The notes under the pieces are model-generated. The model was not told the origin of the DNA. It saw only the letters and a list, made by a program, of their open reading frames with translations, and ran no database searches. The position numbers and the translations under genes are program-made. Shown here in pieces: positions 1-64,000 of a DNA stretch of 64,000 nucleotides. Position 1 is the stretch's first letter, and each line of letters starts with the position of its first letter. Where the stretch lies: assembly GCF_003952725.1 (NCBI RefSeq), contig NZ_CP032509.1:2876001-2940000 (forward strand). Direction: 5' to 3'. This DNA is from Georhizobium profundi (GTDB lineage: Bacteria > Pseudomonadota > Alphaproteobacteria > Rhizobiales > Rhizobiaceae).

Positions 1-861
1 CCCGACTGGTCGGGGGGAATCGCGGACAGCTGGACGCCGGGTGAAGCCGGCGCATGGAAATGCCTGGACGATTTTATCGCAGGTCCCTTCGATGCCTACG
101 CCGAGGGGCGCGACCTGCCCGACCGTGCCGGAACGTCACGCATGTCGCCGCACCTCGCCTTCGGCGAAATCACACCCTATCAGATCTGGGCCGAGACGAG
201 CCGCCGCCCGAAGGAAGTGGCAAGCGAGGATCGCACCACCTATCGCAAGGAAATCGTCTGGCGCGAGTTTTCCTACCACCTGCTCTTTCACAAGCCGGAT
301 CTTGCCGAAGCGAACTACAATGCCGCCTTCGACGCGATGCCGTGGCGGCAGGACAAGGATGCGCTTCGCGCCTGGCAGCGCGGGATGACGGGTTATCCGA
401 TCGTGGATGCAGGAATGCGTCAGCTTTGGCAGACCGGCTGGATGCACAATCGGGTCCGGATGATCGTGGCATCGTTCCTGACCAAGCATCTCCTGATCGA
501 CTGGCGCATTGGCGAGGACTGGTTCTGGGATACGCTCGTCGATGCCGACCCGGCTTCGAACGCGGCGCAATGGCAGTGGGTCGCCGGATCCGGCGCCGAC
601 GCTTCCCCTTATTTTCGCATCTTCAACCCAATGCTCCAGGGCTCGAAATTCGATCAAAAGGGCGACTATGTGCGCCGCTTCGTGCCGGAACTGGCCAAGC
701 TGTCAGACAAGTACATCCAGACGCCCTGGGAAGCGCCGACCGAGGTATTGAGCCGCGCGGGTATCACGCTTGGCAAGGATTACCCGCGCCCGATCGTGGA
801 CCATCAGAAAGCGCGCCAGCGCGCTCTCGACGCCTACAAGAAACTCAAGGAAGCAGCATGA
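1..861 (+). CDS. phrB: Deoxyribodipyrimidine photo-lyase, 5' end cut by window
   Basis: This is the C-terminal two thirds of a DNA photolyase, the flavoenzyme that uses light to split pyrimidine dimers in DNA. Reading frame 1 is open from base 1, so the N-terminal antenna domain and start lie outside the window. The visible part is the FAD-binding helical domain: residues MSPHLAFGEITP, WREFSYHLLFH, the conserved GMTGYPIVDAGMRQL block and the WMHNRVRM and IFNPMLQG motifs that contact FAD and DNA. Its stop overlaps the start of the next gene by an ATGA junction, so the two are probably co-translated. The neighbours (oxidase, CFA-like enzyme, ChrR-like protein) fit a light and singlet-oxygen stress locus. 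Confidence 0.93.
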   Translation, partial: PDWSGGIADSWTPGEAGAWKCLDDFIAGPFDAYAEGRDLPDRAGTSRMSPHLAFGEITPYQIWAETSRRPKEVASEDRTTYRKEIVWREFSYHLLFHKPDLAEANYNAAFDAMPWRQDKDALRAWQRGMTGYPIVDAGMRQLWQTGWMHNRVRMIVASFLTKHLLIDWRIGEDWFWDTLVDADPASNAAQWQWVAGSGADASPYFRIFNPMLQGSKFDQKGDYVRRFVPELAKLSDKYIQTPWEAPTEVLSRAGITLGKDYPRPIVDHQKARQRALDAYKKLKEAA

Positions 862-2228
862 CCGTTCACTTGCCTCATCCGGAACGCGGCGCCGTCCCGA
901 TCGACCGTGAGAACGGCCAGCGCCGCCGGATCGCCGTGATCGGGTCCGGCATCTCCGGATCGTCCGCTGCCTGGGCATTACACGCCGACAACGACGTTAC
1001 GCTTTACGAAAAGGAATCGCGTCTCGGCGGACATACGGCCACTGTCGACGTCGACTATGATGGCAAGGCCATCGCCGTCGATACGGGGTTCATTGTCTAT
1101 AACGAGGTGAACTATCCGAACCTCAAGGCGCTTTTCGAGCATCTCGGCGTCGAGACCCATAAGAGCAATATGAGCTTTTCGCTGTCGCTCGACCACGGCA
1201 AGCTGGAATGGAGCGGTGACAGCTTTCGCACGCTCTTTGCTCAGAAGCGGAATTTCTTTCGCCCGACCTTCCTCGTGATGCTGCGGGAAATCCTGCGCTT
1301 CAACAAGATGTGCCTGCGCGATCGCGCCGACGGCCATCTGCGCAACATTTCGATCGGCGATTATCTCAACTGGCGCCGCTTCTCGCCGGGCTTCACCAAC
1401 AACTACCTGGTGCCTATGGCGGCCGCGATCTGGTCGACGCCGGCCAAGCAGATGATGGAATTCCCGGCGGAGCATTTCGTCAATTTCTTCGACAATCATC
1501 GTCTCGTATACAGCCAGCAGCTGCCGTGGCGGACCGTCACGGGTGGATCGCGCACTTATCTCGAGCGCCTGCTCGCTCCACTGAGGGACAAGACGCGCGT
1601 GGGCTGCGGTGCCGTCAGTGTCCGGCGCTCCGGTGGCAAGGTCTTCGTTCGCGATTCTGCGGGCCATGAAGACGTTTTCGATGCCATCGTGATCGCGGCG
1701 CACTCCGACCAGGCGCTCGCGTTGCTTCAAGATGCGAGCGAAGCAGAGAGACAGGTGCTCAAGGGTATTCCCTATCGGCCAAACCGCGTCGTTCTGCATC
1801 GCGATCCGGCTCTTATGCCGAAGCGCCGCAAGGTCTGGGCATCCTGGAATTATCTGCGCTCGTCGGTCGATGGCGGCGAAGGCGACGTGGCCGTCACCTA
1901 CTGGATGAACCGCCTTCAAGGCATCGATTCCGCCTGCCCGCTCTTCGTGACGCTCAATCCCGATCGCGAACCGGATCCGACAAAGGTCTTCGGCGAGTTC
2001 TCCTATGACCACCCACAGTTCGGCGCGGACGCGGTCAAGATCCAGAAGCAGTTGGCTGGGCTTCAGGGGCAGTCCAACACGTGGTTTGCCGGTGCCTGGA
2101 CGGGCTACGGCTTCCACGAGGACGGCCTGTCTTCGGGGCTTGCGGCGGCCGAAGCGCTGGGCGCGACAATTCCCTGGCGGTCATGGGGAACGGATCCCTC
2201 TGTCGACTTTGTCGAAGCTGCGGAATAG
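858..2228 (+). CDS. FAD-dependent amine-oxidase-like protein (COG2907 type)
   Basis: Predicted 456-residue flavoprotein. The N-terminal RRIAVIGSGISGSSAAWAL is a Rossmann FAD-binding motif (GxGxxG), followed by the LYEKESRLGGHTAT motif typical of phytoene-desaturase and amine-oxidase-like NAD(P)/FAD proteins. The C-terminal FAGAWTGYGFHEDGLSSGLAAAEALG closes the FAD site. The ATG at 858 overlaps the photolyase stop. Members of this family sit next to DUF1365 and CFA-like methyltransferases in many bacteria, which suggests oxidation or desaturation of a membrane fatty acid chain; the exact substrate is inference. Confidence 0.85.
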   Translation: MTVHLPHPERGAVPIDRENGQRRRIAVIGSGISGSSAAWALHADNDVTLYEKESRLGGHTATVDVDYDGKAIAVDTGFIVYNEVNYPNLKALFEHLGVETHKSNMSFSLSLDHGKLEWSGDSFRTLFAQKRNFFRPTFLVMLREILRFNKMCLRDRADGHLRNISIGDYLNWRRFSPGFTNNYLVPMAAAIWSTPAKQMMEFPAEHFVNFFDNHRLVYSQQLPWRTVTGGSRTYLERLLAPLRDKTRVGCGAVSVRRSGGKVFVRDSAGHEDVFDAIVIAAHSDQALALLQDASEAERQVLKGIPYRPNRVVLHRDPALMPKRRKVWASWNYLRSSVDGGEGDVAVTYWMNRLQGIDSACPLFVTLNPDREPDPTKVFGEFSYDHPQFGADAVKIQKQLAGLQGQSNTWFAGAWTGYGFHEDGLSSGLAAAEALGATIPWRSWGTDPSVDFVEAAE

Positions 2229-2237
2229 GCTTTCGCC

Positions 2238-3083
2238 ATGACCGTGCACGCACCCAATTTCGAGACGAGCCAAGCCTCAGCCGCCATCGCCTTTCCGGCG
2301 CCGGCTGCGGCTATCAGTCTCTATGTGGGCGACGTGATGCATCAACGCATGCGCCCGAAGCCGCATCGCTTCACCTACCGCGTCTTCAACATCCTGATCG
2401 ATCTCGACCGGCTGAACGACGCCGATCGGCAAAGCAAGCTGTTCGGCGTGAACCGTGCCGCCATCACATCCTTTCATGAAAGCGATCACATCGACGGCCC
2501 GCATGACAGCGCGCGCAGCTATGTCGATCATCTACTGAGCCAGGCCGGCTTGACCGAGAAGGCCGACCGCGTTCTGCTTGCCTGCTATCCGCGCGTTTTC
2601 GGGCGCGTGTTCAATCCGCTCGCTGTCTACTACGCCTACGACCGGTACGATGTATTGAAGGCGCTGATTTATGAAGTGCGCAATACGTTCGGCGAGCGTC
2701 ACAGCTATGTCTGCGTGTGCAAACCGGGAGACGTGAGCCCCGCCGGTATCCGTCAGGAGCGGAACAAGCGATTTTTCGTATCGCCTTTCATCGACATGGA
2801 GATGCGCTACCATTTCCGCATGCTTCCGCCGGCTGAGGCCATGCGGTGGCGCATTCTGGAAACGGACAGCGAAGGTCCTTTTCTCTCCGCAACCTTCGAC
2901 GGTGAGCGCACCGAATTCACATCGAGAGCGATTCTCGAGTGCCTGCTGCGGGTGCCGTTCCAGACATTGAAGATCGTGGCCGGCATCCATTTCGAGGCGC
3001 TTCGGCTCTGGCTGAAAGGCGCCCGCTATCGGTCGCGCGGGCCGGCTCCGGTCGCCGTAAGCTTCGATGATGACGCCGCTTGA
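2238..3083 (+). CDS. DUF1365 domain protein
   Basis: A 281-residue protein of the DUF1365 family, recognised by LYVGDVMHQRMRPKPHRFTYR at the N-terminus and by RVFGRVFNPLAVYYAYD and EVRNTFGERHSYV in the middle. The family has no established biochemical activity but is almost always found beside a COG2907 oxidase and a cyclopropane-fatty-acid-synthase-like protein, as here. It starts 9 bases after the preceding stop and is probably in the same transcript. I infer a role in membrane lipid modification. Confidence 0.88.
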   Translation: MTVHAPNFETSQASAAIAFPAPAAAISLYVGDVMHQRMRPKPHRFTYRVFNILIDLDRLNDADRQSKLFGVNRAAITSFHESDHIDGPHDSARSYVDHLLSQAGLTEKADRVLLACYPRVFGRVFNPLAVYYAYDRYDVLKALIYEVRNTFGERHSYVCVCKPGDVSPAGIRQERNKRFFVSPFIDMEMRYHFRMLPPAEAMRWRILETDSEGPFLSATFDGERTEFTSRAILECLLRVPFQTLKIVAGIHFEALRLWLKGARYRSRGPAPVAVSFDDDAA

Positions 3084-3224
3084 ACGCAAGGACAGATTGG
3101 CTTTTCATCGGCGCATGCTTGTAAGACCGGCTGCCAGCGCCGTGACGATCAAGACTCGAACCCGTTGGGGCAATTTTAAGCCGGTCATGCTTCAAAGAGC
3201 CGGCTATCACTGGGACGGACGTGC

Positions 3225-4484
3225 ATGAGTATGGATGCGACATTCTCCAACGATCACTTCGCAGCCGCCGAGCGGCTGACGGCCGACAATGTCGCGGCCT
3301 TCATGCGAGGGCTGCCGGCGCGTGCGCAGGTGACGCTGAAGGCGCTGGTCAACATGAACTACGGCGCGCTGAATGTCCGCATGCCCGATGCACGGACCTT
3401 TCGTGTGGAGGGCGCAAAGCCCGGACCGGAAGCGACCGTCGTCCTGCACAACTGGAACCTTCCGCAGCGCGCCTTCATGCGCGGCACGATCGGCGTTGGC
3501 GAATCCTACATGGACCATGATTGGGACAGCCCCGACGTTACGGCGTTCCTCGAGCTCTTCCTCGTCAACATGGATCTTGGCGAGAAATACGCGACCGGCG
3601 GACGCGGCATCCTCCAACTCTTCGACAAGCTGCGCCATTGGCTGAACATCAACACGCGCAGCCAGTCCAAGCGCAACATTGCCGCCCACTACGATCTAGG
3701 AAACGCCTTCTACAAGGAATGGCTCGACACGACGATGACCTACTCGTCGGCGCTCTACCAAACCGGCGCGAACGACCTGCAGTCTGCGCAGACCGCCAAA
3801 TATCGGGCGCTCGCAGAGGCGACGGGCATCGGGCCGAACGACCATGTGCTGGAAATCGGTTGCGGCTGGGGCGGGTTTGCCGAGTTTGCCGCAAGTGAGA
3901 TCGGGTGCAAGGTCACGGGCCTGACGATCAGCCGCGAGCAACTGGCCTATGCCGAAGAACGCATCCAGAAGGCCGGTCTCTCCGACCGCGCCACGTTCAA
4001 ATTTCAGGATTACCGCGACGAAACCGGCGTTTACGACCGGATCATCTCCATCGAGATGCTTGAAGCCGTTGGTGAGAAGTTCTGGGCGACCTATTTCGGC
4101 AAGCTGCGCGACTGCCTGCGTGAAGGCGGTCGGGCCGGCATCCAGGCAATCACCATCGCGAGCGCGGTATTCCCCATGTATCGCAGCCAGCCGGATTTCA
4201 TCCAGCGCTACGTCTTCCCAGGCGGCATGCTGCCGACCAACGATCATTTGCGGACATATGGGGACGAGGCAGGTCTCACCATCGTCGGCAACCGGGCCTT
4301 TGCAGCCGATTACGCCCGCACGCTGGCCGAATGGCGCGAGCGATTCTGGGCGCGCTGGGAAACGATCCGGCCGCTCGGGTTCGACGAGCGGTTCAAGCGT
4401 CTCTGGGAATTCTATCTGTTCTACTGCGAGGCTGGGTTCCGGGCGGAAAATATCAATGTCCGCCAAGTGGTCTATGCACGGTGA
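3225..4484 (+). CDS. Cyclopropane-fatty-acyl-phospholipid synthase family methyltransferase
   Basis: A 419-residue SAM-dependent methyltransferase of the CFA synthase family. These act on unsaturated acyl chains of membrane phospholipids. The SAM-binding motif is VLEIGCGWGGFAEFAA, preceded by NIAAHYDLGNAFYKEWLD and followed by GLTISREQLAYA, all family hallmarks. The C-terminal half carries the IEMLEAVGEKFW and RYVFPGGMLP blocks. A 141-base gap separates it from the DUF1365 gene. In the singlet-oxygen regulon of Rhodobacter such a protein takes part in methylated or furan fatty acid formation, so the product here need not be a cyclopropane lipid. Confidence 0.88.
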   Translation: MSMDATFSNDHFAAAERLTADNVAAFMRGLPARAQVTLKALVNMNYGALNVRMPDARTFRVEGAKPGPEATVVLHNWNLPQRAFMRGTIGVGESYMDHDWDSPDVTAFLELFLVNMDLGEKYATGGRGILQLFDKLRHWLNINTRSQSKRNIAAHYDLGNAFYKEWLDTTMTYSSALYQTGANDLQSAQTAKYRALAEATGIGPNDHVLEIGCGWGGFAEFAASEIGCKVTGLTISREQLAYAEERIQKAGLSDRATFKFQDYRDETGVYDRIISIEMLEAVGEKFWATYFGKLRDCLREGGRAGIQAITIASAVFPMYRSQPDFIQRYVFPGGMLPTNDHLRTYGDEAGLTIVGNRAFAADYARTLAEWRERFWARWETIRPLGFDERFKRLWEFYLFYCEAGFRAENINVRQVVYAR

Positions 4485-4537
4485 TCAGCACGTAGAAGCG
4501 GCATGAGCCTTCGATCCTCTGCCCCTTCGACGCGCGC

Positions 4538-5917
4538 ATGACTAAGCGCAGCCAGCCTGAACCCTCCAGCGCAGCGCGCACGGCTTCCTATGGCGACCAG
4601 GTGCCTGCGCGCATTCTGGCGGCCTATGCGCTGCCGGCGCTTCCCCTCGCGGCCATGACGTTGCCGCTCTATATCCTGCTGCCGACGTTCTACACCGAGA
4701 CGCTGGGGCTCTCGCTGGCGGGCGTCGGCTTCGCCCTCCTCGTCATGCGGCTGTTCGATGCGGTCAACGATCCGCTGGTCGGGTTCGTGGCGGATCGGTT
4801 TCGGCCGCGTTTCGGCCGGCGGCGCACGCTTTTTGCGGCCAGCCTGCCGCTGACGGCACTGTCGGGCTTCATGCTTTTCTGGCCGCCGGTCGACGCCACC
4901 ACGGGTTACCTGCTTGGCTGGGGCATGATGCTCTCGCTCGGCTACACCGCATCCGTCATTCCCCTGACAGCCTGGGGTGCCGAACTGTCAAGCGGATATC
5001 GCGGCAGGTCACGTCTTGCCGGGTGGCGCGAGGGGTTCATTCTGATCGGCACGCTGATTGCGATCGCGGTGCCGTTCACGATCGGCTTCGACACTGCCGA
5101 AGGTGTCCATGGGCTCGCGCTTCTCGCCATCGGCATCGCGGTTGCGCTGCCGGTCTTTGGCTTGATCGCCGTTGTCATCGTTCCGGAGCCGAAAGAACAT
5201 ACGAAGCAGCGTGTCGATTTCCGAAAAGGGCTCGGCCATCTGCGCAACAACAAACCCTTTCTGCGCTTGATCTTCGCCTATCTGATCAACGGGCTGGCGA
5301 ACGGGATTCCGGCAACGCTCTTCCTCTATTTCGTCTCGGAACGGCTTGGTCTGCCCGAGGCACGCGGCCCGTTGCTGTTTCTGTATTTTCTCTCCGGCGT
5401 CATCGGGGTGCCGATCGCGCTCAAGATCGCCGACACAATCGGTAAGCACCGGGCCTGGTGCTGGGCGATGCTGATCAATTGCGCGATCTTCGCCGTAGCG
5501 CCGATGCTACCGGAAGGGGCACTCTACGGCTTTGGCGCGATGTGCATCGCAACGGGGATTTTTCTCGGCTTTGACCTCACGATTCCCGCGTCTATCCAGG
5601 CCGACGTCGTCGATGTCGATACGGCAAGCTCGGGCGAGCAGCGGTCTGGTATCTACTTCGCGGCCTGGAGCCTCGCCACCAAGCTGTCACTGGCGCTTGC
5701 CGGCGGGACGATCTTTCCGGCGCTGGCGTTCTTCGGCTTTGATCCGCAGGCGAGCGGCAACAACACCGACACATCTCTGCTCGCGCTTGCCGTCATTTAC
5801 GCCTGGGTGCCGATCGCACTGAAGCTGATCGCCGTACTTCTGATGTGGAACTTCCCGCTGGACGAGGCCGAGCATGCCAAGCTGCGAGCCTCAATCGATG
5901 GCGAAACAAGCAGCTAG
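4538..5917 (+). CDS. MFS transporter, GPH (glycoside/cation symporter) type
   Basis: A 459-residue integral membrane protein with about 12 hydrophobic segments. The motif RLFDAVNDPLVGFVADRF between helices 2 and 3 is the signature of the glycoside-pentoside-hexuronide:cation symporter (MelB-like) family. Substrate cannot be told from the sequence. A transporter of this type is often part of the COG2907/DUF1365/CFA cluster, so it may move a lipid-related compound rather than a sugar. It lies 53 bases after the methyltransferase gene on the same strand and meets the dehydrogenase gene tail to tail. Confidence 0.82.
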   Translation: MTKRSQPEPSSAARTASYGDQVPARILAAYALPALPLAAMTLPLYILLPTFYTETLGLSLAGVGFALLVMRLFDAVNDPLVGFVADRFRPRFGRRRTLFAASLPLTALSGFMLFWPPVDATTGYLLGWGMMLSLGYTASVIPLTAWGAELSSGYRGRSRLAGWREGFILIGTLIAIAVPFTIGFDTAEGVHGLALLAIGIAVALPVFGLIAVVIVPEPKEHTKQRVDFRKGLGHLRNNKPFLRLIFAYLINGLANGIPATLFLYFVSERLGLPEARGPLLFLYFLSGVIGVPIALKIADTIGKHRAWCWAMLINCAIFAVAPMLPEGALYGFGAMCIATGIFLGFDLTIPASIQADVVDVDTASSGEQRSGIYFAAWSLATKLSLALAGGTIFPALAFFGFDPQASGNNTDTSLLALAVIYAWVPIALKLIAVLLMWNFPLDEAEHAKLRASIDGETSS

Positions 5918-5926
5918 GGCGCGTGC

Positions 5927-6739
5927 TCAGTCGCTTCCGCGGCTTTCCAACGGGCGCTTCGACCATCCCGTCATGCGGTTGATCGCGGCGAAATAGACCG
6001 GATACGGAAAGAGCCCGAGAAACTTGAGGGCGTAGGTAAATCGCTTGGGGAACGTGATCTCGAACCCGGGGCGCTTCAGCCCTTCGATGATCCGGTCCAC
6101 CGCATCGTCCACCTTCATCAGCGCCGGCATCGCAAATTCGTTCTTTTCCGTTGCCGGCGTGTCGACGAATCCAGGGTGAACGACCTGGATGCGGATGTTC
6201 ATCTTGTCGAGATCGAATTTCAGGCTTTCCGCCATGTTGGTCAGCGCGGCCTTTGTGGCGCCGTAGGCAGCGCTCGTCGGCAGACCACCATATCCCGTGA
6301 CCGAGGAGACGATGGCGATGTGGCCCCTGCCCGCGCGCTGCATCGCATTCACAGTGGGCACCAGCCCATTTACGACGCCGTTCAGATTGACCGCGAACGT
6401 CTTGTGGAAGTCCTCGACCTTCAGTTCGTTGCCATGAACCGGAATGTAGACGCCCGCATTGAAGATCGCGAGTGCGAGCTTGCCGTGCTGGCTGATGATC
6501 GAATCGACGATCCGGGCCATGTCGGCTTCATCGGTGACATCACCCGGCATCGGGTGGATGCGCCCCTTCGCGCTGGACGCCTTTGCGGCCAGTTCGTTAA
6601 GCTTGTCCTCGCCGCGGGCGGTCGCGACGACCGTGTATCCAGCCTGCGCGAGCTTCAGCGTCAGCGCAGCACCAATCCCGGAGCTTGCGCCCGTGACCCA
6701 GACGGCTCCATGGGATGGTTCGGCGAAATAATGGCGCAT
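5927..6739 (-). CDS. Short-chain dehydrogenase/reductase
   Basis: A 270-residue SDR-family NAD(P)-dependent oxidoreductase. It has the cofactor motif VTGASSGIGAAL near residue 15, the NAG motif (AIFNAGVY), and the catalytic Ser-Tyr-Lys set in IVSSVTGYGGLPTSAAYGATKAA. The C-terminus is hydrophobic (ALKFLGLFPYPVYFAAI), which may tether it to the membrane. The substrate is unknown. It is transcribed towards the lipid-modification cluster and away from the ChrR-like gene, from which it is separated by a hairpin terminator. Confidence 0.88.
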   Translation of the reverse strand: MRHYFAEPSHGAVWVTGASSGIGAALTLKLAQAGYTVVATARGEDKLNELAAKASSAKGRIHPMPGDVTDEADMARIVDSIISQHGKLALAIFNAGVYIPVHGNELKVEDFHKTFAVNLNGVVNGLVPTVNAMQRAGRGHIAIVSSVTGYGGLPTSAAYGATKAALTNMAESLKFDLDKMNIRIQVVHPGFVDTPATEKNEFAMPALMKVDDAVDRIIEGLKRPGFEITFPKRFTYALKFLGLFPYPVYFAAINRMTGWSKRPLESRGSD

Positions 6740-6769
6740 TGCTTGGCTCCTGCTTGCGTTTCAGAAATG

Positions 6770-6804
6770 AAAACGCGCCAGCCCGAAATTGGCCGGCGCG
6801 GTTT
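6770..6804 (-). terminator. Intrinsic terminator after the chrR-like gene
   Basis: A stem of about 12 pairs with one mismatch (arms CGCGCCAGCC and GGCCGGCGCG, loop of 7) is flanked by A4 on one side and T4 on the other, so read on the minus strand it ends in a T run. It lies between the ChrR-like gene and the short-chain dehydrogenase gene and should end the ChrR-like transcript. Confidence 0.6.
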
Positions 6805-6838
6805 TCGTTCCGCTCGAAACTGGTACGCAGGAAGCCCG

Positions 6839-7507
6839 TCAGCCGATCAGGTCGCCGATCAATTGACGGAAAGAACCCGTGAGGCGCAGCGGCGCATCCG
6901 TGACGGCAAAGCCGATGCAGGGGCCATGGCTCTCGGCAACGGGGCGATGGTCGATATCATCGTCGGCAACGGAGATGTCGCCAGGGCCATAGCGGCCCAT
7001 GCCATCGGAGAAGGCGCCCTTCAACACGAGAGAGATCTCGCAGCCGTGATGCGTGTGGGCAGGAACGGCACGGCCGGGGCGCAGCCAGAACATGCTGACA
7101 TGGCAGCCATCGATCTCGCCCATGTCGTATTCCTTGAAGCCCGGCATCTTGGTACGCCACGGCACGTCGGCGATGTCGAAGCCGACGAAATCCCGCAGCG
7201 CCAAAGGCATGCCCTCGCTCGGCGCTGTCCGCGGCATATCCGTTGCGAAGTCCATCGGCGTCAGACGAATACTATCCGGCTTCGACTGAAAAATTCGATC
7301 CAGAAGGTCGTCGCGCGCAGCAATCGGTGCCGGCGCAAGGCTTTCGAGCGTGTCGCCCGCCATTGCCTCTAGATCGGAGACGAAGGTGCGCGCACCCTCG
7401 CGGAGTTCGAGATGCGACTGCACCAGCACCTGTGCAGGCAGCGGAAGCGTGCCTGCAACATAACGCGCCATTAGCGAGTCGATCGTATCAATATGCTCAC
7501 GAACCAT
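6839..7507 (-). CDS. ChrR-family cupin protein with degenerate zinc anti-sigma site
   Basis: A 222-residue protein with the two-domain layout of ChrR, the anti-sigma factor that holds RpoE and releases it on singlet oxygen. Residues 1-90 align with the anti-sigma domain (MVREHIDTIDSLMARYVAGTL), and residues about 95-222 form the cupin domain with PAHTHHGCEISLVLKGAF and the DDDIDHRPVAE metal-ligand strands. The zinc motif H-x3-C-x2-C of Rhodobacter ChrR reads H32-x3-R36-x2-A39 here (SHLELREGAR), so both cysteines are missing. I chose the ATG at 7507 because an AGGGCGA ribosome site precedes it; an upstream in-frame start at 7546 has none. No ECF sigma gene adjoins it in this window. The family call is firm, but anti-sigma function is uncertain. 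Confidence 0.8.
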   Translation of the reverse strand: MVREHIDTIDSLMARYVAGTLPLPAQVLVQSHLELREGARTFVSDLEAMAGDTLESLAPAPIAARDDLLDRIFQSKPDSIRLTPMDFATDMPRTAPSEGMPLALRDFVGFDIADVPWRTKMPGFKEYDMGEIDGCHVSMFWLRPGRAVPAHTHHGCEISLVLKGAFSDGMGRYGPGDISVADDDIDHRPVAESHGPCIGFAVTDAPLRLTGSFRQLIGDLIG

Positions 7508-7579
7508 TCGTCGCCCTATTCTGACGCGGCACTTCCACCCAAGCACCGCTTCCAGGATTCTTCAACACCACCACTATCG

Positions 7580-7609
7580 AGAATACGGTCAATTTGGCAA
7601 CTCGGATCA
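7580..7609 (-). promoter_or_regulatory. Candidate RpoE-type promoter upstream of chrR-like gene
   Basis: On the minus strand TGATCC (7609-7604) is followed after 18 bases by TATTCT (7585-7580), about 75 bases before the ChrR-like start. TGATCC is the -35 element known for the Rhodobacter singlet-oxygen sigma factor; the -10 match is only partial. One six-base match can arise by chance, so this is a weak call. Confidence 0.3.
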
Positions 7610-7775
7610 GTGGTCAAAATAGTCGGGCATTCACGCCTCCGCATGCGTGCGCCAGACGCATGTTGCATTCCGCCCAGGAGCTTAAAAGGCGAACGGCATT
7701 TCTTGCCAAAGAAGGCTTGAGAACGCACAACCTCGTTCTTACTCTACGAAAAACAATCCCAAAAGGCGGATTTTC

Positions 7776-8819
7776 ATGTCCTTTCTTCCTTCCGTTCTCG
7801 ACGCCATCGGCAATACGCCGCTGATCAAGCTGAAACGAGCCTCGGAGGAGACCGGCTGCACCATTCTCGGCAAGGCGGAGTTTCTCAACCCAGGTCAATC
7901 GGTGAAGGACCGGGCTGCGCTCTTCATCATCCGCGAGGCGGAGCGGCAAGGCCTCCTGCGCAAAGGCGGCGTGATCGTCGAAGGCACGGCGGGCAACACG
8001 GGAATCGGGCTGGCACTCGTTGCCCGCGCGCTCGGCTACCGTGCCGTGATCGTCATTCCCGAGACGCAAAGCCAGGAAAAGAAGGACGCGATTCGCCTCC
8101 TTGGCGCCGAGCTCGTCGAAGTTCCGGCCGTGCCCTACAAGAACCCGAACAATTACGTGAAGGTCTCGGGCCGTCTCGCCGAGCAGTTGGCGAAGACCGA
8201 GCCAAACGGTGCGATCTGGGCAAACCAGTTCGACAACACCGCGAACCGGGATGCGCATATCGCAACGACAGCGCCCGAAATCTGGGAGCAGACCGACGGA
8301 AAGGTCGACGGCTTCATCTGCGCCGTCGGATCGGGCGGGACGCTTGCCGGCGTTTCCATGGGGCTGAAGGACAAGAACCCGGATATCAAGATCGGTCTCG
8401 CCGATCCGGAGGGTGCCGCGCTCTTCTCATATTACACCAGCGGCGAGTTCGCCTCGCCCGGCACCTCGATCACGGAGGGCATCGGCCAGGGCCGTATCAC
8501 GGCCAATCTCGAGGGCTTCACGCCGGATTTCGCCTATCGTGTTCCCGATGCCGAAGCCCTGCCGCTCGTCTTCGATCTCGTGCAGGAAGAAGGCCTCTGC
8601 CTCGGCGGCTCCAGCGGCATAAACATTGCCGGTGCGATGCGCATGGCGCGCGACATGGGCCCCGGCAAGACGATCGTGACGATCCTCTGCGATTACGGCA
8701 ACCGCTACCAGTCCAAGCTCTTCAATCCGGAGTTCCTGCGTTCCAAGGATCTCCCCGTGCCTGGCTGGATCGAGAACCCTGCCAAGTTCGACGTGCCATT
8801 CGAGGATGTGCAGGCGTGA
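7776..8819 (+). CDS. cysK: Cysteine synthase family PLP enzyme
   Basis: A 347-residue pyridoxal-phosphate enzyme of the O-acetylserine sulfhydrylase family, which joins sulfide to O-acetylserine to make cysteine. The PLP lysine lies in NPGQSVKDRAALFI, the phosphate loop in VEGTAGNTGIGLA, and the GSGGTLAG and GSSGINIAG loops are present. The lysine motif has GQSVKDR rather than the NPxxSVKDR form of classical CysK and the protein is longer than usual, so it could belong to the Cds1-like cysteine desulfhydrase branch. Its stop overlaps the GTG start of the AlaX gene. Confidence 0.85.
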   Translation: MSFLPSVLDAIGNTPLIKLKRASEETGCTILGKAEFLNPGQSVKDRAALFIIREAERQGLLRKGGVIVEGTAGNTGIGLALVARALGYRAVIVIPETQSQEKKDAIRLLGAELVEVPAVPYKNPNNYVKVSGRLAEQLAKTEPNGAIWANQFDNTANRDAHIATTAPEIWEQTDGKVDGFICAVGSGGTLAGVSMGLKDKNPDIKIGLADPEGAALFSYYTSGEFASPGTSITEGIGQGRITANLEGFTPDFAYRVPDAEALPLVFDLVQEEGLCLGGSSGINIAGAMRMARDMGPGKTIVTILCDYGNRYQSKLFNPEFLRSKDLPVPGWIENPAKFDVPFEDVQA

Positions 8820-9553
8820 GCGAGGCGACGCGTCCGCTCTTCATCGAAGACGCCTATCTCTCGACTGCCGAGGCGACCGTCCTGTCCGTCAATGCGGCCG
8901 GCGGAATCGTGCTCGACCAGACCTGTTTTTATGCCACGTCAGGCGGCCAGCCGGGTGATGTAGGACAGTTCGAGCGCGCCGACGGCTCGCTCATTCCGAT
9001 CGCTGCGACCATAAAGGGCGGGGCGCCGGGCCAGATCATACACCTGCCGCAGGACGGGGCGGCCCAGCCGGAGCTCGGCGAGAAGCTGGTGCTTCATGTC
9101 GACTGGGCGCGGCGATACCGGCTGATGCGCATGCATACGGCCTGCCACCTGCTCTCCGTCGTCTGCCCCTACCCGATTACCGGTGCCTCGGTTTCAGAAG
9201 ACGACAGCCGGGTCGATTTCGACATGAGCGAGACGATCGATCGTGCCGAGGTGACCGCGCGGCTGATGGAACTTGTCGAGGCCAATCACCCGATCTTCAC
9301 CCAGTGGATCGACGAGGCGGAGCTCGACGCCAATCCGGGCATCGTCAAATCCAAGAACGTCCGGCCACCCCGTGGTACCGGGCGCATCCGTCTCGTATGC
9401 ATCGGCGAAGGTTCGAGCGTGGACAGCCAGCCCTGCGGCGGCACTCATGTGTCCGAAACGCAGGAGGTTGGCGCGATCCACATCGCCAAGATCGAGAAAA
9501 AGGGCAAGGAAAACCGGCGTTTCCGCATTCGCTTCGGACCCGCGCCGGACTAG
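8816..9553 (+). CDS. Alanyl-tRNA editing protein AlaX
   Basis: A 245-residue free-standing editing domain related to the second half of alanyl-tRNA synthetase. Such proteins hydrolyse Ser-tRNA(Ala) or Gly-tRNA(Ala). Metal-binding motifs HxxxH (MRMHTACHLL) and CxxxH (PCGGTHVSET) are both present, and TSGGQPGDVG at the N-terminus is the usual entry motif. Translation starts at a GTG overlapping the previous stop by four bases, which indicates coupling to the cysteine synthase gene. Confidence 0.92.
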   Translation: MSEATRPLFIEDAYLSTAEATVLSVNAAGGIVLDQTCFYATSGGQPGDVGQFERADGSLIPIAATIKGGAPGQIIHLPQDGAAQPELGEKLVLHVDWARRYRLMRMHTACHLLSVVCPYPITGASVSEDDSRVDFDMSETIDRAEVTARLMELVEANHPIFTQWIDEAELDANPGIVKSKNVRPPRGTGRIRLVCIGEGSSVDSQPCGGTHVSETQEVGAIHIAKIEKKGKENRRFRIRFGPAPD

Positions 9554-9584
9554 TATTGCCAAGCCTACCAGGGAGGATGACGCC

Positions 9585-10466
9585 ATGACCAAAAGCCCAT
9601 TCATCATCGACGGCGAAACGCTTCAGGCGCGGCTCGGTGAAGCCCACCTGCAGATCGTCGATGCGTCCTGGTACCTGCCTGCACAGAACCGCGATCAGCG
9701 TGCGGACTATGCGAGCGGCCATATCCCGGGCGCGGTGTTCTTCGATCAGGACGCCATCGTCGATCCGAATTCTTCGCTGCCGCACGCCCTGCCCTCGCCT
9801 GAGATCTTCGCCGAGAAAGTCGGCGCCCTAGGCATCTCCGAGAACGACACGATCGTTGTTTACGACGGTCCGGGGCTTTTTTCCGCTCCCCGCGTCTGGT
9901 GGATGTTCCGCACCATGGGCGCAGGTTCGGTGCTTCTGCTCGATGGCGGACTCGACCGCTGGAAAGCCGAAGGCCGCCCCGTGACGGCCGAGACGTCCGC
10001 GCCTGAGCCAGCTGTCTTCACCCCTGCCTTCGATGCGAGCCGGGTTGCCACGATCGACGATGTGCGCGGCGTGATCGACGATGGCTCCGCCCAGATCGCA
10101 GATGCGCGCCCCCATGGTCGCTTCACCGGCGAAGAGCCCGAGCCTCGCGCCGGCATGCGCTCGGGCCATATGCCGGGTGCGTTCAACGTTCCGGCAGCCT
10201 CGCTCGGCGCGAACGGAAGTCTCAAGGATCTCGAAGCACTCGCCGAGACGCTGAAGCATGCCGGCGTCGATCCTTCCAAACCCGTCGTTACCACCTGCGG
10301 CTCGGGCGTCACGGCAGCGACGATTACGCTCGCGCTCCACTCGCTCGGCTATACGGACAACAGGCTCTATGACGGTTCGTGGTCGGAATGGGGTTCGCGC
10401 GACGATACGCCGGTGAAGCAAGGTGCCGGCATCATCGACGATGCCGCGTCGTCGCTGAAGGAGTGA
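9585..10466 (+). CDS. sseA: 3-mercaptopyruvate sulfurtransferase
   Basis: A 293-residue tandem-rhodanese enzyme that moves sulfur from 3-mercaptopyruvate to an acceptor. Two rhodanese domains are visible: the first from about residue 8 (IVDASWYLP, GHIPGAVFFDQD) and the second from about 160 (IADARPHGRF, GHMPGAFNVP). The active loop CGSGVTA with its catalytic cysteine is the form typical of mercaptopyruvate rather than thiosulfate sulfurtransferases. The ATG at 9585 is preceded by a GGGAGG ribosome site. It lies in a co-directional run from the cysteine synthase gene, consistent with cysteine and sulfur metabolism. Confidence 0.92.
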   Translation: MTKSPFIIDGETLQARLGEAHLQIVDASWYLPAQNRDQRADYASGHIPGAVFFDQDAIVDPNSSLPHALPSPEIFAEKVGALGISENDTIVVYDGPGLFSAPRVWWMFRTMGAGSVLLLDGGLDRWKAEGRPVTAETSAPEPAVFTPAFDASRVATIDDVRGVIDDGSAQIADARPHGRFTGEEPEPRAGMRSGHMPGAFNVPAASLGANGSLKDLEALAETLKHAGVDPSKPVVTTCGSGVTAATITLALHSLGYTDNRLYDGSWSEWGSRDDTPVKQGAGIIDDAASSLKE

Positions 10467-10470
10467 CGGC

Positions 10471-11037
10471 TTGGCCAAAGGCAAAACGCCCGCACCGCTG
10501 ACGACGACTGTCACCTATCTGGAAATGGTGAAACCGCCATCGGGTCATCACCCGCTGCCGGTGAATGTGCAGGCAGCGCTGATGCGTGCCCGAGACATAC
10601 CGCTGCACTTCTACCGCTACCTGCAGTATCGGATCGGGCGCGACTACCACTGGGTCTACCGGCTGCGCATGGATGACGAAACGCTGTCAGGCGTCGTGCA
10701 CGATCCGGCCACCACGATCGACGTGCTCTACCTGGATGGCGCACCTGCAGGGTTCTTCGAGCTGAAGCGGGAGAGCGACGAGGTCGTCGATCTCGCCTAT
10801 TTCGGGCTGATGAAGCACGCGCATGGTCGCGGGATCGGGCGCTGGTTCCTGCGCCAAGCAATCGATTCGGCCTGGGCTCTGGGACCGGAGCGCGTGACGG
10901 TGAATACCTGCACGCTCGACCACAAGGCGGCTTTGCCGCTTTATCAGAAAATGGGCTTCAACCCGATCGGTCAGACGGAAACCTTCATCCATCCGATGAC
11001 CGACGCAGACCACCTGCGGCTTGCCCGGCTCGATTGA
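10471..11037 (+). CDS. GNAT-family N-acetyltransferase
   Basis: A 188-residue acyl-CoA transferase of the GNAT fold. The acetyl-CoA loop HAHGRGIGRWFLRQAID and the downstream PLYQKMGF strand are characteristic. The frame opens with a TTG at 10471, four bases after the sulfurtransferase stop, with GGAGTGA just upstream. The substrate is not evident. It is the last gene of the run that starts at 7776 and is followed by a hairpin terminator. Confidence 0.82.
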   Translation: MAKGKTPAPLTTTVTYLEMVKPPSGHHPLPVNVQAALMRARDIPLHFYRYLQYRIGRDYHWVYRLRMDDETLSGVVHDPATTIDVLYLDGAPAGFFELKRESDEVVDLAYFGLMKHAHGRGIGRWFLRQAIDSAWALGPERVTVNTCTLDHKAALPLYQKMGFNPIGQTETFIHPMTDADHLRLARLD

Positions 11038-11044
11038 CAAAACA

Positions 11045-11067
11045 GCGCCCGGCCAGAGGCCGAGCGC
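11045..11067 (-). terminator. Hairpin between convergent GNAT and ald genes
   Basis: A 10-base stem with one mismatch (arms GCGCCCGGCC and GGCCGAGCGC, loop AGA) lies between two convergent genes. On the minus strand it is followed by TGTTTTG, so it most likely terminates ald; it may work in both directions. Confidence 0.5.
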
Positions 11068-11082
11068 CTACCCTCCAGGCGA

Positions 11083-12201
11083 TCAAGCGACCTTGAGGAC
11101 CGCCTGCGGTTCCACGGCTTCGTAGCCAAGCGCTTCGGCAACGGCGCGGTTGGTGATGCGGCCGGCATGGACGTTGAGGCCGGCGCGCAGATGCTTGTCT
11201 TCGGCAATCGCCTTCAGGCCACGATCGGCAAGCTTCAGGCCGTGCTGCAGAGTCGCGTTGTTCAGCGCGTGGGCCGATGTGATCGGCACGGCACCCGGCA
11301 TGTTGGCAACGCAGTAATGCACGATGCCATCGACCTCGTAGGTTGGCTCGGAATGCGTCGTCGCGTGGCTGGTCTCGAAGCATCCGCCCTGGTCGATCGC
11401 GACATCGACGATGACGGCACCGCGTTTCATGCCTGAAAGCATCTCGCGGGTGACGAGCTTCGGTGCCGCAGCGCCCGGGATCAGAACAGCGCCGATGACC
11501 AGATCGGCGGTGAAGACTTCGTCTTCCAGCGCCTCGATCGTGGAGAAGCGCGTGCGGACGCGGCCATTGAAGATATCGTCGAGCTGACGAAGGCGCGGCA
11601 ACGACCGATCGAGAATCGTCACCTCCGCGCCGAGGCCTGCCGCCATTTTTGCAGCATTGAGACCAACCACGCCGCCACCGATGATCGCGACACGCGCAGG
11701 CAGCACGCCCGGAACGCCACCGAGCAGGATGCCGCGGCCGCCATTGGCTTTCTGCAGCGCGGTTGCGCCGGCCTGGATGGCGAGGCGTCCGGCAACTTCC
11801 GACATCGGAGCGAGAAGCGGCAGGCCGCCATGGTCGTCGGTCACGGTCTCGTAGGCGACGGCCGTTACGCCGGATTCGACGAGACCCTTGGTCTGCTCGG
11901 GATCCGGAGCGAGGTGCAGATAGGTGTACAGCAGCTGGCCTTCGCGCAGCTGAGCCCATTCAGATGGCTGCGGCTCCTTGACCTTCACCACCATGTCGGC
12001 GCGCTGGAAGATTTCCGCAGCGGTCGCGACGATCTTGGCGCCGGCCGCCTGGTAGGCACCGTCATCGGCACCAATGCCGGTGCCCGCGCCGGTTTCGACG
12101 ATCACTTCGTGGCCATGGGCAACATATTCGCGCACGGCGCCCGGCGTCAGGCCGACGCGGTATTCGTGGTTCTTGATTTCCTTCGGGCAGCCTACGCGCA
12201 T
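11083..12201 (-). CDS. ald: Alanine dehydrogenase
   Basis: A 372-residue NAD-dependent alanine dehydrogenase, which interconverts alanine and pyruvate plus ammonia. The N-terminal [20 protein letters not shown] carries the pyruvate-binding Arg and Lys residues, and [21 protein letters not shown] is the NAD-binding Rossmann motif. Length matches the family. The ATG at 12201 follows a GGAGGA site. The divergent Lrp-family gene is the likely regulator of this gene, an arrangement common in alphaproteobacteria. Confidence 0.96.
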
Positions 12202-12358
12202 TGCGATCCTCCATGGCGGCCCGCGACGGGAGGGCGGGCGACGAGACCAGATTTCAACATTGGATGCCTGCAATGTCCTTGCGAAGATGAATTCACAGAT
12301 CACGGAATTTCGAATATTCTTGCGCGTCATGCGAGGTTATTCGGGGATTTCGCCGCCT

Positions 12359-12832
12359 ATGGAGTTCGATGCTATCGATCGTGCGATGCTGAAGCGGTTG
12401 CAGGAAGAAGGGCGAATCTCGAACGCCAATCTCGCGGAAGCTGTGGGGCTCTCGCCTTCTGCCTGCTCCCGCCGCCTCGATCTGCTTGAAAAGTCCGGCG
12501 TCATCCGGGGGTATCACGCGCGACTGTCCGACAAGGCGCTGGGCTACGGCATGACGGCTATCGTTCACATCTCGCTGTCGGGCCAATTTGCGCGCACGCT
12601 CTCCGAATTCGAGAAGGCCGTGAAGCTCTGCCCCAACGTCTTGTCCTGCTACCTGATGTCAGGCGAGTACGATTACGTGCTGCGGGTCGCCGTCAAGGAT
12701 CTCCAGGATTACGAGCGGCTGCATCGGGACTGGTTGTCGGCCCTGCCCCATGTGGTGCGCATCAACTCCTCGTTTGCGCTGCGCGACGTGATCGACAGGC
12801 CGAATATAGGCATCGACGCGGAACATTTCTGA
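12359..12832 (+). CDS. Lrp/AsnC-family transcriptional regulator
   Basis: A 157-residue feast/famine regulator. It starts MEFDAIDRAMLKRLQEEGRISNANLAEAVGLSPSACSRR, a typical Lrp winged helix, followed by the ligand-binding alpha/beta domain (IVHISLSGQ, YLMSGEYDYVLRVAV). It is divergent from ald with a gap of about 157 bases, which fits a local alanine-responsive activator of ald (AldR-like). An earlier in-frame ATG at 12329 would add ten residues not usual for the family. Confidence 0.88.
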   Translation: MEFDAIDRAMLKRLQEEGRISNANLAEAVGLSPSACSRRLDLLEKSGVIRGYHARLSDKALGYGMTAIVHISLSGQFARTLSEFEKAVKLCPNVLSCYLMSGEYDYVLRVAVKDLQDYERLHRDWLSALPHVVRINSSFALRDVIDRPNIGIDAEHF

Positions 12833-12941
12833 CCGCCGGTCTTTGAGGCAACAGGGGTTCCGGAAGCGGAGACAGAGGTTTAGTCTCGCTCTTACCCGCA
12901 TCGTTCAAACTGCCTGCAAGCCGCCTCACCGAAAGCCGATC

Positions 12942-14591
12942 ATGAAGGAAGACGTTTCCAAGCCTGCGACGTTTGCCGCGCTCGCACCGCTGAGGCATCC
13001 GACATTCCGCGCAATCTGGCTCGGCGCCATGGCATCGAATTTCGGCATGCTGATCCAGACGGTGGGCGCCGCCTGGTTGATGACGCAGCTGGCGGCTTCG
13101 GCTGACATGGTGGCGCTTGTCCAGGCATCGAACGCGCTGCCCATCGCCTTTCTCGCGCTGATCTCGGGGGCGATCGCCGACAGCTACGATCGGCGCAAGG
13201 TCATGCTGCTTGCCCAATGCTTCATGCTGGTCGTCGCGACCGTGCTTGCGATCGCCGCATGGTACGACGCGTTGACGCCATGGACACTGCTCGGCCTGAC
13301 CTTCCTGATCGGTTCGGGCATGGCGCTCAACAATCCGTCCTGGCAAGCTTCCGTCGGTGACATGGTGGGCCGGGACAATCTTCCACAAGCCGTCACGTTG
13401 AACTCCATGGGCTTCAACCTGTCACGCAGCGTCGGCCCAGCTATCGGGGGCGCCATCGTCGCTGCGGCCGGTGCCGCCGCGGCCTTCGCCATCAACGCCG
13501 CGAGCTATCTCGGACTGATCTTCGTGCTCGTGCGCTGGAAACCATCGCTTCCGGCGAGCACGCTGCCGCGCGAGAGCCTCGGCAGTGCGATCATGACGGG
13601 TCTCCGCTATCTCGTCATGTCGCCGAAGATCGAGATCGTCATGCTGCGCAGCGCCATGTTCGGCATTTCGGCAAGTGCCGTGATGGCGCTGATGCCGCTG
13701 ATCGCGCGCGACATCCTGGCAGGCGGCCCACAGCTCTTCGGCCTGCTGCTTGGCGCGTTCGGGCTTGGTGCGGTGGCCGTGGCGCTTTCCAATTCGGCGC
13801 TGCGGGCACGATTTGCCGGTGAAACGCTGATCCGCACCGGCTTCCTCGGCTTCGCCGCCTGCGCCTTCATCGCTTCGTTCAGCCGCTCCGCACCGCTGAC
13901 CATGGTCGCGATGACGCTTGGCGGCGCCTGCTGGGTACTGACGCTGTCGCTCTTCAACACGACCGTGCAGCTGTCGACGCCGCGCTGGGTCGTCGGGCGG
14001 CTGCTGTCGCTCTACCAGATGGCGACCTTCACGGGCATGGCGCTCGGGTCTTGGATCTGGGGCCTGGTAACGGAAAGCTATGGCGCTTCGAACGCGCTTC
14101 TTGCGGCATCGGTCCTCATGGTGGCAGGCGCTGCGATCGGCCTCGTCCTGCCGCTGCCGGCCCCGCCGCGGCTGAAACTCGATCCGCTGAACCGCTGGAA
14201 AGAGCCGCATCTCGCGCTTGACATCAAGCCGCAGAGCGGCCCGATCGTCATCATGGTCGAGTATCGGATCGGCAATGACGACATGCCGGAGTTCCTGAAG
14301 GCCATGGCGGAACGCCGGCGCCTCAGGTTCCGGAATGGCGCGCGCCACTGGACCTTGATGCGCGATCTGGAAGATCCCGAGCTCTGGCAAGAGACCTACC
14401 ACCTGCCGACATGGACGGAATATCAGCGCTACCACCAGCGCACGACGGAAGCCGATGCCGTGATTGCGGAAGCCATCCGCGCCATGCACAAGGGACCGGG
14501 CAAGCCGGTCATCCACCGGATGATCGAGCGCTCAACGGACTGGAGCGCCAACCAGCACGTCACGCCCAAGGACATGCTGGATATTCACTGA
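12942..14591 (+). CDS. MFS transporter with C-terminal extension (MFS_3/DUF894 family)
   Basis: A 549-residue membrane protein. Residues 1 to about 410 hold the major-facilitator core with the SGAIADSYDRRKVML loop after helix 2. The last 120 residues (VMVEYRIGNDDMPEFLKAM to the end) are soluble and look like a small ferredoxin-like domain, an arrangement seen in the MFS_3 family that includes enterobactin exporter relatives. An exporter role is likely, but the substrate is unknown. I chose the ATG at 12942; upstream frame sequence lacks family character. Confidence 0.82.
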   Translation: MKEDVSKPATFAALAPLRHPTFRAIWLGAMASNFGMLIQTVGAAWLMTQLAASADMVALVQASNALPIAFLALISGAIADSYDRRKVMLLAQCFMLVVATVLAIAAWYDALTPWTLLGLTFLIGSGMALNNPSWQASVGDMVGRDNLPQAVTLNSMGFNLSRSVGPAIGGAIVAAAGAAAAFAINAASYLGLIFVLVRWKPSLPASTLPRESLGSAIMTGLRYLVMSPKIEIVMLRSAMFGISASAVMALMPLIARDILAGGPQLFGLLLGAFGLGAVAVALSNSALRARFAGETLIRTGFLGFAACAFIASFSRSAPLTMVAMTLGGACWVLTLSLFNTTVQLSTPRWVVGRLLSLYQMATFTGMALGSWIWGLVTESYGASNALLAASVLMVAGAAIGLVLPLPAPPRLKLDPLNRWKEPHLALDIKPQSGPIVIMVEYRIGNDDMPEFLKAMAERRRLRFRNGARHWTLMRDLEDPELWQETYHLPTWTEYQRYHQRTTEADAVIAEAIRAMHKGPGKPVIHRMIERSTDWSANQHVTPKDMLDIH

Positions 14592-14616
14592 AGCCGTGTC
14601 CGAGACCGACGGGCGA

Positions 14617-14925
14617 TCAGACCGGGCCGGTATCGCTCGGATCGGAAAAGAGCCGCGGGTTCTGCTCGATGATCTGGCGACCCTTGCGCTGCGAGACCTC
14701 GACGGCTTCTTCTTCCGTCATGCAGAGATCGGCGCGGATGAACTGACGCTCGACACGCTGGCCGTCCACGGTCTTCGCGATGACGCCGGCGACCCGCCAC
14801 TGGCCGCCTTCGCTCATCGGCTGGGCGATGATTTCGCAACCCTGATGCTCGATGGGAGCGGCTGCCATGGGCTTGGGCGCGGCCTTCTCGCCGCCAAGGC
14901 CGAACAGCTTGGAAAAAAATGACAT
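14617..14925 (-). CDS. HlyU-family protein
   Basis: A 102-residue protein beginning MSFFSKLFGLGG and containing HQGCEIIAQPMSEGGQWRVAG and FIRADLCMTEEEAVEVSQRKGRQII, which matches the HlyU family. In Vibrio HlyU is a transcriptional activator, but the alphaproteobacterial proteins are mostly uncharacterised and lack an obvious DNA-binding helix in this stretch. It is a single gene, convergent with the MFS gene and divergent from cpdB. Confidence 0.82.
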   Translation of the reverse strand: MSFFSKLFGLGGEKAAPKPMAAAPIEHQGCEIIAQPMSEGGQWRVAGVIAKTVDGQRVERQFIRADLCMTEEEAVEVSQRKGRQIIEQNPRLFSDPSDTGPV

Positions 14926-15102
14926 TGCCGGTCTCCCATGGTCAGGTTCTCAGGCTTTCTAGCACGCGCATGTCGCTTGGCCAGCCATTTCAGGCCACCA
15001 TTCATGCCGATCCGCCCAGCCGTCATCAATGCGTCACAGGCAGATGCTCGATTGCGCGGCGCTGGGGATCAGGCCACATCGACATCGAGAGGAACCGTAC
15101 CC

Positions 15103-17088
15103 GTGATCATGCATAAAAGGCCGCTTGCCCTGACCCGACGCCATCTGCTCGCCGGCTCCGCCGCTCTCTCTACCCTCATCCTGCTGCACCCGTTCTCGGC
15201 ACGGGCGCAGGCGAACCAGGCGCATCTCCGGATCATGGGCACGAGCGACCTGCATGTGCATGTCTACCCCTACGATTATTACGCCGACCGCGAGAACGAC
15301 ACGATGGGGCTCGCCCGTACGGCGGCGATCGTCAATTCGATCCGCGCGGAGGCGACGAACGCGATCCTCGTCGACAATGGCGATTTCCTGCAGGGCAATC
15401 CGATGGGCGACTACATCGCCTATGAGCGCGGGCTGAATGACGGCGACGTGCATCCTGTCATCAAGGCGATGAACGCGCTCGGCTTCGACGCTTCCACGCT
15501 CGGGAACCACGAATTCAACTACGGCCTCGACTTTCTCTTCAAGGCGCTCGATGGCGCGGAATTCCCCTTCGTCGGTGCCAATGTCACACGCGGCGCACTC
15601 GCTGGAAATCCGGTGCAGGACGAGCTTTATATCGAGCCTTACGTCATTCTGAACCGAGAGCTGACCGACGGCGCGGGGGAAACACACCCCATCCGCATCG
15701 GCATCATCGGTTTCGTGCCGCCGCAGATCATGACCTGGGACGCCGCCCACCTTGCGGGCAATGCGGCGGCGCGCGACATGGTGGAGGCCGCCCGCGCGTT
15801 CGTGCCGCAAATGCGCGAGGAAGGCTGTGACATCGTCATCGCGCTCGCCCATTCGGGCATCGGCGAAGAAGCCCATAGCGACGGCATGGAGAATGCGGCC
15901 ATTCCGCTTGCCGCCATCAATGGCATCGATGCGATCGTCACCGGCCATCTGCATCGCGTCTTTCCAGGCGAAGAATTCGAAGGTGTGGCCGGCGTCGACA
16001 ATGCCGAAGGCACAATTGCCGGCAAACCCGGCGTGATGCCTGGCTTCTGGGGCTCCCATCTGGGGCTGATCGACCTGTTGCTGGAGCGTGACGGCAACAG
16101 CTGGCGGGTCGTTACGCACACATCCGAGGCGCGGCCGATCTTCGAGCGTGTGGACTCAACCGTCACGCCACTGGTGGAGAGCGACGCCGAGGTGCTCGCT
16201 TCCGTCGAAGCGGAGCACGAGGCGACCATCGCCTATGTCCGCACGCCCGTGGGTCGCACGGCGGCCCGGCTTCATTCCTATTTCGCGCTCGTCGCCGATG
16301 ATCCATCGGTGCAGATCGTCAGCCAGGCACAGACCTGGTACATCGCCGACATCCTCTCGCGCGATCCGGATTACGCCGATCTTCCGGTTCTCTCCGCAGC
16401 CGCACCGTTCAAGGCCGGTGGGCGTGGCGGGCCAGACTACTATACCGACGTGCCGGTCGGCGAGATCGCGATCAGGAACGTCGCCGACCTCTATCTCTAT
16501 CCGAATACGATCCATGCGGTCGCCATCACCGGCGCCGACCTCAAGGAGTGGCTGGAGCGCTCGGCCGGGATCTTCAACCAGATCGAGCCGGGCGCGACCG
16601 ATGCCGCGCTGATCAATCCGGATTTCCCATCCTACAATTTTGACGTGATTGACGGCGTCACCTATGAAATCGACCTGTCGCAGCCATCGCGCTACGATTC
16701 CGAAGGCGTGCTCGTCGATGAAGGCGCCAGCCGGATCAAGAACCTCGCCTTCGAGGGCGCACCGGTCGATCCGGCCCAACGCTTTGCGGTCGCCACCAAC
16801 AACTACCGCGCCGGCGGCGGGGGCAGCTTTCCGGGCATCACCTCCGACAAGATCATCTTCGTCGGACCGGACACCAACCGCGACATCATCGTCCGCTACA
16901 TCATCGAACAGGGCGAGATCGATCCTGCTGCCGACGGCAACTGGCGCTTCAGCCCACTGCCCGATACGACCGTCGTCTTCGACACGGGCCCAGCAGCCGC
17001 TGACGTAATCGCCGATGTGGAAGGCGTGGCGATCGAGGAAGCCGGGGCCGGCGAAAACGGCTTCGCCCGCTACCGGATCACATTGTAG
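15103..17088 (+). CDS. cpdB: 2',3'-cyclic-nucleotide 2'-phosphodiesterase/3'-nucleotidase
   Basis: An exported nucleotidase of about 661 residues. A twin-arginine-type signal is visible at the N-terminus (TRRHLLAGSAALSTLILLHPFSARA). The metallophosphatase domain follows with DLHVHVYPYDYY, VDNGDFLQGNPMGDY, TLGNHEFNYG and TGHLHRVF, which supply the dinuclear metal ligands. The C-terminal nucleotidase domain includes AAPFKAGGRGG and the NNYRAGGGGSFPG substrate loop. A GTG at 15103 sits 9 bases after GAGAGGA; an ATG at 15109 is the alternative. It should release phosphate and nucleosides from extracellular nucleotides. Confidence 0.93.
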   Translation: MIMHKRPLALTRRHLLAGSAALSTLILLHPFSARAQANQAHLRIMGTSDLHVHVYPYDYYADRENDTMGLARTAAIVNSIRAEATNAILVDNGDFLQGNPMGDYIAYERGLNDGDVHPVIKAMNALGFDASTLGNHEFNYGLDFLFKALDGAEFPFVGANVTRGALAGNPVQDELYIEPYVILNRELTDGAGETHPIRIGIIGFVPPQIMTWDAAHLAGNAAARDMVEAARAFVPQMREEGCDIVIALAHSGIGEEAHSDGMENAAIPLAAINGIDAIVTGHLHRVFPGEEFEGVAGVDNAEGTIAGKPGVMPGFWGSHLGLIDLLLERDGNSWRVVTHTSEARPIFERVDSTVTPLVESDAEVLASVEAEHEATIAYVRTPVGRTAARLHSYFALVADDPSVQIVSQAQTWYIADILSRDPDYADLPVLSAAAPFKAGGRGGPDYYTDVPVGEIAIRNVADLYLYPNTIHAVAITGADLKEWLERSAGIFNQIEPGATDAALINPDFPSYNFDVIDGVTYEIDLSQPSRYDSEGVLVDEGASRIKNLAFEGAPVDPAQRFAVATNNYRAGGGGSFPGITSDKIIFVGPDTNRDIIVRYIIEQGEIDPAADGNWRFSPLPDTTVVFDTGPAAADVIADVEGVAIEEAGAGENGFARYRITL

Positions 17089-17097
17089 TCTAGAGAC

Positions 17098-17126
17098 TTG
17101 CTCTCCCCCTCTGCAGGGGAGAGCAA
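17098..17126. terminator. Perfect hairpin between convergent cpdB and mfd
   Basis: An 11-base perfect stem (TTGCTCTCCCC with its complement) around a 7-base loop lies between the cpdB and mfd stops. There is no long T run. Its position between convergent genes suggests a bidirectional terminator. Confidence 0.5.
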
Positions 17127-17132
17127 ACCTGA

Positions 17133-20100
17133 TCAAGCCGCCTTCACGATCTCCGCGAGCTTGTTCATGATCACGGCAGCGCCGCCGAGGCGTTTTTCCG
17201 GGGTCGGCAGTTCGCGAATGAAGACGACGCTGTGGTCCGGGCGGATCTTCGCCTGGTTGCCGAGCCGCGCGATGTGCTGGACGAGGCCGGCGGGGTTCGG
17301 GAACTGCTTGTCCCGGAACTGCACGACGACGCCCTTCGGCCCCGCATCCAGCTTTTCGACATTCGCCGTGCGACAGAGCGCCTTGATGTACACGATCTTC
17401 AGGAGGTGCTGCACTTCCGTCGGCATCGGCCCGAAGCGGTCGATGAGTTCGGCACCAAAATCGTCGATCTCGGAAAGATCGGTGATTTCGCCCAGGCGCC
17501 GGTAGAGGCCGAGACGCAGATGCAGGTCCGGCACATAGTCTTCCGGGATCATGACCGGGGTGCCGACGAAGATCTGCGGCGACCAGCCGGTGTCGCGCAC
17601 CTCGTCCTCGCCCTTCAGTTCGGCCACGGCCTCTTCCAGCATCTGCTGGTAGAGTTCGAAGCCGACCTCCTTGATGTGGCCCGACTGTTCTTCGCCGAGC
17701 AGATTGCCTGCGCCGCGCAGATCAAGGTCGTGGCTGGCCAGCTGGAAGCCGGCACCGAGTTCGTCGAGCGACTGCAACACCTTGAGCCGGCGCTCGGCCA
17801 TCGGCGCGATCATCCGGTTCGCCGGAAGCGTAAAGAGCGCAAAGGCACGGACCTTTGAGCGGCCGACGCGACCGCGCAGCTGGTAGAGCTGGGCAAGGCC
17901 GAACATGTCGGCGCGGTGAACGATCAGGGTATTGGCCCGCGGTACGTCGAGGCCCGATTCGACGATCGTCGTCGACAAGAGCACGTCGTACTGGCCGTCA
18001 TAGAAGGCGTTCATGATGTCGTCGAGCTGGCCTGGCGGCATCTGGCCGTGCGCGGTCGCGACCTTCAGCTCCGGCACTTCCGACTGCAGGAACGCTGACA
18101 CATCCTCCAGATCGGCGATGCGCGGGCAGACATAGAAACTCTGGCCGCCACGATAGTGCTCGCGCAGCAGCGTTTCACGGATCGTTAGCGCGTCGAAGGG
18201 CGAGATGAAGGTGCGTACCGCGAGGCGGTCGACCGGCGGCGTCGTGATCAGCGACAGTTCGCGCACACCGGTCATGGCCAGTTGCAGCGTGCGCGGAATG
18301 GGCGTTGCCGACAAGGTCAGCACGTGAATGTCCGACTTCAGTTCCTTCAGCCGCTCCTTGTGCTTGACGCCGAAATGCTGCTCCTCGTCGATGATCAGCA
18401 GGCCGAGATTGGCGAATTTGATCGACGAGCCAAGCAGTGCGTGCGTGCCGATGACGATGTCGCACTTGCCGCTGGCGATCTCGCCCTTGGTGAGCGCGAG
18501 TTCCTTCGCTCCGACGAGGCGGGACGCCTGGGCGACCCGGATCGGCAGGCCACGGAAGCGCTCGGCAAAGGTCTTGTAGTGCTGGCGTGCAAGCAGCGTT
18601 GTCGGCACGACCAGCGCTACCTGGACGCCGTTCATCGCCGCAACGAAAGCGGCGCGAAGGGCAACTTCCGTCTTGCCGAAGCCGACATCGCCGCAGACGA
18701 GACGATCCATCGGCTGGCCTTCGCCAAGATCGCCACGTACGGCCTCGATGGCGTTCATCTGGTCTTCCGTCTCGTCGTACGGGAAACGGGCCGCGAACTC
18801 GTCGTAGAGGCCTTCCGGCGTCGTGAGGACCGGGGCCGAGCGCATTCGGCGCTCGGCCGCGATGCGGATCAAGCCACCCGCCATGTCGAGCAGGCGCTTC
18901 TTCAGCTTGGCCTTGCGCGCCTGCCAGGCAACGCCACCGAGCTTGTCGAGCGTGACCTCGGTGCCCTCGGAACCATAGCGCGACAGAAGCTCGATGTTCT
19001 CGACCGGCAGATAGAGCTTGGCGTCGCCGGCATAGTGCAGCTCGAGGCAGTCGTGGGGCGCGCCCATCGCCTCGATGATCTTCAAGCCGACGAAGCGGCC
19101 GATGCCATGCTCGGCATGGACGACGATCGCCCCTTCCTCCAGCCCGGCCACTTCGGAGATATAGTCCGAGCCGCGCTTCTTGCGCCGCGCGCGGCGAACG
19201 AGCCGGTCGCCCAGAATGTCCTGCTCGCCGATGACGACGAGATCGCCCGTCTCGAAGCCCTGCTCCAGCGGCAGGATCGCAGCCGCAGCCTCGCCCTTGG
19301 CGAGCTTCAGAATATCGTCGAGCTTCTCGATTCGCTTGATGCGGGCAAGGCCGTGTTCGCTCAGCACCTGCAATAGACGATCGAGCGACCCTTCGGACCA
19401 GCCGGTCACGAGCACGCGCTTGCCGTCGGCGCGCTTGTTGGCGATGTGGCGCGAGGCGGTGGCGAAGAGGTTCTCGCGCTCGTCGTCGGCGCTGCCGGCC
19501 TGGCGGGCTTCCTCAACCCTGCGCGCCCAGCGCGGGCCGGGCTTGGCCTGAAGCGTCACGACACGCCGATCGGATGTTTCAGGTTCGTCAAAAGGCGTCA
19601 TGCGAATGCCGTGCAGCGCATCGATGCGCGCCATGACTTCCGATGCGTCGAGATAAAGGCTATCAGGGGCCACGGGCTTATAGGGCGTGCCCTGCCCCTT
19701 GCCCGACTGCTCGCCGGCGTGGCGCCGTGCCTCGTAATGGTCCTTGATCTGGGCCGAGCGTTCGGCTGCTGCCTCTGCCACGAGATGGTCGGTGATGAAG
19801 GAAAAGCCCTTCAGATAATCGAAGGCCGTATCGAGCTTGTCGTAGAAGAGCGGGAGCCAATGCTCCATGCCCGCATAGCGGCGGCCTTCGCTGATCGCCT
19901 GGTATAGCGCATCGTCGCGAGTGGCCGCGCCGAAGAGCGCCAGGTAATTCGTGCGGAAGCGGCTGATCGTTTCCGGCGTCAGCGTCACCTCGCTCATCGG
20001 GTTCAGGTCGAGCGTCTTTGCTTGCCCGGTCGTGCGCTGCGTCGCCGGGTCGAAGCTTCGCACGCTTTCGAGCGTATTGCCGAAGAAATCGAGGCGAAGC

Positions 20101-20648
20101 GGCTCCTGTGCACCCGGGACATAGACGTCGAGAATGCCACCACGCACGGCAAATTCGCCGACTTCGCGAACGGTCGAAACACGCTCGAAGCCATTTGCGG
20201 CAAGCCGGGTGATGATGGCATCCATGCCGACCTGGCTGCCGGCCTTCGCCGTGAAACCAAGCCCGTCGATGACGGAGACCGGCGGTGCCTTCAACAGCAT
20301 CGCATTGACGGACACGAGCGCGATCGCGGGATGTGGCTTGGCCTGGTAGCCGATGAGGGATGTCAGCGCGGAAATGCGGCGCGCGGCAGCTTCGGTGCTC
20401 GGCGAAACGCGGTCGTAAGGCAGGCAGTCCCAGGCCGACAATTGCAGCACCGGAATTTCCGGCACGACAAAGGCAAGCGCCTGCGCGATATCGCCCATGC
20501 GCTGCCCGTCTGAAACCACATAGGCGACCGCCTGCCCTGCCCGCGCCATCTCGGCGATGACGAGCGGTTCTGCGCCAGCCGGCACATGGGCCAGCGTGAC
20601 GGGCGTGCGGTTCTTCGTCAGCAGATCGAGCGACAGGCCTTCGATCAT
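17133..20648 (-). CDS. mfd: Transcription-repair coupling factor Mfd
   Basis: An 1171-residue ATP-dependent translocase that removes stalled RNA polymerase and recruits UvrA. The N-terminal UvrB-like region, the RNA-polymerase-interaction domain (VVHAEHGIGRFVGL), the helicase motif I CGDVGFGKTEVALRAAF, motif II DEEQHFGVKHKERLK, motif III LSATPIPRTLQLAMTG and the TRG region QLRGRVGRS are all present in order. The ATG at 20648 is followed by MIEGLSLDLL. It begins 2 bases after sdhE on the same strand, as in other rhizobial genomes. Confidence 0.96.
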   Translation of the reverse strand: MIEGLSLDLLTKNRTPVTLAHVPAGAEPLVIAEMARAGQAVAYVVSDGQRMGDIAQALAFVVPEIPVLQLSAWDCLPYDRVSPSTEAAARRISALTSLIGYQAKPHPAIALVSVNAMLLKAPPVSVIDGLGFTAKAGSQVGMDAIITRLAANGFERVSTVREVGEFAVRGGILDVYVPGAQEPLRLDFFGNTLESVRSFDPATQRTTGQAKTLDLNPMSEVTLTPETISRFRTNYLALFGAATRDDALYQAISEGRRYAGMEHWLPLFYDKLDTAFDYLKGFSFITDHLVAEAAAERSAQIKDHYEARRHAGEQSGKGQGTPYKPVAPDSLYLDASEVMARIDALHGIRMTPFDEPETSDRRVVTLQAKPGPRWARRVEEARQAGSADDERENLFATASRHIANKRADGKRVLVTGWSEGSLDRLLQVLSEHGLARIKRIEKLDDILKLAKGEAAAAILPLEQGFETGDLVVIGEQDILGDRLVRRARRKKRGSDYISEVAGLEEGAIVVHAEHGIGRFVGLKIIEAMGAPHDCLELHYAGDAKLYLPVENIELLSRYGSEGTEVTLDKLGGVAWQARKAKLKKRLLDMAGGLIRIAAERRMRSAPVLTTPEGLYDEFAARFPYDETEDQMNAIEAVRGDLGEGQPMDRLVCGDVGFGKTEVALRAAFVAAMNGVQVALVVPTTLLARQHYKTFAERFRGLPIRVAQASRLVGAKELALTKGEIASGKCDIVIGTHALLGSSIKFANLGLLIIDEEQHFGVKHKERLKELKSDIHVLTLSATPIPRTLQLAMTGVRELSLITTPPVDRLAVRTFISPFDALTIRETLLREHYRGGQSFYVCPRIADLEDVSAFLQSEVPELKVATAHGQMPPGQLDDIMNAFYDGQYDVLLSTTIVESGLDVPRANTLIVHRADMFGLAQLYQLRGRVGRSKVRAFALFTLPANRMIAPMAERRLKVLQSLDELGAGFQLASHDLDLRGAGNLLGEEQSGHIKEVGFELYQQMLEEAVAELKGEDEVRDTGWSPQIFVGTPVMIPEDYVPDLHLRLGLYRRLGEITDLSEIDDFGAELIDRFGPMPTEVQHLLKIVYIKALCRTANVEKLDAGPKGVVVQFRDKQFPNPAGLVQHIARLGNQAKIRPDHSVVFIRELPTPEKRLGGAAVIMNKLAEIVKAA

Positions 20649-20650
20649 CG

Positions 20651-20950
20651 TCAGGTCCTGTTCGTGCCGAATATCTCGGGGTCGAATGCGCGGATGCGGG
20701 TGAAGAGCGGCGTGTCGTAATTGGCCGGGATCGGGGTCTCCCCCGTCACCCATTTAACCAGTTCGCGGTCGTCGAGCGCCAGAATACCCTCGAATTCCGC
20801 AATCTCGGCCTCGCTCATGGTCGCGATTTCGCGATCGCAGAACGATCCGAGCATCAGGTCCATCTCGCGAATGCCGCGGTGCCAGGCGCGAAAGAGAATT
20901 CGCCTGCGGCGCGGATCGAGGTCGGCGCTCGTCACTGTCGTACCGGTCAT
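20651..20950 (-). CDS. sdhE: FAD assembly factor SdhE
   Basis: A 99-residue protein of the SdhE/YgfY/Sdh5 family, needed for covalent attachment of FAD to succinate dehydrogenase. The FAD-interaction signature is FRAWHRGIREMDLMLGSF, containing the invariant RG pair. Start at 20950. It is divergent from recG and lies immediately upstream of mfd. Confidence 0.9.
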   Translation of the reverse strand: MTGTTVTSADLDPRRRRILFRAWHRGIREMDLMLGSFCDREIATMSEAEIAEFEGILALDDRELVKWVTGETPIPANYDTPLFTRIRAFDPEIFGTNRT

Positions 20951-21046
20951 ATGAGAAAGCTTCCTGTTGATCGCGCCTCTATAGCCAAGCCTGCATCTCT
21001 TGTCAGCCTTGCTCGCGCGCCTGCGGAGGGGCATCAGTATGCGGCC

Positions 21047-23152
21047 ATGCGTCCCAGCGAACTCGACCCCTTCTTTGTTCCCGTTGCGAGCCGACCCGGT
21101 ATCGGGCCGAAGCTCGCAGACCTGATTGCGCGCCTGACCGGCCGTGACGGGGCGGAGGAGACGCGCGTCGTCGATCTCATGTTTCTCGCGCCGCACTCGA
21201 TCATCGACCGCAGCCAGCAGCCGGGCATCGCGTCTGCGCCCGAAGGACTGATCGTGACGCTCAAGGTGACGATCGACCGTCACCAGCCCGGCCCGCGCGG
21301 CAAACCCAACGTGCCGTATCGCGTCTTTGCCTCCGACGAGACGGGCGAGATCGCGCTGACCTTCTTTCGCGCGAAAACCGACTGGCTGAAACATGCGCTG
21401 CCGATCGGCGAGACCGTGCTCGTCTCGGGCAAGGTCGACTGGTTCAACGGGCGGCCTTCCATGGTTCACCCGGATCACATGGTGCGCGAGGCGGATGCGG
21501 CCTCGATGCCGTTCGTCGAGCCGGTCTATCCATTGACGGCCGGGCTTTCGCCGAAGGTGCTGCGCCGTGCGATCGACGGGGCGCTCGAGACGCTTCCGGT
21601 GATCAACGAATGGATCGATCCCGGCATCGTCACGCGGCACGGCTTTCCGGATTTCCACGAAGCGCTACGGGACCTGCATACGCCCCAGTCCGCCGCCGAT
21701 CTTGAGCCGCGCAACAGTTTCCGCAGCCGGCTCGCCTATGACGAATTGCTGGCGGGACAGCTGTCGCTTGCCATGGTGCGGCAGCGCATCCGCAAGCTTT
21801 CGGGCCGTCCCGTCATCGGCACGGGCAGGCTCAGCGGAAAGGTCAGCGCGAACTTACCGTTCAAACTGACCGGCGGACAACTCAAAGCCGTGGACGTCAT
21901 CCTCGCCGACATGCGTGCCGACGAGCGCATGCTGCGGCTGCTGCAGGGCGACGTGGGCTCCGGCAAGACGGTCGTCGCGCTGATGGCGATGCTCGCGGCG
22001 GTCGAAGCCGGCGGCCAGGCGGTGCTCATGGCTCCGACGGAAATCCTCGCCCGGCAGCATCTGGCGACCATCGAGAAACTGACGGCCGGGCTCGAGATCG
22101 GCGTCGACATCCTCACGGGCCGCGCCGGCAGCCGCGAGCGGGCCGCCGTGCTTGGGCGGATCGAAAGCGGTGACGCGCAGATCGTCGTCGGTACCCATGC
22201 GCTTTTCCAGGACACGGTAACGTTCAAGGATCTGATGCTGGCAGTCGTCGACGAACAACATCGCTTCGGCGTTCACCAAAGGTTGCGGCTGACAGCCAAG
22301 GGCACCGCACCGCACATGCTGGTCATGACCGCAACGCCGATCCCGCGCACGCTCGTGCTGGCCGCCTTCGGCGATATGGACGTGTCGCGCCTTACCGAGA
22401 AGCCAGCCGGCCGCAAGCCGATCCAAACCGTCACCGTGCCGGACGAGCGGATCGGCGAGATGGTCGATCGGCTGAGCGCGGCGGTGGCGGAAGGCAAGAA
22501 GGCCTACTGGATCTGCCCGCTGGTCGAGGAATCGGAGGTGTCCGACCTCATGTCGGCCGACGAGCGGCACAAGCTCCTGGCCTCCGTCCTCGGGCCCAAG
22601 GTCGGGCTCGTGCACGGCCGCATGAGCGGGCCGGAGAAGGACGCCGCGATGATGGCGTTCAAGAACGGCGAGACGCGGCTCCTTGTGGCGACCACCGTCA
22701 TCGAAGTCGGCGTCGACGTGCCGGACGCGACCATTATCGTGATCGAACATGCCGAACGCTTCGGGCTTGCCCAGTTGCACCAGCTGCGCGGGCGGGTCGG
22801 CCGGGGCGACGAGGCATCGTCATGCATCCTCCTCTATAAATCGCCGCTCTCCGAGACCGGCCGGGCGCGCCTCGGCGTGATGCGCGACACCGAGGACGGG
22901 TTCGTCATTGCCGAGGAAGATCTGAAGCTGCGCGGTGAAGGCGAGCTTCTCGGCACGCGTCAATCGGGCACGCCGGGCTTCCGTTTCGCGAGCCTGGAGA
23001 CACATGGGGATCTGCTCGAAACGGCCCGCAACGATGCGCGATATATCCTGGAGACCGATCCCGAGCTTGCAAGCCCGCGGGGACAGGCGTTGCGTGCCCT
23101 GCTCTATCTTTTCCGCCGTGACGAGGCGATCCGGCTTCTGCGCGCCGGATGA
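21047..23152 (+). CDS. recG: ATP-dependent DNA helicase RecG
   Basis: A 701-residue branch-migration helicase that remodels stalled replication forks. The N-terminal wedge/OB domain (residues 1-200) is followed by motif I LLQGDVGSGKTVVALMAM, motif II DEQHRFGVHQR (DEQH box), motif III MTATPIPRTL, and the C-terminal QLHQLRGRVGRG plus LKLRGEGELLGTRQSG. The ATG at 21047 lies about 20 bases after a GGAGGGG stretch. It is divergent from sdhE-mfd and convergent with the DUF502 gene, whose stop directly abuts it. Confidence 0.96.
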   Translation: MRPSELDPFFVPVASRPGIGPKLADLIARLTGRDGAEETRVVDLMFLAPHSIIDRSQQPGIASAPEGLIVTLKVTIDRHQPGPRGKPNVPYRVFASDETGEIALTFFRAKTDWLKHALPIGETVLVSGKVDWFNGRPSMVHPDHMVREADAASMPFVEPVYPLTAGLSPKVLRRAIDGALETLPVINEWIDPGIVTRHGFPDFHEALRDLHTPQSAADLEPRNSFRSRLAYDELLAGQLSLAMVRQRIRKLSGRPVIGTGRLSGKVSANLPFKLTGGQLKAVDVILADMRADERMLRLLQGDVGSGKTVVALMAMLAAVEAGGQAVLMAPTEILARQHLATIEKLTAGLEIGVDILTGRAGSRERAAVLGRIESGDAQIVVGTHALFQDTVTFKDLMLAVVDEQHRFGVHQRLRLTAKGTAPHMLVMTATPIPRTLVLAAFGDMDVSRLTEKPAGRKPIQTVTVPDERIGEMVDRLSAAVAEGKKAYWICPLVEESEVSDLMSADERHKLLASVLGPKVGLVHGRMSGPEKDAAMMAFKNGETRLLVATTVIEVGVDVPDATIIVIEHAERFGLAQLHQLRGRVGRGDEASSCILLYKSPLSETGRARLGVMRDTEDGFVIAEEDLKLRGEGELLGTRQSGTPGFRFASLETHGDLLETARNDARYILETDPELASPRGQALRALLYLFRRDEAIRLLRAG

Positions 23153-23854
23153 TCAAGCAGCCGGGCGTGGCTCGTCCTTGCGGTGGGCCTCAGCCAACGC
23201 CTTCAGCTTCGGCTGATAATCCGGCGCGACGAGGCCTGCGGAGATGATCATCTTGGCCGCTTCCTCCACCGTCATATCCAGAATGATGACGTCCTTTCGC
23301 TCGACGAAGAGCAGGTAGCCGGAGGTCGGGTTCGGCGTCGTCGGCAAGAACACCGACACGGTGTCCTCGCCGCGCTCTTCCAGCCTATGACCGATCTCGC
23401 CCTTTGTGTCGGTCGCCAGGAACACGATCGACCAGAGGCCGGTACGCGGATACTCGATCAGGCCCGCCTGCTTGAAGGAATTCGACTGTTCGGCCAGCAC
23501 GGTCTGGAAGATCTGCTTCAGGCCCTTGTAGATGCTGCGCACGATCGGCATGCGATCGAGCAGGCTTTCGCCGACATCGATCAGCGTGCGCCCGATGATG
23601 TTGGCGGTGAGGAAGCCGACGATCGTGATAAAGATCAGCGCCGCGACGAGCCCGAAGCCCGGAACCGAAAACGGCAGGTACGTGTCGGGGTTATAGACCC
23701 GCGGCACATAGGGCTTCACCCAGCCATCGACCCACATGATGAACGACCATGTGAGATAGGCGGTGATGGCAAGCGGCGCACAGATGATCAGGCCCGTCAG
23801 GAAGTAGTTCCTGATGCGCATGGTTGGCGGCAGGCGTTTCGGTTTTTCGGCCAT
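23153..23854 (-). CDS. DUF502 membrane protein
   Basis: A 233-residue protein with two N-terminal hydrophobic segments (YFLTGLIICAPLAITAYLTW and FGLVAALIFITIVGFL) followed by RMPIVRSIYKGLKQIFQTV and FLPTTPNPTSGYLLFV, which are signatures of the DUF502 family. Function is not known; the family is widespread in proteobacteria and plants. Its stop directly abuts the recG stop. Confidence 0.88.
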   Translation of the reverse strand: MAEKPKRLPPTMRIRNYFLTGLIICAPLAITAYLTWSFIMWVDGWVKPYVPRVYNPDTYLPFSVPGFGLVAALIFITIVGFLTANIIGRTLIDVGESLLDRMPIVRSIYKGLKQIFQTVLAEQSNSFKQAGLIEYPRTGLWSIVFLATDTKGEIGHRLEERGEDTVSVFLPTTPNPTSGYLLFVERKDVIILDMTVEEAAKMIISAGLVAPDYQPKLKALAEAHRKDEPRPAA

Positions 23855-23951
23855 GGTCGAAGCTGTCCGTCTAGCGACGCGAACTATGGCCTATGCGTGC
23901 GCCATGCGGCAAGCATGTGACAGAGCGCACGCAATGCACACGATTTCACCG

Positions 23952-24713
23952 TCAGCCGATCGTGCCGAGAACCGGGAATGTCTCCAGCAGCCAAAACGCA
24001 AAGCGCGCCATGCCGCCGGTCAGGAACATGATGCCGGTGAAGACCAGCAGCGCGCCCATGATCTTCTCCACGGCGCCGAGGTGACGCCGAAAGCGCGTGA
24101 GGAACCGCATGAAATGGCCGGAGAACGCGGCGGCGATCCAAAACGGAATGGCGAGCCCCAGAGAATAGGCCGAAAGCAAAAGCGCGCCATCGCCCACGGT
24201 CTGGCGCGAGGCCGCAACACCAAGGATCGCCCCGAGAACCGGCCCGATACAGGGCGTCCAGCCGAACGCGAAGGCGAGACCCATCACATAGGCGCCGGTC
24301 AGCGTCGCCGGTTTGCCTGCACCCTGGAAACGCATTTCCCGGTTGAGAATGCCTATCCGGAAAGCGCCGAGGAAATGCAGGCCCATGGCGATGATGACGA
24401 TGCCGCCGACCTGCGACAGCAGCATGATGTTGGAGCGAAGGAGCGCCCCGATCTGCGACGCACCGGCGCCGAGCGCCACAAAGACGGTCGCGAAACCAAG
24501 CGTGAAGATGACCGCAGCCGGCAACACCGCCCGCCGCGTGCGCATCGCCACCACGGCTCCGCCGACGCCTGCCGGCTCCGCGCGGAAATCTTCGACACTC
24601 ACGCCGGCCATGTAACAGAGATATGGCGGCACGAGCGGAAGCACGCAGGGCGACAGAAACGAGATCGCGCCCGCCAGGATGGCCGTGAAGATGGAGATAT
24701 CGGCTATGGTCAC
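23952..24713 (-). CDS. ccdA: Cytochrome c biogenesis protein CcdA
   Basis: A 253-residue inner-membrane protein with about six hydrophobic segments. It is the short DsbD-like thiol transporter that passes reducing electrons from thioredoxin to the periplasm for cytochrome c maturation. Both conserved cysteine helices are visible: ISFLSPCVLPLVPPYLCY near residue 20 and FGWTPCIGPVLGAIL near residue 155. It is the last host gene before the prophage. Confidence 0.93.
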   Translation of the reverse strand: MTIADISIFTAILAGAISFLSPCVLPLVPPYLCYMAGVSVEDFRAEPAGVGGAVVAMRTRRAVLPAAVIFTLGFATVFVALGAGASQIGALLRSNIMLLSQVGGIVIIAMGLHFLGAFRIGILNREMRFQGAGKPATLTGAYVMGLAFAFGWTPCIGPVLGAILGVAASRQTVGDGALLLSAYSLGLAIPFWIAAAFSGHFMRFLTRFRRHLGAVEKIMGALLVFTGIMFLTGGMARFAFWLLETFPVLGTIG

Positions 24714-25131
24714 GCTATTTTCGGGTCCGCCGGCTCTTCGAATGCCCTGCCTTACCGGATTGCGGCCGTGAAAGGCCAGTCACCTTTTCGCGCACAGCGA
24801 CGATGTGTCCGATCATGGCATTGTTCAGACGCGGTTTGCCTACGCCAGCGCAACCTTCTCTTCTTGCGCAAATATCGATTGTACAACGCGCACAAGAGGC
24901 GCAGCATATCCTCGATCTCCGCAGACAATTGAGATCGAGCATGAGCTCGGCTGGTATCGCAACGCCTTTGAATGGCGTGTGACAGACCTGCACGTCGGCG
25001 GACCTTCATGAGCCGCACGATGCCAGCCTAGTCTCTGAAAGAGTCGCTCGTCGTTCTTGCCGACCGAGGCGCGAGTGTAAGAACAGCCTTTGGGATGTCG
25101 TCGATCTGACGGATATGAGCAGAACGCCCAA
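24714..25131. other. Intergenic stretch before the prophage boundary
   Basis: About 418 bases between ccdA and the tRNA fragment. Short frames exist on both strands, but none shows a ribosome site with a recognisable protein. I see no RNA gene or clear promoter. This is the last host sequence left of the attachment site. Confidence 0.5.
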
Positions 25132-25178
25132 TGGCGACCCCTGCAGGATTCGAACCTGCGACCATCGGCTTAGAAGGC
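25132..25178 (-). other. attL: 3' fragment of tRNA-Arg(UCU)
   Basis: Read on the minus strand this is the 3' part of a tRNA: anticodon loop CTTCTAA, the 3' anticodon-stem strand GCCGA, a complete T arm (CCTGC/GCAGG stem, TTCGAAT loop), the 3' acceptor strand AGGGGTC and GCCA. Beyond the anticodon loop on the 5' side the match to a tRNA stops. This is what remains of the target when a phage carrying its own copy of the tRNA 3' half integrates. The complete tRNA should lie at the other prophage end. Confidence 0.8.
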
Positions 25179-25281
25179 GCATAGGAAAGTTGCCGGAACA
25201 AAGACAATTCCGACTTTCCCTGTGCGCCCGCAGCGTGAACATTCCGTGAAACTTGGAACGGATTTAGGGCCCAAGCTGCAG

Positions 25282-26121
25282 TCATCCGCTGGGCAAGTTC
25301 GCCGGTCGCGGATCCCGCCCGTCCCAGATGACAACTTCGCCGACCCGGCGCCCCTCACCACCGGCGATGGTGTAAGTCAGCTCCACGTTCGTCATTGCGA
25401 AGCGAGCGAAGATGCTTCGGACGTCAGGGCAATCATTCAGCGTGAGAATGAAGCGCCCCTTCAGGACATCAAGCCGGTCCGCGAGCCGCTCGAAGTCGGA
25501 TCGAGTGAATACGTCGTCGCCGTAGTCCCGCTCGCACCCAAAGTAAGGCGGATCGAGAAAGAACAGGGTGTCCGGTCGATCATAGCGATTGAGAAAGTCA
25601 CTCCAGTCCAGGTTCTCGATCACCACGCCGGAGAGACGCTCATGGACGTCTTCTAACAGCGGTCCCAGGCGGGTCATGTTGAACCGGGATCCACCCGTCG
25701 TGGCCACGCCGAATGACCGGCCGACCACTTTTCCGCCGAAGGCCAGCCGCTGAAGGTAGAGGAACCGCCCTGCTCGCTCCAGGTCCGTGAGCGTCTCCGG
25801 CCGGCATTTCAGGAGGCGATCGAATTCGCGACGCGACGAGATCTGGAAGCGCAAAGTCTCCATAAACTGCGGATAGTGCCGCTGAAGGATCCGGAAGAAC
25901 GTGGCGACGTCGCCGGACACGTCATTGATCACTTCGGCCTTGGGGATCAGGCGCCGGCGGAAGAAGACGCCGCCCATGCCGACGAAGGGCTCGGCATAAA
26001 GCGTGTGCGGGATCTGTTCGATGATAGCGGCGAGCCGCTGCGCGAGCTGCCTCTTTCCTCCGATATAGCCGGCCACGGGAGCGACCGGCCGCACCTCTTC
26101 AAAAGAGAAGAGAGATTCCAT
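25282..26121 (-). CDS. DNA adenine methylase (D12 class)
   Basis: A 279-residue N6-adenine methyltransferase related to Dam. The SAM motif is YAEPFVGMGGVFFRR and the catalytic motif is FFLDPPYFGC (DPPY). The N-terminal YIGGKRQLAQRL is the usual first motif of the class. I chose the ATG at 26121, preceded by AAGG; an in-frame GTG at 26145 is possible. It is the prophage gene nearest attL and stands alone on its strand there. It may protect phage DNA from restriction or alter host methylation; the recognition site is unknown. Confidence 0.9.
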   Translation of the reverse strand: MESLFSFEEVRPVAPVAGYIGGKRQLAQRLAAIIEQIPHTLYAEPFVGMGGVFFRRRLIPKAEVINDVSGDVATFFRILQRHYPQFMETLRFQISSRREFDRLLKCRPETLTDLERAGRFLYLQRLAFGGKVVGRSFGVATTGGSRFNMTRLGPLLEDVHERLSGVVIENLDWSDFLNRYDRPDTLFFLDPPYFGCERDYGDDVFTRSDFERLADRLDVLKGRFILTLNDCPDVRSIFARFAMTNVELTYTIAGGEGRRVGEVVIWDGRDPRPANLPSG

Positions 26122-26435
26122 GTTTCTTAACCTTGTAGACGCCACGGTCCCGATGCGCCCCTCGGGGCGTCGGGCGCGGCAACGAAGCCTTGCTGGTTGC
26201 TGGACGGGCTGATTGCAGTCTGACCGTCGCGTGCAGCGTTAGCGCGCTGCAGCCGCCCGTCAGCTTCCTGGCGGGACGGCAATTCCTGTTCAAGTTTGGC
26301 TCAACGATCAGGCCGGAGCTGATCGGACATCGTGCGGCTGCCAGTCGGCGCGCCTCCGTCCTTTTGGTGTGCTCTGCTCGCCTTCCGGAACCGATCCATC
26401 TGGTTTTGTGGATCGAGACGCGGCATCATCGACTT
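26122..26435. other. Non-coding or uncertain stretch after methylase start
   Basis: About 314 bases upstream of the methylase gene. A plus-strand frame runs through it into the next small gene but has no ribosome site or recognisable residues. It presumably holds promoters for the flanking genes; none could be fixed with confidence. Confidence 0.4.
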
Positions 26436-26639
26436 ATGACGCCGCCAAAGCTCAAGACCGTGAAGATGAAATACGACCCAGCTGCGCGCCAAGGAGACGG
26501 CGCGGACGAGATCACCTTTGCTGATCTGGAATATGTCGGGACCAACGACAATGGCGGGATGTCGCGTGGCAGAGCCAGCCTCATCGCGATCGTCCTGCTC
26601 GTCGCCACCTTCACCGGCTTCCACTGGCTGCTCGCCTGA
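26436..26639 (+). CDS. Small single-pass membrane protein, hypothetical
   Basis: Up to 67 residues. A polar N-terminus (PAARQGDGADEITFADLEYV) is followed by one hydrophobic segment at the very C-terminus (ASLIAIVLLVATFTGFHWLLA), the layout of a tail-anchored inner-membrane protein. No ribosome site is obvious at 26436; a second in-frame ATG at 26466 is possible. No function is recognised. Confidence 0.4.
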   Translation: MTPPKLKTVKMKYDPAARQGDGADEITFADLEYVGTNDNGGMSRGRASLIAIVLLVATFTGFHWLLA

Positions 26640-26764
26640 TCGATTTGCTTACAGCTCGCGCAGCCGATTGACTCCAGTCGCGAGCGAGAACATTATAGGA
26701 ACAAATCCCTACTGATAAACATCGATCCGCCGGCTATGCCAGCGGAAGCGGCGGAGCTGTGCCT

Positions 26765-26968
26765 ATGCGAAATGAAAAGATCGGACCGCCTGATCAGGTC
26801 GAGGCCATCCTGCTGGCCTATGGCCACGACGCCCGCGCTGCCATCTGCGATCTCGTTGCCGATCTCAACGCACTCTACAGAAGACTGGCTAAGGCCGATG
26901 CTTGCATGTCATTCGGCTTCGCGCGCGGATGGCGCGCGATCGAATGGCAGGCGCCTGACGATGAGTAG
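26765..26968 (+). CDS. Small hypothetical phage protein
   Basis: A 67-residue protein (MRNEKIGPPDQVEAILLAYG) with a predicted helical body. The ATG at 26765 follows GGAG at a good distance. It overlaps the start of the next gene by 8 bases, which argues that both are real and co-translated. No family recognised. Confidence 0.55.
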   Translation: MRNEKIGPPDQVEAILLAYGHDARAAICDLVADLNALYRRLAKADACMSFGFARGWRAIEWQAPDDE

Positions 26969-27212
26969 CTCTCGTGGCGCCCCGTCCAAGACAATGGTGA
27001 AAAAGACCTATCCGCACCGCGTCAGGATCGAGGCGGAGGTTCTTCGTTGCAGCGCAAGCCTGGGCGAAACCGATTTTGCCACGCTCTATCGCTTCAAAGC
27101 CGCGGTGTTCATTGATGGCGTCGAGTATCTCGATTTCAGGTTCGGTGACCGCGAGGAGGCGCTCCGCTTTGCCGAGAGAACGATTGGCACCTACCTGGAA
27201 CCCGATCAATGA
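26961..27212 (+). CDS. Small hypothetical phage protein
   Basis: An 83-residue protein (MSSSRGAPSKTMVKKTYPHR). It overlaps the previous gene by 8 bases and may be part of the same small operon leading to the YedK-like gene. It has a short alternating strand pattern (YRFKAAVFIDGVEYLDFRFGD) and no recognised domain. Confidence 0.5.
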   Translation: MSSSRGAPSKTMVKKTYPHRVRIEAEVLRCSASLGETDFATLYRFKAAVFIDGVEYLDFRFGDREEALRFAERTIGTYLEPDQ

Positions 27213-27323
27213 TGCGAACGCGTGAGGCGGTTAGACCTGACCGCCGGCGCGGCGTTCTGAGGTCCCGAGCTGTTCGAGGCTTCCATATCGACGGTGAGCT
27301 GGCATCGTGGCATCCTCGCCTCT

Positions 27324-27983
27324 ATGTGCAATCTTTATTCCCTCACCAAGGGCCAGGCGGCAATCATCGAGCTTGCCCGGGCCATGCGCGACCACACAGG
27401 CAACCTCCCGCCCCTGCCCGGCATCTTCCCGGACTATCCGGCGCCGATCGTCCGCAATGGAGCCGATGAAGTGCGAGAGCTCGTCATGGCGCGATGGGGC
27501 ATGCCGTCGCCGCAGTTCGTGCTGAAGGGCAAGAAGGTCGACAGCGGCGTCACGAATATACGCAACGTGAAGAGCCCCCACTGGCGCCGCTGGCTCGGCC
27601 CTGCAAACCGTTGCCTTGTGCCGTTCACCAGCTTCTCCGAATACGACACGATCGATGGTAAGAAAGTGCCTGTCTGGTTTGCGGCCGACGAGAGCCGACC
27701 GCTCATGATGTTCGCAGGAATCTGGACGAATTGGACGAGCACGAGGAAGGTCAAGGAGGGCGAGATCAACTCTGATCTGTATGGCTTCCTCACCTGCGAG
27801 CCGAACGCCGTCGTTGGCGCCGTGCATCCGAAAGCCATGCCGGTCATTCTCACGACTGCAGAAGAAGCGGATGTCTGGTTGCGCGCGGAGTGGTCAGAGG
27901 CGGTCGCACTCCAACGCCCCCTGCCCGACGATGCTCTAAAGATCGTGGCTCGCGGTGAGCGCAAAGATGGCTTGGACGGCTGA
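27324..27983 (+). CDS. SOS response-associated peptidase, YedK/HMCES family
   Basis: A 219-residue protein of the SRAP family, which forms a covalent link through its second residue to abasic sites in single-stranded DNA and so shields them. It starts [11 protein letters not shown], giving the required Cys2 after Met removal. It also has the conserved [27 protein letters not shown] (catalytic-site Glu region) and MPVILT blocks. The ATG at 27324 is fixed by the catalytic Cys2. In a phage this may protect replicating DNA. Confidence 0.92.
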
Positions 27984-28066
27984 CAACCCGTTAAAATCAG
28001 GAGTTTTCCAGCAACGCTCTGTCAGCACCTGTGTGAGACATACGGTTCTCAATACACAGGAAGTGC

Positions 28067-28210
28067 ATGCAAGTGTTGAACCGCCGACGGCGACACAGAT
28101 CTAGGCTAAGTGCGGAGGAGCGCCTTTACAGTTTCACCGATCTGATACTGCTGATTGCTGCAGTCATGCTGCTTGGAAGCTGCTGTTGTTCGGTGTTCGG
28201 CTTCTTCTAG
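28067..28210 (+). CDS. 47-residue membrane peptide
   Basis: A short frame reading MQVLNRRRRHRSRLSAEERL, then a hydrophobic segment LILLIAAVMLLG, then a cysteine cluster SCCCSVFGFF at the end. A GGAAG ribosome site precedes the ATG. A basic N-terminus with one membrane segment is typical of small phage membrane proteins or toxins. The stop overlaps the end of the convergent next gene by four bases. Confidence 0.45.
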   Translation: MQVLNRRRRHRSRLSAEERLYSFTDLILLIAAVMLLGSCCCSVFGFF

Positions 28211-28467
28211 CCCTCTGCACCGGCCGACACGGCTTGTCGCAGGCGGCTGAGATCCTCAAGCGCGCGGAACCTTACGGTTTCGACGTCGCCCGAACGTTCT
28301 ATCGTTGCCCGTTCGAATTCCTGGAATGACCTCCCGAACTCGGCAGCGCTTTGCGCGGCTGTCGGATGCTTCAAGAGATCGAAGATCAACCGGTGAACTC
28401 TTACCCCGCGCTCAGCATCAGGATTTTCCACCGTCATCAGGTAGTCGGAAACATCATTGAAATTCAT
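28207..28467 (-). CDS. Hypothetical protein
   Basis: An 86-residue, mainly helical protein (MNFNDVSDYLMTVENPDAER). No ribosome site of good strength is visible and no family is recognised. It lies between small accessory genes at the left end of the prophage. Confidence 0.45.
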   Translation of the reverse strand: MNFNDVSDYLMTVENPDAERGVRVHRLIFDLLKHPTAAQSAAEFGRSFQEFERATIERSGDVETVRFRALEDLSRLRQAVSAGAEG

Positions 28468-28537
28468 TGTCGCAGTGCGCCACCGGTCTACGCGTCCCCC
28501 GGTGCGCAGTGCAGACGATTTTCAATGTAAATGCAAG

Positions 28538-28723
28538 TTAAGCTCCAGCTTTCCTCGATGTTTCCTGAATCGTTGGCGCCTCTGTCGAGGCATGTGACCT
28601 GGCTTCCTCCTCAGCCATCGCCACTACGTAAGCCAGATAGTCCAGCCCTTCTCGCTTTGCCATCAACTTAAGTTCGGCCAACATAGAAGCCATGTACTCT
28701 CGCGTCACATTGGACGTCTGCAT
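28538..28723 (-). CDS. Small hypothetical protein
   Basis: A 61-residue protein (MQTSNVTREYMASMLAELK) containing LMAKREGLDYLAYVVAMAEEEA. Small proteins with this pattern are common in rhizobial genomes, but their function is unknown. I chose the ATG at 28723 because GGAG precedes it by six bases; an upstream ATG at 28735 has no site. Confidence 0.5.
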   Translation of the reverse strand: MQTSNVTREYMASMLAELKLMAKREGLDYLAYVVAMAEEEARSHASTEAPTIQETSRKAGA

Positions 28724-29042
28724 GGGTTGCTCCATCTCGAAAACATCCGAGATTTGCGAATATTTTGCTTGCTTGCAAGCCTGTCTTGCACATCGGCCGA
28801 TGCAATCTGTTGAAACGCACTTTAGCTCTGTAGATTACCCCTACTTTTTAATTGCTTTGACTAGTAGTGCGACATGAGACCCGCGTTGAGCGCGGGTTGG
28901 AGTTAGCGCTGCCGGACTGCCTGTCATATCGTCCGACCATCTTTCGGCTGATTCGAGGCTTGCTCTCACATCATTCGCAATGCCTCAATCCAGCCGGCAA
29001 TTCACACGGCCGACTGCGGTTGGAGAGAGTGCAGAAAGCAAC
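28724..29042. other. AT-richer intergenic stretch
   Basis: About 320 bases, noticeably more AT-rich than the neighbourhood around 28740-28870. A 7-base hairpin (ACCCGCG/CGCGGGT, 28879-28897) without a T run is present. No gene is supported. Confidence 0.4.
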
Positions 29043-29429
29043 ATGATTGAAGCGCTGATGATCACCATGCTGATGACCTTGCCCGACTGCACCGGGCCGA
29101 ACCGGGCCGAGCGCGGGCTGACTTGTCTTGTCGACGGCGACACCGGATGGGAAAGTGGTCGCAATTGGAGGTACGAGGGAATTGATGCACCGGAGATTAG
29201 CCGGCCGGAATGCGAGCGGGAGAAGGTGCTGGGCCACATGGCCACCGATCGGCTGCGGGAGTTGATGGCCGGCGGCTACGAGATCGAGTGGCTGGATCGA
29301 TCCGGGCGCTATGGGCGCGAGCTTGCCACGATCCGCTTGGCTGACGGGCGAGATGCTGGCGAAGTACTGATCGCTGATGGCCTTGCGCAACGCTGGCCCA
29401 ATGAGGGCAATATCTGGTGCGGCCGGTAG
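29043..29429 (+). CDS. Thermonuclease-like (SNase) protein
   Basis: A 128-residue protein of the staphylococcal nuclease fold. VDGDTGW supplies the metal-binding Asp, WRYEGIDAPEIS the catalytic Arg and nearby acidic residues, and RSGRYGRELATIRL the second Arg; VLIADGLAQRW is the usual closing motif. The first 15 residues are hydrophobic and could act as a weak signal sequence. Likely role is non-specific nucleic acid cleavage, either periplasmic or after lysis. The ATG at 29043 is preceded by GGAGAGAG at a long distance. Confidence 0.8.
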   Translation: MIEALMITMLMTLPDCTGPNRAERGLTCLVDGDTGWESGRNWRYEGIDAPEISRPECEREKVLGHMATDRLRELMAGGYEIEWLDRSGRYGRELATIRLADGRDAGEVLIADGLAQRWPNEGNIWCGR

Positions 29430-29489
29430 AAATGAGAAATCCTAAGCCGCCAATGAAGGCGACTTGGGACGTTCGAAAGTGAAAGCAGA

Positions 29490-29732
29490 ATGTTTTTTAC
29501 GCGTATCGGGATACTCGTCGCTCACGCCCTCTTCTGGCTGAGTTCACTGAGATTGGCTGCAGCGGTAGCGATCGCCTTCTTTTCTCCTGACCTGGAGACA
29601 GGCCGAGCGTTCGCTGAACGGTACCTCGCTACAGCCTCCACCGGCGAAGCAATTGACCAGACGTTGATGTATATTGCGATAGCTATCGCTTTGGGTGCGC
29701 TGTGCGAATTGAGTAAACGATCGCGCGTCTGA
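29490..29732 (+). CDS. Small two-pass membrane protein
   Basis: An 80-residue protein with an N-terminal hydrophobic segment (IGILVAHALFWLSSLRLAAA) and a second one near the C-terminus (LMYIAIAIALGALCEL). Function unknown. It lies beside the lysis cassette but on the opposite strand, so a lysis role is only a possibility. Confidence 0.5.
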   Translation: MFFTRIGILVAHALFWLSSLRLAAAVAIAFFSPDLETGRAFAERYLATASTGEAIDQTLMYIAIAIALGALCELSKRSRV

Positions 29733-29790
29733 TGCCTTGGGCTTGAATATTCCAATGGATCTGTAGGCGCTCAGTCGACCGGCTCCATGA

Positions 29791-30096
29791 TCAATCCAGC
29801 CGATCGTTCACATGATCGACCTTCTCGATCAGACGATCGAGCTGTCGCTCCATCCGGCGGGATCGTGCCGCCGCATCCTTCAGAAGCTCCAGCTCAGGCT
29901 CTCCGAGATGCACCTTCGTTGAGACCAGAAGCGGATGGTCTGGTAGATCCCGAACGTCATAAGCAGGAGGTGGTGGCGCGTGCCCACGCTTGGTGATCAC
30001 CAGTCCGATCAGCGTAAGAAGCGGCACGACTAGCGCACTGCCCAACGCTGTGACCGCGGCCGGATTGTTCAGCAGTTCGATCAGCCAGCGCGGCAT
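29791..30096 (-). CDS. Small membrane-anchored protein at end of lysis cassette
   Basis: A 101-residue protein. Residues about 12-35 (AAVTALGSALVVPLLTLIGLVI) form one membrane segment, and the rest is polar and helical (SRRMERQLDRLIEKVDHVND), suggesting a coiled coil. This layout, last in the cassette after an endolysin gene, resembles spanin or holin-accessory proteins. It overlaps the upstream membrane protein gene by 16 bases. Confidence 0.6.
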   Translation of the reverse strand: MPRWLIELLNNPAAVTALGSALVVPLLTLIGLVITKRGHAPPPPAYDVRDLPDHPLLVSTKVHLGEPELELLKDAAARSRRMERQLDRLIEKVDHVNDRLD

Positions 30097-30551
30097 CCCT
30101 CGTTCCTTTTTCGTGCGATGTCGATCGTGGAGCGAATGATCGCCATGGCCTCGAAGATGGTCCAAAGCAGGTAGCCGCTTGCGATGATGGTGAGGCCGAG
30201 CTGCCAGAAGAAAAAGCAGTGCAGGCCCTGATAGGCGAACGCGAGCACGCCGGTGGACCAGCGAAGCCGAGGCGATCGCTTCCAGCGGCCGTTGATGACG
30301 GTGCCGGCGATGCGCGCGACCCCGATGCCGAGCGTTAGCAGTCCCCAGGCAAGCGCGTGATCAACGAAGGGAAAGGTCCGGTAATAGCCGACCGCCATAC
30401 CGCCTAGGAAAAGGATCGAAAACGCGCGCGACACGATCTGCAGGCCGAGTACAATCTCGACCAGACGCCAGCCATCGCCATAGAGATACTCGATCCAGAG
30501 CCCCTCGATCGACGCTCGGATCGAATGATGCCTCACCTTCTGGCCGTCCAT
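30081..30551 (-). CDS. Multi-pass membrane protein in lysis cassette (possible holin)
   Basis: A 156-residue protein with four hydrophobic segments (around FSILFLGGMAVGYY, ALAWGLLTLGIGVARIAG, GVLAFAYQGLHCFFFW and LTIIASGYLLWTIF). Its ATG overlaps the endolysin stop. The position and coupling suggest a role in lysis such as a holin, although it is larger than classical holins and not a recognised family. Confidence 0.6.
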   Translation of the reverse strand: MDGQKVRHHSIRASIEGLWIEYLYGDGWRLVEIVLGLQIVSRAFSILFLGGMAVGYYRTFPFVDHALAWGLLTLGIGVARIAGTVINGRWKRSPRLRWSTGVLAFAYQGLHCFFFWQLGLTIIASGYLLWTIFEAMAIIRSTIDIARKRNEGCRAG

Positions 30552-31717
30552 CAGCCCGGCTCCGCGTTTTTCGGCGCTCTGTAGCTGCCGACAGCGCCGG
30601 CAACGGCCCCGATCGCTGCCGTAACGGCTGCGATAAACTCTGGCGTCGTGAACGCCGGCGGCAGCACATCGGCGGCGACGACGGCTGTCCAAAGTGCGCC
30701 AGCGATCGCTGCCCACTTTGCGGCGCCAACTGCCTTGGCAGACTGCTCGACAGGCGACGCAGGTCGAGGCACCTGGATTGCTGGCTTTGCAGTTTCGCTT
30801 CCACTGAGAATAGCAGGCGTCGGCATCGGCATGGCAGCCTCCTCTTTAACGATTATGGGTTCGGGTGAGAGCGTCGCGTCGATCGCGGCGAAGGTCTGCG
30901 GACCGGCATAGCCGTCGACGACGATGCTCGCGGCGCGCTGGAAGGACCGGAGAGCGGCATCGGTGACCGGCCCGAAGATGCCATCGACCGCGCCGGCATA
31001 ATGCCCGAGGAGCTGCAGGCGCATCTGAATCGCGCGCACCGGTGCGCCGCGCATACCCGGCGATACCATCTTGACGCCGATCGGCGGCAGCGTGTCGACG
31101 GCCGGCGCCCAGGGCGTGTCCGCGATCTTCGCCCATTTGGCATAAGCCGCAGCCATCCGGCCGTGGTAATTATGCTTGGCATAGCCGGGCCCGTTATAAC
31201 CCCGAGCCAGATCCTCCCAGCGATGATTGCGCAGGTGATCATCGAGATTAGCCCCGATCAGGAAGTCCACGATGGCTTCGAGGTGATGCTCCTCGTCTTC
31301 CATGAAAGCCCAGACCATGTCCTGCGGGCTTTCGTAGCCAACCATGGCGAAGTTTTCGCCGAGGATCTGGCCAAGACCCCAGGACGCGGCCTTGAGCGCC
31401 GCGGTCTCATCAATCGCCATGGCCTCGACCAGCCGCGGGTAGCTGTCGCTCGGATAAAGCTTCTCACCCCACCGGGCATAGGCGAGGCCAGCCTTAACCG
31501 CCTTTGAGCGCCTCGCCGGCGTCAGGTTGCGATGGAAAACATGCGGCTCGAATAGCATCTTCGGCCTGCCCTGCCGGTCGAAGCCGGAGCCGGCCGCCTC
31601 CACATCCATGAAGGCGTGCAGCTCGTCTTCGCCCACGCCGATGCGATGACCGATGCGCGGCAGGTCGATGTCATCCAGACGTCGAGCCGCGCCCCGGAAC
31701 GAATTCCAGTCGCTCAT
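30551..31717 (-). CDS. Endolysin: N-acetylmuramidase with peptidoglycan-binding domain
   Basis: A 388-residue murein hydrolase. Residues 1-195 form an N-acetylmuramidase domain (catalytic Glu in HAFMDVEAAGSGFD, then RPKMLFEPHVFHR, ASWGLGQILGENF). Residues about 215-275 form a peptidoglycan-binding domain (RAIQMRLQLLGHY, DGIFGPVTDAALRSFQ). The last 70 residues are unusual, with hydrophobic stretches WAAIAGALWTAVVAADVL and FIAAVTAAIGAVAGAVG that could insert in the membrane. It cleaves the cell wall at the end of the lytic cycle. Confidence 0.9.
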   Translation of the reverse strand: MSDWNSFRGAARRLDDIDLPRIGHRIGVGEDELHAFMDVEAAGSGFDRQGRPKMLFEPHVFHRNLTPARRSKAVKAGLAYARWGEKLYPSDSYPRLVEAMAIDETAALKAASWGLGQILGENFAMVGYESPQDMVWAFMEDEEHHLEAIVDFLIGANLDDHLRNHRWEDLARGYNGPGYAKHNYHGRMAAAYAKWAKIADTPWAPAVDTLPPIGVKMVSPGMRGAPVRAIQMRLQLLGHYAGAVDGIFGPVTDAALRSFQRAASIVVDGYAGPQTFAAIDATLSPEPIIVKEEAAMPMPTPAILSGSETAKPAIQVPRPASPVEQSAKAVGAAKWAAIAGALWTAVVAADVLPPAFTTPEFIAAVTAAIGAVAGAVGSYRAPKNAEPG

Positions 31718-31816
31718 GATGATCTCCAGAGATAGGGGATGGCCCAGCGGTGACGCGCCTGGGTTGCGCGGAATTCAGCCGGTGCTACTCTTGCGCCGGG
31801 CTTCGGGGGAATTCGG

Positions 31817-32260
31817 ATGAATGAGAACTTCGAGATTCGCGCAATCTTGACTGAGTTGGCCGATCGACTTGATCGAGCCGCGCGAGGTGATGGTCGACTT
31901 CAAACACACGTCAGCGCCGAGGATCGATCCGCACGCCACATAGCTTTCGAATGTCGACGTGCTGCTGGTCGAATGGGCAATGAGCCACTGATAAAGGAAT
32001 GGGTAGCTTTCCTACTCGGAGCATCCCGCACCTTAGCTGATGACCAGTTGAAGATTGACTTGGTCGGGTTCCAGGAGCGCCTGGCAGTCCACTGTGGCCC
32101 CTTCTCCGAAATCGATCTGGCAGCGAACCAGGATCTGTCCATCGAGACGGTGGCGCATGCGCGCTATCTGGGGGGCGAAATTGAAAATGATTTCGAGCAT
32201 TTGGATGGCAAAGTTCGGTGGGCACCGACAGCTTCGCAGAGATCTGGGGAAAGACGATGA
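31817..32260 (+). CDS. Tandem moron A, uncharacterised
   Basis: A 147-residue soluble protein (MNENFEIRAILTELADRLDR). It is clearly a paralogue of the next gene: both share EIRxILxEIADxL, the AxECRRAA segment, KEWVAFL and ASRTLxD, then QERL. It is on the plus strand against the minus-strand late operon and is preceded by CGGGGG, so it probably has its own promoter. No known domain is recognised. Confidence 0.65.
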   Translation: MNENFEIRAILTELADRLDRAARGDGRLQTHVSAEDRSARHIAFECRRAAGRMGNEPLIKEWVAFLLGASRTLADDQLKIDLVGFQERLAVHCGPFSEIDLAANQDLSIETVAHARYLGGEIENDFEHLDGKVRWAPTASQRSGERR

Positions 32261-32628
32261 ATGCGAACACCGAGATCCGCTCGATCTTGAACGAGATCGC
32301 CGATCAGCTGCATCCGGTAATGCCGGGCGATGATGCCATTGAGGCGCATCGGCGCATTCAGGAACGAACTCCCCATCGAATGGCCATCGAATGCCGCCGT
32401 GCCGCTGCCCTGCCAGGCGACCGGCCACCAAAAGAATGGGTGGCGTTCTTGATCATGGCGTCTCGCACGTTGAACGACGTCCGGTTCAATCTGCATCTGG
32501 CCGAGTATCAGGAGCGCCTCGAAGGCTTCTATGGCCCCTTCGATCCCCAGGACATGAAGCCCGATACCAACAACTTCGACCGAGGCCGGGCAGAGTTGCT
32601 GCGCCAAGTGCAAGCTCCTCAGGGCTGA
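32257..32628 (+). CDS. Tandem moron B, paralogue of moron A
   Basis: A 123-residue protein (MNANTEIRSILNEIADQLHP) whose ATG overlaps the stop of moron A (ATGA). It shares the same block order with moron A and ends in a different polar tail. The pair arose by duplication. The function is unknown; phage morons in this position are often lysogeny-expressed factors. Its 3' end overlaps the convergent gene by 10 bases. Confidence 0.65.
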   Translation: MNANTEIRSILNEIADQLHPVMPGDDAIEAHRRIQERTPHRMAIECRRAAALPGDRPPKEWVAFLIMASRTLNDVRFNLHLAEYQERLEGFYGPFDPQDMKPDTNNFDRGRAELLRQVQAPQG

Positions 32629-32852
32629 TCGGGCTCGGTTTCAGCGGCCGGATCCGCCGTCACCGGCGCCGGCTGCGTCACGGTCGCGGAGGTCGGGATC
32701 GCCCAGAGCGTCTGCCCGTCATTGAACGAAATGACATCGCCGTCGGCCATCTCGAAGTGTCGGCCCGAGCCATCCGCCCTTGCCTTCACGACGTTCGCCA
32801 GCTCGACTTCGCTGCCGTCCGTCATCTTCACGCGATAAGTCTTCGTTTCCAT
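32619..32852 (-). CDS. Small hypothetical protein after tail gene
   Basis: A 77-residue protein (METKTYRVKMTDGSEVELAN) with a beta-rich start and a proline/alanine-rich acidic C-terminus (TQPAPVTADPAAETEPDQP). It lies in the late operon between the J-like gene and the lysis genes. No family recognised. Confidence 0.55.
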   Translation of the reverse strand: METKTYRVKMTDGSEVELANVVKARADGSGRHFEMADGDVISFNDGQTLWAIPTSATVTQPAPVTADPAAETEPDQP

Positions 32853-32882
32853 GGTCTCGTCTCCAGTTGCGGACGCGTGGCG

Positions 32883-33125
32883 TCAGTGGGTGGTGGTTTC
32901 GGCCGGCGCTTCATTGCCTTGGTCGACGGCGCCGATGGCCTGCTGCGTGCGGTGCAGCTGCATCGCGGTCTCGATCAGCTTGACGTCGAGATCGTCGACG
33001 CGGCGCTTGTAGTGGTTGATCAGCGCATAGGTGGTGGCCAGCTCCTGATCCTTGGCAGCGATCACGCGCTGCAGTTCGTCGACGACGGCCGTGTCGGCAG
33101 CCGGCCGCTTTGCCTTGTCAGACAT
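32883..33125 (-). CDS. Small coiled-coil protein after tail gene
   Basis: An 80-residue, largely helical protein (MSDKAKRPAADTAVVDELQR) with a heptad-like central stretch (VIAAKDQELATTYALINHYKRRVDDL). The ATG at 33125 has AAGGA upstream. Likely a late phage protein; role unknown. Confidence 0.6.
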   Translation of the reverse strand: MSDKAKRPAADTAVVDELQRVIAAKDQELATTYALINHYKRRVDDLDVKLIETAMQLHRTQQAIGAVDQGNEAPAETTTH

Positions 33126-33173
33126 CGGAGGTCCTTTGTGTTTCGAGGGTGAATGGTTGGCGAGCGGCAAGGC

Positions 33174-36100
33174 TCATTTCTTCCAGAGCAGCAGCTTGCC
33201 CACGAGGCTCCAGCTTGCCGTCGCTGTGCCGCCCATGTTGGAGTTGAGGATTTGAAGGACGTACTGACCCGATGATCCAGGGCTCTCCCCTGTGTCCATC
33301 GCAAAATCGCGGACTATCGAGACGTTGGCGCTGTTCGGTCCCTGGTTCTGACCTTGCAGCGAATAAAGCTGGCTCACCCAAATCTCTTGCCCTGTGTCGA
33401 CACGAAAAATTCGAGCCTGGATATTCGCGCGGCTGCTTGTTGCGCCGTTTGTCGAGAGTGTGAAGGACCCATCAACCTGGACGAAGCCACCGACGAGCTT
33501 CGGCGTGTTCAATGTCGCGACAGTTGTATAGTTGCGGCTCAGACCCGAGTAAGAACCCGCATTCGATATCGCAGCCGGCTCGGTCATCGACTTGAAGCCG
33601 ATATTGCTCTCACCGACGATCAGCGAGCCGATGTTCGCGTTTGAGATATCGACATTGCCGAGAACGGCGCTGATGGCCGCCAGGCTTCCGACGCTAATCT
33701 TGGCCGCCGTGACCGACCCCGCAAGGATCTTGTCGGCCGTCACGGCATTGGCAGCGATCTTGTCGGCAGTGACGGCATTCGCCCCAATGCTCGCCGCCAG
33801 GATCGCCCCGGCAGCTACCTTGGCGGCGATGACTGAGCTCGCCGCCAGTTCATTGGCCGAGACGGCGCCAGCCGCGATCGTCGTCGTTGTCACGGCATTG
33901 GTGGCGATCTTGCCGGCAATGATCGATGCTGCGAGGATCTTGTCGGCCGTGACCGCATTGGTGACGATGCCGTTGCTGTCGACCATCGTGCCGCCGCCGG
34001 GCGTGTAAGGCGTCAGCTCGGTGACACCGGCCGGTACTTCCGAGATCATCGGCTTGTGAAGGAACATGAAGCTGTTCGTCGACGACAGCGTCCCCCATTT
34101 GCGCAGCAGCGGACGCACCGACACGGCGTTCGCCGGCGCAACGGCACGAACCCCATAGCGAGGCCAGGCATCAGGCGCGTTGCTGTCGGACGAACCTTCA
34201 GGCAGCAATCCAGTATTCGGTGCGCTCAAGGAGTTTCCCGCAGCGTCGTACCATTGCAGATAGAACTGCGCGTTGCAGCGATGAAGCGAGACGTAAGCGG
34301 ATAGCTCGTAGGTTGCTCCAGGCTTTACCGGGAACCGTTGATTGGCCGACCCCGACGTACCGTTGCCATCGTTCGGCCGGTTCGTCGTGATGTCGGCATA
34401 CCCGTCTGTCGCGGTGCCGTTCTGGAAGACCTGAAGCGTGCCGGTCGGGCGGCCCCAGTCTGCGGCGGGTGACCTTTTGGACAAACTGCTTTGAGCACCG
34501 ACGCTGCTCGCGGCATTGAGCAGCCAGTGGTCCGCACCCTGCGAGAAGTCGGTGTTGTAATAGAAGTTCCCACCGAACCCGACCGCCATCTTGGCTGCGG
34601 TGATGGCACTGGCAGCAATCTCGGTTGCCGTTACCGCTCCAGCGGCGATCGTGGCCGTCGTCACAGCGTTCGCGGCGATCTTGCCCGCGACGATCGCATT
34701 GGCGGCAATCTTGTCGGCGGTGACCGCATTGGCGGCGATCTTCGAGGCGACGACGGCGTTGGCCGCAAGCTTGTCCGCGATGATCGCACCGTCGACGATC
34801 AGGTTGCCTTCCTTGCGGCGGAAGGCGCCGATGTAGACGATGTTGGTCTGAGCCGTCGTGTCCTGTCGGAGGAAGTAGACTGCGAAAGCCGCATAAGCTG
34901 CCGTGGCAGGCGGCGTGAGCGTCGATTCGTAGCGTGTGACGCCGGCCGGCACCGACCCGCTGAATGTCGTCGAGTAGCCTGCCCCGACTTGAGCACCATA
35001 GGCGTCATACCAGTTGAACCGGATCCACGCCGTCGAGGTGCCAGCAGCCGCGCGCCACAGGTCGCAAATCTGCTGGTACTCCTTGCCGCTCTCGACAGGA
35101 AAGCGCTTGGAGATGAAGGCCGCATAGCCCGTTCCGCCGGCCGGATTGAAACGAGCGACCCACGGGTTCTTGAAGTTCGAGACGTTTGAATTCTGAGTGA
35201 AGTTGATCTCGGCGCTGAACGACCAGGACGACGTGTTTTCCAGCGAACTGTCGGGAACGAGGTTTTCCGTGTCCGACACGACGATTTCGCGGGTCGAAAC
35301 GCTGTCGGCCGCGATTTTGCCCGCCACGACAGCATTGGCAGCGATCTCATTCGCGGTCACCGCACCCGCCGCGATCGACGCAGTCGTCACGGCGTTGGCT
35401 GCGATCTTGCCCGCAATGACCGAGCCGACGGCGAGCTCGTTGGCTGTGACCGCTGCAGCCGCGATCTTCGCGGTCGTGACGGCGTTGTTCGCGAGAGCGC
35501 CATTCGTCACAGCGTTGACGGCGAGCTTCGCAGCCGTGACAGCGTCGGCGGCGAGCTTCAGCTCGGTGACGGCATTGTTCTGCAGACGGCTGGCATCGAT
35601 GGCCGATGCCGCGATCTTCGCCTGGGTGACCGCGCTGTTGGCGATCTGGGCGCTGACCAGTTCGCCGCTGATGTCGACGGCTTCAACTTCCTTCGTCCAT
35701 GCGCCGTCGGTAAAGCGGTAGAGCTGCCCATCAAGCGTCCCGACGCGGCCTTCACTGTTGCCGGTCGCGGGCAGGCTTCCGGAGAAATTCTCGACCGGGC
35801 GGAGCCCCGACGCGAACTTCGTCAGCGTGATCGCGGCGTCCTGGATCTTCGCAGCGGTCACCGCACCGTTCAGGATCTTGTTCACGCTGATCGCGTTGTC
35901 TGCGACTTTCTGCTGCGTGATGGCGAGATCCGCGATCTTCGACGCCACCACCGCATTCGAGGCGATCAGCTCCTGGATCACGGCCGCCACCTGGATCTTC
36001 GCCGAGGAAACGGCGCGATCGGCAAGCTTCAGCTCGGTGATCGTAGCATCGAGAATGTCGCTGCCGGTGAAGGCGATGTTGAGCGTGCGAACGGGCAGCC

Positions 36101-37943
36101 AGCCCGACCAGGCCGTGTCGCGATCCGATCGCGGCACGTAGCGCCCACGGACGAGATAATCCTCGTTCGGCAGCAACCCTTGTGAGATGACGATCGCGCC
36201 GGCTTCCGGTTCGTCGGTCCGGCCGCGATAGATGACCTCCAGCGTCTCAGTGAGCGCGACTTCGAAGGCGACGGCATCGACGTCGGGCTGGTCGCCGTCC
36301 CATGAGAGGCGGATCGCCGGCCGCCGGCCCGTGCCGCTCGCGTCCTCGATCTGCCAAGCCTGCGCGAACCAGTCGACGATGACTTGCGGCATCGGGCGGA
36401 CCGGCCCGAGAGAGCCCGAGACCGGCGGCTTGAACTCGACACCGCTGTTCCAGTCATAGTCGGCCGGATCGACTTCCGTCAGATCGACCATGACGTCGAG
36501 GTTAGCGCGATCGACAACACCGTCGACCCGGAAGAGCTTGGCCACATAGCCGTTGCGCGCGCTTGTCCAGGCGACGATATCGCCCGGCTCGAGCGGCCAG
36601 AACTGCGGTGGCAGCACAAAGGTGTGCCGGCGGGCGCGCTGCGCTTCCTCCAGCGCCGACTTCATCAACCGCTGTACCTGCTCGGCATAGGGCACGAAAT
36701 CGAGCGAGACATCGGCCATCAGGCGGCGATTGCCAGCCAGCGCCTCCAGGTCCACGCGATAGAGCGGCGGCGCGACTTTCGTGTTCCAGCCATCGGCCGG
36801 CGATGGATAGCGCGCGGAGACGCCGTTGATCGTGTCGGCGAGGCCAAAGAACGGCGTGAAGCTCTGCTCTTCCGTAGACAGGATGTCATCATCGGTGAAC
36901 GACATGACCGGCGCGTCGGGCGCGCCGAGGTGCAACTTGTAGACGCCGCCGATCTCCGAGACCTTGCCTTGGCAAGCCGTCAGGAAGGCGTCGATCGCAT
37001 CACCGAGTGCGACGTTGACCTCGATCTCACCGCCGGACAGATAGGTCGGGACGGTCCCGTCGGCGCTTTCGATGCCTGCGCGGCATTTCTCGATCTGGCC
37101 AATCCAGTGAGCGACCGGCAGCTGCGCAGCGGCCATGTTCTGCAAGCCATAGAGCCACTCGCCACCATAGGTGATACCGCTCTGAAGTGCGTAGAGCTGC
37201 ACCGCCGGCAGAAAATCCCCGTCCCCGCCCCAGGTTGATGAATCGCCCCGGCGATGCGAACCCACGCCGCCGACCGTGCTGTCGCGTGACGGATCATAGA
37301 GTTTTGCTCCATGCAGGCCGAAGCGGAAGGACGGAATGCCGGAGAAGAGGTTCTTCGTAACCAGCGAAGTGACGACGACATAGGGGATGCCGCGTCCGAT
37401 GCGCTTGTCGCTGTAGGGCCGGTTGGCCGAAGAAACGCGCGACACGAGGAACGGATCGGCTGCGGTCTGGGTGCCGTCGTAGAACCGGATCCACAGATTG
37501 TCGTGGCCGTCCTTGAAATACTCGGTGACCGGAAAGCCATACTCGGGGTGCGGCGTCTCGCTGATCGTGCAGAGCTCGCCATTCACCCAAAGCTCGACCA
37601 GGTCCTGCACCGGATAGTCGGCAAGCTGGATCACCTGCGTCAGGAAGGCGTTGTCGGTCTCACCAAGTCTGCCCCAAGTGTTCGCATACTGGAGCGAGCC
37701 AGCCGTTGCCGTGTAGCCAAAGATGATCGAGCGCGGCAGATCACCGCCTGCCTGTAGTTCGGTCGTGACGGAGAACTTCTGCTCTGCAGGCTTGCCCGCG
37801 AGTGCCTGGCCAAGCAGGCTCGTGCCGACGCCCACGGCCGTCTTGAGCACGAACGAGCCGATAGTGCCGAGGCCGCCGATAAAGGCCGAGACAGCTTTGA
37901 ACGCCGTGCCGATCGCCGCAGCGATGCCCGAGAAAATGGCCAT
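33174..37943 (-). CDS. J-like tail tip and host-specificity protein with decapeptide repeats
   Basis: A 1589-residue central tail protein. Residues 1-620 form the tip module (hydrophobic start, then KFSVTTELQAGGDLPRSIIFG, HTFVLPPQFWPLEPGDIVAWT) known from J/TipJ proteins. Residues about 637-884, 1050-1121 and 1325-1428 are arrays of ten-residue repeats of the type AANAVTAxKI. Between them are two jelly-roll-like regions (885-1050, starting NLVPDSSLENTSSW, and 1125-1320, starting NFYYNTDFSQGADHW) that resemble carbohydrate-binding modules. A short DUF1983-like linker (NVDISNANIGSLIVGESNIG) precedes a 150-residue beta-rich C-terminal domain. It should bind the host surface and trigger DNA release. 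Confidence 0.88.
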   Translation of the reverse strand: MAIFSGIAAAIGTAFKAVSAFIGGLGTIGSFVLKTAVGVGTSLLGQALAGKPAEQKFSVTTELQAGGDLPRSIIFGYTATAGSLQYANTWGRLGETDNAFLTQVIQLADYPVQDLVELWVNGELCTISETPHPEYGFPVTEYFKDGHDNLWIRFYDGTQTAADPFLVSRVSSANRPYSDKRIGRGIPYVVVTSLVTKNLFSGIPSFRFGLHGAKLYDPSRDSTVGGVGSHRRGDSSTWGGDGDFLPAVQLYALQSGITYGGEWLYGLQNMAAAQLPVAHWIGQIEKCRAGIESADGTVPTYLSGGEIEVNVALGDAIDAFLTACQGKVSEIGGVYKLHLGAPDAPVMSFTDDDILSTEEQSFTPFFGLADTINGVSARYPSPADGWNTKVAPPLYRVDLEALAGNRRLMADVSLDFVPYAEQVQRLMKSALEEAQRARRHTFVLPPQFWPLEPGDIVAWTSARNGYVAKLFRVDGVVDRANLDVMVDLTEVDPADYDWNSGVEFKPPVSGSLGPVRPMPQVIVDWFAQAWQIEDASGTGRRPAIRLSWDGDQPDVDAVAFEVALTETLEVIYRGRTDEPEAGAIVISQGLLPNEDYLVRGRYVPRSDRDTAWSGWLPVRTLNIAFTGSDILDATITELKLADRAVSSAKIQVAAVIQELIASNAVVASKIADLAITQQKVADNAISVNKILNGAVTAAKIQDAAITLTKFASGLRPVENFSGSLPATGNSEGRVGTLDGQLYRFTDGAWTKEVEAVDISGELVSAQIANSAVTQAKIAASAIDASRLQNNAVTELKLAADAVTAAKLAVNAVTNGALANNAVTTAKIAAAAVTANELAVGSVIAGKIAANAVTTASIAAGAVTANEIAANAVVAGKIAADSVSTREIVVSDTENLVPDSSLENTSSWSFSAEINFTQNSNVSNFKNPWVARFNPAGGTGYAAFISKRFPVESGKEYQQICDLWRAAAGTSTAWIRFNWYDAYGAQVGAGYSTTFSGSVPAGVTRYESTLTPPATAAYAAFAVYFLRQDTTAQTNIVYIGAFRRKEGNLIVDGAIIADKLAANAVVASKIAANAVTADKIAANAIVAGKIAANAVTTATIAAGAVTATEIAASAITAAKMAVGFGGNFYYNTDFSQGADHWLLNAASSVGAQSSLSKRSPAADWGRPTGTLQVFQNGTATDGYADITTNRPNDGNGTSGSANQRFPVKPGATYELSAYVSLHRCNAQFYLQWYDAAGNSLSAPNTGLLPEGSSDSNAPDAWPRYGVRAVAPANAVSVRPLLRKWGTLSSTNSFMFLHKPMISEVPAGVTELTPYTPGGGTMVDSNGIVTNAVTADKILAASIIAGKIATNAVTTTTIAAGAVSANELAASSVIAAKVAAGAILAASIGANAVTADKIAANAVTADKILAGSVTAAKISVGSLAAISAVLGNVDISNANIGSLIVGESNIGFKSMTEPAAISNAGSYSGLSRNYTTVATLNTPKLVGGFVQVDGSFTLSTNGATSSRANIQARIFRVDTGQEIWVSQLYSLQGQNQGPNSANVSIVRDFAMDTGESPGSSGQYVLQILNSNMGGTATASWSLVGKLLLWKK

Positions 37944-37964
37944 GAATTGTCCTGGGTGCCGAGA

Positions 37965-38399
37965 CTAAAGCGTCTTCGAGAAATGCAGTTCGGCCGGCTG
38001 GTAGCCGAGCCTCTGATACAGTGCGGTCGGCTTAGGGTCAGACCCCAGCCCTGCAAGCGAAATGATCGCGCACCCCTGCTCCACCGCCCATCGTTCATAG
38101 GCGGCGACCATCGATCGCGCCGAGTGGCCGCGATGGGCAGGATCGATCCACCAGCAGAGCTCGCCTGCCATGCGGATGCCAGAGAATGGGTGCTCGACAG
38201 CGTGCGCCATCAGAACGCCGACAGGACGATCATCACCCTCGGTTACCAGGCAGAGCCGATCCGGCGCCGCCTGATAGGCCAGGAACTGTCGCTCAGCGTG
38301 AGCCGGACTGAAATGGAACGGCAGATCGGCGGCCGCGTGAAACCGCTTCAGCATGGCAACGACCGCCAGCCGATCCTCAATCCTTGCTTCTCGGATCAT
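37965..38399 (-). CDS. GNAT acetyltransferase in tail module
   Basis: A 144-residue GNAT-fold protein (MIREARIEDRLAVVAMLKRF). The acetyl-CoA region is WWIDPAHRGHSARSMVAAYE, where the usual RGxGxG loop is altered to RGHSAR, and the PTALYQRLGYQP strand follows. It sits exactly where lambda-like phages carry the gpK/gpI tail assembly genes, between the tip proteins and the J-like gene. It may modify a virion or host protein; the target is unknown. Confidence 0.8.
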   Translation of the reverse strand: MIREARIEDRLAVVAMLKRFHAAADLPFHFSPAHAERQFLAYQAAPDRLCLVTEGDDRPVGVLMAHAVEHPFSGIRMAGELCWWIDPAHRGHSARSMVAAYERWAVEQGCAIISLAGLGSDPKPTALYQRLGYQPAELHFSKTL

Positions 38400-39064
38400 C
38401 AGAAGATGCCGAGGAACTTCTTGCGCTTCGGCGCCGACGGCACGCGTCCCTTGACTGTGCCCCAGAAGATCTCGAACTCACCGGCCGTCGAGGCATCGAG
38501 GCAGAACTCGTCTTCAGGATCGCGCAGCTTCTGGCTTTCATGGCTGCGCGTCTCGGTCGAAGCCCGTGTTAGTTCCTGTGTGTGCGAGACACAGCGCAGA
38601 TCCACGCTGCCTTCCGCGTTTTCGGCGGGCGTGTTGATCTCGACCACATCGACAAAACCGATGAAGCGGCAGAAGGCCGGCGCTACCAGCTGGCGGGTGT
38701 CCGGGTTGAACAGCCCGCGATAGATCTCGACCGGTGCCTGCTTGATATCGTAGCCGCGCACCAGATCCTGGACGCGATCAACGACCTGGCTCATGCGGAT
38801 GGTGACGGCTTGAACCGAGAGAGTGTTGACGGCCGGAATGTCGCTAATCTGGATCAATGTGCCGGAGCCGTACCAGTCCCGGCTTTCCACGAGGCCGGTC
38901 AGTGGATGGATGATCTCGGCCGACACGTTGCCGACACCCGACCAGTTGCCATCTGGGACAAGCTCTCCGGTTTGCCGATCACGTGCCACGATCCAGAGAA
39001 AATCACGGGCGACCAGCCGGCGCGCCTGCAAAGCGGCTTGAACCTCGGGAGAGACGGACCGCAT
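38399..39064 (-). CDS. Tail tip/assembly protein (L-like position)
   Basis: A 221-residue protein (MRSVSPEVQAALQARRLVAR) that is beta-rich with RFIGFVDVVEINTPAENAEG in the middle and RKKFLGIF at the end. The position between the distal tail protein and the J-like gene and its length match lambda gpL or the equivalent hub proteins of rhizobial phages. The family assignment is by context and general character, not by a decisive motif. Confidence 0.65.
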   Translation of the reverse strand: MRSVSPEVQAALQARRLVARDFLWIVARDRQTGELVPDGNWSGVGNVSAEIIHPLTGLVESRDWYGSGTLIQISDIPAVNTLSVQAVTIRMSQVVDRVQDLVRGYDIKQAPVEIYRGLFNPDTRQLVAPAFCRFIGFVDVVEINTPAENAEGSVDLRCVSHTQELTRASTETRSHESQKLRDPEDEFCLDASTAGEFEIFWGTVKGRVPSAPKRKKFLGIF

Positions 39065-39702
39065 CAGCGTGCCTCCATCGCGCGGAAGCTGATGGCGCCC
39101 CAGCTCGTCGACGGATCGGCCGGCGAAACGATCGACCCTGGCTCGATCGCCATGATGCAGTAAGGCCGAAGCACGGACACCGGGGCGCCGGCAGCGACGC
39201 CGGGCCAGAGATGGGGCCGGATCTCCAGCAGCGACGTGTTACCCAGCGCGGTAACGGTCCGCGCCTCTATCACACGGTGGAGATCCTGGTTGCCGATCCG
39301 CAGCATATCGCCGACCGAGACTTGGAAACCCTCAGGGAAGCCGGAGAGAGAAACGGCTTTGCGGTTGACGCCGACGCTGCCGATCGTGCCGGCGCCCGAG
39401 AATGCCTCCCCCGTTGGCCACGCGCCATTCGGGTGCGCAATCGGATAGGAGCGCGACATGGAATAGCCGCGAAACGTCTGAAGCCCGTCTTCGAGCGCGT
39501 CGAGGCGGGCCCGCCAAGCGTCGAGCTCATTGATCGTGAGGGCGCGCGACACTGCCGACAGCCGCCAAAGGGGCCCGCCGAAATCCTTGACGATCGTTCG
39601 GCCGCCAGCGGTGCGGCTCTGCTCGCGTCGCCAGAAGAGGTCAAAGTCCGGCGTCCAGCCGGGAAACTCCGCCAGAAGATCCATGGGATAGCTGATCGCC
39701 AC
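39064..39702 (-). CDS. Distal tail protein candidate (M-like position)
   Basis: A 212-residue protein (MAISYPMDLLAEFPGWTPDF) with aromatic-rich N-terminus and beta-rich C-terminal half (SLLEIRPHLWPGV, SVLRPYCIMAIEPGS). It directly follows the tape measure gene and overlaps the next gene start, as expected for a tail tip protein such as lambda gpM. No specific domain motif identified. Confidence 0.6.
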   Translation of the reverse strand: MAISYPMDLLAEFPGWTPDFDLFWRREQSRTAGGRTIVKDFGGPLWRLSAVSRALTINELDAWRARLDALEDGLQTFRGYSMSRSYPIAHPNGAWPTGEAFSGAGTIGSVGVNRKAVSLSGFPEGFQVSVGDMLRIGNQDLHRVIEARTVTALGNTSLLEIRPHLWPGVAAGAPVSVLRPYCIMAIEPGSIVSPADPSTSWGAISFRAMEAR

Positions 39703-39704
39703 GA

Positions 39705-41585
39705 TCAGTACCCCTTGATCCGGTCGCGCGGCATCTGCTGCACTTGCCGCGTGATGCGCGCAGGCAGCTCCGATTCCAGCCGGGCCAGTTGCCCCTGGAC
39801 GCGCGCCAGCCCTTCTCTGTCCGCACCGCGGGCATCGATCGAGATCGACACGGGCGCGCTGATGGACGAACCATCCAGCCCCGAAAGATCATGGTTCGGA
39901 ATCACCTGTGAGCCGCGCGGCAGGTTGACGAGTTCCTTGCCGCGCTCACCCACCCAGGCCAGGCCACCCGGAGCACTGTCGGTTCCATTGGCAAAGCCCG
40001 GCGCACCGATGAAGCTGCCGTAGGTCGTGTTCGCTTTGAAGGCGGGAGCCCCGCCAAAGATTGCCGAGAGAAGACCGCCAACACCTCCACCGCCGCCGTT
40101 GCCCTTACCGAGGGCGGCGAACAGGTCTGAATAAGCACCCTTCCCCGTGAGGGCCGATTTCACGATTTCGATGGCGAGCTTCTTGAACGCATCGGCAGCG
40201 TCTTCCGTGCCAGCGATCACGTTGCCGAGGGCGTCAACCGCATCGGTCGACAACTGATCCATGCCATCGGCAAAATCCTTGCGTGCCGCCTCGACGGCCT
40301 CCAGCGCTTCGGTCTCGCGATAGATCTGTTCGTTGAGGGCAACGACTTGGCGGCGCTCTTCATCGGTCGCCGCCGCGCCTGCCTGACGCGAAGACGCTGC
40401 GGCCCGCTTGGCTTCCTCCGTGGCGTGGACAAGCGTGAGTTCTTCCTGCAGATCTGCGATGAGCTTGCGAACTGCATCTCGCTCACGCTCCATCGAGCTG
40501 GCATTTCTCGAACTCCCTCCACCGCCCGAATTGCTGACGGGTGCTGCCGGAACGACAGGGTTCTCCAGCTGCGAGCGTTGCCGGGCCAACCCAAGGCGAA
40601 GATCCGCTTCAGCGCGTTTGCGCAATTCCTCGGTGATCTGGTCGACTTCCCCGCGGCTTTTCTCGATCTGCAGATCAAGCGGTCGGCCGAGGAAGCCCGG
40701 CAGTCTGGTACGCCGTTCCTCCGCTTCGGCAAGATTGCGTTCCGCGAAGTTCAAACGCGAGCGCAGGTTCTCGGTCGTCCTGTCTTCAAAGGCGCGAAAC
40801 TCGTCGATAAACCTTCCAAGTGCGCTCGCCGCTTCGATAATGGCGACCTTCAATCCCGTGCTGACAGTGGTGGCAAGCGCCCCAAACTTCCGATCGAGTT
40901 CGTCAGCCCGGTCGATCAGCTCCTCGCTCATCACCAGTCCGAGCCGATGGGCTTCGTCAACCGTCGCGCGGATGCCGTCTTCACCTTGCTCGATCAGCTG
41001 AACGAAGCGTTCGCCGCCCGTCCCCCCGAAAATTTCATCGGCAAGCCGGATCTGGGCAGATCGGTCAAGCTGTTCCAAACGACCAATGATCTCGATGAAC
41101 AACTCATTCGGTCGTTGAAGCTTTGTTCTTAGTTCCTCGGCGTCATAGCCGAGACGCTGGAAGGCTTCCGCGGCCGATCCTTTGCCGGTCGTGATGAATT
41201 CATCGGCACGAAGGTTCAGTTCCTTGATGCCGTCCGTCAGGCTGTCGACGCCGATCCGGTTTTGCTCGGCAACATATTTAAGTTCCTGGAAGGAACGCAC
41301 GTCGACACCTGCACGGCGTGCTTCATCGCCGACGAGCGCGATGCTCAGCGCAACCTGACGAACACCAACCGCGGCGGCTCCAAGCGATGCCGCGCTGAGG
41401 GCCACAGGAAGACCAGCCGCACCAGCGATGCCCGCTGCCCCGGTCCGGATCTTGGCTGCAATGTTGGCGAAGGATCGCGCAGCGGCCTGCCCGGTCTTGT
41501 CGGAATCGGATCGCACGCGCCGCAGTGCATCGTGGAACCCGCGGGCATTGGCATCAATGTGAGCCGTGATATCGGGACGAGGCAT
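39705..41585 (-). CDS. Tail tape measure protein
   Basis: A 626-residue protein, mostly alpha-helical. Hydrophobic segments around residues 50-85 (GAAGLPVALSAASLGAAAVGV) and long charged coiled coils (residues 250-340 and 370-440) are typical of tape measure proteins, which fix tail length and enter the host envelope. The C-terminal region contains a glycine run and GLAWVGERGKELVNLPRGSQVIPN, a motif shared by many tape measure proteins. It follows the G/GT chaperone genes. Confidence 0.9.
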   Translation of the reverse strand: MPRPDITAHIDANARGFHDALRRVRSDSDKTGQAAARSFANIAAKIRTGAAGIAGAAGLPVALSAASLGAAAVGVRQVALSIALVGDEARRAGVDVRSFQELKYVAEQNRIGVDSLTDGIKELNLRADEFITTGKGSAAEAFQRLGYDAEELRTKLQRPNELFIEIIGRLEQLDRSAQIRLADEIFGGTGGERFVQLIEQGEDGIRATVDEAHRLGLVMSEELIDRADELDRKFGALATTVSTGLKVAIIEAASALGRFIDEFRAFEDRTTENLRSRLNFAERNLAEAEERRTRLPGFLGRPLDLQIEKSRGEVDQITEELRKRAEADLRLGLARQRSQLENPVVPAAPVSNSGGGGSSRNASSMERERDAVRKLIADLQEELTLVHATEEAKRAAASSRQAGAAATDEERRQVVALNEQIYRETEALEAVEAARKDFADGMDQLSTDAVDALGNVIAGTEDAADAFKKLAIEIVKSALTGKGAYSDLFAALGKGNGGGGGVGGLLSAIFGGAPAFKANTTYGSFIGAPGFANGTDSAPGGLAWVGERGKELVNLPRGSQVIPNHDLSGLDGSSISAPVSISIDARGADREGLARVQGQLARLESELPARITRQVQQMPRDRIKGY

Positions 41586-41597
41586 CGCAGGTCGCCT

Positions 41598-42265
41598 TCA
41601 ATTTTTCGGATTGCGGATGGAGGGTCGCTTGCCGTGGACGCGAGCGAGAAACGCGATGTCCTGACGCGAGACGATCGGTGCGGGATCGAAGCGACCGGAA
41701 GCACCGTCCATGGCGAGAGCATATTCGGTGAACGTGGCCGCCCAGAACGTGGCAGGCGACCAGGCAAAGCCCTTCGGCGAGGTGGCGACGCGAAACATCA
41801 CGCCCAAGCGATTTGCGATCGAGACGTCGCTCGAGCTCAGGGCTTTTTTGCCTTTGCGTTGCCGCCGCCCCTCTCGTCCATCGCCTTTTCGGCCTGGCGC
41901 AACATCATCTCGACGTCTTCGACGAGCGGCACGGAATCGCGCACGCTTCTGCCCTTTTCCAGATGTGCGGTTAGCGCGGCTTCGATGGCAACGCGCCACG
42001 CTTCCTGGTCGGCGGACGACAATTGCTGAATCGCGGCAAGCGCCAGTCGGTCGGCTTCGTCCCGATCGGCGTGGATCGTCAGGATACGGATTGCGCAGGC
42101 AACCGTGTAAGGCTCGAAACCGAGAAGCCGACGATAGAGCTCATCCATGGAATCGCAGGCGAGCGCCCGGGAGAGTTTGGCCAGCCGCCCGAATTCGACT
42201 GCGATGACGATGTCGGTGGTGCCGATCCGAAGCGGCGCCTCGCCTCTCAGGATGTTCGCGTCCAT
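41598..42265 (-). CDS. Tail assembly chaperone GT, made by -1 frameshift
   Basis: Gene G (41837-42265) reads to its stop normally. A slip by -1 on A AAA AAG at 41849-41843 continues in the frame that ends at 41598, adding 81 residues (ALSSSDVSIANRLGVMFRVA onward, including SPATFWAATFTEYALAM) to give about 222 residues. That extension resembles the short alphaproteobacterial phage tail-chaperone family. In lambda and relatives the GT fusion is made in small amounts and links the tube protein to the tape measure protein. The extension has no start of its own with a ribosome site. Confidence 0.8.
41837..42265 (-). CDS. Tail assembly chaperone G
   Basis: A 142-residue protein (MDANILRGEAPLRIGTTDIV) found between the tube protein and the tape measure gene. 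It ends GGGNAKAKKP right after the slippery stretch. Its start overlaps the stop of the tube gene. It should coat the tape measure protein during tail assembly; recognition is by position, size and the frameshift architecture. Confidence 0.8.
   Translation of the reverse strand: MDANILRGEAPLRIGTTDIVIAVEFGRLAKLSRALACDSMDELYRRLLGFEPYTVACAIRILTIHADRDEADRLALAAIQQLSSADQEAWRVAIEAALTAHLEKGRSVRDSVPLVEDVEMMLRQAEKAMDERGGGNAKAKKP
41843..41849 (-). promoter_or_regulatory. Slippery heptamer A AAA AAG for programmed -1 frameshift
   Basis: On the minus strand the codons GCA AAA AAG of gene G contain A AAA AAG, one of the most efficient bacterial -1 slippery heptamers (as in dnaX). The zero-frame stop follows two codons later and the -1 frame is open for 81 residues to the gene end just before the tape measure gene. 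Confidence 0.8.
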
Positions 42266-42681
42266 CAGGGCACCAACGCCTCGAAGGCGACGTCACCCGA
42301 CATGACGAAGCGAAAATCGCCTTGCAGCTCGCCCGTCTTTTCGCCGGAAAGCGTGATCGAGAAGAGCGCGTCCCCTTCGAAGGTTCCGACGCCCGGTGCC
42401 GACACCTGGTAGGTCTCGGTGACCTGGTTGACGCTGTCGGCGACGAGCTGTCGCAAGGTCGCGTCGTCGACAAAGGCGCCGTTGCCGGTAAAGCGGATCG
42501 TCTGGATCCCATACATGAAAGCGGCATGCAGCGGCCCGCCCGGATTTGTGCAGGACGGTTTCGTGATGTCGATCTCCTCATTGTTGATCTCAAGCGAACG
42601 CTGCTCGGTAATGCAGACGAGGACGAAGGCGCCGGCGCCATCGGAACGGGAAATAGTCAGATTTCGGCCGAGAAGCGGCAT
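42265..42681 (-). CDS. Major tail tube protein
   Basis: A 138-residue protein (MPLLGRNLTISRSDGAGAFV) of the kind found as tail tube subunit in siphoviruses related to GTA and rhizobial phages. AAGGAG precedes the ATG at 42681. Position upstream of G/GT and downstream of the tail terminator matches lambda gpV. The sequence is beta-rich with EINNEEIDITKPSC near residue 40, which is typical of the tube family. Confidence 0.82.
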   Translation of the reverse strand: MPLLGRNLTISRSDGAGAFVLVCITEQRSLEINNEEIDITKPSCTNPGGPLHAAFMYGIQTIRFTGNGAFVDDATLRQLVADSVNQVTETYQVSAPGVGTFEGDALFSITLSGEKTGELQGDFRFVMSGDVAFEALVP

Positions 42682-42741
42682 GGGTGGCTCCTTGTGAGAC
42701 GGGTGATGGAATGAGGGTGGTCGCTGCACAGTCGACGGCGC

Positions 42742-43203
42742 CTAAAGCGCAGCGACTTCCGGATCCGCAGCGAGTGTCGTGTAATGTGTGGCGTAGACCA
42801 GGCGACCGACGCCGAGCGGCAGGCCAGTTTCGCGATCGACGAAGAATTCCGTTGCCTGGAGGAGAGCTTCGATTGCGATGCCGTCGAGCGCGATGGCCTC
42901 GCCCATCGCTTTTTCGACTTCGACGCAGATCCGGTCGAACTCGGACTCCGGATCGAGATCGCGCAGGTGGACGATGATCGACAAAGCGAGGCGGCGATCA
43001 TATCCGTCAGCCCCGGCAGCATTGGCCATGGGTCGGATCTCGGAGCGCTCGCCAGCATCGGCCCAGGTCAGCGTGATCGCAGGCAGCATCTCCTGCGGGA
43101 TTGCCCGCACCCGCCCGCGTTCAACCTTGCCGGCGGCGGCGAAGTCCGGGATTGCCGATAGCTTCCCCTTCACAGCACCGAATATCTGTGAGCGACGATG
43201 CAT
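42742..43203 (-). CDS. Tail terminator-like protein (U-like)
   Basis: A 153-residue protein (MHRRSQIFGAVKGKLSAIPD) with an alpha/beta pattern, including LALSIIVHLRDLDPESEFDRICVEVE and ATEFFVDRETGLPLGVGRL. Size and position between the head-tail connector genes and the tube gene match lambda gpU and its relatives, which cap the tail tube. Confidence 0.7.
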   Translation of the reverse strand: MHRRSQIFGAVKGKLSAIPDFAAAGKVERGRVRAIPQEMLPAITLTWADAGERSEIRPMANAAGADGYDRRLALSIIVHLRDLDPESEFDRICVEVEKAMGEAIALDGIAIEALLQATEFFVDRETGLPLGVGRLVYATHYTTLAADPEVAAL

Positions 43204-43526
43204 CAGCTCCGGCCGATGTCCGACAGAAGTTGATCGGCCGCGCGGCGGGAATAGCCAGCGCCAATGAGCTTGTCGGACAGACCGCGCTCGTTGCCGACCA
43301 GACGGCGAGCATCGAGGCGGGCTGCCGTCTTCAACTGCGTCGGAAGCTGTTCCCAGATCCGCGCGCCGACGATCTCGGAGAAGTTATGCCGAGCTTTCTT
43401 CTTGGCCGGGCCCTCGCCATCCGACGCAAGAGCCTGGGCCAGCTCGGCTACCGGTGTGCTGGTGCTCGCGGTGGTGCCAGCTGGCAGTGCCGCAACCAAG
43501 ACCGATTTGCTATCATTGTCACTCAT
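43203..43526 (-). CDS. Hypothetical head-tail region protein
   Basis: A 107-residue protein (MSDNDSKSVLVAALPAGTTA). A low-complexity Thr/Ser/Ala-rich N-terminus is followed by a basic helical region (KKKARHNFSEIVGARIWEQL). It overlaps the U-like gene start. No family recognised; it sits where lambda encodes gpZ, and a different Z-like gene is found upstream of the terminase. Confidence 0.55.
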   Translation of the reverse strand: MSDNDSKSVLVAALPAGTTASTSTPVAELAQALASDGEGPAKKKARHNFSEIVGARIWEQLPTQLKTAARLDARRLVGNERGLSDKLIGAGYSRRAADQLLSDIGRS

Positions 43527-43540
43527 GGTTTGGTCCTTTG

Positions 43541-43873
43541 TCAGATGTCGCCATCGAGGATGAAGCGCAGCATGGCGCGGCCATCGTCGAGGCGGTTGCC
43601 GATGCGATAGGAGGTGCCGGAAATCGTGACGCTGTCGCGGCCGGTGACGGGCGGAACGGCAAGCAGCCGAGCATCGACCGCCAGGGCGTGACGCGTTCCT
43701 TCGATCGCCTGCCCGCCTTCGTCGCCCAGATCGATGTCACGACGTTGCCGCAACCTAGCCCTGACCGCTGGCTGGCTGACGCCGTCGATCGTGAACACGG
43801 CGTCGACATTGCCGAAGGCGGCCGTGATGGCCGCCCCCATGCCGTCGAACACCGTCGGCCGCGGCGGAATCAT
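43541..43873 (-). CDS. Head-tail joining protein (FII-like)
   Basis: A 110-residue, beta-rich protein (MIPPRPTVFDGMGAAITAAF) with VTISGTSYRIGNRLDDGRAMLRFIL at the C-terminus, similar to lambda gpFII, which joins the filled head to the tail. Its start overlaps the upstream coiled-coil gene by four bases. Confidence 0.75.
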   Translation of the reverse strand: MIPPRPTVFDGMGAAITAAFGNVDAVFTIDGVSQPAVRARLRQRRDIDLGDEGGQAIEGTRHALAVDARLLAVPPVTGRDSVTISGTSYRIGNRLDDGRAMLRFILDGDI

Positions 43874-44238
43874 TTCGCGGCGGCTTCCAGTTCCTTGACG
43901 CGTGCGGCAAGCACGCCGGTATCCGCCTCAGCTTCAGCGAGCTGCCCCTTGAGGGCTTCCGTCTCATCCCTCGCCGTCTTCAGCTCTTCCAATGCTTCGG
44001 CCTTCTCAGCCTCGAGCACCGCGATGCGGCGATCGCGCTCGGCGATATCTGCATCGGAGGTTTCGGCTGGGGTACCGATGACGGAGTCGCCGGCATAGAG
44101 GCCAAAACTCTCAGTCAGACGGCTGACATCCTCATCGGACAGGCCGTCCTTTCCGCCCACCGGGACAGGTTCGCCCGGCTGGTAGGTTTTCTTGGCGAGT
44201 TTCACCTGCACGTTCAGCTTCACTGTTTTTTTCGACAT
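43870..44238 (-). CDS. Coiled-coil head protein (FI-like position)
   Basis: A 122-residue protein (MSKKTVKLNVQVKLAKKTYQ). After a beta-rich first 50 residues comes a strong coiled coil (RDRRIAVLEAEKAEALEELK onward). It lies between the capsid and FII genes, the place of lambda gpFI, a packaging helper, but sequence similarity is not evident. The ATG at 44238 is preceded by AAGGA. Confidence 0.65.
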   Translation of the reverse strand: MSKKTVKLNVQVKLAKKTYQPGEPVPVGGKDGLSDEDVSRLTESFGLYAGDSVIGTPAETSDADIAERDRRIAVLEAEKAEALEELKTARDETEALKGQLAEAEADTGVLAARVKELEAAAK

Positions 44239-44339
44239 TGTCTGGCTCGTCCTTGCTATGCGCAGCCTCGGCGAGCGGGGGAGACCTCGCACGCCAAGGA
44301 TTGCACTGGAATGATGGGGAAGCTCTCTGTCGGGGCGCC

Positions 44340-45371
44340 TTAGCGAACCAGGGCGAAGAGCGACGCGTTGGGTTCAGGCGCGATCGGCAACGGTGCCGAC
44401 TGGGTCTGGACGATCGTGCGCGAGGGGTTCTTCTCGGTCCACATGTCAGGATAACGCTCGATCGAGACAAGCACCTCGTTGTCGAGGATCGCGCCATAGG
44501 CGAAGTGGCCCATGAAGCCGAACGGATCAAGGACGCCGACGCCGTAGCTCGGCCAGAAGTTCTTCTTCACGCCGGCCTCGGTGTAGGGCTGCGAATACTG
44601 GACGAAGGTGAGCTGTCCGATCGTGCCAAGCACTGTATGATAGCGCCCCTCAGCACCGGTCGAGACCGGGCCGAGCTGGAAAAGACCGCCATCGGCGCGG
44701 CGATTGTCGAGCGCTTCGAGGAATCGCGGGCTGCGCTTCAGGTAGCCGGCCGCACCGGGACCGAGGAGGACTTCGCGGGCCGTGAAGCCATCGGTGTCAC
44801 CGAGAAGCTGAACCCAAAGCTCGATGTCGTCGAACGGATCGACGTTCTCCTCGCCCCAACGGGCGGCACCCGCCAAAGCGATGCTGAGAGCAGGATCCCG
44901 CCCGAAATTCACGGTCTGGGTCGGATAGTCCTCGCCCTGCACGATCACCTGGCCGGTGCGGATGACCTGGGAGCACATGGCCTCTTCGCGGCGCGTGATG
45001 CGCAGATCCTGGTCGTCGACCATGACGGCGAGATTGTAGGCATAGCGCTGCGCCGGCGTCATATCGCCGGCAGGCCGTTCGCCGGGCATGCGGATCATGT
45101 TCTGGCGAGGGCGAAGCGTGTTCTGAGGCTTGACATAGGCGGGCGTGAAGCTGGTCGCTTTGAAGCCCCGATTGGCGGAATCCTTGCCCGGTACATCCGG
45201 ATGGACGAAGGGCGCGAGCTCGCGGTCGGGCAGGATGCGGTCGAAGATGATCTCCTCGCTGTCGGAGAGCACGGTCGTGCCGAAAAGCGTATCGCGAAGA
45301 AACGCCTCCGGCCGGTCGCGTGGCGGCAGAACCTGGATCAGTTCGGCCGTATTGAGAAGGATATCGGGCAT
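44340..45371 (-). CDS. Major capsid protein (lambda gpE family)
   Basis: A 343-residue HK97-fold capsid subunit of the gpE family. Recognised by size, the AYVKPQNTLRPRQNMIRMPG segment, and the C-terminal PSYGVGVLDPFGFMGHFAYG and VLVSIERYPDMWTEKNP blocks. It follows the decoration protein gene as in lambda (D-E). Confidence 0.92.
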   Translation of the reverse strand: MPDILLNTAELIQVLPPRDRPEAFLRDTLFGTTVLSDSEEIIFDRILPDRELAPFVHPDVPGKDSANRGFKATSFTPAYVKPQNTLRPRQNMIRMPGERPAGDMTPAQRYAYNLAVMVDDQDLRITRREEAMCSQVIRTGQVIVQGEDYPTQTVNFGRDPALSIALAGAARWGEENVDPFDDIELWVQLLGDTDGFTAREVLLGPGAAGYLKRSPRFLEALDNRRADGGLFQLGPVSTGAEGRYHTVLGTIGQLTFVQYSQPYTEAGVKKNFWPSYGVGVLDPFGFMGHFAYGAILDNEVLVSIERYPDMWTEKNPSRTIVQTQSAPLPIAPEPNASLFALVR

Positions 45372-45424
45372 GGGTGGTGTTCCCCTGTAAGAAGGTTGAT
45401 GCGGCGACGCGGGTGCCGATGCTG

Positions 45425-45781
45425 CTATTTCAGGACGCGGACGAAGAGCGCCGTTCCGGCAGCCCGGAAGGCGGTCTCGACGGTTGCAGGCGTGTGGCCG
45501 GCGCCGAGCGTCAACTTGGTGCTATCGAACGCTCCACCGGCATAAGCGGCTGCGACGACCGGTGCGGCGGTGGCATCGACGTCGAACGCGAGAACCAGTG
45601 CAGGATCTTCCGAACCGTCGACCGCCGCCGATGCGGAGAGCACGTAGCTGTCGGTCGCGGTGACGCGGCCGAGGACCGCGCCACGCGGCAGGTCCTGACC
45701 CTGGGCGATCGTGATGTTGCGGGTCACGACCTGGACATCGGAAACGAGAAGATCGTTCGGAGCGAAGGTGGCTTCAGCCAT
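45425..45781 (-). CDS. Head decoration protein (gpD family)
   Basis: A 118-residue protein (MAEATFAPNDLLVSDVQVVT) of the lambda gpD type, which trimerises on the capsid to stabilise packed heads. It has ITIAQGQDLPRGAVLGRVTA at the N-terminus and AVDGSEDPALVLAFDVDATA in the middle. GGAGGG lies upstream of the ATG at 45781, which I prefer over an earlier frame opening. Confidence 0.9.
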   Translation of the reverse strand: MAEATFAPNDLLVSDVQVVTRNITIAQGQDLPRGAVLGRVTATDSYVLSASAAVDGSEDPALVLAFDVDATAAPVVAAAYAGGAFDSTKLTLGAGHTPATVETAFRAAGTALFVRVLK

Positions 45782-45785
45782 TGGA

Positions 45786-46361
45786 TTAGCCCTCCTGGGA
45801 CTTCCGGCCGTGCATGGCCGAGATGGTGTTGCGAACACCGGCAATCAGAAGCTGCCGGTCGTTGGGTTGGCGCCCGCCATTGCCGGCGCCGATCTTCGGG
45901 CTTTTGCCTTGCATGCGATCGCCAAGACGACCTCTCCCGTCCTTGCCTTTCGACTGACCGTCGAGACTGAGCAGCGCGCAGGCCTTTTTTGCTGGCATGC
46001 GGTGGTCGGCACTGAAGGCGAGCTTTGCCGCAAGCTTCGGAAAGGTCTCCGCGCCTGGATGCGTCAGGATCGTAGCGATCCGCTTCTGCTCCGCCGCAAT
46101 GAGCCGGCGATCGCGCGCCGACATCGACTTCTCGTCGGTCTCGTCACCCTCGGCAGAGGGATCGTCCTCATCATCCTCGGCGGATGTCTCCTCCTCATCT
46201 TCACCCGAGGTGTCGTCGTCCTCTTCGGCTGCGGGATCTTCGTCCTCGTTGGCCCGAGCCTCCTGCTCGTCATCCTGCATGACGTCGTTGTCTTCCTCTT
46301 CGGACAGACGGTTTCGGCCGGTACCGCGCGTTGCGGCCCGGATAGCGCTCATGAGCGACAT
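45786..46361 (-). CDS. Acidic scaffolding-like protein (Nu3-like position)
   Basis: A 191-residue protein. Residues 20-80 are extremely acidic (for example EEEDNDVMQDDEQEARANED), followed by a helical, basic half. It directly follows the capsid protease gene and precedes the decoration gene, the place of lambda Nu3, the head scaffold. Composition fits a scaffold, but there is no sequence proof. Confidence 0.65.
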   Translation of the reverse strand: MSLMSAIRAATRGTGRNRLSEEEDNDVMQDDEQEARANEDEDPAAEEDDDTSGEDEEETSAEDDEDDPSAEGDETDEKSMSARDRRLIAAEQKRIATILTHPGAETFPKLAAKLAFSADHRMPAKKACALLSLDGQSKGKDGRGRLGDRMQGKSPKIGAGNGGRQPNDRQLLIAGVRNTISAMHGRKSQEG

Positions 46362-46408
46362 CCAAGTCTCCTGGGTTTTGGGGAAGTTTCTTTGTGGGTG
46401 GTTCAGTC

Positions 46409-47305
46409 TCAGACGCCGGCGGCGTCCATCTCTGCAATGAACGCGGCGAGCGCGTCTTCCGGCAGCGCTACGGCGTCGACCAGGCCGACAGCAACGGCTT
46501 TGGCACCGCGATAGACGGCCGCCTCGGTCGCAAGCGCGTCGTCTCGTGTCAGACGCGATCCCCGATATCGGCCGACAGCGTCTGCGAATTCGACGCGCAT
46601 GGCCTCCATCTCGGCGATGCTCTCGGCGTATTCCTCCTCGCTCATCGCTTCGAACGGTCCCGGTTTCGCCTTCTTGGCGCCAGCACGCAGGATCGTGACG
46701 GTCATTCCTTGCTTGGCAGCCGCGCCGCTCATGTCGACATGCATGGAGATGACGCCGATCGAGCCGGCAAAACCGGTGGACGGAATGATGATCGAGCGGC
46801 AGGCTGAAGCGATGAGGTAGGCAGCCGAACAGGCGTGGTCGGTCAGGATGGCGATCGTCGGCTTCTGAAGCGACAGACGATGCAGCTTCTCGGCGCAGGC
46901 AAAACAGCCGTCGACCATACCCCCGAAACTGTCGACCTCGACGACTAGCCCCTTGATGCTGTCATCGCTCGCCACTTCCTCCAGCTGCGCCGCGATCCCC
47001 TCATAGCTCGTGACGCCGGAGGATTGGCCTATGTGGGTTCCCTTGTTGGCAAGGGATCCTTCGACCTCGATCAGTGCGACCGCGCCGATCCGGTGAGGCG
47101 TGGCGGCGCTGGTCCCGTCCGACGCGCGCCAGCGGTTGAGCCGCTGTGGCAGGATGCCCATGTCGCCGACGCCCTGAAGGTCGATGTCGACCGCCCCGCC
47201 AAGGATACGGGGTCCGAAGGCGCGCGCGATGACATCGGCCTTGGCGACGTCAAGCATCAGTGGTGTATTGAACATCCGCGCAGCGATTTCCGGCATGGCA
47301 ATCAT
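46409..47305 (-). CDS. Capsid maturation protease, S49 family (C-like)
   Basis: A 298-residue SppA/ClpP-like serine peptidase. The catalytic Ser lies in TDHACSAAYLIASACR, and the VEVDSFGGMVDGCF and STGFAGSIGVISMHVD blocks are conserved. Lambda gpC has this fold and trims the head during assembly. Its start overlaps the portal gene stop by four bases. Confidence 0.92.
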   Translation of the reverse strand: MIAMPEIAARMFNTPLMLDVAKADVIARAFGPRILGGAVDIDLQGVGDMGILPQRLNRWRASDGTSAATPHRIGAVALIEVEGSLANKGTHIGQSSGVTSYEGIAAQLEEVASDDSIKGLVVEVDSFGGMVDGCFACAEKLHRLSLQKPTIAILTDHACSAAYLIASACRSIIIPSTGFAGSIGVISMHVDMSGAAAKQGMTVTILRAGAKKAKPGPFEAMSEEEYAESIAEMEAMRVEFADAVGRYRGSRLTRDDALATEAAVYRGAKAVAVGLVDAVALPEDALAAFIAEMDAAGV

Positions 47306-49008
47306 CGGGCAGAGTTCCTCCGGATCGTCGGAATGCCATGGGCTTTACGGCGACCGTTGACGTCGTCTTCGATCTCTTCATCCTGATCGACATCGGCATT
47401 TTGCGACGTCGGCCGCGGCTGTCCGCCAGCCTCTGGTATCGTCAGACCGAGTTCGCTGTAATAGCGCTCTTCGCGCGCCCGCTGTTCCGCGTCCATTTTC
47501 CAGTCGCGCCCTTGTTCGGCCGCTTCCTGCTGACGCGTGGTCAGATGGCTTTCCAGCCGCTGGCTCGCAGCCTGTGCTTCGCGAAGCGGATCGATCCAGC
47601 CACGGCCGGGCCCGATCCATTCCGCATGGCACCAGGCAGCCGGGTTTTCTTCGAAGGAGACGGCACCCGACGGAAGCTCAACCAGACCCTTGTCGAAGAT
47701 CTCCTCGAGGAACGCGCGATAGATCGGCGCCATGAATTGGGAGGCGAAGCCGCCCTTCTTGGCCGTAAGGCCGCGCCAGATTTCGAGAAGTGCCGCGCGC
47801 GCGGATGAATAGTTGACCTGCGACCAGTCCATGGTGAGCTGCTCATAGGTCAGGCCGATCGCACTCGCGATCTTGCGCAGCGCTGCATTGACGAAGACTT
47901 CGAAGTTCGCGTTCGGATGCTCGGGCCTCGTCAGCGTGGCCTTTTCGCCGGGCTGAAGCGTGTTGATACGCACACCTGGAAGATCGATCGGAGCCGCGCC
48001 ATAGAACGCCTTCTGCGCGTTGGCGATCTCACCGAACATACCGGCCACCGCCGACTGGCTTCCGTCGCTGCCGAGCGCGTCGAGCAATTCCTCCGGGTCG
48101 AAGGGCGTTTCAATAAATGCGGCCATTACGGCATTCAGAAGTGCCGCCTGGCTTTCATAGTCCTCGTAGTCGGTCGACTGTTTGATCGAACGCATCACCG
48201 GCGCCCAGTCGGAGACGCCGCGTGTCATGCCCGCCCGCTTCTGCTCGAAGGCATGGATGACGACCGGACGGCCCCACTCGGTCTGGCGTTCGATATAGTC
48301 CCACTGCCAGAGATTGGCGCGGCCATGGAAATAGTCGCCCGGGTGAGACCGGCGGAAATGATAGCCGGTCGGCGCTCCGTAAATATCGATCGCGACGCCG
48401 TCGCGCAGAAATTCTTCATCGAGCCTGCCCATGGGATTCGAGCAGCGGGCGGGATCGACGATCTGGATCGCGGTCTGGAAATGCGGAGCATTCTCGTGCC
48501 AGACAAGGAGCCCAAAGGCCTCGCCTTCAGGGCCGAAGCGGTTCCGTGCTGCAAGACCGAGAAGCCCCGCCATCGACTTGGAGCGCTCGGCGTCGCACCA
48601 TTTGTCGACGTCTTGGGTGTAATCGCGCCACAGCGCCTCGATCCTGTCGGCACAGTCCTCGGCCTGCTCGTAGCTCATGTTGAGCGACCGATAATTCGGT
48701 TTAGCCGAGAGCGTCCAACCCGAGCCGACGATGTTGTCGACGAGGCGCGACGTACCGGCTGCGCCCCAGCCATCGTTGCGGGCAAGATCGTTCAGACGGT
48801 CGGCCAGCGCGGGACGGGAATACGAAAGCGCGGACTGTCCGGAATAGGTTCCGGCGTTCCAGTTTGCGAAGGACGGGTGATCGTGTGAGGCACCCTGATA
48901 GCTGCCCTGAAGGCCGGAGCGAGCGTTGCGAACGCGAGCTGCGCGGCGAAGATGGGCTGGGACGGGCTCGCCATCGGCGCCGTAAATGACGGGACGGGTG
49001 TCAGCCAT
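47302..49008 (-). CDS. Portal protein (gpB family)
   Basis: A 568-residue lambda-type portal, the dodecameric ring through which DNA is packaged. It includes NDGWGAAGTSRLVDNIVGSG near the N-terminus and RPVVIHAFEQKRAGMTRGVS and EQLTMDWSQVNYSSARAAL later, both family signatures. It lies between the W-like and C-like genes as in lambda. Confidence 0.93.
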   Translation of the reverse strand: MADTRPVIYGADGEPVPAHLRRAARVRNARSGLQGSYQGASHDHPSFANWNAGTYSGQSALSYSRPALADRLNDLARNDGWGAAGTSRLVDNIVGSGWTLSAKPNYRSLNMSYEQAEDCADRIEALWRDYTQDVDKWCDAERSKSMAGLLGLAARNRFGPEGEAFGLLVWHENAPHFQTAIQIVDPARCSNPMGRLDEEFLRDGVAIDIYGAPTGYHFRRSHPGDYFHGRANLWQWDYIERQTEWGRPVVIHAFEQKRAGMTRGVSDWAPVMRSIKQSTDYEDYESQAALLNAVMAAFIETPFDPEELLDALGSDGSQSAVAGMFGEIANAQKAFYGAAPIDLPGVRINTLQPGEKATLTRPEHPNANFEVFVNAALRKIASAIGLTYEQLTMDWSQVNYSSARAALLEIWRGLTAKKGGFASQFMAPIYRAFLEEIFDKGLVELPSGAVSFEENPAAWCHAEWIGPGRGWIDPLREAQAASQRLESHLTTRQQEAAEQGRDWKMDAEQRAREERYYSELGLTIPEAGGQPRPTSQNADVDQDEEIEDDVNGRRKAHGIPTIRRNSAR

Positions 49009-49259
49009 CAGAAGCGCACCCCTCGCGAACGCGCCCGCGCGGATGCCCGCAGACCGAGCTTTGCCTCCAGGGTCCGCACATAGTGCCGCAACTGACCGAC
49101 ATTGGCCGGGCTGTAGCTGACGCTCTCGCCATCATAGGCGACACTCGCGGTCTGGCCGCCGATCTCGACGCGATGCAGAGCTGCCTGTGCCTCAGCGAGT
49201 TGGGAGACGACGACGGCGCGCTCCTCCACCGTGAGAACCTGATTGATCGACATTGTCAT
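49008..49259 (-). CDS. Head-tail connector gpW-like
   Basis: An 83-residue protein (MTMSINQVLTVEERAVVVSQ) with the gpW pattern of a helix, a short beta hairpin (EIGGQTASVAYDGESVSYSP) and a second helix (VGQLRHYVRTLEAKLGL). It overlaps both the terminase and portal genes, as does W in lambda. Confidence 0.88.
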   Translation of the reverse strand: MTMSINQVLTVEERAVVVSQLAEAQAALHRVEIGGQTASVAYDGESVSYSPANVGQLRHYVRTLEAKLGLRASARARSRGVRF

Positions 49260-51295
49260 CGCTTTCTGTTGCGCTGGGCCGCGCGTTCGGCCCGAGCGAG
49301 AGCAGCCGCCACGAGGGCGCCGCTTTTTGCCCTTCCGTCACTCTGCGCCCGGACTGGCGCCCCGACCGGGCTGATCAGATCTTCGAGGTCCGGCTGCACC
49401 GGCGGCTCCATGGCAGCGATCCGCTCTGCGATCGCGTCCCACTGATCGTCGGTCCAGTAATTAACGCCGAGCCGGATCGCCGCCGCCTGCGCCTGGTTCA
49501 TCATATCGAGCGCCTCGTTGCGCCGGCCGGATGGCAGCTTCCAGATGTAGCGGGCATGGCCGCTCCGCGTCTTTTCGGCGATGCGTATCTCGGATGTCGC
49601 CTGTTCGAAAAAGTCGTCGCCTAGACCGGCTGCAAACCCGATGAAGCCTGCCTGGGTCGGATCGTCCTTCCGGTAACTGCGATAGAGCCCCATCTTCATC
49701 ACGGAGGCATTGAAGTTGAAAAAGCGCCGCGCCCACTTGTTCTTTTTAGGAGCGCCCTTGCGGTCGAATTCGCGAACCTGCGACAGCATGGGGGCCGTGT
49801 CGCGATTGTCACCACGCACCATGATCACTCGCGTGATCGGATGGCGCCGCACCCATTGCCAGACGTCTTCGGTGTAGGCGTTGCCGTCGATCGCAGTCAG
49901 GTCGACGGACCGCGCGATGCCGTTCTCGTCGAGCCATGTCCGCTTCAGGAGCTGATCGAGGGCGGCCCTCACTTCGGGCTCGGAGATGTGACCGCTGTGT
50001 TCGCGCCGCTCCGCGAGGTGGCTGCCTGCTCGGCTATCGATCACACCAAAATCGACGATCGCGCTTGTCCGGTTGCGGCCCCAGCCGCGGAGAAGCCATT
50101 CGACGCGATCGCCCTGGACGTCAATCCCGAGCGTGAGCACCAGCATATCGGCTGGCACCGTTCCGCGCGGCGTTCCCATCCGTTCGGCTCGGTCCCGCAG
50201 ATCTTCCCAGGCGACGGCACGATTGTCGACCTCGAAAGGCAGACCGAGCCAGTCGTTCCAGAAAACCTGTTCGGCACCGGCCGACTTCTCCCGGTCGTCG
50301 GGCCCTCCGCTTTGCACTTTCACCCAGGCGCGAGCGAGCGCGTCCCAGGATTCGAGCGGCGAATAGGCGACCCAGATGTGGAAAGACCGGTGATATCGCG
50401 CCCGTTCCGGATACTTCGCCACCCAGTGCGCGCCGTTGGCCGGGTCCACCATCCAGACTCGATGGCGCTCGTGAATCTCGCAGCCGCAATGGATGCAGAC
50501 GAAGTGCGCGGTCTCAGGTCGATCGGGATCGAGGTGATCCCGCATGTTTTCCCAGCGAAGTTCCTGTAGCTCCGAGCAATGCGGACAAGGGACGTGATAC
50601 GCCTCTTCCGATCCCGTGCTGAAATTGCTGCTCACACGACAGCCAGGGGCGATCAACGGCGTCGAGATCTTGAAGACCTTGCGGTTGAAGAATGCCTTGG
50701 AGCGGCTGTCGGCTTGGGTCTCCGGATCCCCGGCCTCGTTCATCGCCCACTTGGCCAGATCGTCCTGGACTTGCTTTCGGGGCGAAATCATCGACAGGCC
50801 GGCTGGCGAGTTGGCACCGGCGGCCTGGATGGCGCCGCGCCCATCGACGCGTTCTTTATAGAGGATCGAATTGCCGCCATCGCGGCTCGTCTCGCTGAAG
50901 AGCGCCCGAATCGCATCGGTTTCGCGCACCAGCGGCATCAGCTTCGTCTTCGACCAGCGCGAGGCGTTCTCTTCAGTCGGGTGGACGTACAGGAAATCGC
51001 ACGGATCCATGTCGATCGTGCCGAGCGTGAAGATGTTGGCGAGGATCGTGCCACCGACCTGTGCCGACTTGCGCAGTGTTACGATCGAGCATGGGTCGTC
51101 CGGTGCTAGCGCCTTCAGGATCTCCGAGAAGAACGGGAAGAGCGCCTCATTGTAGGGTCCGGGAAACGCAGATATGCGCTCTGAAAACACGATGTTGGCT
51201 TTTGCCCAGGTCAGATAGTCAACGGGCGGCGGCGGTTGGGTTGCGGCCGCGAGCGCCTCGTAAGCGATCCGGGCGGGATTGAAGAGCGCGGTCAT
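49256..51295 (-). CDS. Terminase large subunit (gpA family)
   Basis: A 679-residue DNA-packaging motor and nuclease of the lambda gpA/GpA family. It contains VTLRKSAQVGGTILANIFTL (ATPase region), a C-x2-C pair in HVPCPHCSELQELRW, and a second set in FVCIHCGCEIHERHR. C-terminal LTAIDGNAYTEDVWQWV and VMVRGDNRDTAP belong to the nuclease half. Overlaps both neighbours by four bases. Confidence 0.95.
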   Translation of the reverse strand: MTALFNPARIAYEALAAATQPPPPVDYLTWAKANIVFSERISAFPGPYNEALFPFFSEILKALAPDDPCSIVTLRKSAQVGGTILANIFTLGTIDMDPCDFLYVHPTEENASRWSKTKLMPLVRETDAIRALFSETSRDGGNSILYKERVDGRGAIQAAGANSPAGLSMISPRKQVQDDLAKWAMNEAGDPETQADSRSKAFFNRKVFKISTPLIAPGCRVSSNFSTGSEEAYHVPCPHCSELQELRWENMRDHLDPDRPETAHFVCIHCGCEIHERHRVWMVDPANGAHWVAKYPERARYHRSFHIWVAYSPLESWDALARAWVKVQSGGPDDREKSAGAEQVFWNDWLGLPFEVDNRAVAWEDLRDRAERMGTPRGTVPADMLVLTLGIDVQGDRVEWLLRGWGRNRTSAIVDFGVIDSRAGSHLAERREHSGHISEPEVRAALDQLLKRTWLDENGIARSVDLTAIDGNAYTEDVWQWVRRHPITRVIMVRGDNRDTAPMLSQVREFDRKGAPKKNKWARRFFNFNASVMKMGLYRSYRKDDPTQAGFIGFAAGLGDDFFEQATSEIRIAEKTRSGHARYIWKLPSGRRNEALDMMNQAQAAAIRLGVNYWTDDQWDAIAERIAAMEPPVQPDLEDLISPVGAPVRAQSDGRAKSGALVAAALARAERAAQRNRKR

Positions 51296-51981
51296 GCAGC
51301 GGCTTCATCGTCGGCATCGGTCGATGCGGGATCTGCGACCAGCTCCGGTTCGCTGTCGGCCTGTGCACGAAACCTTGAGGCTGCCTCGACGCGCACGGAG
51401 CGAAAAGCTTTCTGCAGAGCGTGATGGACATCGCGTTGCGGCAGCGAGAACTGCTCTGCGAGCTCAGCCGCCATGTCTTGCAGTCCCCGCTCCATGACCT
51501 TGAAGGCCTCGCCGACCGCCTTGCCCATCTCGCGGCGCGCTGCTTCGGCCAGCATGTAACGGCCGCGCTCAAGTGCTTCCTGCCGCTCGGCCTGCGCAGT
51601 CTTGATGCGCATCTGTTTCAGCCGCTCGGCCGCGATGTCGTCGAGGGGCGGCTCAACGATCAGCGACGGCGACGCGGCGACTGGACGCCGCGCAGGAAGC
51701 TCAGCCTGCGCCAATCGCTCACCCGCTGAACTTGCTGGTTCGAAAAGCGTCCCGCGGAATGCTTGACCGTTGCCGCCGAGATGCTGCGACGGTTCAAGCG
51801 TCTTCTGAAGTTGTGCCCGCGCTGTCGGCAGATGGATGCGCGCTGCGCGTCCCTCACCCCTGAGAGCCGAGCCGAAGATCTTGCGCTCCGCGATGTACTG
51901 CGAGACGCGACCTGGCGAAACGCCGATCGCCGCCGCGAACTCGCCCTTCGTCACTATCTCAGCCGTCTCCAGGGCGGTCAT
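51292..51981 (-). CDS. Terminase small subunit (Nu1-like)
   Basis: A 229-residue DNA-binding protein. An N-terminal winged helix-turn-helix (VTKGEFAAAIGVSPGRVSQY) is followed by long helices (ERLKQMRIKTAQAERQEALE) used for oligomerisation, and an acidic alanine-rich end. It should recognise the packaging site; the repeats just upstream are candidates. No good ribosome site is visible in front of the ATG at 51981. Confidence 0.85.
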   Translation of the reverse strand: MTALETAEIVTKGEFAAAIGVSPGRVSQYIAERKIFGSALRGEGRAARIHLPTARAQLQKTLEPSQHLGGNGQAFRGTLFEPASSAGERLAQAELPARRPVAASPSLIVEPPLDDIAAERLKQMRIKTAQAERQEALERGRYMLAEAARREMGKAVGEAFKVMERGLQDMAAELAEQFSLPQRDVHHALQKAFRSVRVEAASRFRAQADSEPELVADPASTDADDEAAA

Positions 51982-51983
51982 GA

Positions 51984-52033
51984 CTTTAGCGAACCCAACT
52001 CTTTAGGATTGGTCTTTAGGCTCTGACTTTAGG
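51984..52033. repeat. CTTTAGG repeats upstream of terminase, cos-like region
   Basis: The sequence CTTTAGG occurs at 52001, 52014 and 52027 with exact 13-base spacing, and CTTTAG once more at 51984. They lie directly upstream of the terminase small subunit gene, where lambda-type phages have cos and the binding sites for the small subunit. They are candidate terminase-binding repeats; the cleavage site itself was not identified. Confidence 0.5.
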
Positions 52034-52178
52034 CTTTTGATTTCGCCTCAGACTGCTGACACCAAGCCGTCCGAAATCCCCGCGCGGCGAGTTTGGCCAG
52101 GAAGGACCCGCCGCTTTGTGCACCGCGGTTTTCGTCTTGTGTCAGTCACTTGGGCCGAGCGGCTGCCTGCCATCAGGC

Positions 52179-52931
52179 CTACCGCCTTGCTGTCGCCATT
52201 GCCCGATCGAAAGCCCGTGCGAAATGCTCGGCAAGGTTTGCCTCGGCATAACGTGCGACCACTTCGTGGAACTGCAGCAGCTTGCGATAAGCCCGAGCCG
52301 GCACGAACAGCAGCACTGGGAAGATTTTCTGGTTGCGTGGATCTCGCTGATAGACGCCCGGATAGAGCTGGGAGCCGCGCTTCGGCACAAAGAACCGCGC
52401 CTGCTTGTAGTTCCTGTTGCGCTTCAGAGATTGATCGGTGCGAGCCCGGGTCGCACCGGCCCCGCGATAGCCGACCTGAAGATCGGCCATGACCCGGTTG
52501 AGAAAACCCTGCGTGACGTTGCCGTAGCGATTCAGCGGCGTCTTTCCCGCAGGCACAGTGACACGGCCTTGAGGCATCATGCCGCGTGAAAGGAGTTGCT
52601 TCTCGAAACTCTTCAGCGATCGCATGCCGCCTTCGATTTGTGGGCCCAGAAAAGCCGCAGGAGGCAGCCCGCCCCGCGATCGGCTTCCATAAAGAACAAC
52701 CGACGCTCGGAGATCTGTCTTCTGTGCCCGCTCATAGACCACACCGCGCTTGGAAAAAGGTGTCGGGCGGTCGAAGACGCGATCCATCTCCTGTTGAACG
52801 GCGACCCGCGCACCCTTCACCGTCTCGTTTAGCGCCAGCATCGTTGCGTAAGGCAGTTGCTGCCGTTCGATTGTCCCTATGCGCCTTACCAGCTGGCGCG
52901 TGTCGAATTTAACGGATGCTCCCTGCATCAT
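52179..52931 (-). CDS. Minor tail protein Z-like, upstream of terminase
   Basis: A roughly 250-residue basic protein. The region PYATMLALNETVKGARVAVQ followed by an arginine-rich body (RFFVPKRGSQLYPGVY) resembles the lambda gpZ/HK97 gp10 group of tail completion proteins. If so it is displaced, since Z normally follows FII. Two adjacent ATG codons at 52931 and 52928 are possible starts; neither has a strong ribosome site. Confidence 0.55.
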   Translation of the reverse strand: MMQGASVKFDTRQLVRRIGTIERQQLPYATMLALNETVKGARVAVQQEMDRVFDRPTPFSKRGVVYERAQKTDLRASVVLYGSRSRGGLPPAAFLGPQIEGGMRSLKSFEKQLLSRGMMPQGRVTVPAGKTPLNRYGNVTQGFLNRVMADLQVGYRGAGATRARTDQSLKRNRNYKQARFFVPKRGSQLYPGVYQRDPRNQKIFPVLLFVPARAYRKLLQFHEVVARYAEANLAEHFARAFDRAMATARR

Positions 52932-53001
52932 GACAACCCGTGCGAGGACATTGAAGCTGATATCGATACAACTTACGGTGCTATTCATGGATGGTTTACA
53001 T

Positions 53002-53029
53002 CCACTGACTAATGTTTCTCCGTCAGTGG
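53002..53029 (+). promoter_or_regulatory. Inverted repeat in front of plus-strand moron
   Basis: Perfect 8-base arms (CCACTGAC and GTCAGTGG) with a 12-base loop. The right arm directly adjoins the G-rich ribosome site of the gene starting at 53040. It could be a repressor site or an RNA hairpin that partly hides the ribosome site. Confidence 0.4.
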
Positions 53030-53039
53030 GGGGCATGAG

Positions 53040-53843
53040 ATGGGCGAATTCAATTTCACGATTAAATACGACAGTGGCGCGAAGGAGTTTGACGGCTTAG
53101 ATCATTACTACGGAGCGCAATCCCTATTCGGTATTTCCCAAATCCTTCTGATTGGCTTTCACGCCTTCTTCAACAAAGACATCCTTACCCAAGCCCCTTC
53201 AGCCAAAGGTTTCCGCTTGGTGCTAGGAAAATCGAAGACGGGAAGCTGGGAGCAAGCAATCCAGCTAGTGATCACCGACCAAACCGTGATGCAGGTCGCG
53301 AACGATCTAGGAAAAAATGCACTTTACGACTTGCTTAAATGGGTGCTCCTGACCGGCGTCGGAGGCCGGTACGCTCTGAAGTACCGAAAATCTATAAAGA
53401 GAGCACGGGAGCTTGAGCGAGAAAATGACGACCTACAAGAAAAACTCGACGAGGCGCTAAGGCGGGCACATTCGCCCGTCAAGCATCAAGGCCTCAATGT
53501 ACACGTCATGTCTGGCAGAACGACTCTTGTCACGTTCAACGAGTCAACGCTCAACTATTTAGAAACTGAATTAATAAGCGACGAAACGCAGATCGTCGAC
53601 TGCGCTATCAGCCGATTTAACGCGCGTACTGGTACTGGTCGACTTATAAAAAGCCTCGACGCCGTCTCCGTTCCTTTTATGCCGATAGACCGACTTCCCC
53701 CTACACAGAATACCGCGTTGGCAGACAATCTGGGGCAAGTTGCGCGTGGTATATTTGCACCTACGAAGCTGCTCGTATCGGAAGTCACTGACAGTGCAGG
53801 TTATATTAAGCGCTATCGCCTTCATCGGGTAATTCGCAACTGA
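53040..53843 (+). CDS. Plus-strand moron, uncharacterised three-part protein
   Basis: A 267-residue protein with no assigned function. Residues 1-95 are a mixed alpha/beta domain (FTIKYDSGAKEFDGLDHYYG, then FRLVLGKSKTGSWEQAIQLV). Next come a hydrophobic helix (LLKWVLLTGVGGRYALKY) and a coiled coil (ARELERENDDLQEKLDEALR). Residues about 155-267 form a second beta-rich domain ending YIKRYRLHRVIRN. I recall similar proteins as uncharacterised accessory genes but cannot name a family with certainty. It is opposite in strand to the late genes and lower in GC, which indicates lateral acquisition and separate expression, perhaps in the lysogen. Confidence 0.75.
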   Translation: MGEFNFTIKYDSGAKEFDGLDHYYGAQSLFGISQILLIGFHAFFNKDILTQAPSAKGFRLVLGKSKTGSWEQAIQLVITDQTVMQVANDLGKNALYDLLKWVLLTGVGGRYALKYRKSIKRARELERENDDLQEKLDEALRRAHSPVKHQGLNVHVMSGRTTLVTFNESTLNYLETELISDETQIVDCAISRFNARTGTGRLIKSLDAVSVPFMPIDRLPPTQNTALADNLGQVARGIFAPTKLLVSEVTDSAGYIKRYRLHRVIRN

Positions 53844-54035
53844 TGTATGGCGAAAAACATGAGTGATCTAGCCGCAAATTCATGAAGAGACACAAGCCGC
53901 CATTGGCGCCAACCGCGTTTGGGTTGGCTGGGCGCACCAGGTGCTCGGCGATGAGGTTTGGCCTCGGTCGGGATCGGTCTAGCCGATGCCCTCAGTCGCT
54001 GCACGCAGATCGATGGTCGTCCTGATTGAGATTCG

Positions 54036-54692
54036 CTAATCGAGTCGCTTGATCAACGCAAGAGGCAGCCATGAAGGACACGCACGTCCGAGCACGTCGA
54101 TCAGCACCAGTGCCGCATCCTTGTTCGAGCCAGCGCCCAACGCCTCGATACGCCCCTTGAACGAACCGAATGGCCCATCCTTGATGGCCACCGTCACGCC
54201 GATCTTGAAGGCCTTCGCATCTATAGGAACGCGGCCATAGTCGAACGCTCCTCCGGCTGCCAAGTCCTTGAAAGCCTCCATCTCTTTCAACCGAATGGGC
54301 ATCGGCTGCTCACCCGCACCGACGATCCAGATCACGTCTTTGACGCCGCGAAGACCAGCAAAACAGGCAGCGCCAGGCACCACATGCACGAACACGAATC
54401 CGGTGATGACAGGTGCATCGACAGACGGCTTTTTCCGACCACGACAGCGCACCATCTTCCGCTTCCGCATAGGAATCCAGCTGTGGATATCCGCCTTGTC
54501 GAGCCGCTCCGCCACGTCCTTCTCATGCCCGTTCTGCACCACGAGTGCGTACCAGCGCCGCTCGCCGGGCTGGTGCCGGTTGGCCATCGTGAGGAAGCTG
54601 GCCTCGATCGAGCGAAGGTTGGCCGTCTTTTGCATCCTGCGCAGCGCTGCCTCGGCATCGGCGAATCCGGTCTCAAGCCGCTTCATCATCAT
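54036..54692 (-). CDS. NusG-like transcription antitermination protein
   Basis: A roughly 218-residue NusG paralogue. The NGN domain is clear (RRWYALVVQNGHEKDVAERL, then PVITGFVFVHVVPGAACFAG), and the C-terminal KOW motif is VAIKDGPFGSFKGRIEAL. NusG family members bind RNA polymerase and alter pausing and termination. A phage-specific copy just ahead of the late operon suggests that it is the late-gene antiterminator, in place of lambda Q. I chose the ATG at 54692, eight bases after GAGGG. Confidence 0.85.
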   Translation of the reverse strand: MMMKRLETGFADAEAALRRMQKTANLRSIEASFLTMANRHQPGERRWYALVVQNGHEKDVAERLDKADIHSWIPMRKRKMVRCRGRKKPSVDAPVITGFVFVHVVPGAACFAGLRGVKDVIWIVGAGEQPMPIRLKEMEAFKDLAAGGAFDYGRVPIDAKAFKIGVTVAIKDGPFGSFKGRIEALGAGSNKDAALVLIDVLGRACPSWLPLALIKRLD

Positions 54693-56013
54693 CGTCCGCA
54701 TCCCTCGTCTTCACTGCCTTCTCGAATTCCGCCATCGCCGCATCCGGGTCCTCGCCCGCCGGCATCCAGATCCAGTCCGGTCCATCCGGCAGCCATGGCC
54801 AGCCCCGCCGCTCATGGAGCGTGCGCCAGGCGTCCCACTCTGCCGAGCCGCTGCGCACCTTTTCGAAGCTGTCCGATAGCGCCAGCGCCGCCGCGCCCAC
54901 CTGCCATCCGCGCCCCTGCGTTGCTTGAGAGTGCATCCGGTTCACCAGCGGCCAGCCATGCGTTGCGAGGTGCTGAAGCCGGTAGCGCTCGCCCTCGTCT
55001 CCGCCTCGCTCGATCATCGTCTGGATGAACAGCGAAGGCTTCGGCAGCGGCCCATGCGGCTTCAGAAGATCGATGAAGCGAAACGCGCCCCATGCCTTGC
55101 CAAAGGGTGCCGCCTGATCGCTTGGCGCATGGCCCTTCGCCGCCATCGCCGCCTTCTCCGCGCGCTCCAGGATCTTCGGGTCCAGCCCGTTCCAGAGCTT
55201 GTCGCGCAGATAGTTCGCGATCGGAATTGGCTGTTTCTTGCGCCGCTCGACGTCCCGCAGATAGGCGTCCCGCCACCGCTCGGCCTCAAGACGCTCGTCG
55301 GCCGTCAGCTTGGCGTATTGCCGCGCCACATGCCCAGGCGACGAGGTGTCCCAGTTCTTCCACGGACCAGCGTCGAAGCCCCGACCGTTGCAGAGCCGCA
55401 TGACGCGCTTCTCGAAATCGGCCGTTCCCGGTCGATCGCATGTTTTCGGCTCATCGGCCTTCGATCTGTCGGCCTGGACGGTCTCGCCTTCGTCCTGCCC
55501 TTCCAGATCGGAATCGATCCCGCGCTCGCGCGCCTCTCTCTCTGAGGGGTCTTTGGAGGGGTAAGGAGGGGTTGGGTGACAATGGGAGTCACCCTTATCT
55601 TTCGCCGGTGTCACCCTTAGCGTGTCGCCGGTGTCACCCTTAGGCGCATCGTCGTCATCCGCTAAGGGTGACACCGTGTCACCCTTATTTGCAGGCGTCT
55701 GTGCGGAGACCGCATTCCAGCCGTCCGCCTCAATCCGCCGCAGCACGGTCAGGTCCATGGCATATTCGCGAGTAGATTTCGGGCCGCAGCCGCCGGCGCG
55801 CACGATCGCCAGCAGGCCGATATCGACCATCGTGGAAAGCTCGCGCTGCACCTGCCTTGTGGAGCATTGCGCCGCGCGCGCGATCGTGGCGACCGCCGGG
55901 AATATCCGGCTGCCATCGTCATCGCAGGCGTCAATCAGCTTGAGCAGGATCAGCTTGCGGCACGGCGTGCCCATGTCGCAGCCAAAGCCGAGCCCGAGGA
56001 GACGCGCACTCAC
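54673..56013 (-). CDS. Replication initiator-like protein with HTH domain
   Basis: A 446-residue protein. The N-terminal region (CRKLILLKLIDACDDDGSRI onward) is a winged helix-turn-helix like those of phage replication proteins (IARAAQCSTRQVQRELSTM). The middle is disordered and contains KGDT/KGDS units that are coded by the iterons. The C-terminal third is helical with AWGAFRFIDLLKPHGPLPKP. The presence of iterons inside the gene is the classic lambda O arrangement. The GTG start at 56013 overlaps the stop of the upstream PP-loop gene (GTGA). Confidence 0.8.
   Translation of the reverse strand: MSARLLGLGFGCDMGTPCRKLILLKLIDACDDDGSRIFPAVATIARAAQCSTRQVQRELSTMVDIGLLAIVRAGGCGPKSTREYAMDLTVLRRIEADGWNAVSAQTPANKGDTVSPLADDDDAPKGDTGDTLRVTPAKDKGDSHCHPTPPYPSKDPSEREARERGIDSDLEGQDEGETVQADRSKADEPKTCDRPGTADFEKRVMRLCNGRGFDAGPWKNWDTSSPGHVARQYAKLTADERLEAERWRDAYLRDVERRKKQPIPIANYLRDKLWNGLDPKILERAEKAAMAAKGHAPSDQAAPFGKAWGAFRFIDLLKPHGPLPKPSLFIQTMIERGGDEGERYRLQHLATHGWPLVNRMHSQATQGRGWQVGAAALALSDSFEKVRSGSAEWDAWRTLHERRGWPWLPDGPDWIWMPAGEDPDAAMAEFEKAVKTRDADDDDEAA
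55571..55687. repeat. Iteron cluster, candidate phage replication origin
   Basis: The ten-mer GTCACCCTTA or its reverse complement occurs at 55588, 55610, 55633, 55663 (inverted) and 55678, with a partial inverted copy at 55571-55580. The direct copies are 22, 23 and 45 bases apart, close to two and four helical turns. The last two form a perfect 12-1-12 inverted repeat with arms TAAGGGTGACAC. All lie inside the initiator gene, as in phage lambda. Confidence 0.75.
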
Positions 56014-56930
56014 AGCCCGCACCCGGCTTCACAGATCATGAGCATCCCCTGCCCACGTTCTTCATCAGTCGACAAATCAACCTGATCCAGTGGAACACGA
56101 TCTCGGTGGAGATACTCGCGCTCGCGCATCCCAGGTGTCTCGCGGATGAGCCGGTCGATTTCGACAGCGTCAGCCCAAGCTTTCGGATCGTTGTCCCGAA
56201 GCCATCGCCACTCCGCATTCGTCTTGTAGGGGCAAAAGATGCAGGCGCTCTTGGGAGGGACGGGAAAATCGTGTGCTTGCAGCCAAGCAACACAGTCACG
56301 TCGGGACATGCGTTTTTCGAGAAGCGGATAGCGGTTCACTGTCCACGACGTGAATGCAGCGCCCGCACGAACAACCTCGTCGGTCGAGATCCCAATCCAC
56401 ACCTCACAGGAACCGGAGGGTATTCGCTGCCGAGGTCTAAAGCCGAGCAGTTCCCGCTGCTTCTTCTCCAGCGGCTCGATCTTGAACTCTCGGGTGCACT
56501 GCCTCTTCCCCTGGCCGCCGCGACCGCTTTTGCCGCCAGAAGTGAAGAAAGGCGCGCTGACAAATCGATCATTATTGATGACCCCGCGACCAGCAGATCG
56601 GTTGCGAATTCGGTCTGAGAGGCTGCCACCCCGGCTGACCCGATGTGTGCCCACGCGCCCATTGCTGTAGCGCTTGATCTGTCCATCGAGCCAATCGAGC
56701 TGCGCGTAGGTCGCATCGCTTTCGTCGCCGACATCGGCATGAATGATGTGATCAACCCACGGAAGCTCGCCAACGCACATCATCAGGATGAGCGTCGTCG
56801 ACTGGATGCCGCCGCCGTTCGAAAGTACCCGAAGTTTCACACCATCGACTGGCCCCCAAGACCAGCCGCCGCGGCGGACCCGTGGGAGCTTTGCCGGCTT
56901 GGGTGATGAAAGCTCGAAAACAGTCGTCAC
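56010..56930 (-). CDS. PP-loop ATPase related to PAPS reductase
   Basis: A 306-residue protein of the N-type ATP pyrophosphatase fold. The PP-loop is SNGGGIQS (residues 37-44), preceded by the strand VKLRVL. Further blocks are HADVGDESDATYAQLDWLDG and, near the C-terminus, SACIFCPYKTNAEWRWLRDN with two cysteines. The family includes PAPS reductases, tRNA thiolation and DndC-like DNA phosphorothioation enzymes; this branch is frequent in phages and of unknown activity. The GTG at 56930, after GAGAGGGGG, is the most probable start. It is coupled to the initiator gene and divergent from the HNH gene. Confidence 0.8.
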   Translation of the reverse strand: MTTVFELSSPKPAKLPRVRRGGWSWGPVDGVKLRVLSNGGGIQSTTLILMMCVGELPWVDHIIHADVGDESDATYAQLDWLDGQIKRYSNGRVGTHRVSRGGSLSDRIRNRSAGRGVINNDRFVSAPFFTSGGKSGRGGQGKRQCTREFKIEPLEKKQRELLGFRPRQRIPSGSCEVWIGISTDEVVRAGAAFTSWTVNRYPLLEKRMSRRDCVAWLQAHDFPVPPKSACIFCPYKTNAEWRWLRDNDPKAWADAVEIDRLIRETPGMREREYLHRDRVPLDQVDLSTDEERGQGMLMICEAGCGL

Positions 56931-57040
56931 AACGGCACCCCCTCTCGCCGCTCCGCATGAGGAAGCGACTTGCCGCCACCCGGAGGTTGCAATCTGAGAG
57001 AAAGACGGCAATCTCGGCCGGTAACGGGGGAGAGAGCTTT

Positions 57041-57844
57041 ATGGCTTGGGGCTTTGTGCGCGGTCAGAAATACAACCGCCGACAGGATATCCATGCTCGC
57101 TTTGGCGGCCAGCAGCAGGGCGGCATCATTACACCCGCCAATCACAACGTCATCTTCATCATGACAGGAAAGCGCGGCGCCGAGTACGGCTACGACGACA
57201 TCCATTATGATGACGGCCGGATCGACTATTTCGGCGAGGGACAGGTAGGCGAAATGCAGATGGTCCGCGGAAACTTGGCGCTGGCTGAGCACGTCGCAAA
57301 TGGCAAAGATCTTCTCTGGTTCGAAAAGGCCTATCCCGAGCGCTCGATCACTTACATGGGGCAATACATCTGCGCGGGCTGGCGCCGAGGTCAGTCGAAG
57401 GACCGCGACGACGCTAAGCGCTCGGCGATTATCTTTGAATTGCACCCAATCGAAAACGTTGTCGAAGCGGCGGAGACGATAGAGCTGCCAATTGGCAACA
57501 TGGACGAGCTTCGTCGCCGCGCGTTCGAGGCAGCGAGCCTGTCCGGAGTTCGCGGGCAAAGCATGCGTACAATTTATCAGCGATCCGCCGATGTTCGAGC
57601 CTACGTGCTCGCACGCGCAAACGGCGACTGTGAGGGCTGTAGCCAACCCGCCCCATTCATGCGCCGAGACGGCTCGCCGTACTTGGAGCCACACCATCTG
57701 AGAAGAGCAAGTGATGGTGGTCCCGACCATCCTCGTTTCGTGATCGCTCTTTGCCCGAATTGCCATACTCGAACGCATCACGGCGAAGACGGCGCGATCT
57801 ACAATGCGGCGCTTCTGAAGCGTATGCCGCAGATTGAGCCTTAA
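57041..57844 (+). CDS. HNH endonuclease with N-terminal DNA-reading domain (McrA-like)
   Basis: A 267-residue protein. Residues 1-95 carry FGGQQQGGIITPANHNVIFI, then GYDDIHYDDGR, FGEGQVGEMQMVRGN and GKDLLWFE, a pattern shared with SRA/PUA-like domains of modification-dependent restriction enzymes. The C-terminal HNH module has the zinc cysteines C197, C200, C238 and C241, and catalytic HH at 218-219. It should cut DNA, possibly only when modified. A strong GGGGGAGAGAG ribosome site precedes the ATG. It is the only plus-strand gene in this block. Confidence 0.82.
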   Translation: MAWGFVRGQKYNRRQDIHARFGGQQQGGIITPANHNVIFIMTGKRGAEYGYDDIHYDDGRIDYFGEGQVGEMQMVRGNLALAEHVANGKDLLWFEKAYPERSITYMGQYICAGWRRGQSKDRDDAKRSAIIFELHPIENVVEAAETIELPIGNMDELRRRAFEAASLSGVRGQSMRTIYQRSADVRAYVLARANGDCEGCSQPAPFMRRDGSPYLEPHHLRRASDGGPDHPRFVIALCPNCHTRTHHGEDGAIYNAALLKRMPQIEP

Positions 57845-57888
57845 TGGTGCACGAGAGGAAAAGGCGGCCCTCGAAGCTCCTTTGATAA

Positions 57889-58218
57889 TCATTGGCTGCA
57901 TGAAACCGCGCCCCCTGTCGTCGCGGGCGCCCGGTCCCGCTTGTCCCGCACCGCGGCGAGCGAAAGCCGCGCGCCGAGAAGTGCTCTGTCTGTTGAAAAG
58001 CCGAGTTCGCCATATTCGCTGCGCGTCCGGCGAAGCGCGGAGATCTCGACTGCGAGCCAGTCGAGGCCGGGCTGAAACTTCAGGCGCTCCAGCTCCGCGC
58101 GGATCTGCAGCTCGCGCTTGAGCAGGATCTCCAGCGGCATCCGAAGCAGCATGTCCGCCCGTGCCCCGTCGCTGGCAGCGTCGCGCAGGCCTTCGATGAT
58201 CGGCAGAAGGTCATCCAT
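57889..58218 (-). CDS. Hypothetical helical protein
   Basis: A 109-residue protein (MDDLLPIIEGLRDAASDGAR) with long helices (MLLRMPLEILLKRELQIRAE). Its start overlaps the end of the ParB/MT-A70 gene by 8 bases, so it belongs to the middle operon. No family recognised. Confidence 0.6.
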   Translation of the reverse strand: MDDLLPIIEGLRDAASDGARADMLLRMPLEILLKRELQIRAELERLKFQPGLDWLAVEISALRRTRSEYGELGFSTDRALLGARLSLAAVRDKRDRAPATTGGAVSCSQ

Positions 58219-59377
58219 CGGAACCGCCCTCGCCTGCCTCGAAGCCCCAGAACGACCAGCTGCCATTGCGGCGCACGTCGTCCGGCGCGAGCGATGCCTC
58301 ACGCTGGAAAAGCTCCAGCTTGCGCATGTCGGGATAGAGCCGCTCGATCATCTCCGCGAAGAAGCGCGGCTTGGCCGAGTGCCGGCCCGTCTTTTCCGCA
58401 TGGACGGAAGCCGCCTGCGTGCCCGGCAGCGGCGCCGGAAAATCGCCGCGCTTGCCGATCAGCAGCAGCTCGTGCCGGTCCCGCACCCACCGCCCCATGC
58501 CGATGTCGATCTTGTCCCAGATCATGCAGGTGACGAAGTCGAAGCCCCATGCGCGCAGAACGTCGACCCCGTCATCGGTTCGGTTCGCCGTTACCCAGAG
58601 AAAGCACACCGCATCGCGCGTCGCCGGCGAGGTCTTTCCGACGCAGAGCTCCTTGATCGCGTCGAGATCCATGGCCGGGTACATCAGCCCCCGGTCCTGC
58701 CCGGTCTCATCCGACCACGCTTCCTGTTCCCAGGCCGGGTCGGCATACAGGATCGGATAAGCCGCGACCGGCATCGTGCCGGCCTGGACGGTTCCGCGCG
58801 CGGCGATTTCGTTGATCAGGTCGGTTCGAACCCGCCGCCCATGCTCACGTTGGCGATCGCGAATCGACTTGGCGGTCGCCATCAGCTCGCGGGCGTTGTC
58901 CGGCTCGGGCAGGAAAGCCGTGCGGATCGGCTTTCGCGCCGGCTGCACGACGCCGTCGCGCCCCTCGACTTCCTCATGGTGGGGAATTTCCCCACCAGCG
59001 ACGAGGCTCTTGCGCACCTTCGCCACGGTCTTGTGATCGACGGCCAGCATCTGCGCGATCGCGCGCGACGAGATCGAAGGCGTGTCCCGCAGCTGGTCCG
59101 CGATCAGGTCGCGCTTCTGGGCTGCCGTGAGGTGCCGCCGCGAAACGTTCAGCTCGCGCGCCAGCGTCCGCTTCTCTTCCTCCGCAAGCCCCTTGCGCAC
59201 GAAACGCGGCCAGTCGACGAGGCCGAGGCTCTCGCAGATCGCCACGCGGTTATGCCCGTCGAGGATGTTGCCATCCTCGTCATATTCGACCGGTACGAGC
59301 ACGCCATGCGCGACGATCGAGGCTTTGAGCGCGGCGCGGTCATCGTCGGAAAGTGGCGGGAGGAGCTGATACTTCAT
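58211..59377 (-). CDS. ParB-like/MT-A70 methyltransferase fusion
   Basis: A 388-residue protein. Residues 1-130 are a ParB/Sulfiredoxin-type domain (NILDGHNRVAICESLG) with a helix-turn-helix (ISSRAIAQMLAVDHKTVAKV). Residues about 200-388 are an MT-A70 adenine methyltransferase domain (PILYADPAWEQEAW, AVCFLWVTANR, MIWDKIDIGMGRWVRDRHEL, ERLYPDMRKLELFQR). The catalytic DPPW is DPAW here (213-216). It may methylate phage DNA; activity with the changed motif is uncertain. Confidence 0.88.
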   Translation of the reverse strand: MKYQLLPPLSDDDRAALKASIVAHGVLVPVEYDEDGNILDGHNRVAICESLGLVDWPRFVRKGLAEEEKRTLARELNVSRRHLTAAQKRDLIADQLRDTPSISSRAIAQMLAVDHKTVAKVRKSLVAGGEIPHHEEVEGRDGVVQPARKPIRTAFLPEPDNARELMATAKSIRDRQREHGRRVRTDLINEIAARGTVQAGTMPVAAYPILYADPAWEQEAWSDETGQDRGLMYPAMDLDAIKELCVGKTSPATRDAVCFLWVTANRTDDGVDVLRAWGFDFVTCMIWDKIDIGMGRWVRDRHELLLIGKRGDFPAPLPGTQAASVHAEKTGRHSAKPRFFAEMIERLYPDMRKLELFQREASLAPDDVRRNGSWSFWGFEAGEGGSDG

Positions 59378-59847
59378 CAGCCGTGCTCCGGCATCATGCC
59401 GAGCGCGACGAGATAGGTGTCGAGAATCGCCTCTTGCTCGGCCCGCTCGTCCGGATCGAGCTTGCGCAACGCGATCACCCGCCGAAGCGCCTTGGTGTCG
59501 AAACCGCAGCCCTTCGCCTCGGAATAGACAACCTTGATGTCGTCGGCGATCGCCTTCTTTTCTTCCTCGAGCCGTTCGATCCGTTCGACGAACGCCCGCA
59601 GCTGGTCGCGCGCAACCCCGTTCGTGTAAGGCGATGGCGCCTCGCGCTGCACAGCCTCCACCGCGTCGACTGCCTCTTTGAGCTGCGACAGCGTCGCCGG
59701 CGGCGTCTCGGTGCCGTGCGGCAGCGTTATCGTCACAGTCATCTCGGAATCATCGGCAGCAGCCGCCGCCTTGCCGCGCTTCGCCTTGGCCGGTTTAGAA
59801 GCGGACGCTTTCGGATTGCGCGGGCTGAAAGGATCGTAATCGGCCAT
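59377..59847 (-). CDS. DUF2312/GapR-family nucleoid protein
   Basis: A 156-residue protein. The last 90 residues contain [40 protein letters not shown] and [13 protein letters not shown], the DUF2312 signature of GapR, the Caulobacter protein that binds overtwisted DNA ahead of replication forks. The N-terminal 65 residues are a phage-specific basic extension rich in Lys and Ala. It overlaps both neighbours. The likely role is to aid phage replication or topology. Confidence 0.9.
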
Positions 59848-60509
59848 CACGCACCCCCCTCGTCGGCGATCGGCGTGTCAGCCTCTGCAAACGACCGCTG
59901 TCGGAGCTGCCGGCACACGGCCTCTGCGATCTCACGGCCTGTCATGCGCCAGACCATCTCGCAGATCATGGAGTGTCGGGTTGCCCGCGAGCCGACCGAA
60001 ACCGAATGCCGCCGAGCTTCGTCGCAAAGCTCCTCGCGCCAGAGCAGTCCGAGAAGGGCGCTGGCTCGGGGCTGCAAACGGACATCCTTGAAAGGATCGA
60101 AAGCTCTCGACCAGTACTGAGGGATTGGCGTCGGATAGCGCCAGCAGTGCCGCCGCCGTCTGTAGACGCCGAGAAAAGCCGGGTGATTGAGATCGATCTC
60201 CGAGGGTGAACCATCGCTCATCCATGGCTCACGGTACTCTGCGAAATGCTTTTCATGTGCCGCGACGAAGACGAAGTGGCAGCACTTGCTGAAGGCGTCC
60301 CACTGCTCGTCGAGCCGCTTCAGCGTGTCTTTCTCGGATTTGATCTCGACGCCGATGATCGCTTGGCGAGTGACCGCCGCGACATCGATTCTGTTCGATC
60401 CCGTCCCGGCTACGTTGAGCTCGTGGACGATCCGCGCCGTCGGAAACAATTCCCGCAGTCGGCTCACGACAAAGTCGCGCAGTTCGCGTTCCGCTGATGA
60501 TCCGGCCAT
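59847..60509 (-). CDS. PD-(D/E)XK nuclease-like protein
   Basis: A 220-residue protein. The stretch [20 protein letters not shown] contains an Asp and an Glu-x-Lys spaced as in PD-(D/E)XK nucleases (MmcB-like), with a preceding helix ([20 protein letters not shown]). Recognition beyond this motif is not possible. It overlaps the next gene and may process replication intermediates or act in exclusion. Confidence 0.6.
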
Positions 60510-60841
60510 CACACCTCGCCCCGCCGGTAATCGCGCCACTTGTCGAGGATGCGCACCACAGTCGCTTCCGTGACGCCCAGCTTCTGGGCGATCTCAGCCG
60601 TGTCCCACTCGGCGCGCGCATGCAGCAGCAGGCAGGCACCGACGATCGCGTCGAGATCCGCATCGGTATGAATGGCGCCCTTCTCGCGCGCGCAGACCGC
60701 TGCGAACGCCATGTCGAAGAGCAGGCCGCACCAGGCGGAGATCGAGTAGCCGCGCGCCTGCGCTTGGGTGTCCAGCACGGCCTTTGCCCGCGCCGTCACG
60801 CTCACCTGCACACCGACCATATTCTGAAAGGGCGCAGCCAT
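60509..60841 (-). CDS. Hypothetical protein with C-terminal HTH
   Basis: A 110-residue protein (MAAPFQNMVGVQVSVTARAK). The C-terminus has WDTAEIAQKLGVTEATVVRI, a plausible helix-turn-helix. The first half looks like a ribbon-helix-helix-type strand and helix pair. Probably a small phage regulator. Confidence 0.6.
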   Translation of the reverse strand: MAAPFQNMVGVQVSVTARAKAVLDTQAQARGYSISAWCGLLFDMAFAAVCAREKGAIHTDADLDAIVGACLLLHARAEWDTAEIAQKLGVTEATVVRILDKWRDYRRGEV

Positions 60842-60843
60842 CG

Positions 60844-61344
60844 TTACGCCCCCGCTTGTCCGTCGCGTGCCCGAGCCCGGGCAGCATGGTGAGCGCAGTA
60901 TGGACGGTTGAGCTTCAGCTCGCCGGCGTCGCGGTCCGCCACTGGCAGGCCGCAGAACCGATGTTCATCGGCAGCCACCTGATGACCGCTCACCGGGAAG
61001 TGGCAGGCAAAGCCTCCCAACTGCGCAAGGCTGATGTCCTTCGCCAGCCGTTCGGCATCCAGGCCGGCTGCCGACGCCTTGACGGCAGGCGCCAGATCAT
61101 CCTTCAGCTTGACGGCCTTCGGACCGCGCGGCGTTTCGGGCGCCTCACGCTTGCCGAGCTGGATACGGGTGCCCGGTCCGCCATGGCCACCGGGCTCGCG
61201 CGGCGAAGGCACACCCATGCGGTTGAGCTTGCCGATCACGGCGTTGCGGCTCACTCCAAGGCGTTGCGCGATGAGCCCGCAGCTCATACCCTCGCGGCGC
61301 AGATCTCTGGCGGTTTCCGCCATGCTGCTGGTCCAATCAACCAT
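60844..61344 (-). CDS. GcrA-family cell cycle regulator
   Basis: A 166-residue protein of the GcrA family, which in Caulobacter recruits sigma70 RNA polymerase to promoters methylated by CcrM. The N-terminal helix-turn-helix is clear (LIAQRLGVSRNAVIGKLNRM), the middle is disordered, and the C-terminal end has the family cysteine/histidine pattern (CHFPVSGHQVA, FCGLPV, YCAHH). Length is similar to host GcrA. It overlaps the downstream gene and is part of the middle operon. Confidence 0.88.
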   Translation of the reverse strand: MVDWTSSMAETARDLRREGMSCGLIAQRLGVSRNAVIGKLNRMGVPSPREPGGHGGPGTRIQLGKREAPETPRGPKAVKLKDDLAPAVKASAAGLDAERLAKDISLAQLGGFACHFPVSGHQVAADEHRFCGLPVADRDAGELKLNRPYCAHHAARARARDGQAGA

Positions 61345-61570
61345 TGCTCGCACAGCCTCCGATGAAGAGGCCGCCGGGCAACCGGTCGGCGACAGGATTG
61401 ACCGCGCAGAAGCGGCTGGCGAAATCGATCGTGTCGACATGACGATCCAGCGGCGAAAGGGCTGAAGAACCGGCCTCGACATCCAGCCGCGCGGCGTCGT
61501 CCAACGGCCGGTCGACAGGCGGACGCCTGTAGAGCCCCGGCCGCCGCTGATTGATCCGGGCCGCGCTCAT
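61337..61570 (-). CDS. Small hypothetical protein
   Basis: A 77-residue protein (MSAARINQRRPGLYRRPPVD) with no known domain. It overlaps the GcrA-like gene by 8 bases and the CII-like gene by four, so it is probably co-translated. Confidence 0.5.
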   Translation of the reverse strand: MSAARINQRRPGLYRRPPVDRPLDDAARLDVEAGSSALSPLDRHVDTIDFASRFCAVNPVADRLPGGLFIGGCASNG

Positions 61571-62070
61571 CGCTCGTCACCCACGACGCGCAGCACTTTG
61601 GCGCGAGAAAGCACCGTGCGCAGATCCGCCACGCTGTTTTCCATTGATGCGGCGGCGCGGTCCATTTCGGTCGCTTCCGCCGGCGTCAGCTTGCCGTCGG
61701 CGAGAGCACGCGCACCGACCTGCATCAGCTCCCCTGCCCGCGAAATCGTTTCGGCGTGGGCGGAAAGCGCGCAGGAGCTTGCGCCGCCAGCGTCCAGCTC
61801 GTCGGGGTCGGCCAGCCGCCGCCCGCCAATGCCCGCGAGCACGGAAGTGATCAGCGGTTGCCCGCATTCAGCTTCAAGCATCAGCAACGCTGGGATGGTC
61901 ACCAGGTCCGGATCGCCGGCATTGTTCCAGCGGCCGACCTGGCTGCGCGAGACCGATGTCACCTCGGAAGCGCGGTCGATCCCGCCGCAACGCTTGATCA
62001 GGTCGCGCTGTGCCGCCTTCAGCCGGTGGAACCAGGCATCGGAGAACGGCGCTTTCGTCAGTTCGCTCAT
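61567..62070 (-). CDS. Phage regulatory protein (CII-like)
   Basis: A 167-residue protein. Residues 20-60 form a helix-turn-helix (LIKRCGGIDRASEVTSVSRS then RWNNAGD), followed by a helical region and a polar C-terminus. It is the first larger gene after the Cro-like gene on the leftward early transcript, which is where CII or a comparable activator resides. Confidence 0.7.
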   Translation of the reverse strand: MSELTKAPFSDAWFHRLKAAQRDLIKRCGGIDRASEVTSVSRSQVGRWNNAGDPDLVTIPALLMLEAECGQPLITSVLAGIGGRRLADPDELDAGGASSCALSAHAETISRAGELMQVGARALADGKLTPAEATEMDRAAASMENSVADLRTVLSRAKVLRVVGDER

Positions 62071-62221
62071 GATGTGCCCTCGTCTAGGCACACGAAATCC
62101 CGCGCCGGGATTATCCGGCGTGAAATCCCGTGGTGGGATTGTTCGGCAAATGGTGAATTCAGCTCACGCGAACGCCATCAGGGGCCGCGCAACGAAGGGG
62201 GTGCAGATGCAGACGCAAAGC

Positions 62222-62297
62222 TGGTTGCAGCGGCCGGATTCGAACCGACGATCTTCTGGGTATGAACCAGATGGGATGACCACTTCCCCACGCTGTG
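62222..62297 (-). tRNA. tRNA-Met (CAU) in prophage
   Basis: A 76-base cloverleaf with encoded CCA: D stem GGGA/TCCC, anticodon stem TCTGG/CCAGA with loop TTCATAC, T stem GTCGG/CCGGC with loop TTCGAAT. The acceptor stem pairs at five of seven positions; positions 1 and 2 are mismatched (C1 against A72, A2 against C71). The anticodon CAU could be elongator Met, initiator-like or, if modified, Ile. It lies between the Cro-like and CII-like genes. Confidence 0.8.
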
Positions 62298-62311
62298 GAA
62301 ACGAAGGAGGC

Positions 62312-62512
62312 TCATTCGGCAACCTCGCTGGTCGAGTTTTCGATCTCAGCGCAAATTCGATTGTATGTGTCGATGCTGATCGACTTCCCGCGACGAAGGC
62401 GAGACAGCAGTTTTCCATCGTTCACCACCTTCTTTCCAAAGGTGGTTTCCGCGACGCCAGTCTCACGACAGTGGCGCTCAATGCTCTCGATTATCGACTG
62501 GACGCTGATCAT
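62312..62512 (-). CDS. Cro-like repressor
   Basis: A 66-residue protein (MISVQSIIESIERHCRETGV) with a helix-turn-helix at ETTFGKKVVNDGKLLSRLRR. It is divergent from the CI-like repressor with the operators between. The candidate leftward promoter would place the transcription start only a few bases from this ATG, so the message could be almost leaderless. Confidence 0.75.
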   Translation of the reverse strand: MISVQSIIESIERHCRETGVAETTFGKKVVNDGKLLSRLRRGKSISIDTYNRICAEIENSTSEVAE

Positions 62513-62526
62513 GGCCGCAGAACTTG

Positions 62527-62598
62527 ATGGGCAAAAACCCATTTGTCAATGGGCTATAACCCAAGTGATCAACCGCACATCGTTGGGATATATCCCAA
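62527..62598. promoter_or_regulatory. Right operators: three WTGGG-N6-CCCAW sites
   Basis: Three 16-base near-palindromes lie between the cro-like and cI-like genes: ATGGGCAAAAACCCAT (62527-62542), ATGGGCTATAACCCAA (62549-62564) and TTGGGATATATCCCAA (62583-62598, perfect). A minus-strand TTGACA (62549-62544) lies between the first two, as expected for a repressed leftward promoter, although the -10 (CAAGTT) is poor. Confidence 0.85.
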
Positions 62599-62600
62599 GC

Positions 62601-63263
62601 ATGGAAGCTGAATGGAAAAAACGCGTACGCGCAGCCCTTGATGCCAAGGGGTTGAACATGAAACAGGCGTCGCTGGCTGCCGGTCGGGGCGAAACATTTG
62701 TGCGCGATCTACTTCAACGCGATCGGGCGCCGTCGATCGAGAATTTTTTAGCTCTTGCGAAAATTGTGGATCGCCCGGTCTCCTACCTGTTAGGCGAAGA
62801 GGGAACGGCATTTGAGCCGGGCCTTCGCCGTGTGGAAGTTGCCGCTCACGTGCAAGCAGGCCATTTTGCCGAGAGCTGGGAATGGGAAGAGACAGATCGC
62901 TATGCGGTCATGGTGCCAGATCTTCCTGAATTGCGGAATCTGAGGCTTTACGCCGCCGAGACCCGCGGGCCATCGATGAATCGGCGCTATGCCGAGAAGA
63001 CAGTTATCGTCTTCAATAGCGTCATCGAAGCTCATGAAGAGCCTATTCCGGGCAAGCGTTATGTCGTTGAGAGAAAGCGACCAGGCGGCGAAGCAGAGCA
63101 CACCGTGAAGCTGCTCCAGGCTGATGCCGACGGCAATCTGTGGCTGATGCCGGAGTCGGAAGATCCTCGCTTCCAGGCGCCCATCTCGGTGAATGACGGC
63201 ACGGACACCGAGGACGTCGTCACGATCATCGGTCGCGTCGTCTTTGCTGTCACCCGAGAATAA
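62601..63263 (+). CDS. CI-like repressor, XRE plus S24 peptidase
   Basis: A 220-residue prophage repressor. Residues 5-65 form the helix-turn-helix (LNMKQASLAAGRGETFVRDL). The C-terminal LexA-type domain has the self-cleavage Ala-Gly at 86-87 (VQAGHFAE), the nucleophile Ser125 (RGPSMNRRY) and Lys170 (EHTVKLL). It should repress both early promoters and be inactivated after RecA activation. The ATG at 62601 lies immediately after the third operator. Confidence 0.93.
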   Translation: MEAEWKKRVRAALDAKGLNMKQASLAAGRGETFVRDLLQRDRAPSIENFLALAKIVDRPVSYLLGEEGTAFEPGLRRVEVAAHVQAGHFAESWEWEETDRYAVMVPDLPELRNLRLYAAETRGPSMNRRYAEKTVIVFNSVIEAHEEPIPGKRYVVERKRPGGEAEHTVKLLQADADGNLWLMPESEDPRFQAPISVNDGTDTEDVVTIIGRVVFAVTRE

Positions 63264-63337
63264 TCCACGCCAGACCATCAAATTACTTGGGGCTGATTCG
63301 CCATCGCGCCTTATGGGCGAGGCCGCATTCTTGTAAA

Positions 63338-63382
63338 ATGGGTTTTTGCCCATTGACAAAATGGGAAATTGCCCATTATTGT
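63338..63382 (+). promoter_or_regulatory. Left operators and rightward early promoter
   Basis: Two more operators, ATGGGTTTTTGCCCAT (63338-63353) and ATGGGAAATTGCCCAT (63361-63376), flank TTGACA (63353-63358). An 18-base spacer that includes the second operator leads to TATTGT (63377-63382). Repressor at these sites would block the promoter. The first operator is the exact reverse complement of the operator at 62527. Confidence 0.85.
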
Positions 63383-63473
63383 CCGCCCGTTCCCCTCCCT
63401 GCGGAACGGCCGCGCGGCCCCTCGCTCTCCTCCCAAGGTAAGCCGCGCGGTCTCCTCGTTTCAGGAGACTGCG

Positions 63474-63743
63474 ATGATCCGTAATCAGTATCGCCCAGCT
63501 GCACAGCCGCAGGGCCGAACTCCTCGCCAGTCGTGCGGCCAAAAGCGCTGCATGGCAGCGATCAAGAAGGGCATCACGCACCGCCTTGCCGATCGCATGA
63601 GGCTGCTTGATGCTTCTGGCATCACGGTGACTCGTGAGACGCTGGCTGGTTTTGAAAACTGCTCGGTCGCGCTGATCGCCCGCTTCGAGAACGACGCGAA
63701 AGCTATAGCGCGACGCGCTTCCGTGCGGAGTGTCGTGCGATGA
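63474..63743 (+). CDS. First gene of rightward early operon, hypothetical
   Basis: An 89-residue basic protein (MIRNQYRPAAQPQGRTPRQS) with a strong CAGGAG ribosome site. It is about 90 bases after the CI-controlled promoter. The helical middle (THRLADRMRLLDASGITVTR) might bind nucleic acid. Stop overlaps the next start. Confidence 0.6.
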   Translation: MIRNQYRPAAQPQGRTPRQSCGQKRCMAAIKKGITHRLADRMRLLDASGITVTRETLAGFENCSVALIARFENDAKAIARRASVRSVVR

Positions 63744-64000
63744 AGGCGCGCTTCCCCAGCACAAGCTTTTCTCTAGTCGACGCCTGCCTCGGCGACATCG
63801 AGCATCCTGTTCGCCGCCCGGCCAATGACGAGGCGCTTCCGCCCATGGTCGTGCCGACCGAAGAGGGCAAGCAGCTGGCCGCGATGCAGACCAAGAGCAT
63901 CACCGACGCCGTCCTCGTCACGATCCTTGTCGGCGCCATCTTCGCGATCGGCTTCGCGATGGGCCAGCTCACGCAGCAGACAATCATGGACGCGCGCGCC
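63740..64000 (+). CDS. Membrane protein of rightward early operon, 3' end cut
   Basis: An 87-residue visible part (MKARFPSTSFSLVDACLGDI) that runs open to the window end. A hydrophobic helix is near the end (AVLVTILVGAIFAIGFAMG). It overlaps the previous stop by four bases. Function unknown; small membrane proteins are common in the left early region of phages. Confidence 0.55.
   Translation, partial: MKARFPSTSFSLVDACLGDIEHPVRRPANDEALPPMVVPTEEGKQLAAMQTKSITDAVLVTILVGAIFAIGFAMGQLTQQTIMDARA

Follow-up and report, generated by a model that had tools for sequence, protein, structure and literature searches.

Why should the gene of a phage replication initiator carry, within its own coding sequence, a cluster of short repeats? 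This question is raised by the 64,000-base stretch of the Georhizobium profundi chromosome that was analysed here (the window). The answer favored in this study, which comparisons of the sequence make very probable, is that the array is the replication origin of a temperate phage placed inside its own initiator gene, as in lambda O, and that the initiator binds the iterons of its own gene. The gene and the parts of its product lie in the window as follows.

54673 to 56022, minus strand: replication initiator gene, 449 amino acids, with an alternative GTG start at 56013
55684 to 56022, minus strand: N-terminal winged-helix domain, residues 1-113, confident in the AlphaFold model
55459 to 55683, minus strand: linker, residues 114-188, of low confidence and probably disordered, encoding nearly all of the proposed origin
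54679 to 55455, minus strand: C-terminal domain, residues 190-448, confident in the AlphaFold model

The start at 56013, which had been used in the sequence-only reading, is plausible given that relatives begin with MSA in consensus, and the longest open reading frame begins at 56022. The product matched PHROG 270 (E 2.3e-26) and five further PHROG families, and all six are named for replication initiation. The match to HTH_36 was weak (E 1e-4, 22.4 bits, under the Pfam cut-off of 25) and was the only one in the Pfam scan, in which neither a RepA_N nor an RP-C domain was found. A scan against NCBIfam gave no match, and a PDB sequence search returned nothing at E <= 1. The AlphaFold model, built from 100 sequences, had a mean pLDDT of 84.6 for the whole protein and 90.2 for the C-terminal domain alone. 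The linker is its one long stretch of low confidence, with pLDDT below 50 at residues 114-152, 154-156 and 158-188, and is probably disordered because it was predicted with very low confidence. Foldseek found no match to the C-terminal domain in the PDB at E <= 0.001, which does not make the fold new, and VIA-align gave Z scores of at most 3.7. This domain is proposed to recruit host replication proteins.

The initiator gene lies in DNA that IMG/VR treats as viral, since a viral contig of 44,579 bases in that collection carries a 100% identical gene (L001). The surrounding genes are phage-like, coding for terminase subunits, a minor tail protein, and NusG-like, CII-like and repressor proteins. 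The NusG-like antiterminator gene (54036-54701, minus strand) overlaps the 3' end of the initiator gene, an order that is also annotated in several rhizobial phages, and a phosphoadenosine phosphosulfate reductase-like gene (56010-57011, minus strand) adjoins the initiator gene. The neighbouring genes that were scanned, a part of the prophage open reading frames, included no phage helicase or helicase loader. Rfam had nothing at 54000-57000, and the DnaA box TTWTNCACA, a consensus given in the available part of PMC6209633, had no exact match in the window. Two circular rhizobial plasmids, L273 (NZ_CP049252.1) and L274 (NZ_CP140896.1), carry phage structural genes together with a homologue of the initiator, and L273 has ParA/ParB as well. 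Their gene tables, which are incomplete, name no further replication initiator, and neither homologue holds a significant 8-mer array. These two replicons may be phage-plasmids run by the initiator homologue.

The repeats themselves are arranged as follows.

55678 to 55687, plus strand: iteron, exact GTCACCCTTA, right arm of the 12-1-12 inverted repeat
55663 to 55672, minus strand: iteron, exact GTCACCCTTA in opposite orientation, left arm of the 12-1-12 inverted repeat
55633 to 55642, plus strand: iteron, exact GTCACCCTTA
55610 to 55619, plus strand: iteron, exact GTCACCCTTA, in a codon phase unlike that of the other direct copies
55588 to 55597, plus strand: iteron, exact GTCACCCTTA, the closest exact copy to the second element described below
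55574 to 55580, plus strand: sixth copy, core only (GGGTGAC), in opposite orientation

The sequence-only reading had reported five copies, four direct and one inverted, with the direct copies 22, 23 and 45 bp apart and the last two copies forming a perfect 12-1-12 inverted repeat, and each of these statements was confirmed; the arms of the inverted repeat (55663-55674 and 55676-55687) are 100% complementary. It had overlooked the sixth copy, the units downstream, the GANTC site and the breadth of the array. No further copy of GTCACCCTTA with 0 or 1 mismatch was found elsewhere in the window. Counted by cores, the successive copies in the window (L008) are 12, 33, 23, 22 and 14 bp apart, and neighbouring direct copies are separated by about two helical turns. 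The array begins at about codon 112 (counted from 56022), between the winged-helix and C-terminal domains, and is encoded by residues 112-150, with the further elements encoded by about 150-168. Since array and elements fall inside the low-confidence linker, the origin would be written where the amino acids seem to matter least. The linker of the plasmid pSK41 has likewise been reported as an origin-bearing stretch of low amino-acid constraint (PMC5703833, available in part).

Chance was addressed with 2000 shuffles of synonymous codons within the initiator gene, a null that is conservative because the iterons' own codons remain in the pool. Six GGGTGAC cores were observed against a shuffle mean of 0.72 and a maximum of 5, and some 10-mer reached five copies in only 2 of the 2000 shuffles. 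8-mers alone are a weak test, as at least five copies of one arose in 102 of 2000 shuffles. Comparison with relatives gave stronger evidence.

Lack of conservation at the DNA level in relatives had been named in the sequence-only reading as evidence that would count against an origin, and conservation was instead found to be strong, both in codon identity and in recurrence of the array. At conserved residues, codon identity was 0.94 within the iterons (15 columns) compared to 0.59 outside them (110 columns; Mann-Whitney P = 8e-8 for 19 related sequences, not all of them independent). In those sequences the KGD codons AAG GGT GAC of the iterons are invariant wherever the residue is kept. The iteron glycine is GGT in every relative that has glycine there, and the window gene uses GGC for 22 of its 38 glycines. 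The array was present in all seven homologous loci from the first protein search and in 11 of 12 homologues from a further one, the twelfth (L155) being truncated; it was also found in Mesorhizobium phage vB_MseS-P1. The same order on the gene strand, with an inverted pair 12 bp apart ahead of direct copies spaced at 23 and 22 bp, is seen again in L002, L003, L004 and L007, whose proteins are 45-59% identical to the window initiator. In L005 (41% identical protein) the direct copies are 21 and 21 bp apart. Some of the loci compared are near duplicates: L005 and L006 look identical, L119 and L005 come from one contig, as do L065 and L003, L145 resembles L003, L144 resembles L002, and L116 and L152 look alike in the stretch compared for codon identity. 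L001 and L037 come from the window's own prophage or from a twin of it, in the case of L001 because the gene is 100% identical. The layout of the array and its conservation at the DNA level are thus matters of direct observation.

The same data bear on the idea that the repeats are a KGDT repeat of the protein linker, with the likeness of the DNA as a by-product. Three copies do read KGD(T/S), but others read RVT in another frame or SPL when reversed, and the spacings of 22 and 23 bp are not multiples of 3. Also, codons are nearly fixed in the iterons and not outside them, and the linker, predicted at very low confidence, is probably disordered. This explanation is extremely improbable, and the tests of codons, frames and the control palindrome led to its rejection, as they did for chance.

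The breadth of the array was assessed by a search with DNA only, ignoring proteins, for GGGTGAC-N5-GTCACCC in viral contigs, which gave at least 120 matches, a sample. As a control, a palindrome with each half-site read backwards was used, which had 73 matches in the whole viral-contig collection. At least four copies within 200 bp were found at 70 of the 120 matches listed and at none of the 73 control matches. Reading frames of at least 120 amino acids covered 65 of those 70 array loci, and 56 of these were non-redundant. In these 56 frames, three or four of which were doubtful choices, the copies occupy all six combinations of orientation and phase. When the array-bearing frames were scanned, with the window added and L037 (an antisense copy of the window) dropped, 50 of 56 matched PHROG 270 and 46 matched HTH_36 at E <= 0.001; seven of 56 matched RP-C at the same threshold and nine a DnaD-like helicase loader family. 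The presence of PHROG 270 and HTH_36 in most of these frames suggests that one type of iteron serves many diverged initiators. Among 385 genomes of the class, the palindrome was found in five, including the window's own genome with two sites. A dense run of GGGTGAC at 3800-3925 of L048, mostly 8 bp apart and outside a long open reading frame, looks like a different kind of repeat.

A second element lies beside the iterons.

55543 to 55572, minus strand: three ACCCCTC-type units (55565-55572, 55555-55562 and 55543-55550), 10 and 12 bp apart
55521 to 55542, minus strand: GAGAGAGAG followed by a GCGCGCG-type tract, conserved at the DNA level in many relatives

About three short units directly follow the arrays, and these are AACCATCA-like (AACC-type) in many phages and ACCCCTCC, spaced at 10 and 12 bp, in the window's clade. 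The ACCCCTC units of the window can be regarded as a GC-rich variant of the AACCATCA type, and units of both types are proposed to be a strand-opening or helicase-loading element. At least three such units were found in 39 of 79 genes compared to 4.5 expected (maximum 10 in 200 codon shuffles), with a pattern that was written after the unit sequences had been inspected, and GAGAGAGA followed the units in 34 of the 79 genes compared to 1.7 expected (shuffle maximum 7). Arginine is encoded by AGA at 63 of 216 positions in the unit zone and at 108 of 2862 outside it. AT content peaks at the unit zone, in the 40 bp after the array, with an excess of 13 points across 52 loci. The peak is weak in the window, where these 40 bp are 42.5% AT compared to 34.7% for the gene and 17% of the gene's 40-bp windows are equal or higher. 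L023, L037, L047 and L136 were left out of the AT and unit analyses, and L065 was also left out of the unit count.

A search with GAACCATCA-N3-GAACCATCA alone gave at least 120 matches, compared to 11 for the backwards pattern in the whole collection, and a longer unit pattern gave 54. Among the 77 non-redundant open reading frames over the unit-pattern matches listed, 65 matched PHROG 270 and 63 matched HTH_36. Upstream, within 230 bp, at least four copies of one 8-mer were present for 55 of 99 matches listed with one pattern and 41 of 43 with the other, compared to 9 of 426 control windows. With each locus counted once (nine were common to both patterns), such an array preceded the units in 88 of the 133 loci among the matches listed. 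The 38 top upstream 8-mers formed 16 groups once those sharing a 6-mer were merged, two of which, found in L306 and L350, are doubtful because they resemble simple repeats of protein type. Many of these 8-mers are of GGGTG- or CCCCCGC-type, and outside those groups CTAGTAAA, AAGTTCAA, ACGATCAC and ATCCTGTC are examples. By these comparisons, the second element is found after iterons that belong to a dozen or so unrelated groups. The units, mostly spaced at 11 bp (92) or 12 bp (151), occupied two or three reading frames in 95 of 123 distinct genes among the matches listed, so that it is the DNA that is kept and not the EPS peptide. They are also found in Pseudomonas phage PseuP_224 and Vibrio phage 1.236. 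A BLAST of the 31-base unit consensus against named phages gave four weak records, and because so short a query does not suit BLAST, the evidence for the taxonomic range of the units comes from viral contigs and from a small number of named phages.

These features also bear on whether the repeats are an operator through which the initiator only represses its own transcription, with the origin elsewhere. Self-repression via iterons is known for some plasmids, and binding of this kind would give the same conservation. However, some 340 bp of the gene precede the array, and across the group the AACC-type units and an AT-rich stretch come after it, as in an origin. An operator role alone is very improbable on this evidence.

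Some homologues without GGGTGAC have other arrays, namely CCACCGGC (L009), GGGGGTGA (L010), GATCACAA (L011), CCCCTGCC (phi2LM21, L140) and GTGTCTCA (a Labrenzia phage, L142), each with a codon-shuffle P <= 0.005 (200 shuffles). The 8-mer array was not significant in L012, L014, L141, L143, L270 and L272; in L018 the best 8-mer had three copies (P 0.19) and one 7-mer had P 0.005; and L013, L015 and L017 were left out of the repeat test. A wider survey found at least four copies at P <= 0.01 (100 shuffles) in 11 of 30 loci, of which two have all copies in one frame and at least one (L243) has a doubtful open reading frame. When pairs were matched for C-terminal score, the helix-turn-helix score averaged 0.44 for those sharing an iteron (122 pairs) and 0.11 for those with different iterons (104 pairs), in a comparison of 46 hand-chosen proteins whose pairs are not independent. 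The type of helix-turn-helix, as judged from these scores, tracks the iteron sequence and the C-terminal domain does not. The window's chromosome has three related initiators in all. L016 (2608109-2609449) encodes a protein 93% identical to that of the window and has the same iteron array, and these two initiators could cross-activate. L018 (3509542-3510381) has a C-terminal domain related to that of the window initiator (0.39), but its helix-turn-helix is unrelated (0.06) and its repeat a different one.

That the repeat sequence follows the initiator's own helix-turn-helix argues against the array being a partition or maintenance site for some other protein. One such protein could be the ParB-like/MT-A70 product of 58211-59377, whose gene is close by and which has a weak ParB-like part. 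However, the array persists where the neighbours differ, as in vB_MseS-P1, whose annotation has genes for a DUF982 protein and a cytosine methylase closest upstream, and a partition site is very unlikely.

The array of the window also contains a potential link to the host.

55586 to 55590, strand not given: GANTC site (GAGTC), a motif match that overlaps the last exact iteron (55588-55597)

GANTC, the CcrM site, occurs 75 times in the window compared to 371 expected from shuffles, so that it is about five times rarer, and another copy is at 55511. At least one GANTC was found in the array zone of 15 of 18 clade genes, and these 18 genes together have 24 in that zone compared to 11.2 expected (maximum 18 in 500 shuffles). 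In 16 clade genes GANTC has a density of 10.67 per kb within the array zone, compared to 0.29 beyond it, and two other GGGTGAC groups showed a weaker trend (4.41 compared to 0.84 and 5.88 compared to 1.95 per kb), in a comparison whose 'alpha-like' group was hand-picked. GATC showed the opposite trend. The replication region of the prophage also encodes a GcrA-like protein (60844-61482), a GapR-like protein (59377-59850) and the ParB-like/MT-A70 protein (58211-59377), all on the minus strand. The GcrA-like and GapR-like proteins score below the NCBIfam equivalog cut-offs and above those of Pfam, and the three are predicted to be a set of factors of host cell-cycle type. CcrM-like phage methylases beside replication modules are described in the available part of a paper on Sinorhizobium LM21 (PMC5537653). 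Methylation of GANTC at the last iteron could couple firing of the origin to the CcrM cycle of the host.

The model proposed here is that the initiator would be made from the prophage and that its winged-helix domain, probably as a multimer, would bind the iterons. The initiator-iteron complex would then open the adjacent AACC-type units, present here as the ACCCCTC variant, and the C-terminal domain would deliver the host helicase or primase to the bubble. Recruitment from the host is suggested because the scanned neighbours include no phage helicase or loader.

The plan of an origin within the initiator gene is already known from lambda O, pSK41, repC and pPR9, and the window would be a further case. 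The comparison with lambda O made in the sequence-only reading holds in layout, with a motif and an initiator unrelated to those of lambda. The iterons start at about codon 117 of O and 112 of the window gene, lambda spacings are 20, 24 and 23 bp compared to 22 and 23 bp for direct neighbours here, and lambda has an AT-rich stretch (78% AT) downstream. However, lambda O contains neither GGGTGAC nor GTCACCC, and no AACC-type unit with up to 2 mismatches was found in the 121 bp after lambda iteron 4. Also, the P gene lies beside O, whereas the window initiator has NusG-like and PAPS-reductase-like neighbours and no loader among those scanned. RK2-type plasmids, whose Rep has two winged-helix domains and whose origin is outside rep, serve only as a model for the AACC-type units, and kinship with the window system is not implied. 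In those plasmids, iterons are accompanied by repeated DNA unwinding element units that are bound single-stranded by the winged-helix Rep (PMC4081077, in part). Origin iterons within the initiator gene are described for O of lambda and Stx phages (PMC7466680, in part).

The Staphylococcus plasmids pSK41 and pPR9 share the plan of a winged-helix N-terminal domain, an origin in the linker-coding part and a C-terminal domain, which in these plasmids is thought to be host-specific (PMC5703833, in part). The pSK41 initiator is of the RepA_N family and its C-terminal domain binds primase, whereas the window protein has no RepA_N match. According to the available part of the same source, pPR9 is a natural swap in which a phage-like module, a pfam13730 (HTH_36) N-terminal domain with its origin, replaces the pSK41 domain and origin, and it replicates autonomously (PMC5703833). 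In Rhizobium the repABC origin is inside repC and silent changes abolished replication; the available part of that study reports that no iterons were found in repC (PMC3155836). The window thus resembles repC in having a proposed origin within the initiator gene and differs in having iterons and no RP-C match. HTH_36 proteins act as plasmid initiators in Alphaproteobacteria, as the accessible parts of two studies of Paracoccus plasmids indicate (PMC3832669, PMC6209633); there pAES7 has a partial iteron at the rep start codon, and Paracoccus origins are not described as lying in a linker.

In its available text, a survey of 103 alphaproteobacterial phages contains neither 'iteron' nor 'origin of replication' (PMC10783043). 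The best-ranked open-access literature matches did not describe the GGGTGAC array, the AACC-type units, the placement of GANTC or a unit shared across unrelated iterons, and a search by the letters of the iteron gave primer-type papers among the best 30 of 2,203 matches.

Taken together, the data raise the possibility, which we hold tentatively and at somewhat less than an even chance, that phage initiators of this type share a two-part origin cassette within the gene. One part would be a changeable lock, the iterons matched to the helix-turn-helix, and the other a common opener. The opener would consist of some three AACCATCA-like units, most of them spaced at 11-12 bp, which go with at least about a dozen unrelated groups of iterons and would be recognised by a conserved factor. 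Rhizobial phage origins would in addition be marked by CcrM sites, hooking replication to the host cell cycle together with the GcrA- and GapR-like proteins that the phages carry.

This modular plan of an origin in the initiator gene appears to be common to many other bacterial viruses as well. If this is right, a short DNA signature would suffice to place the origin of replication in a large class of phages from sequence alone, with an accuracy of about two hundred bases. Matched pairs with related C-terminal domains exist, even in one bacterium, and would provide a system for asking how a winged-helix domain chooses its iteron. The occurrence of AACC-type units in so many of these phages suggests a step of strand opening or helicase loading that they have in common. 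The placement of GANTC would open cell-cycle control over phage replication to direct testing.
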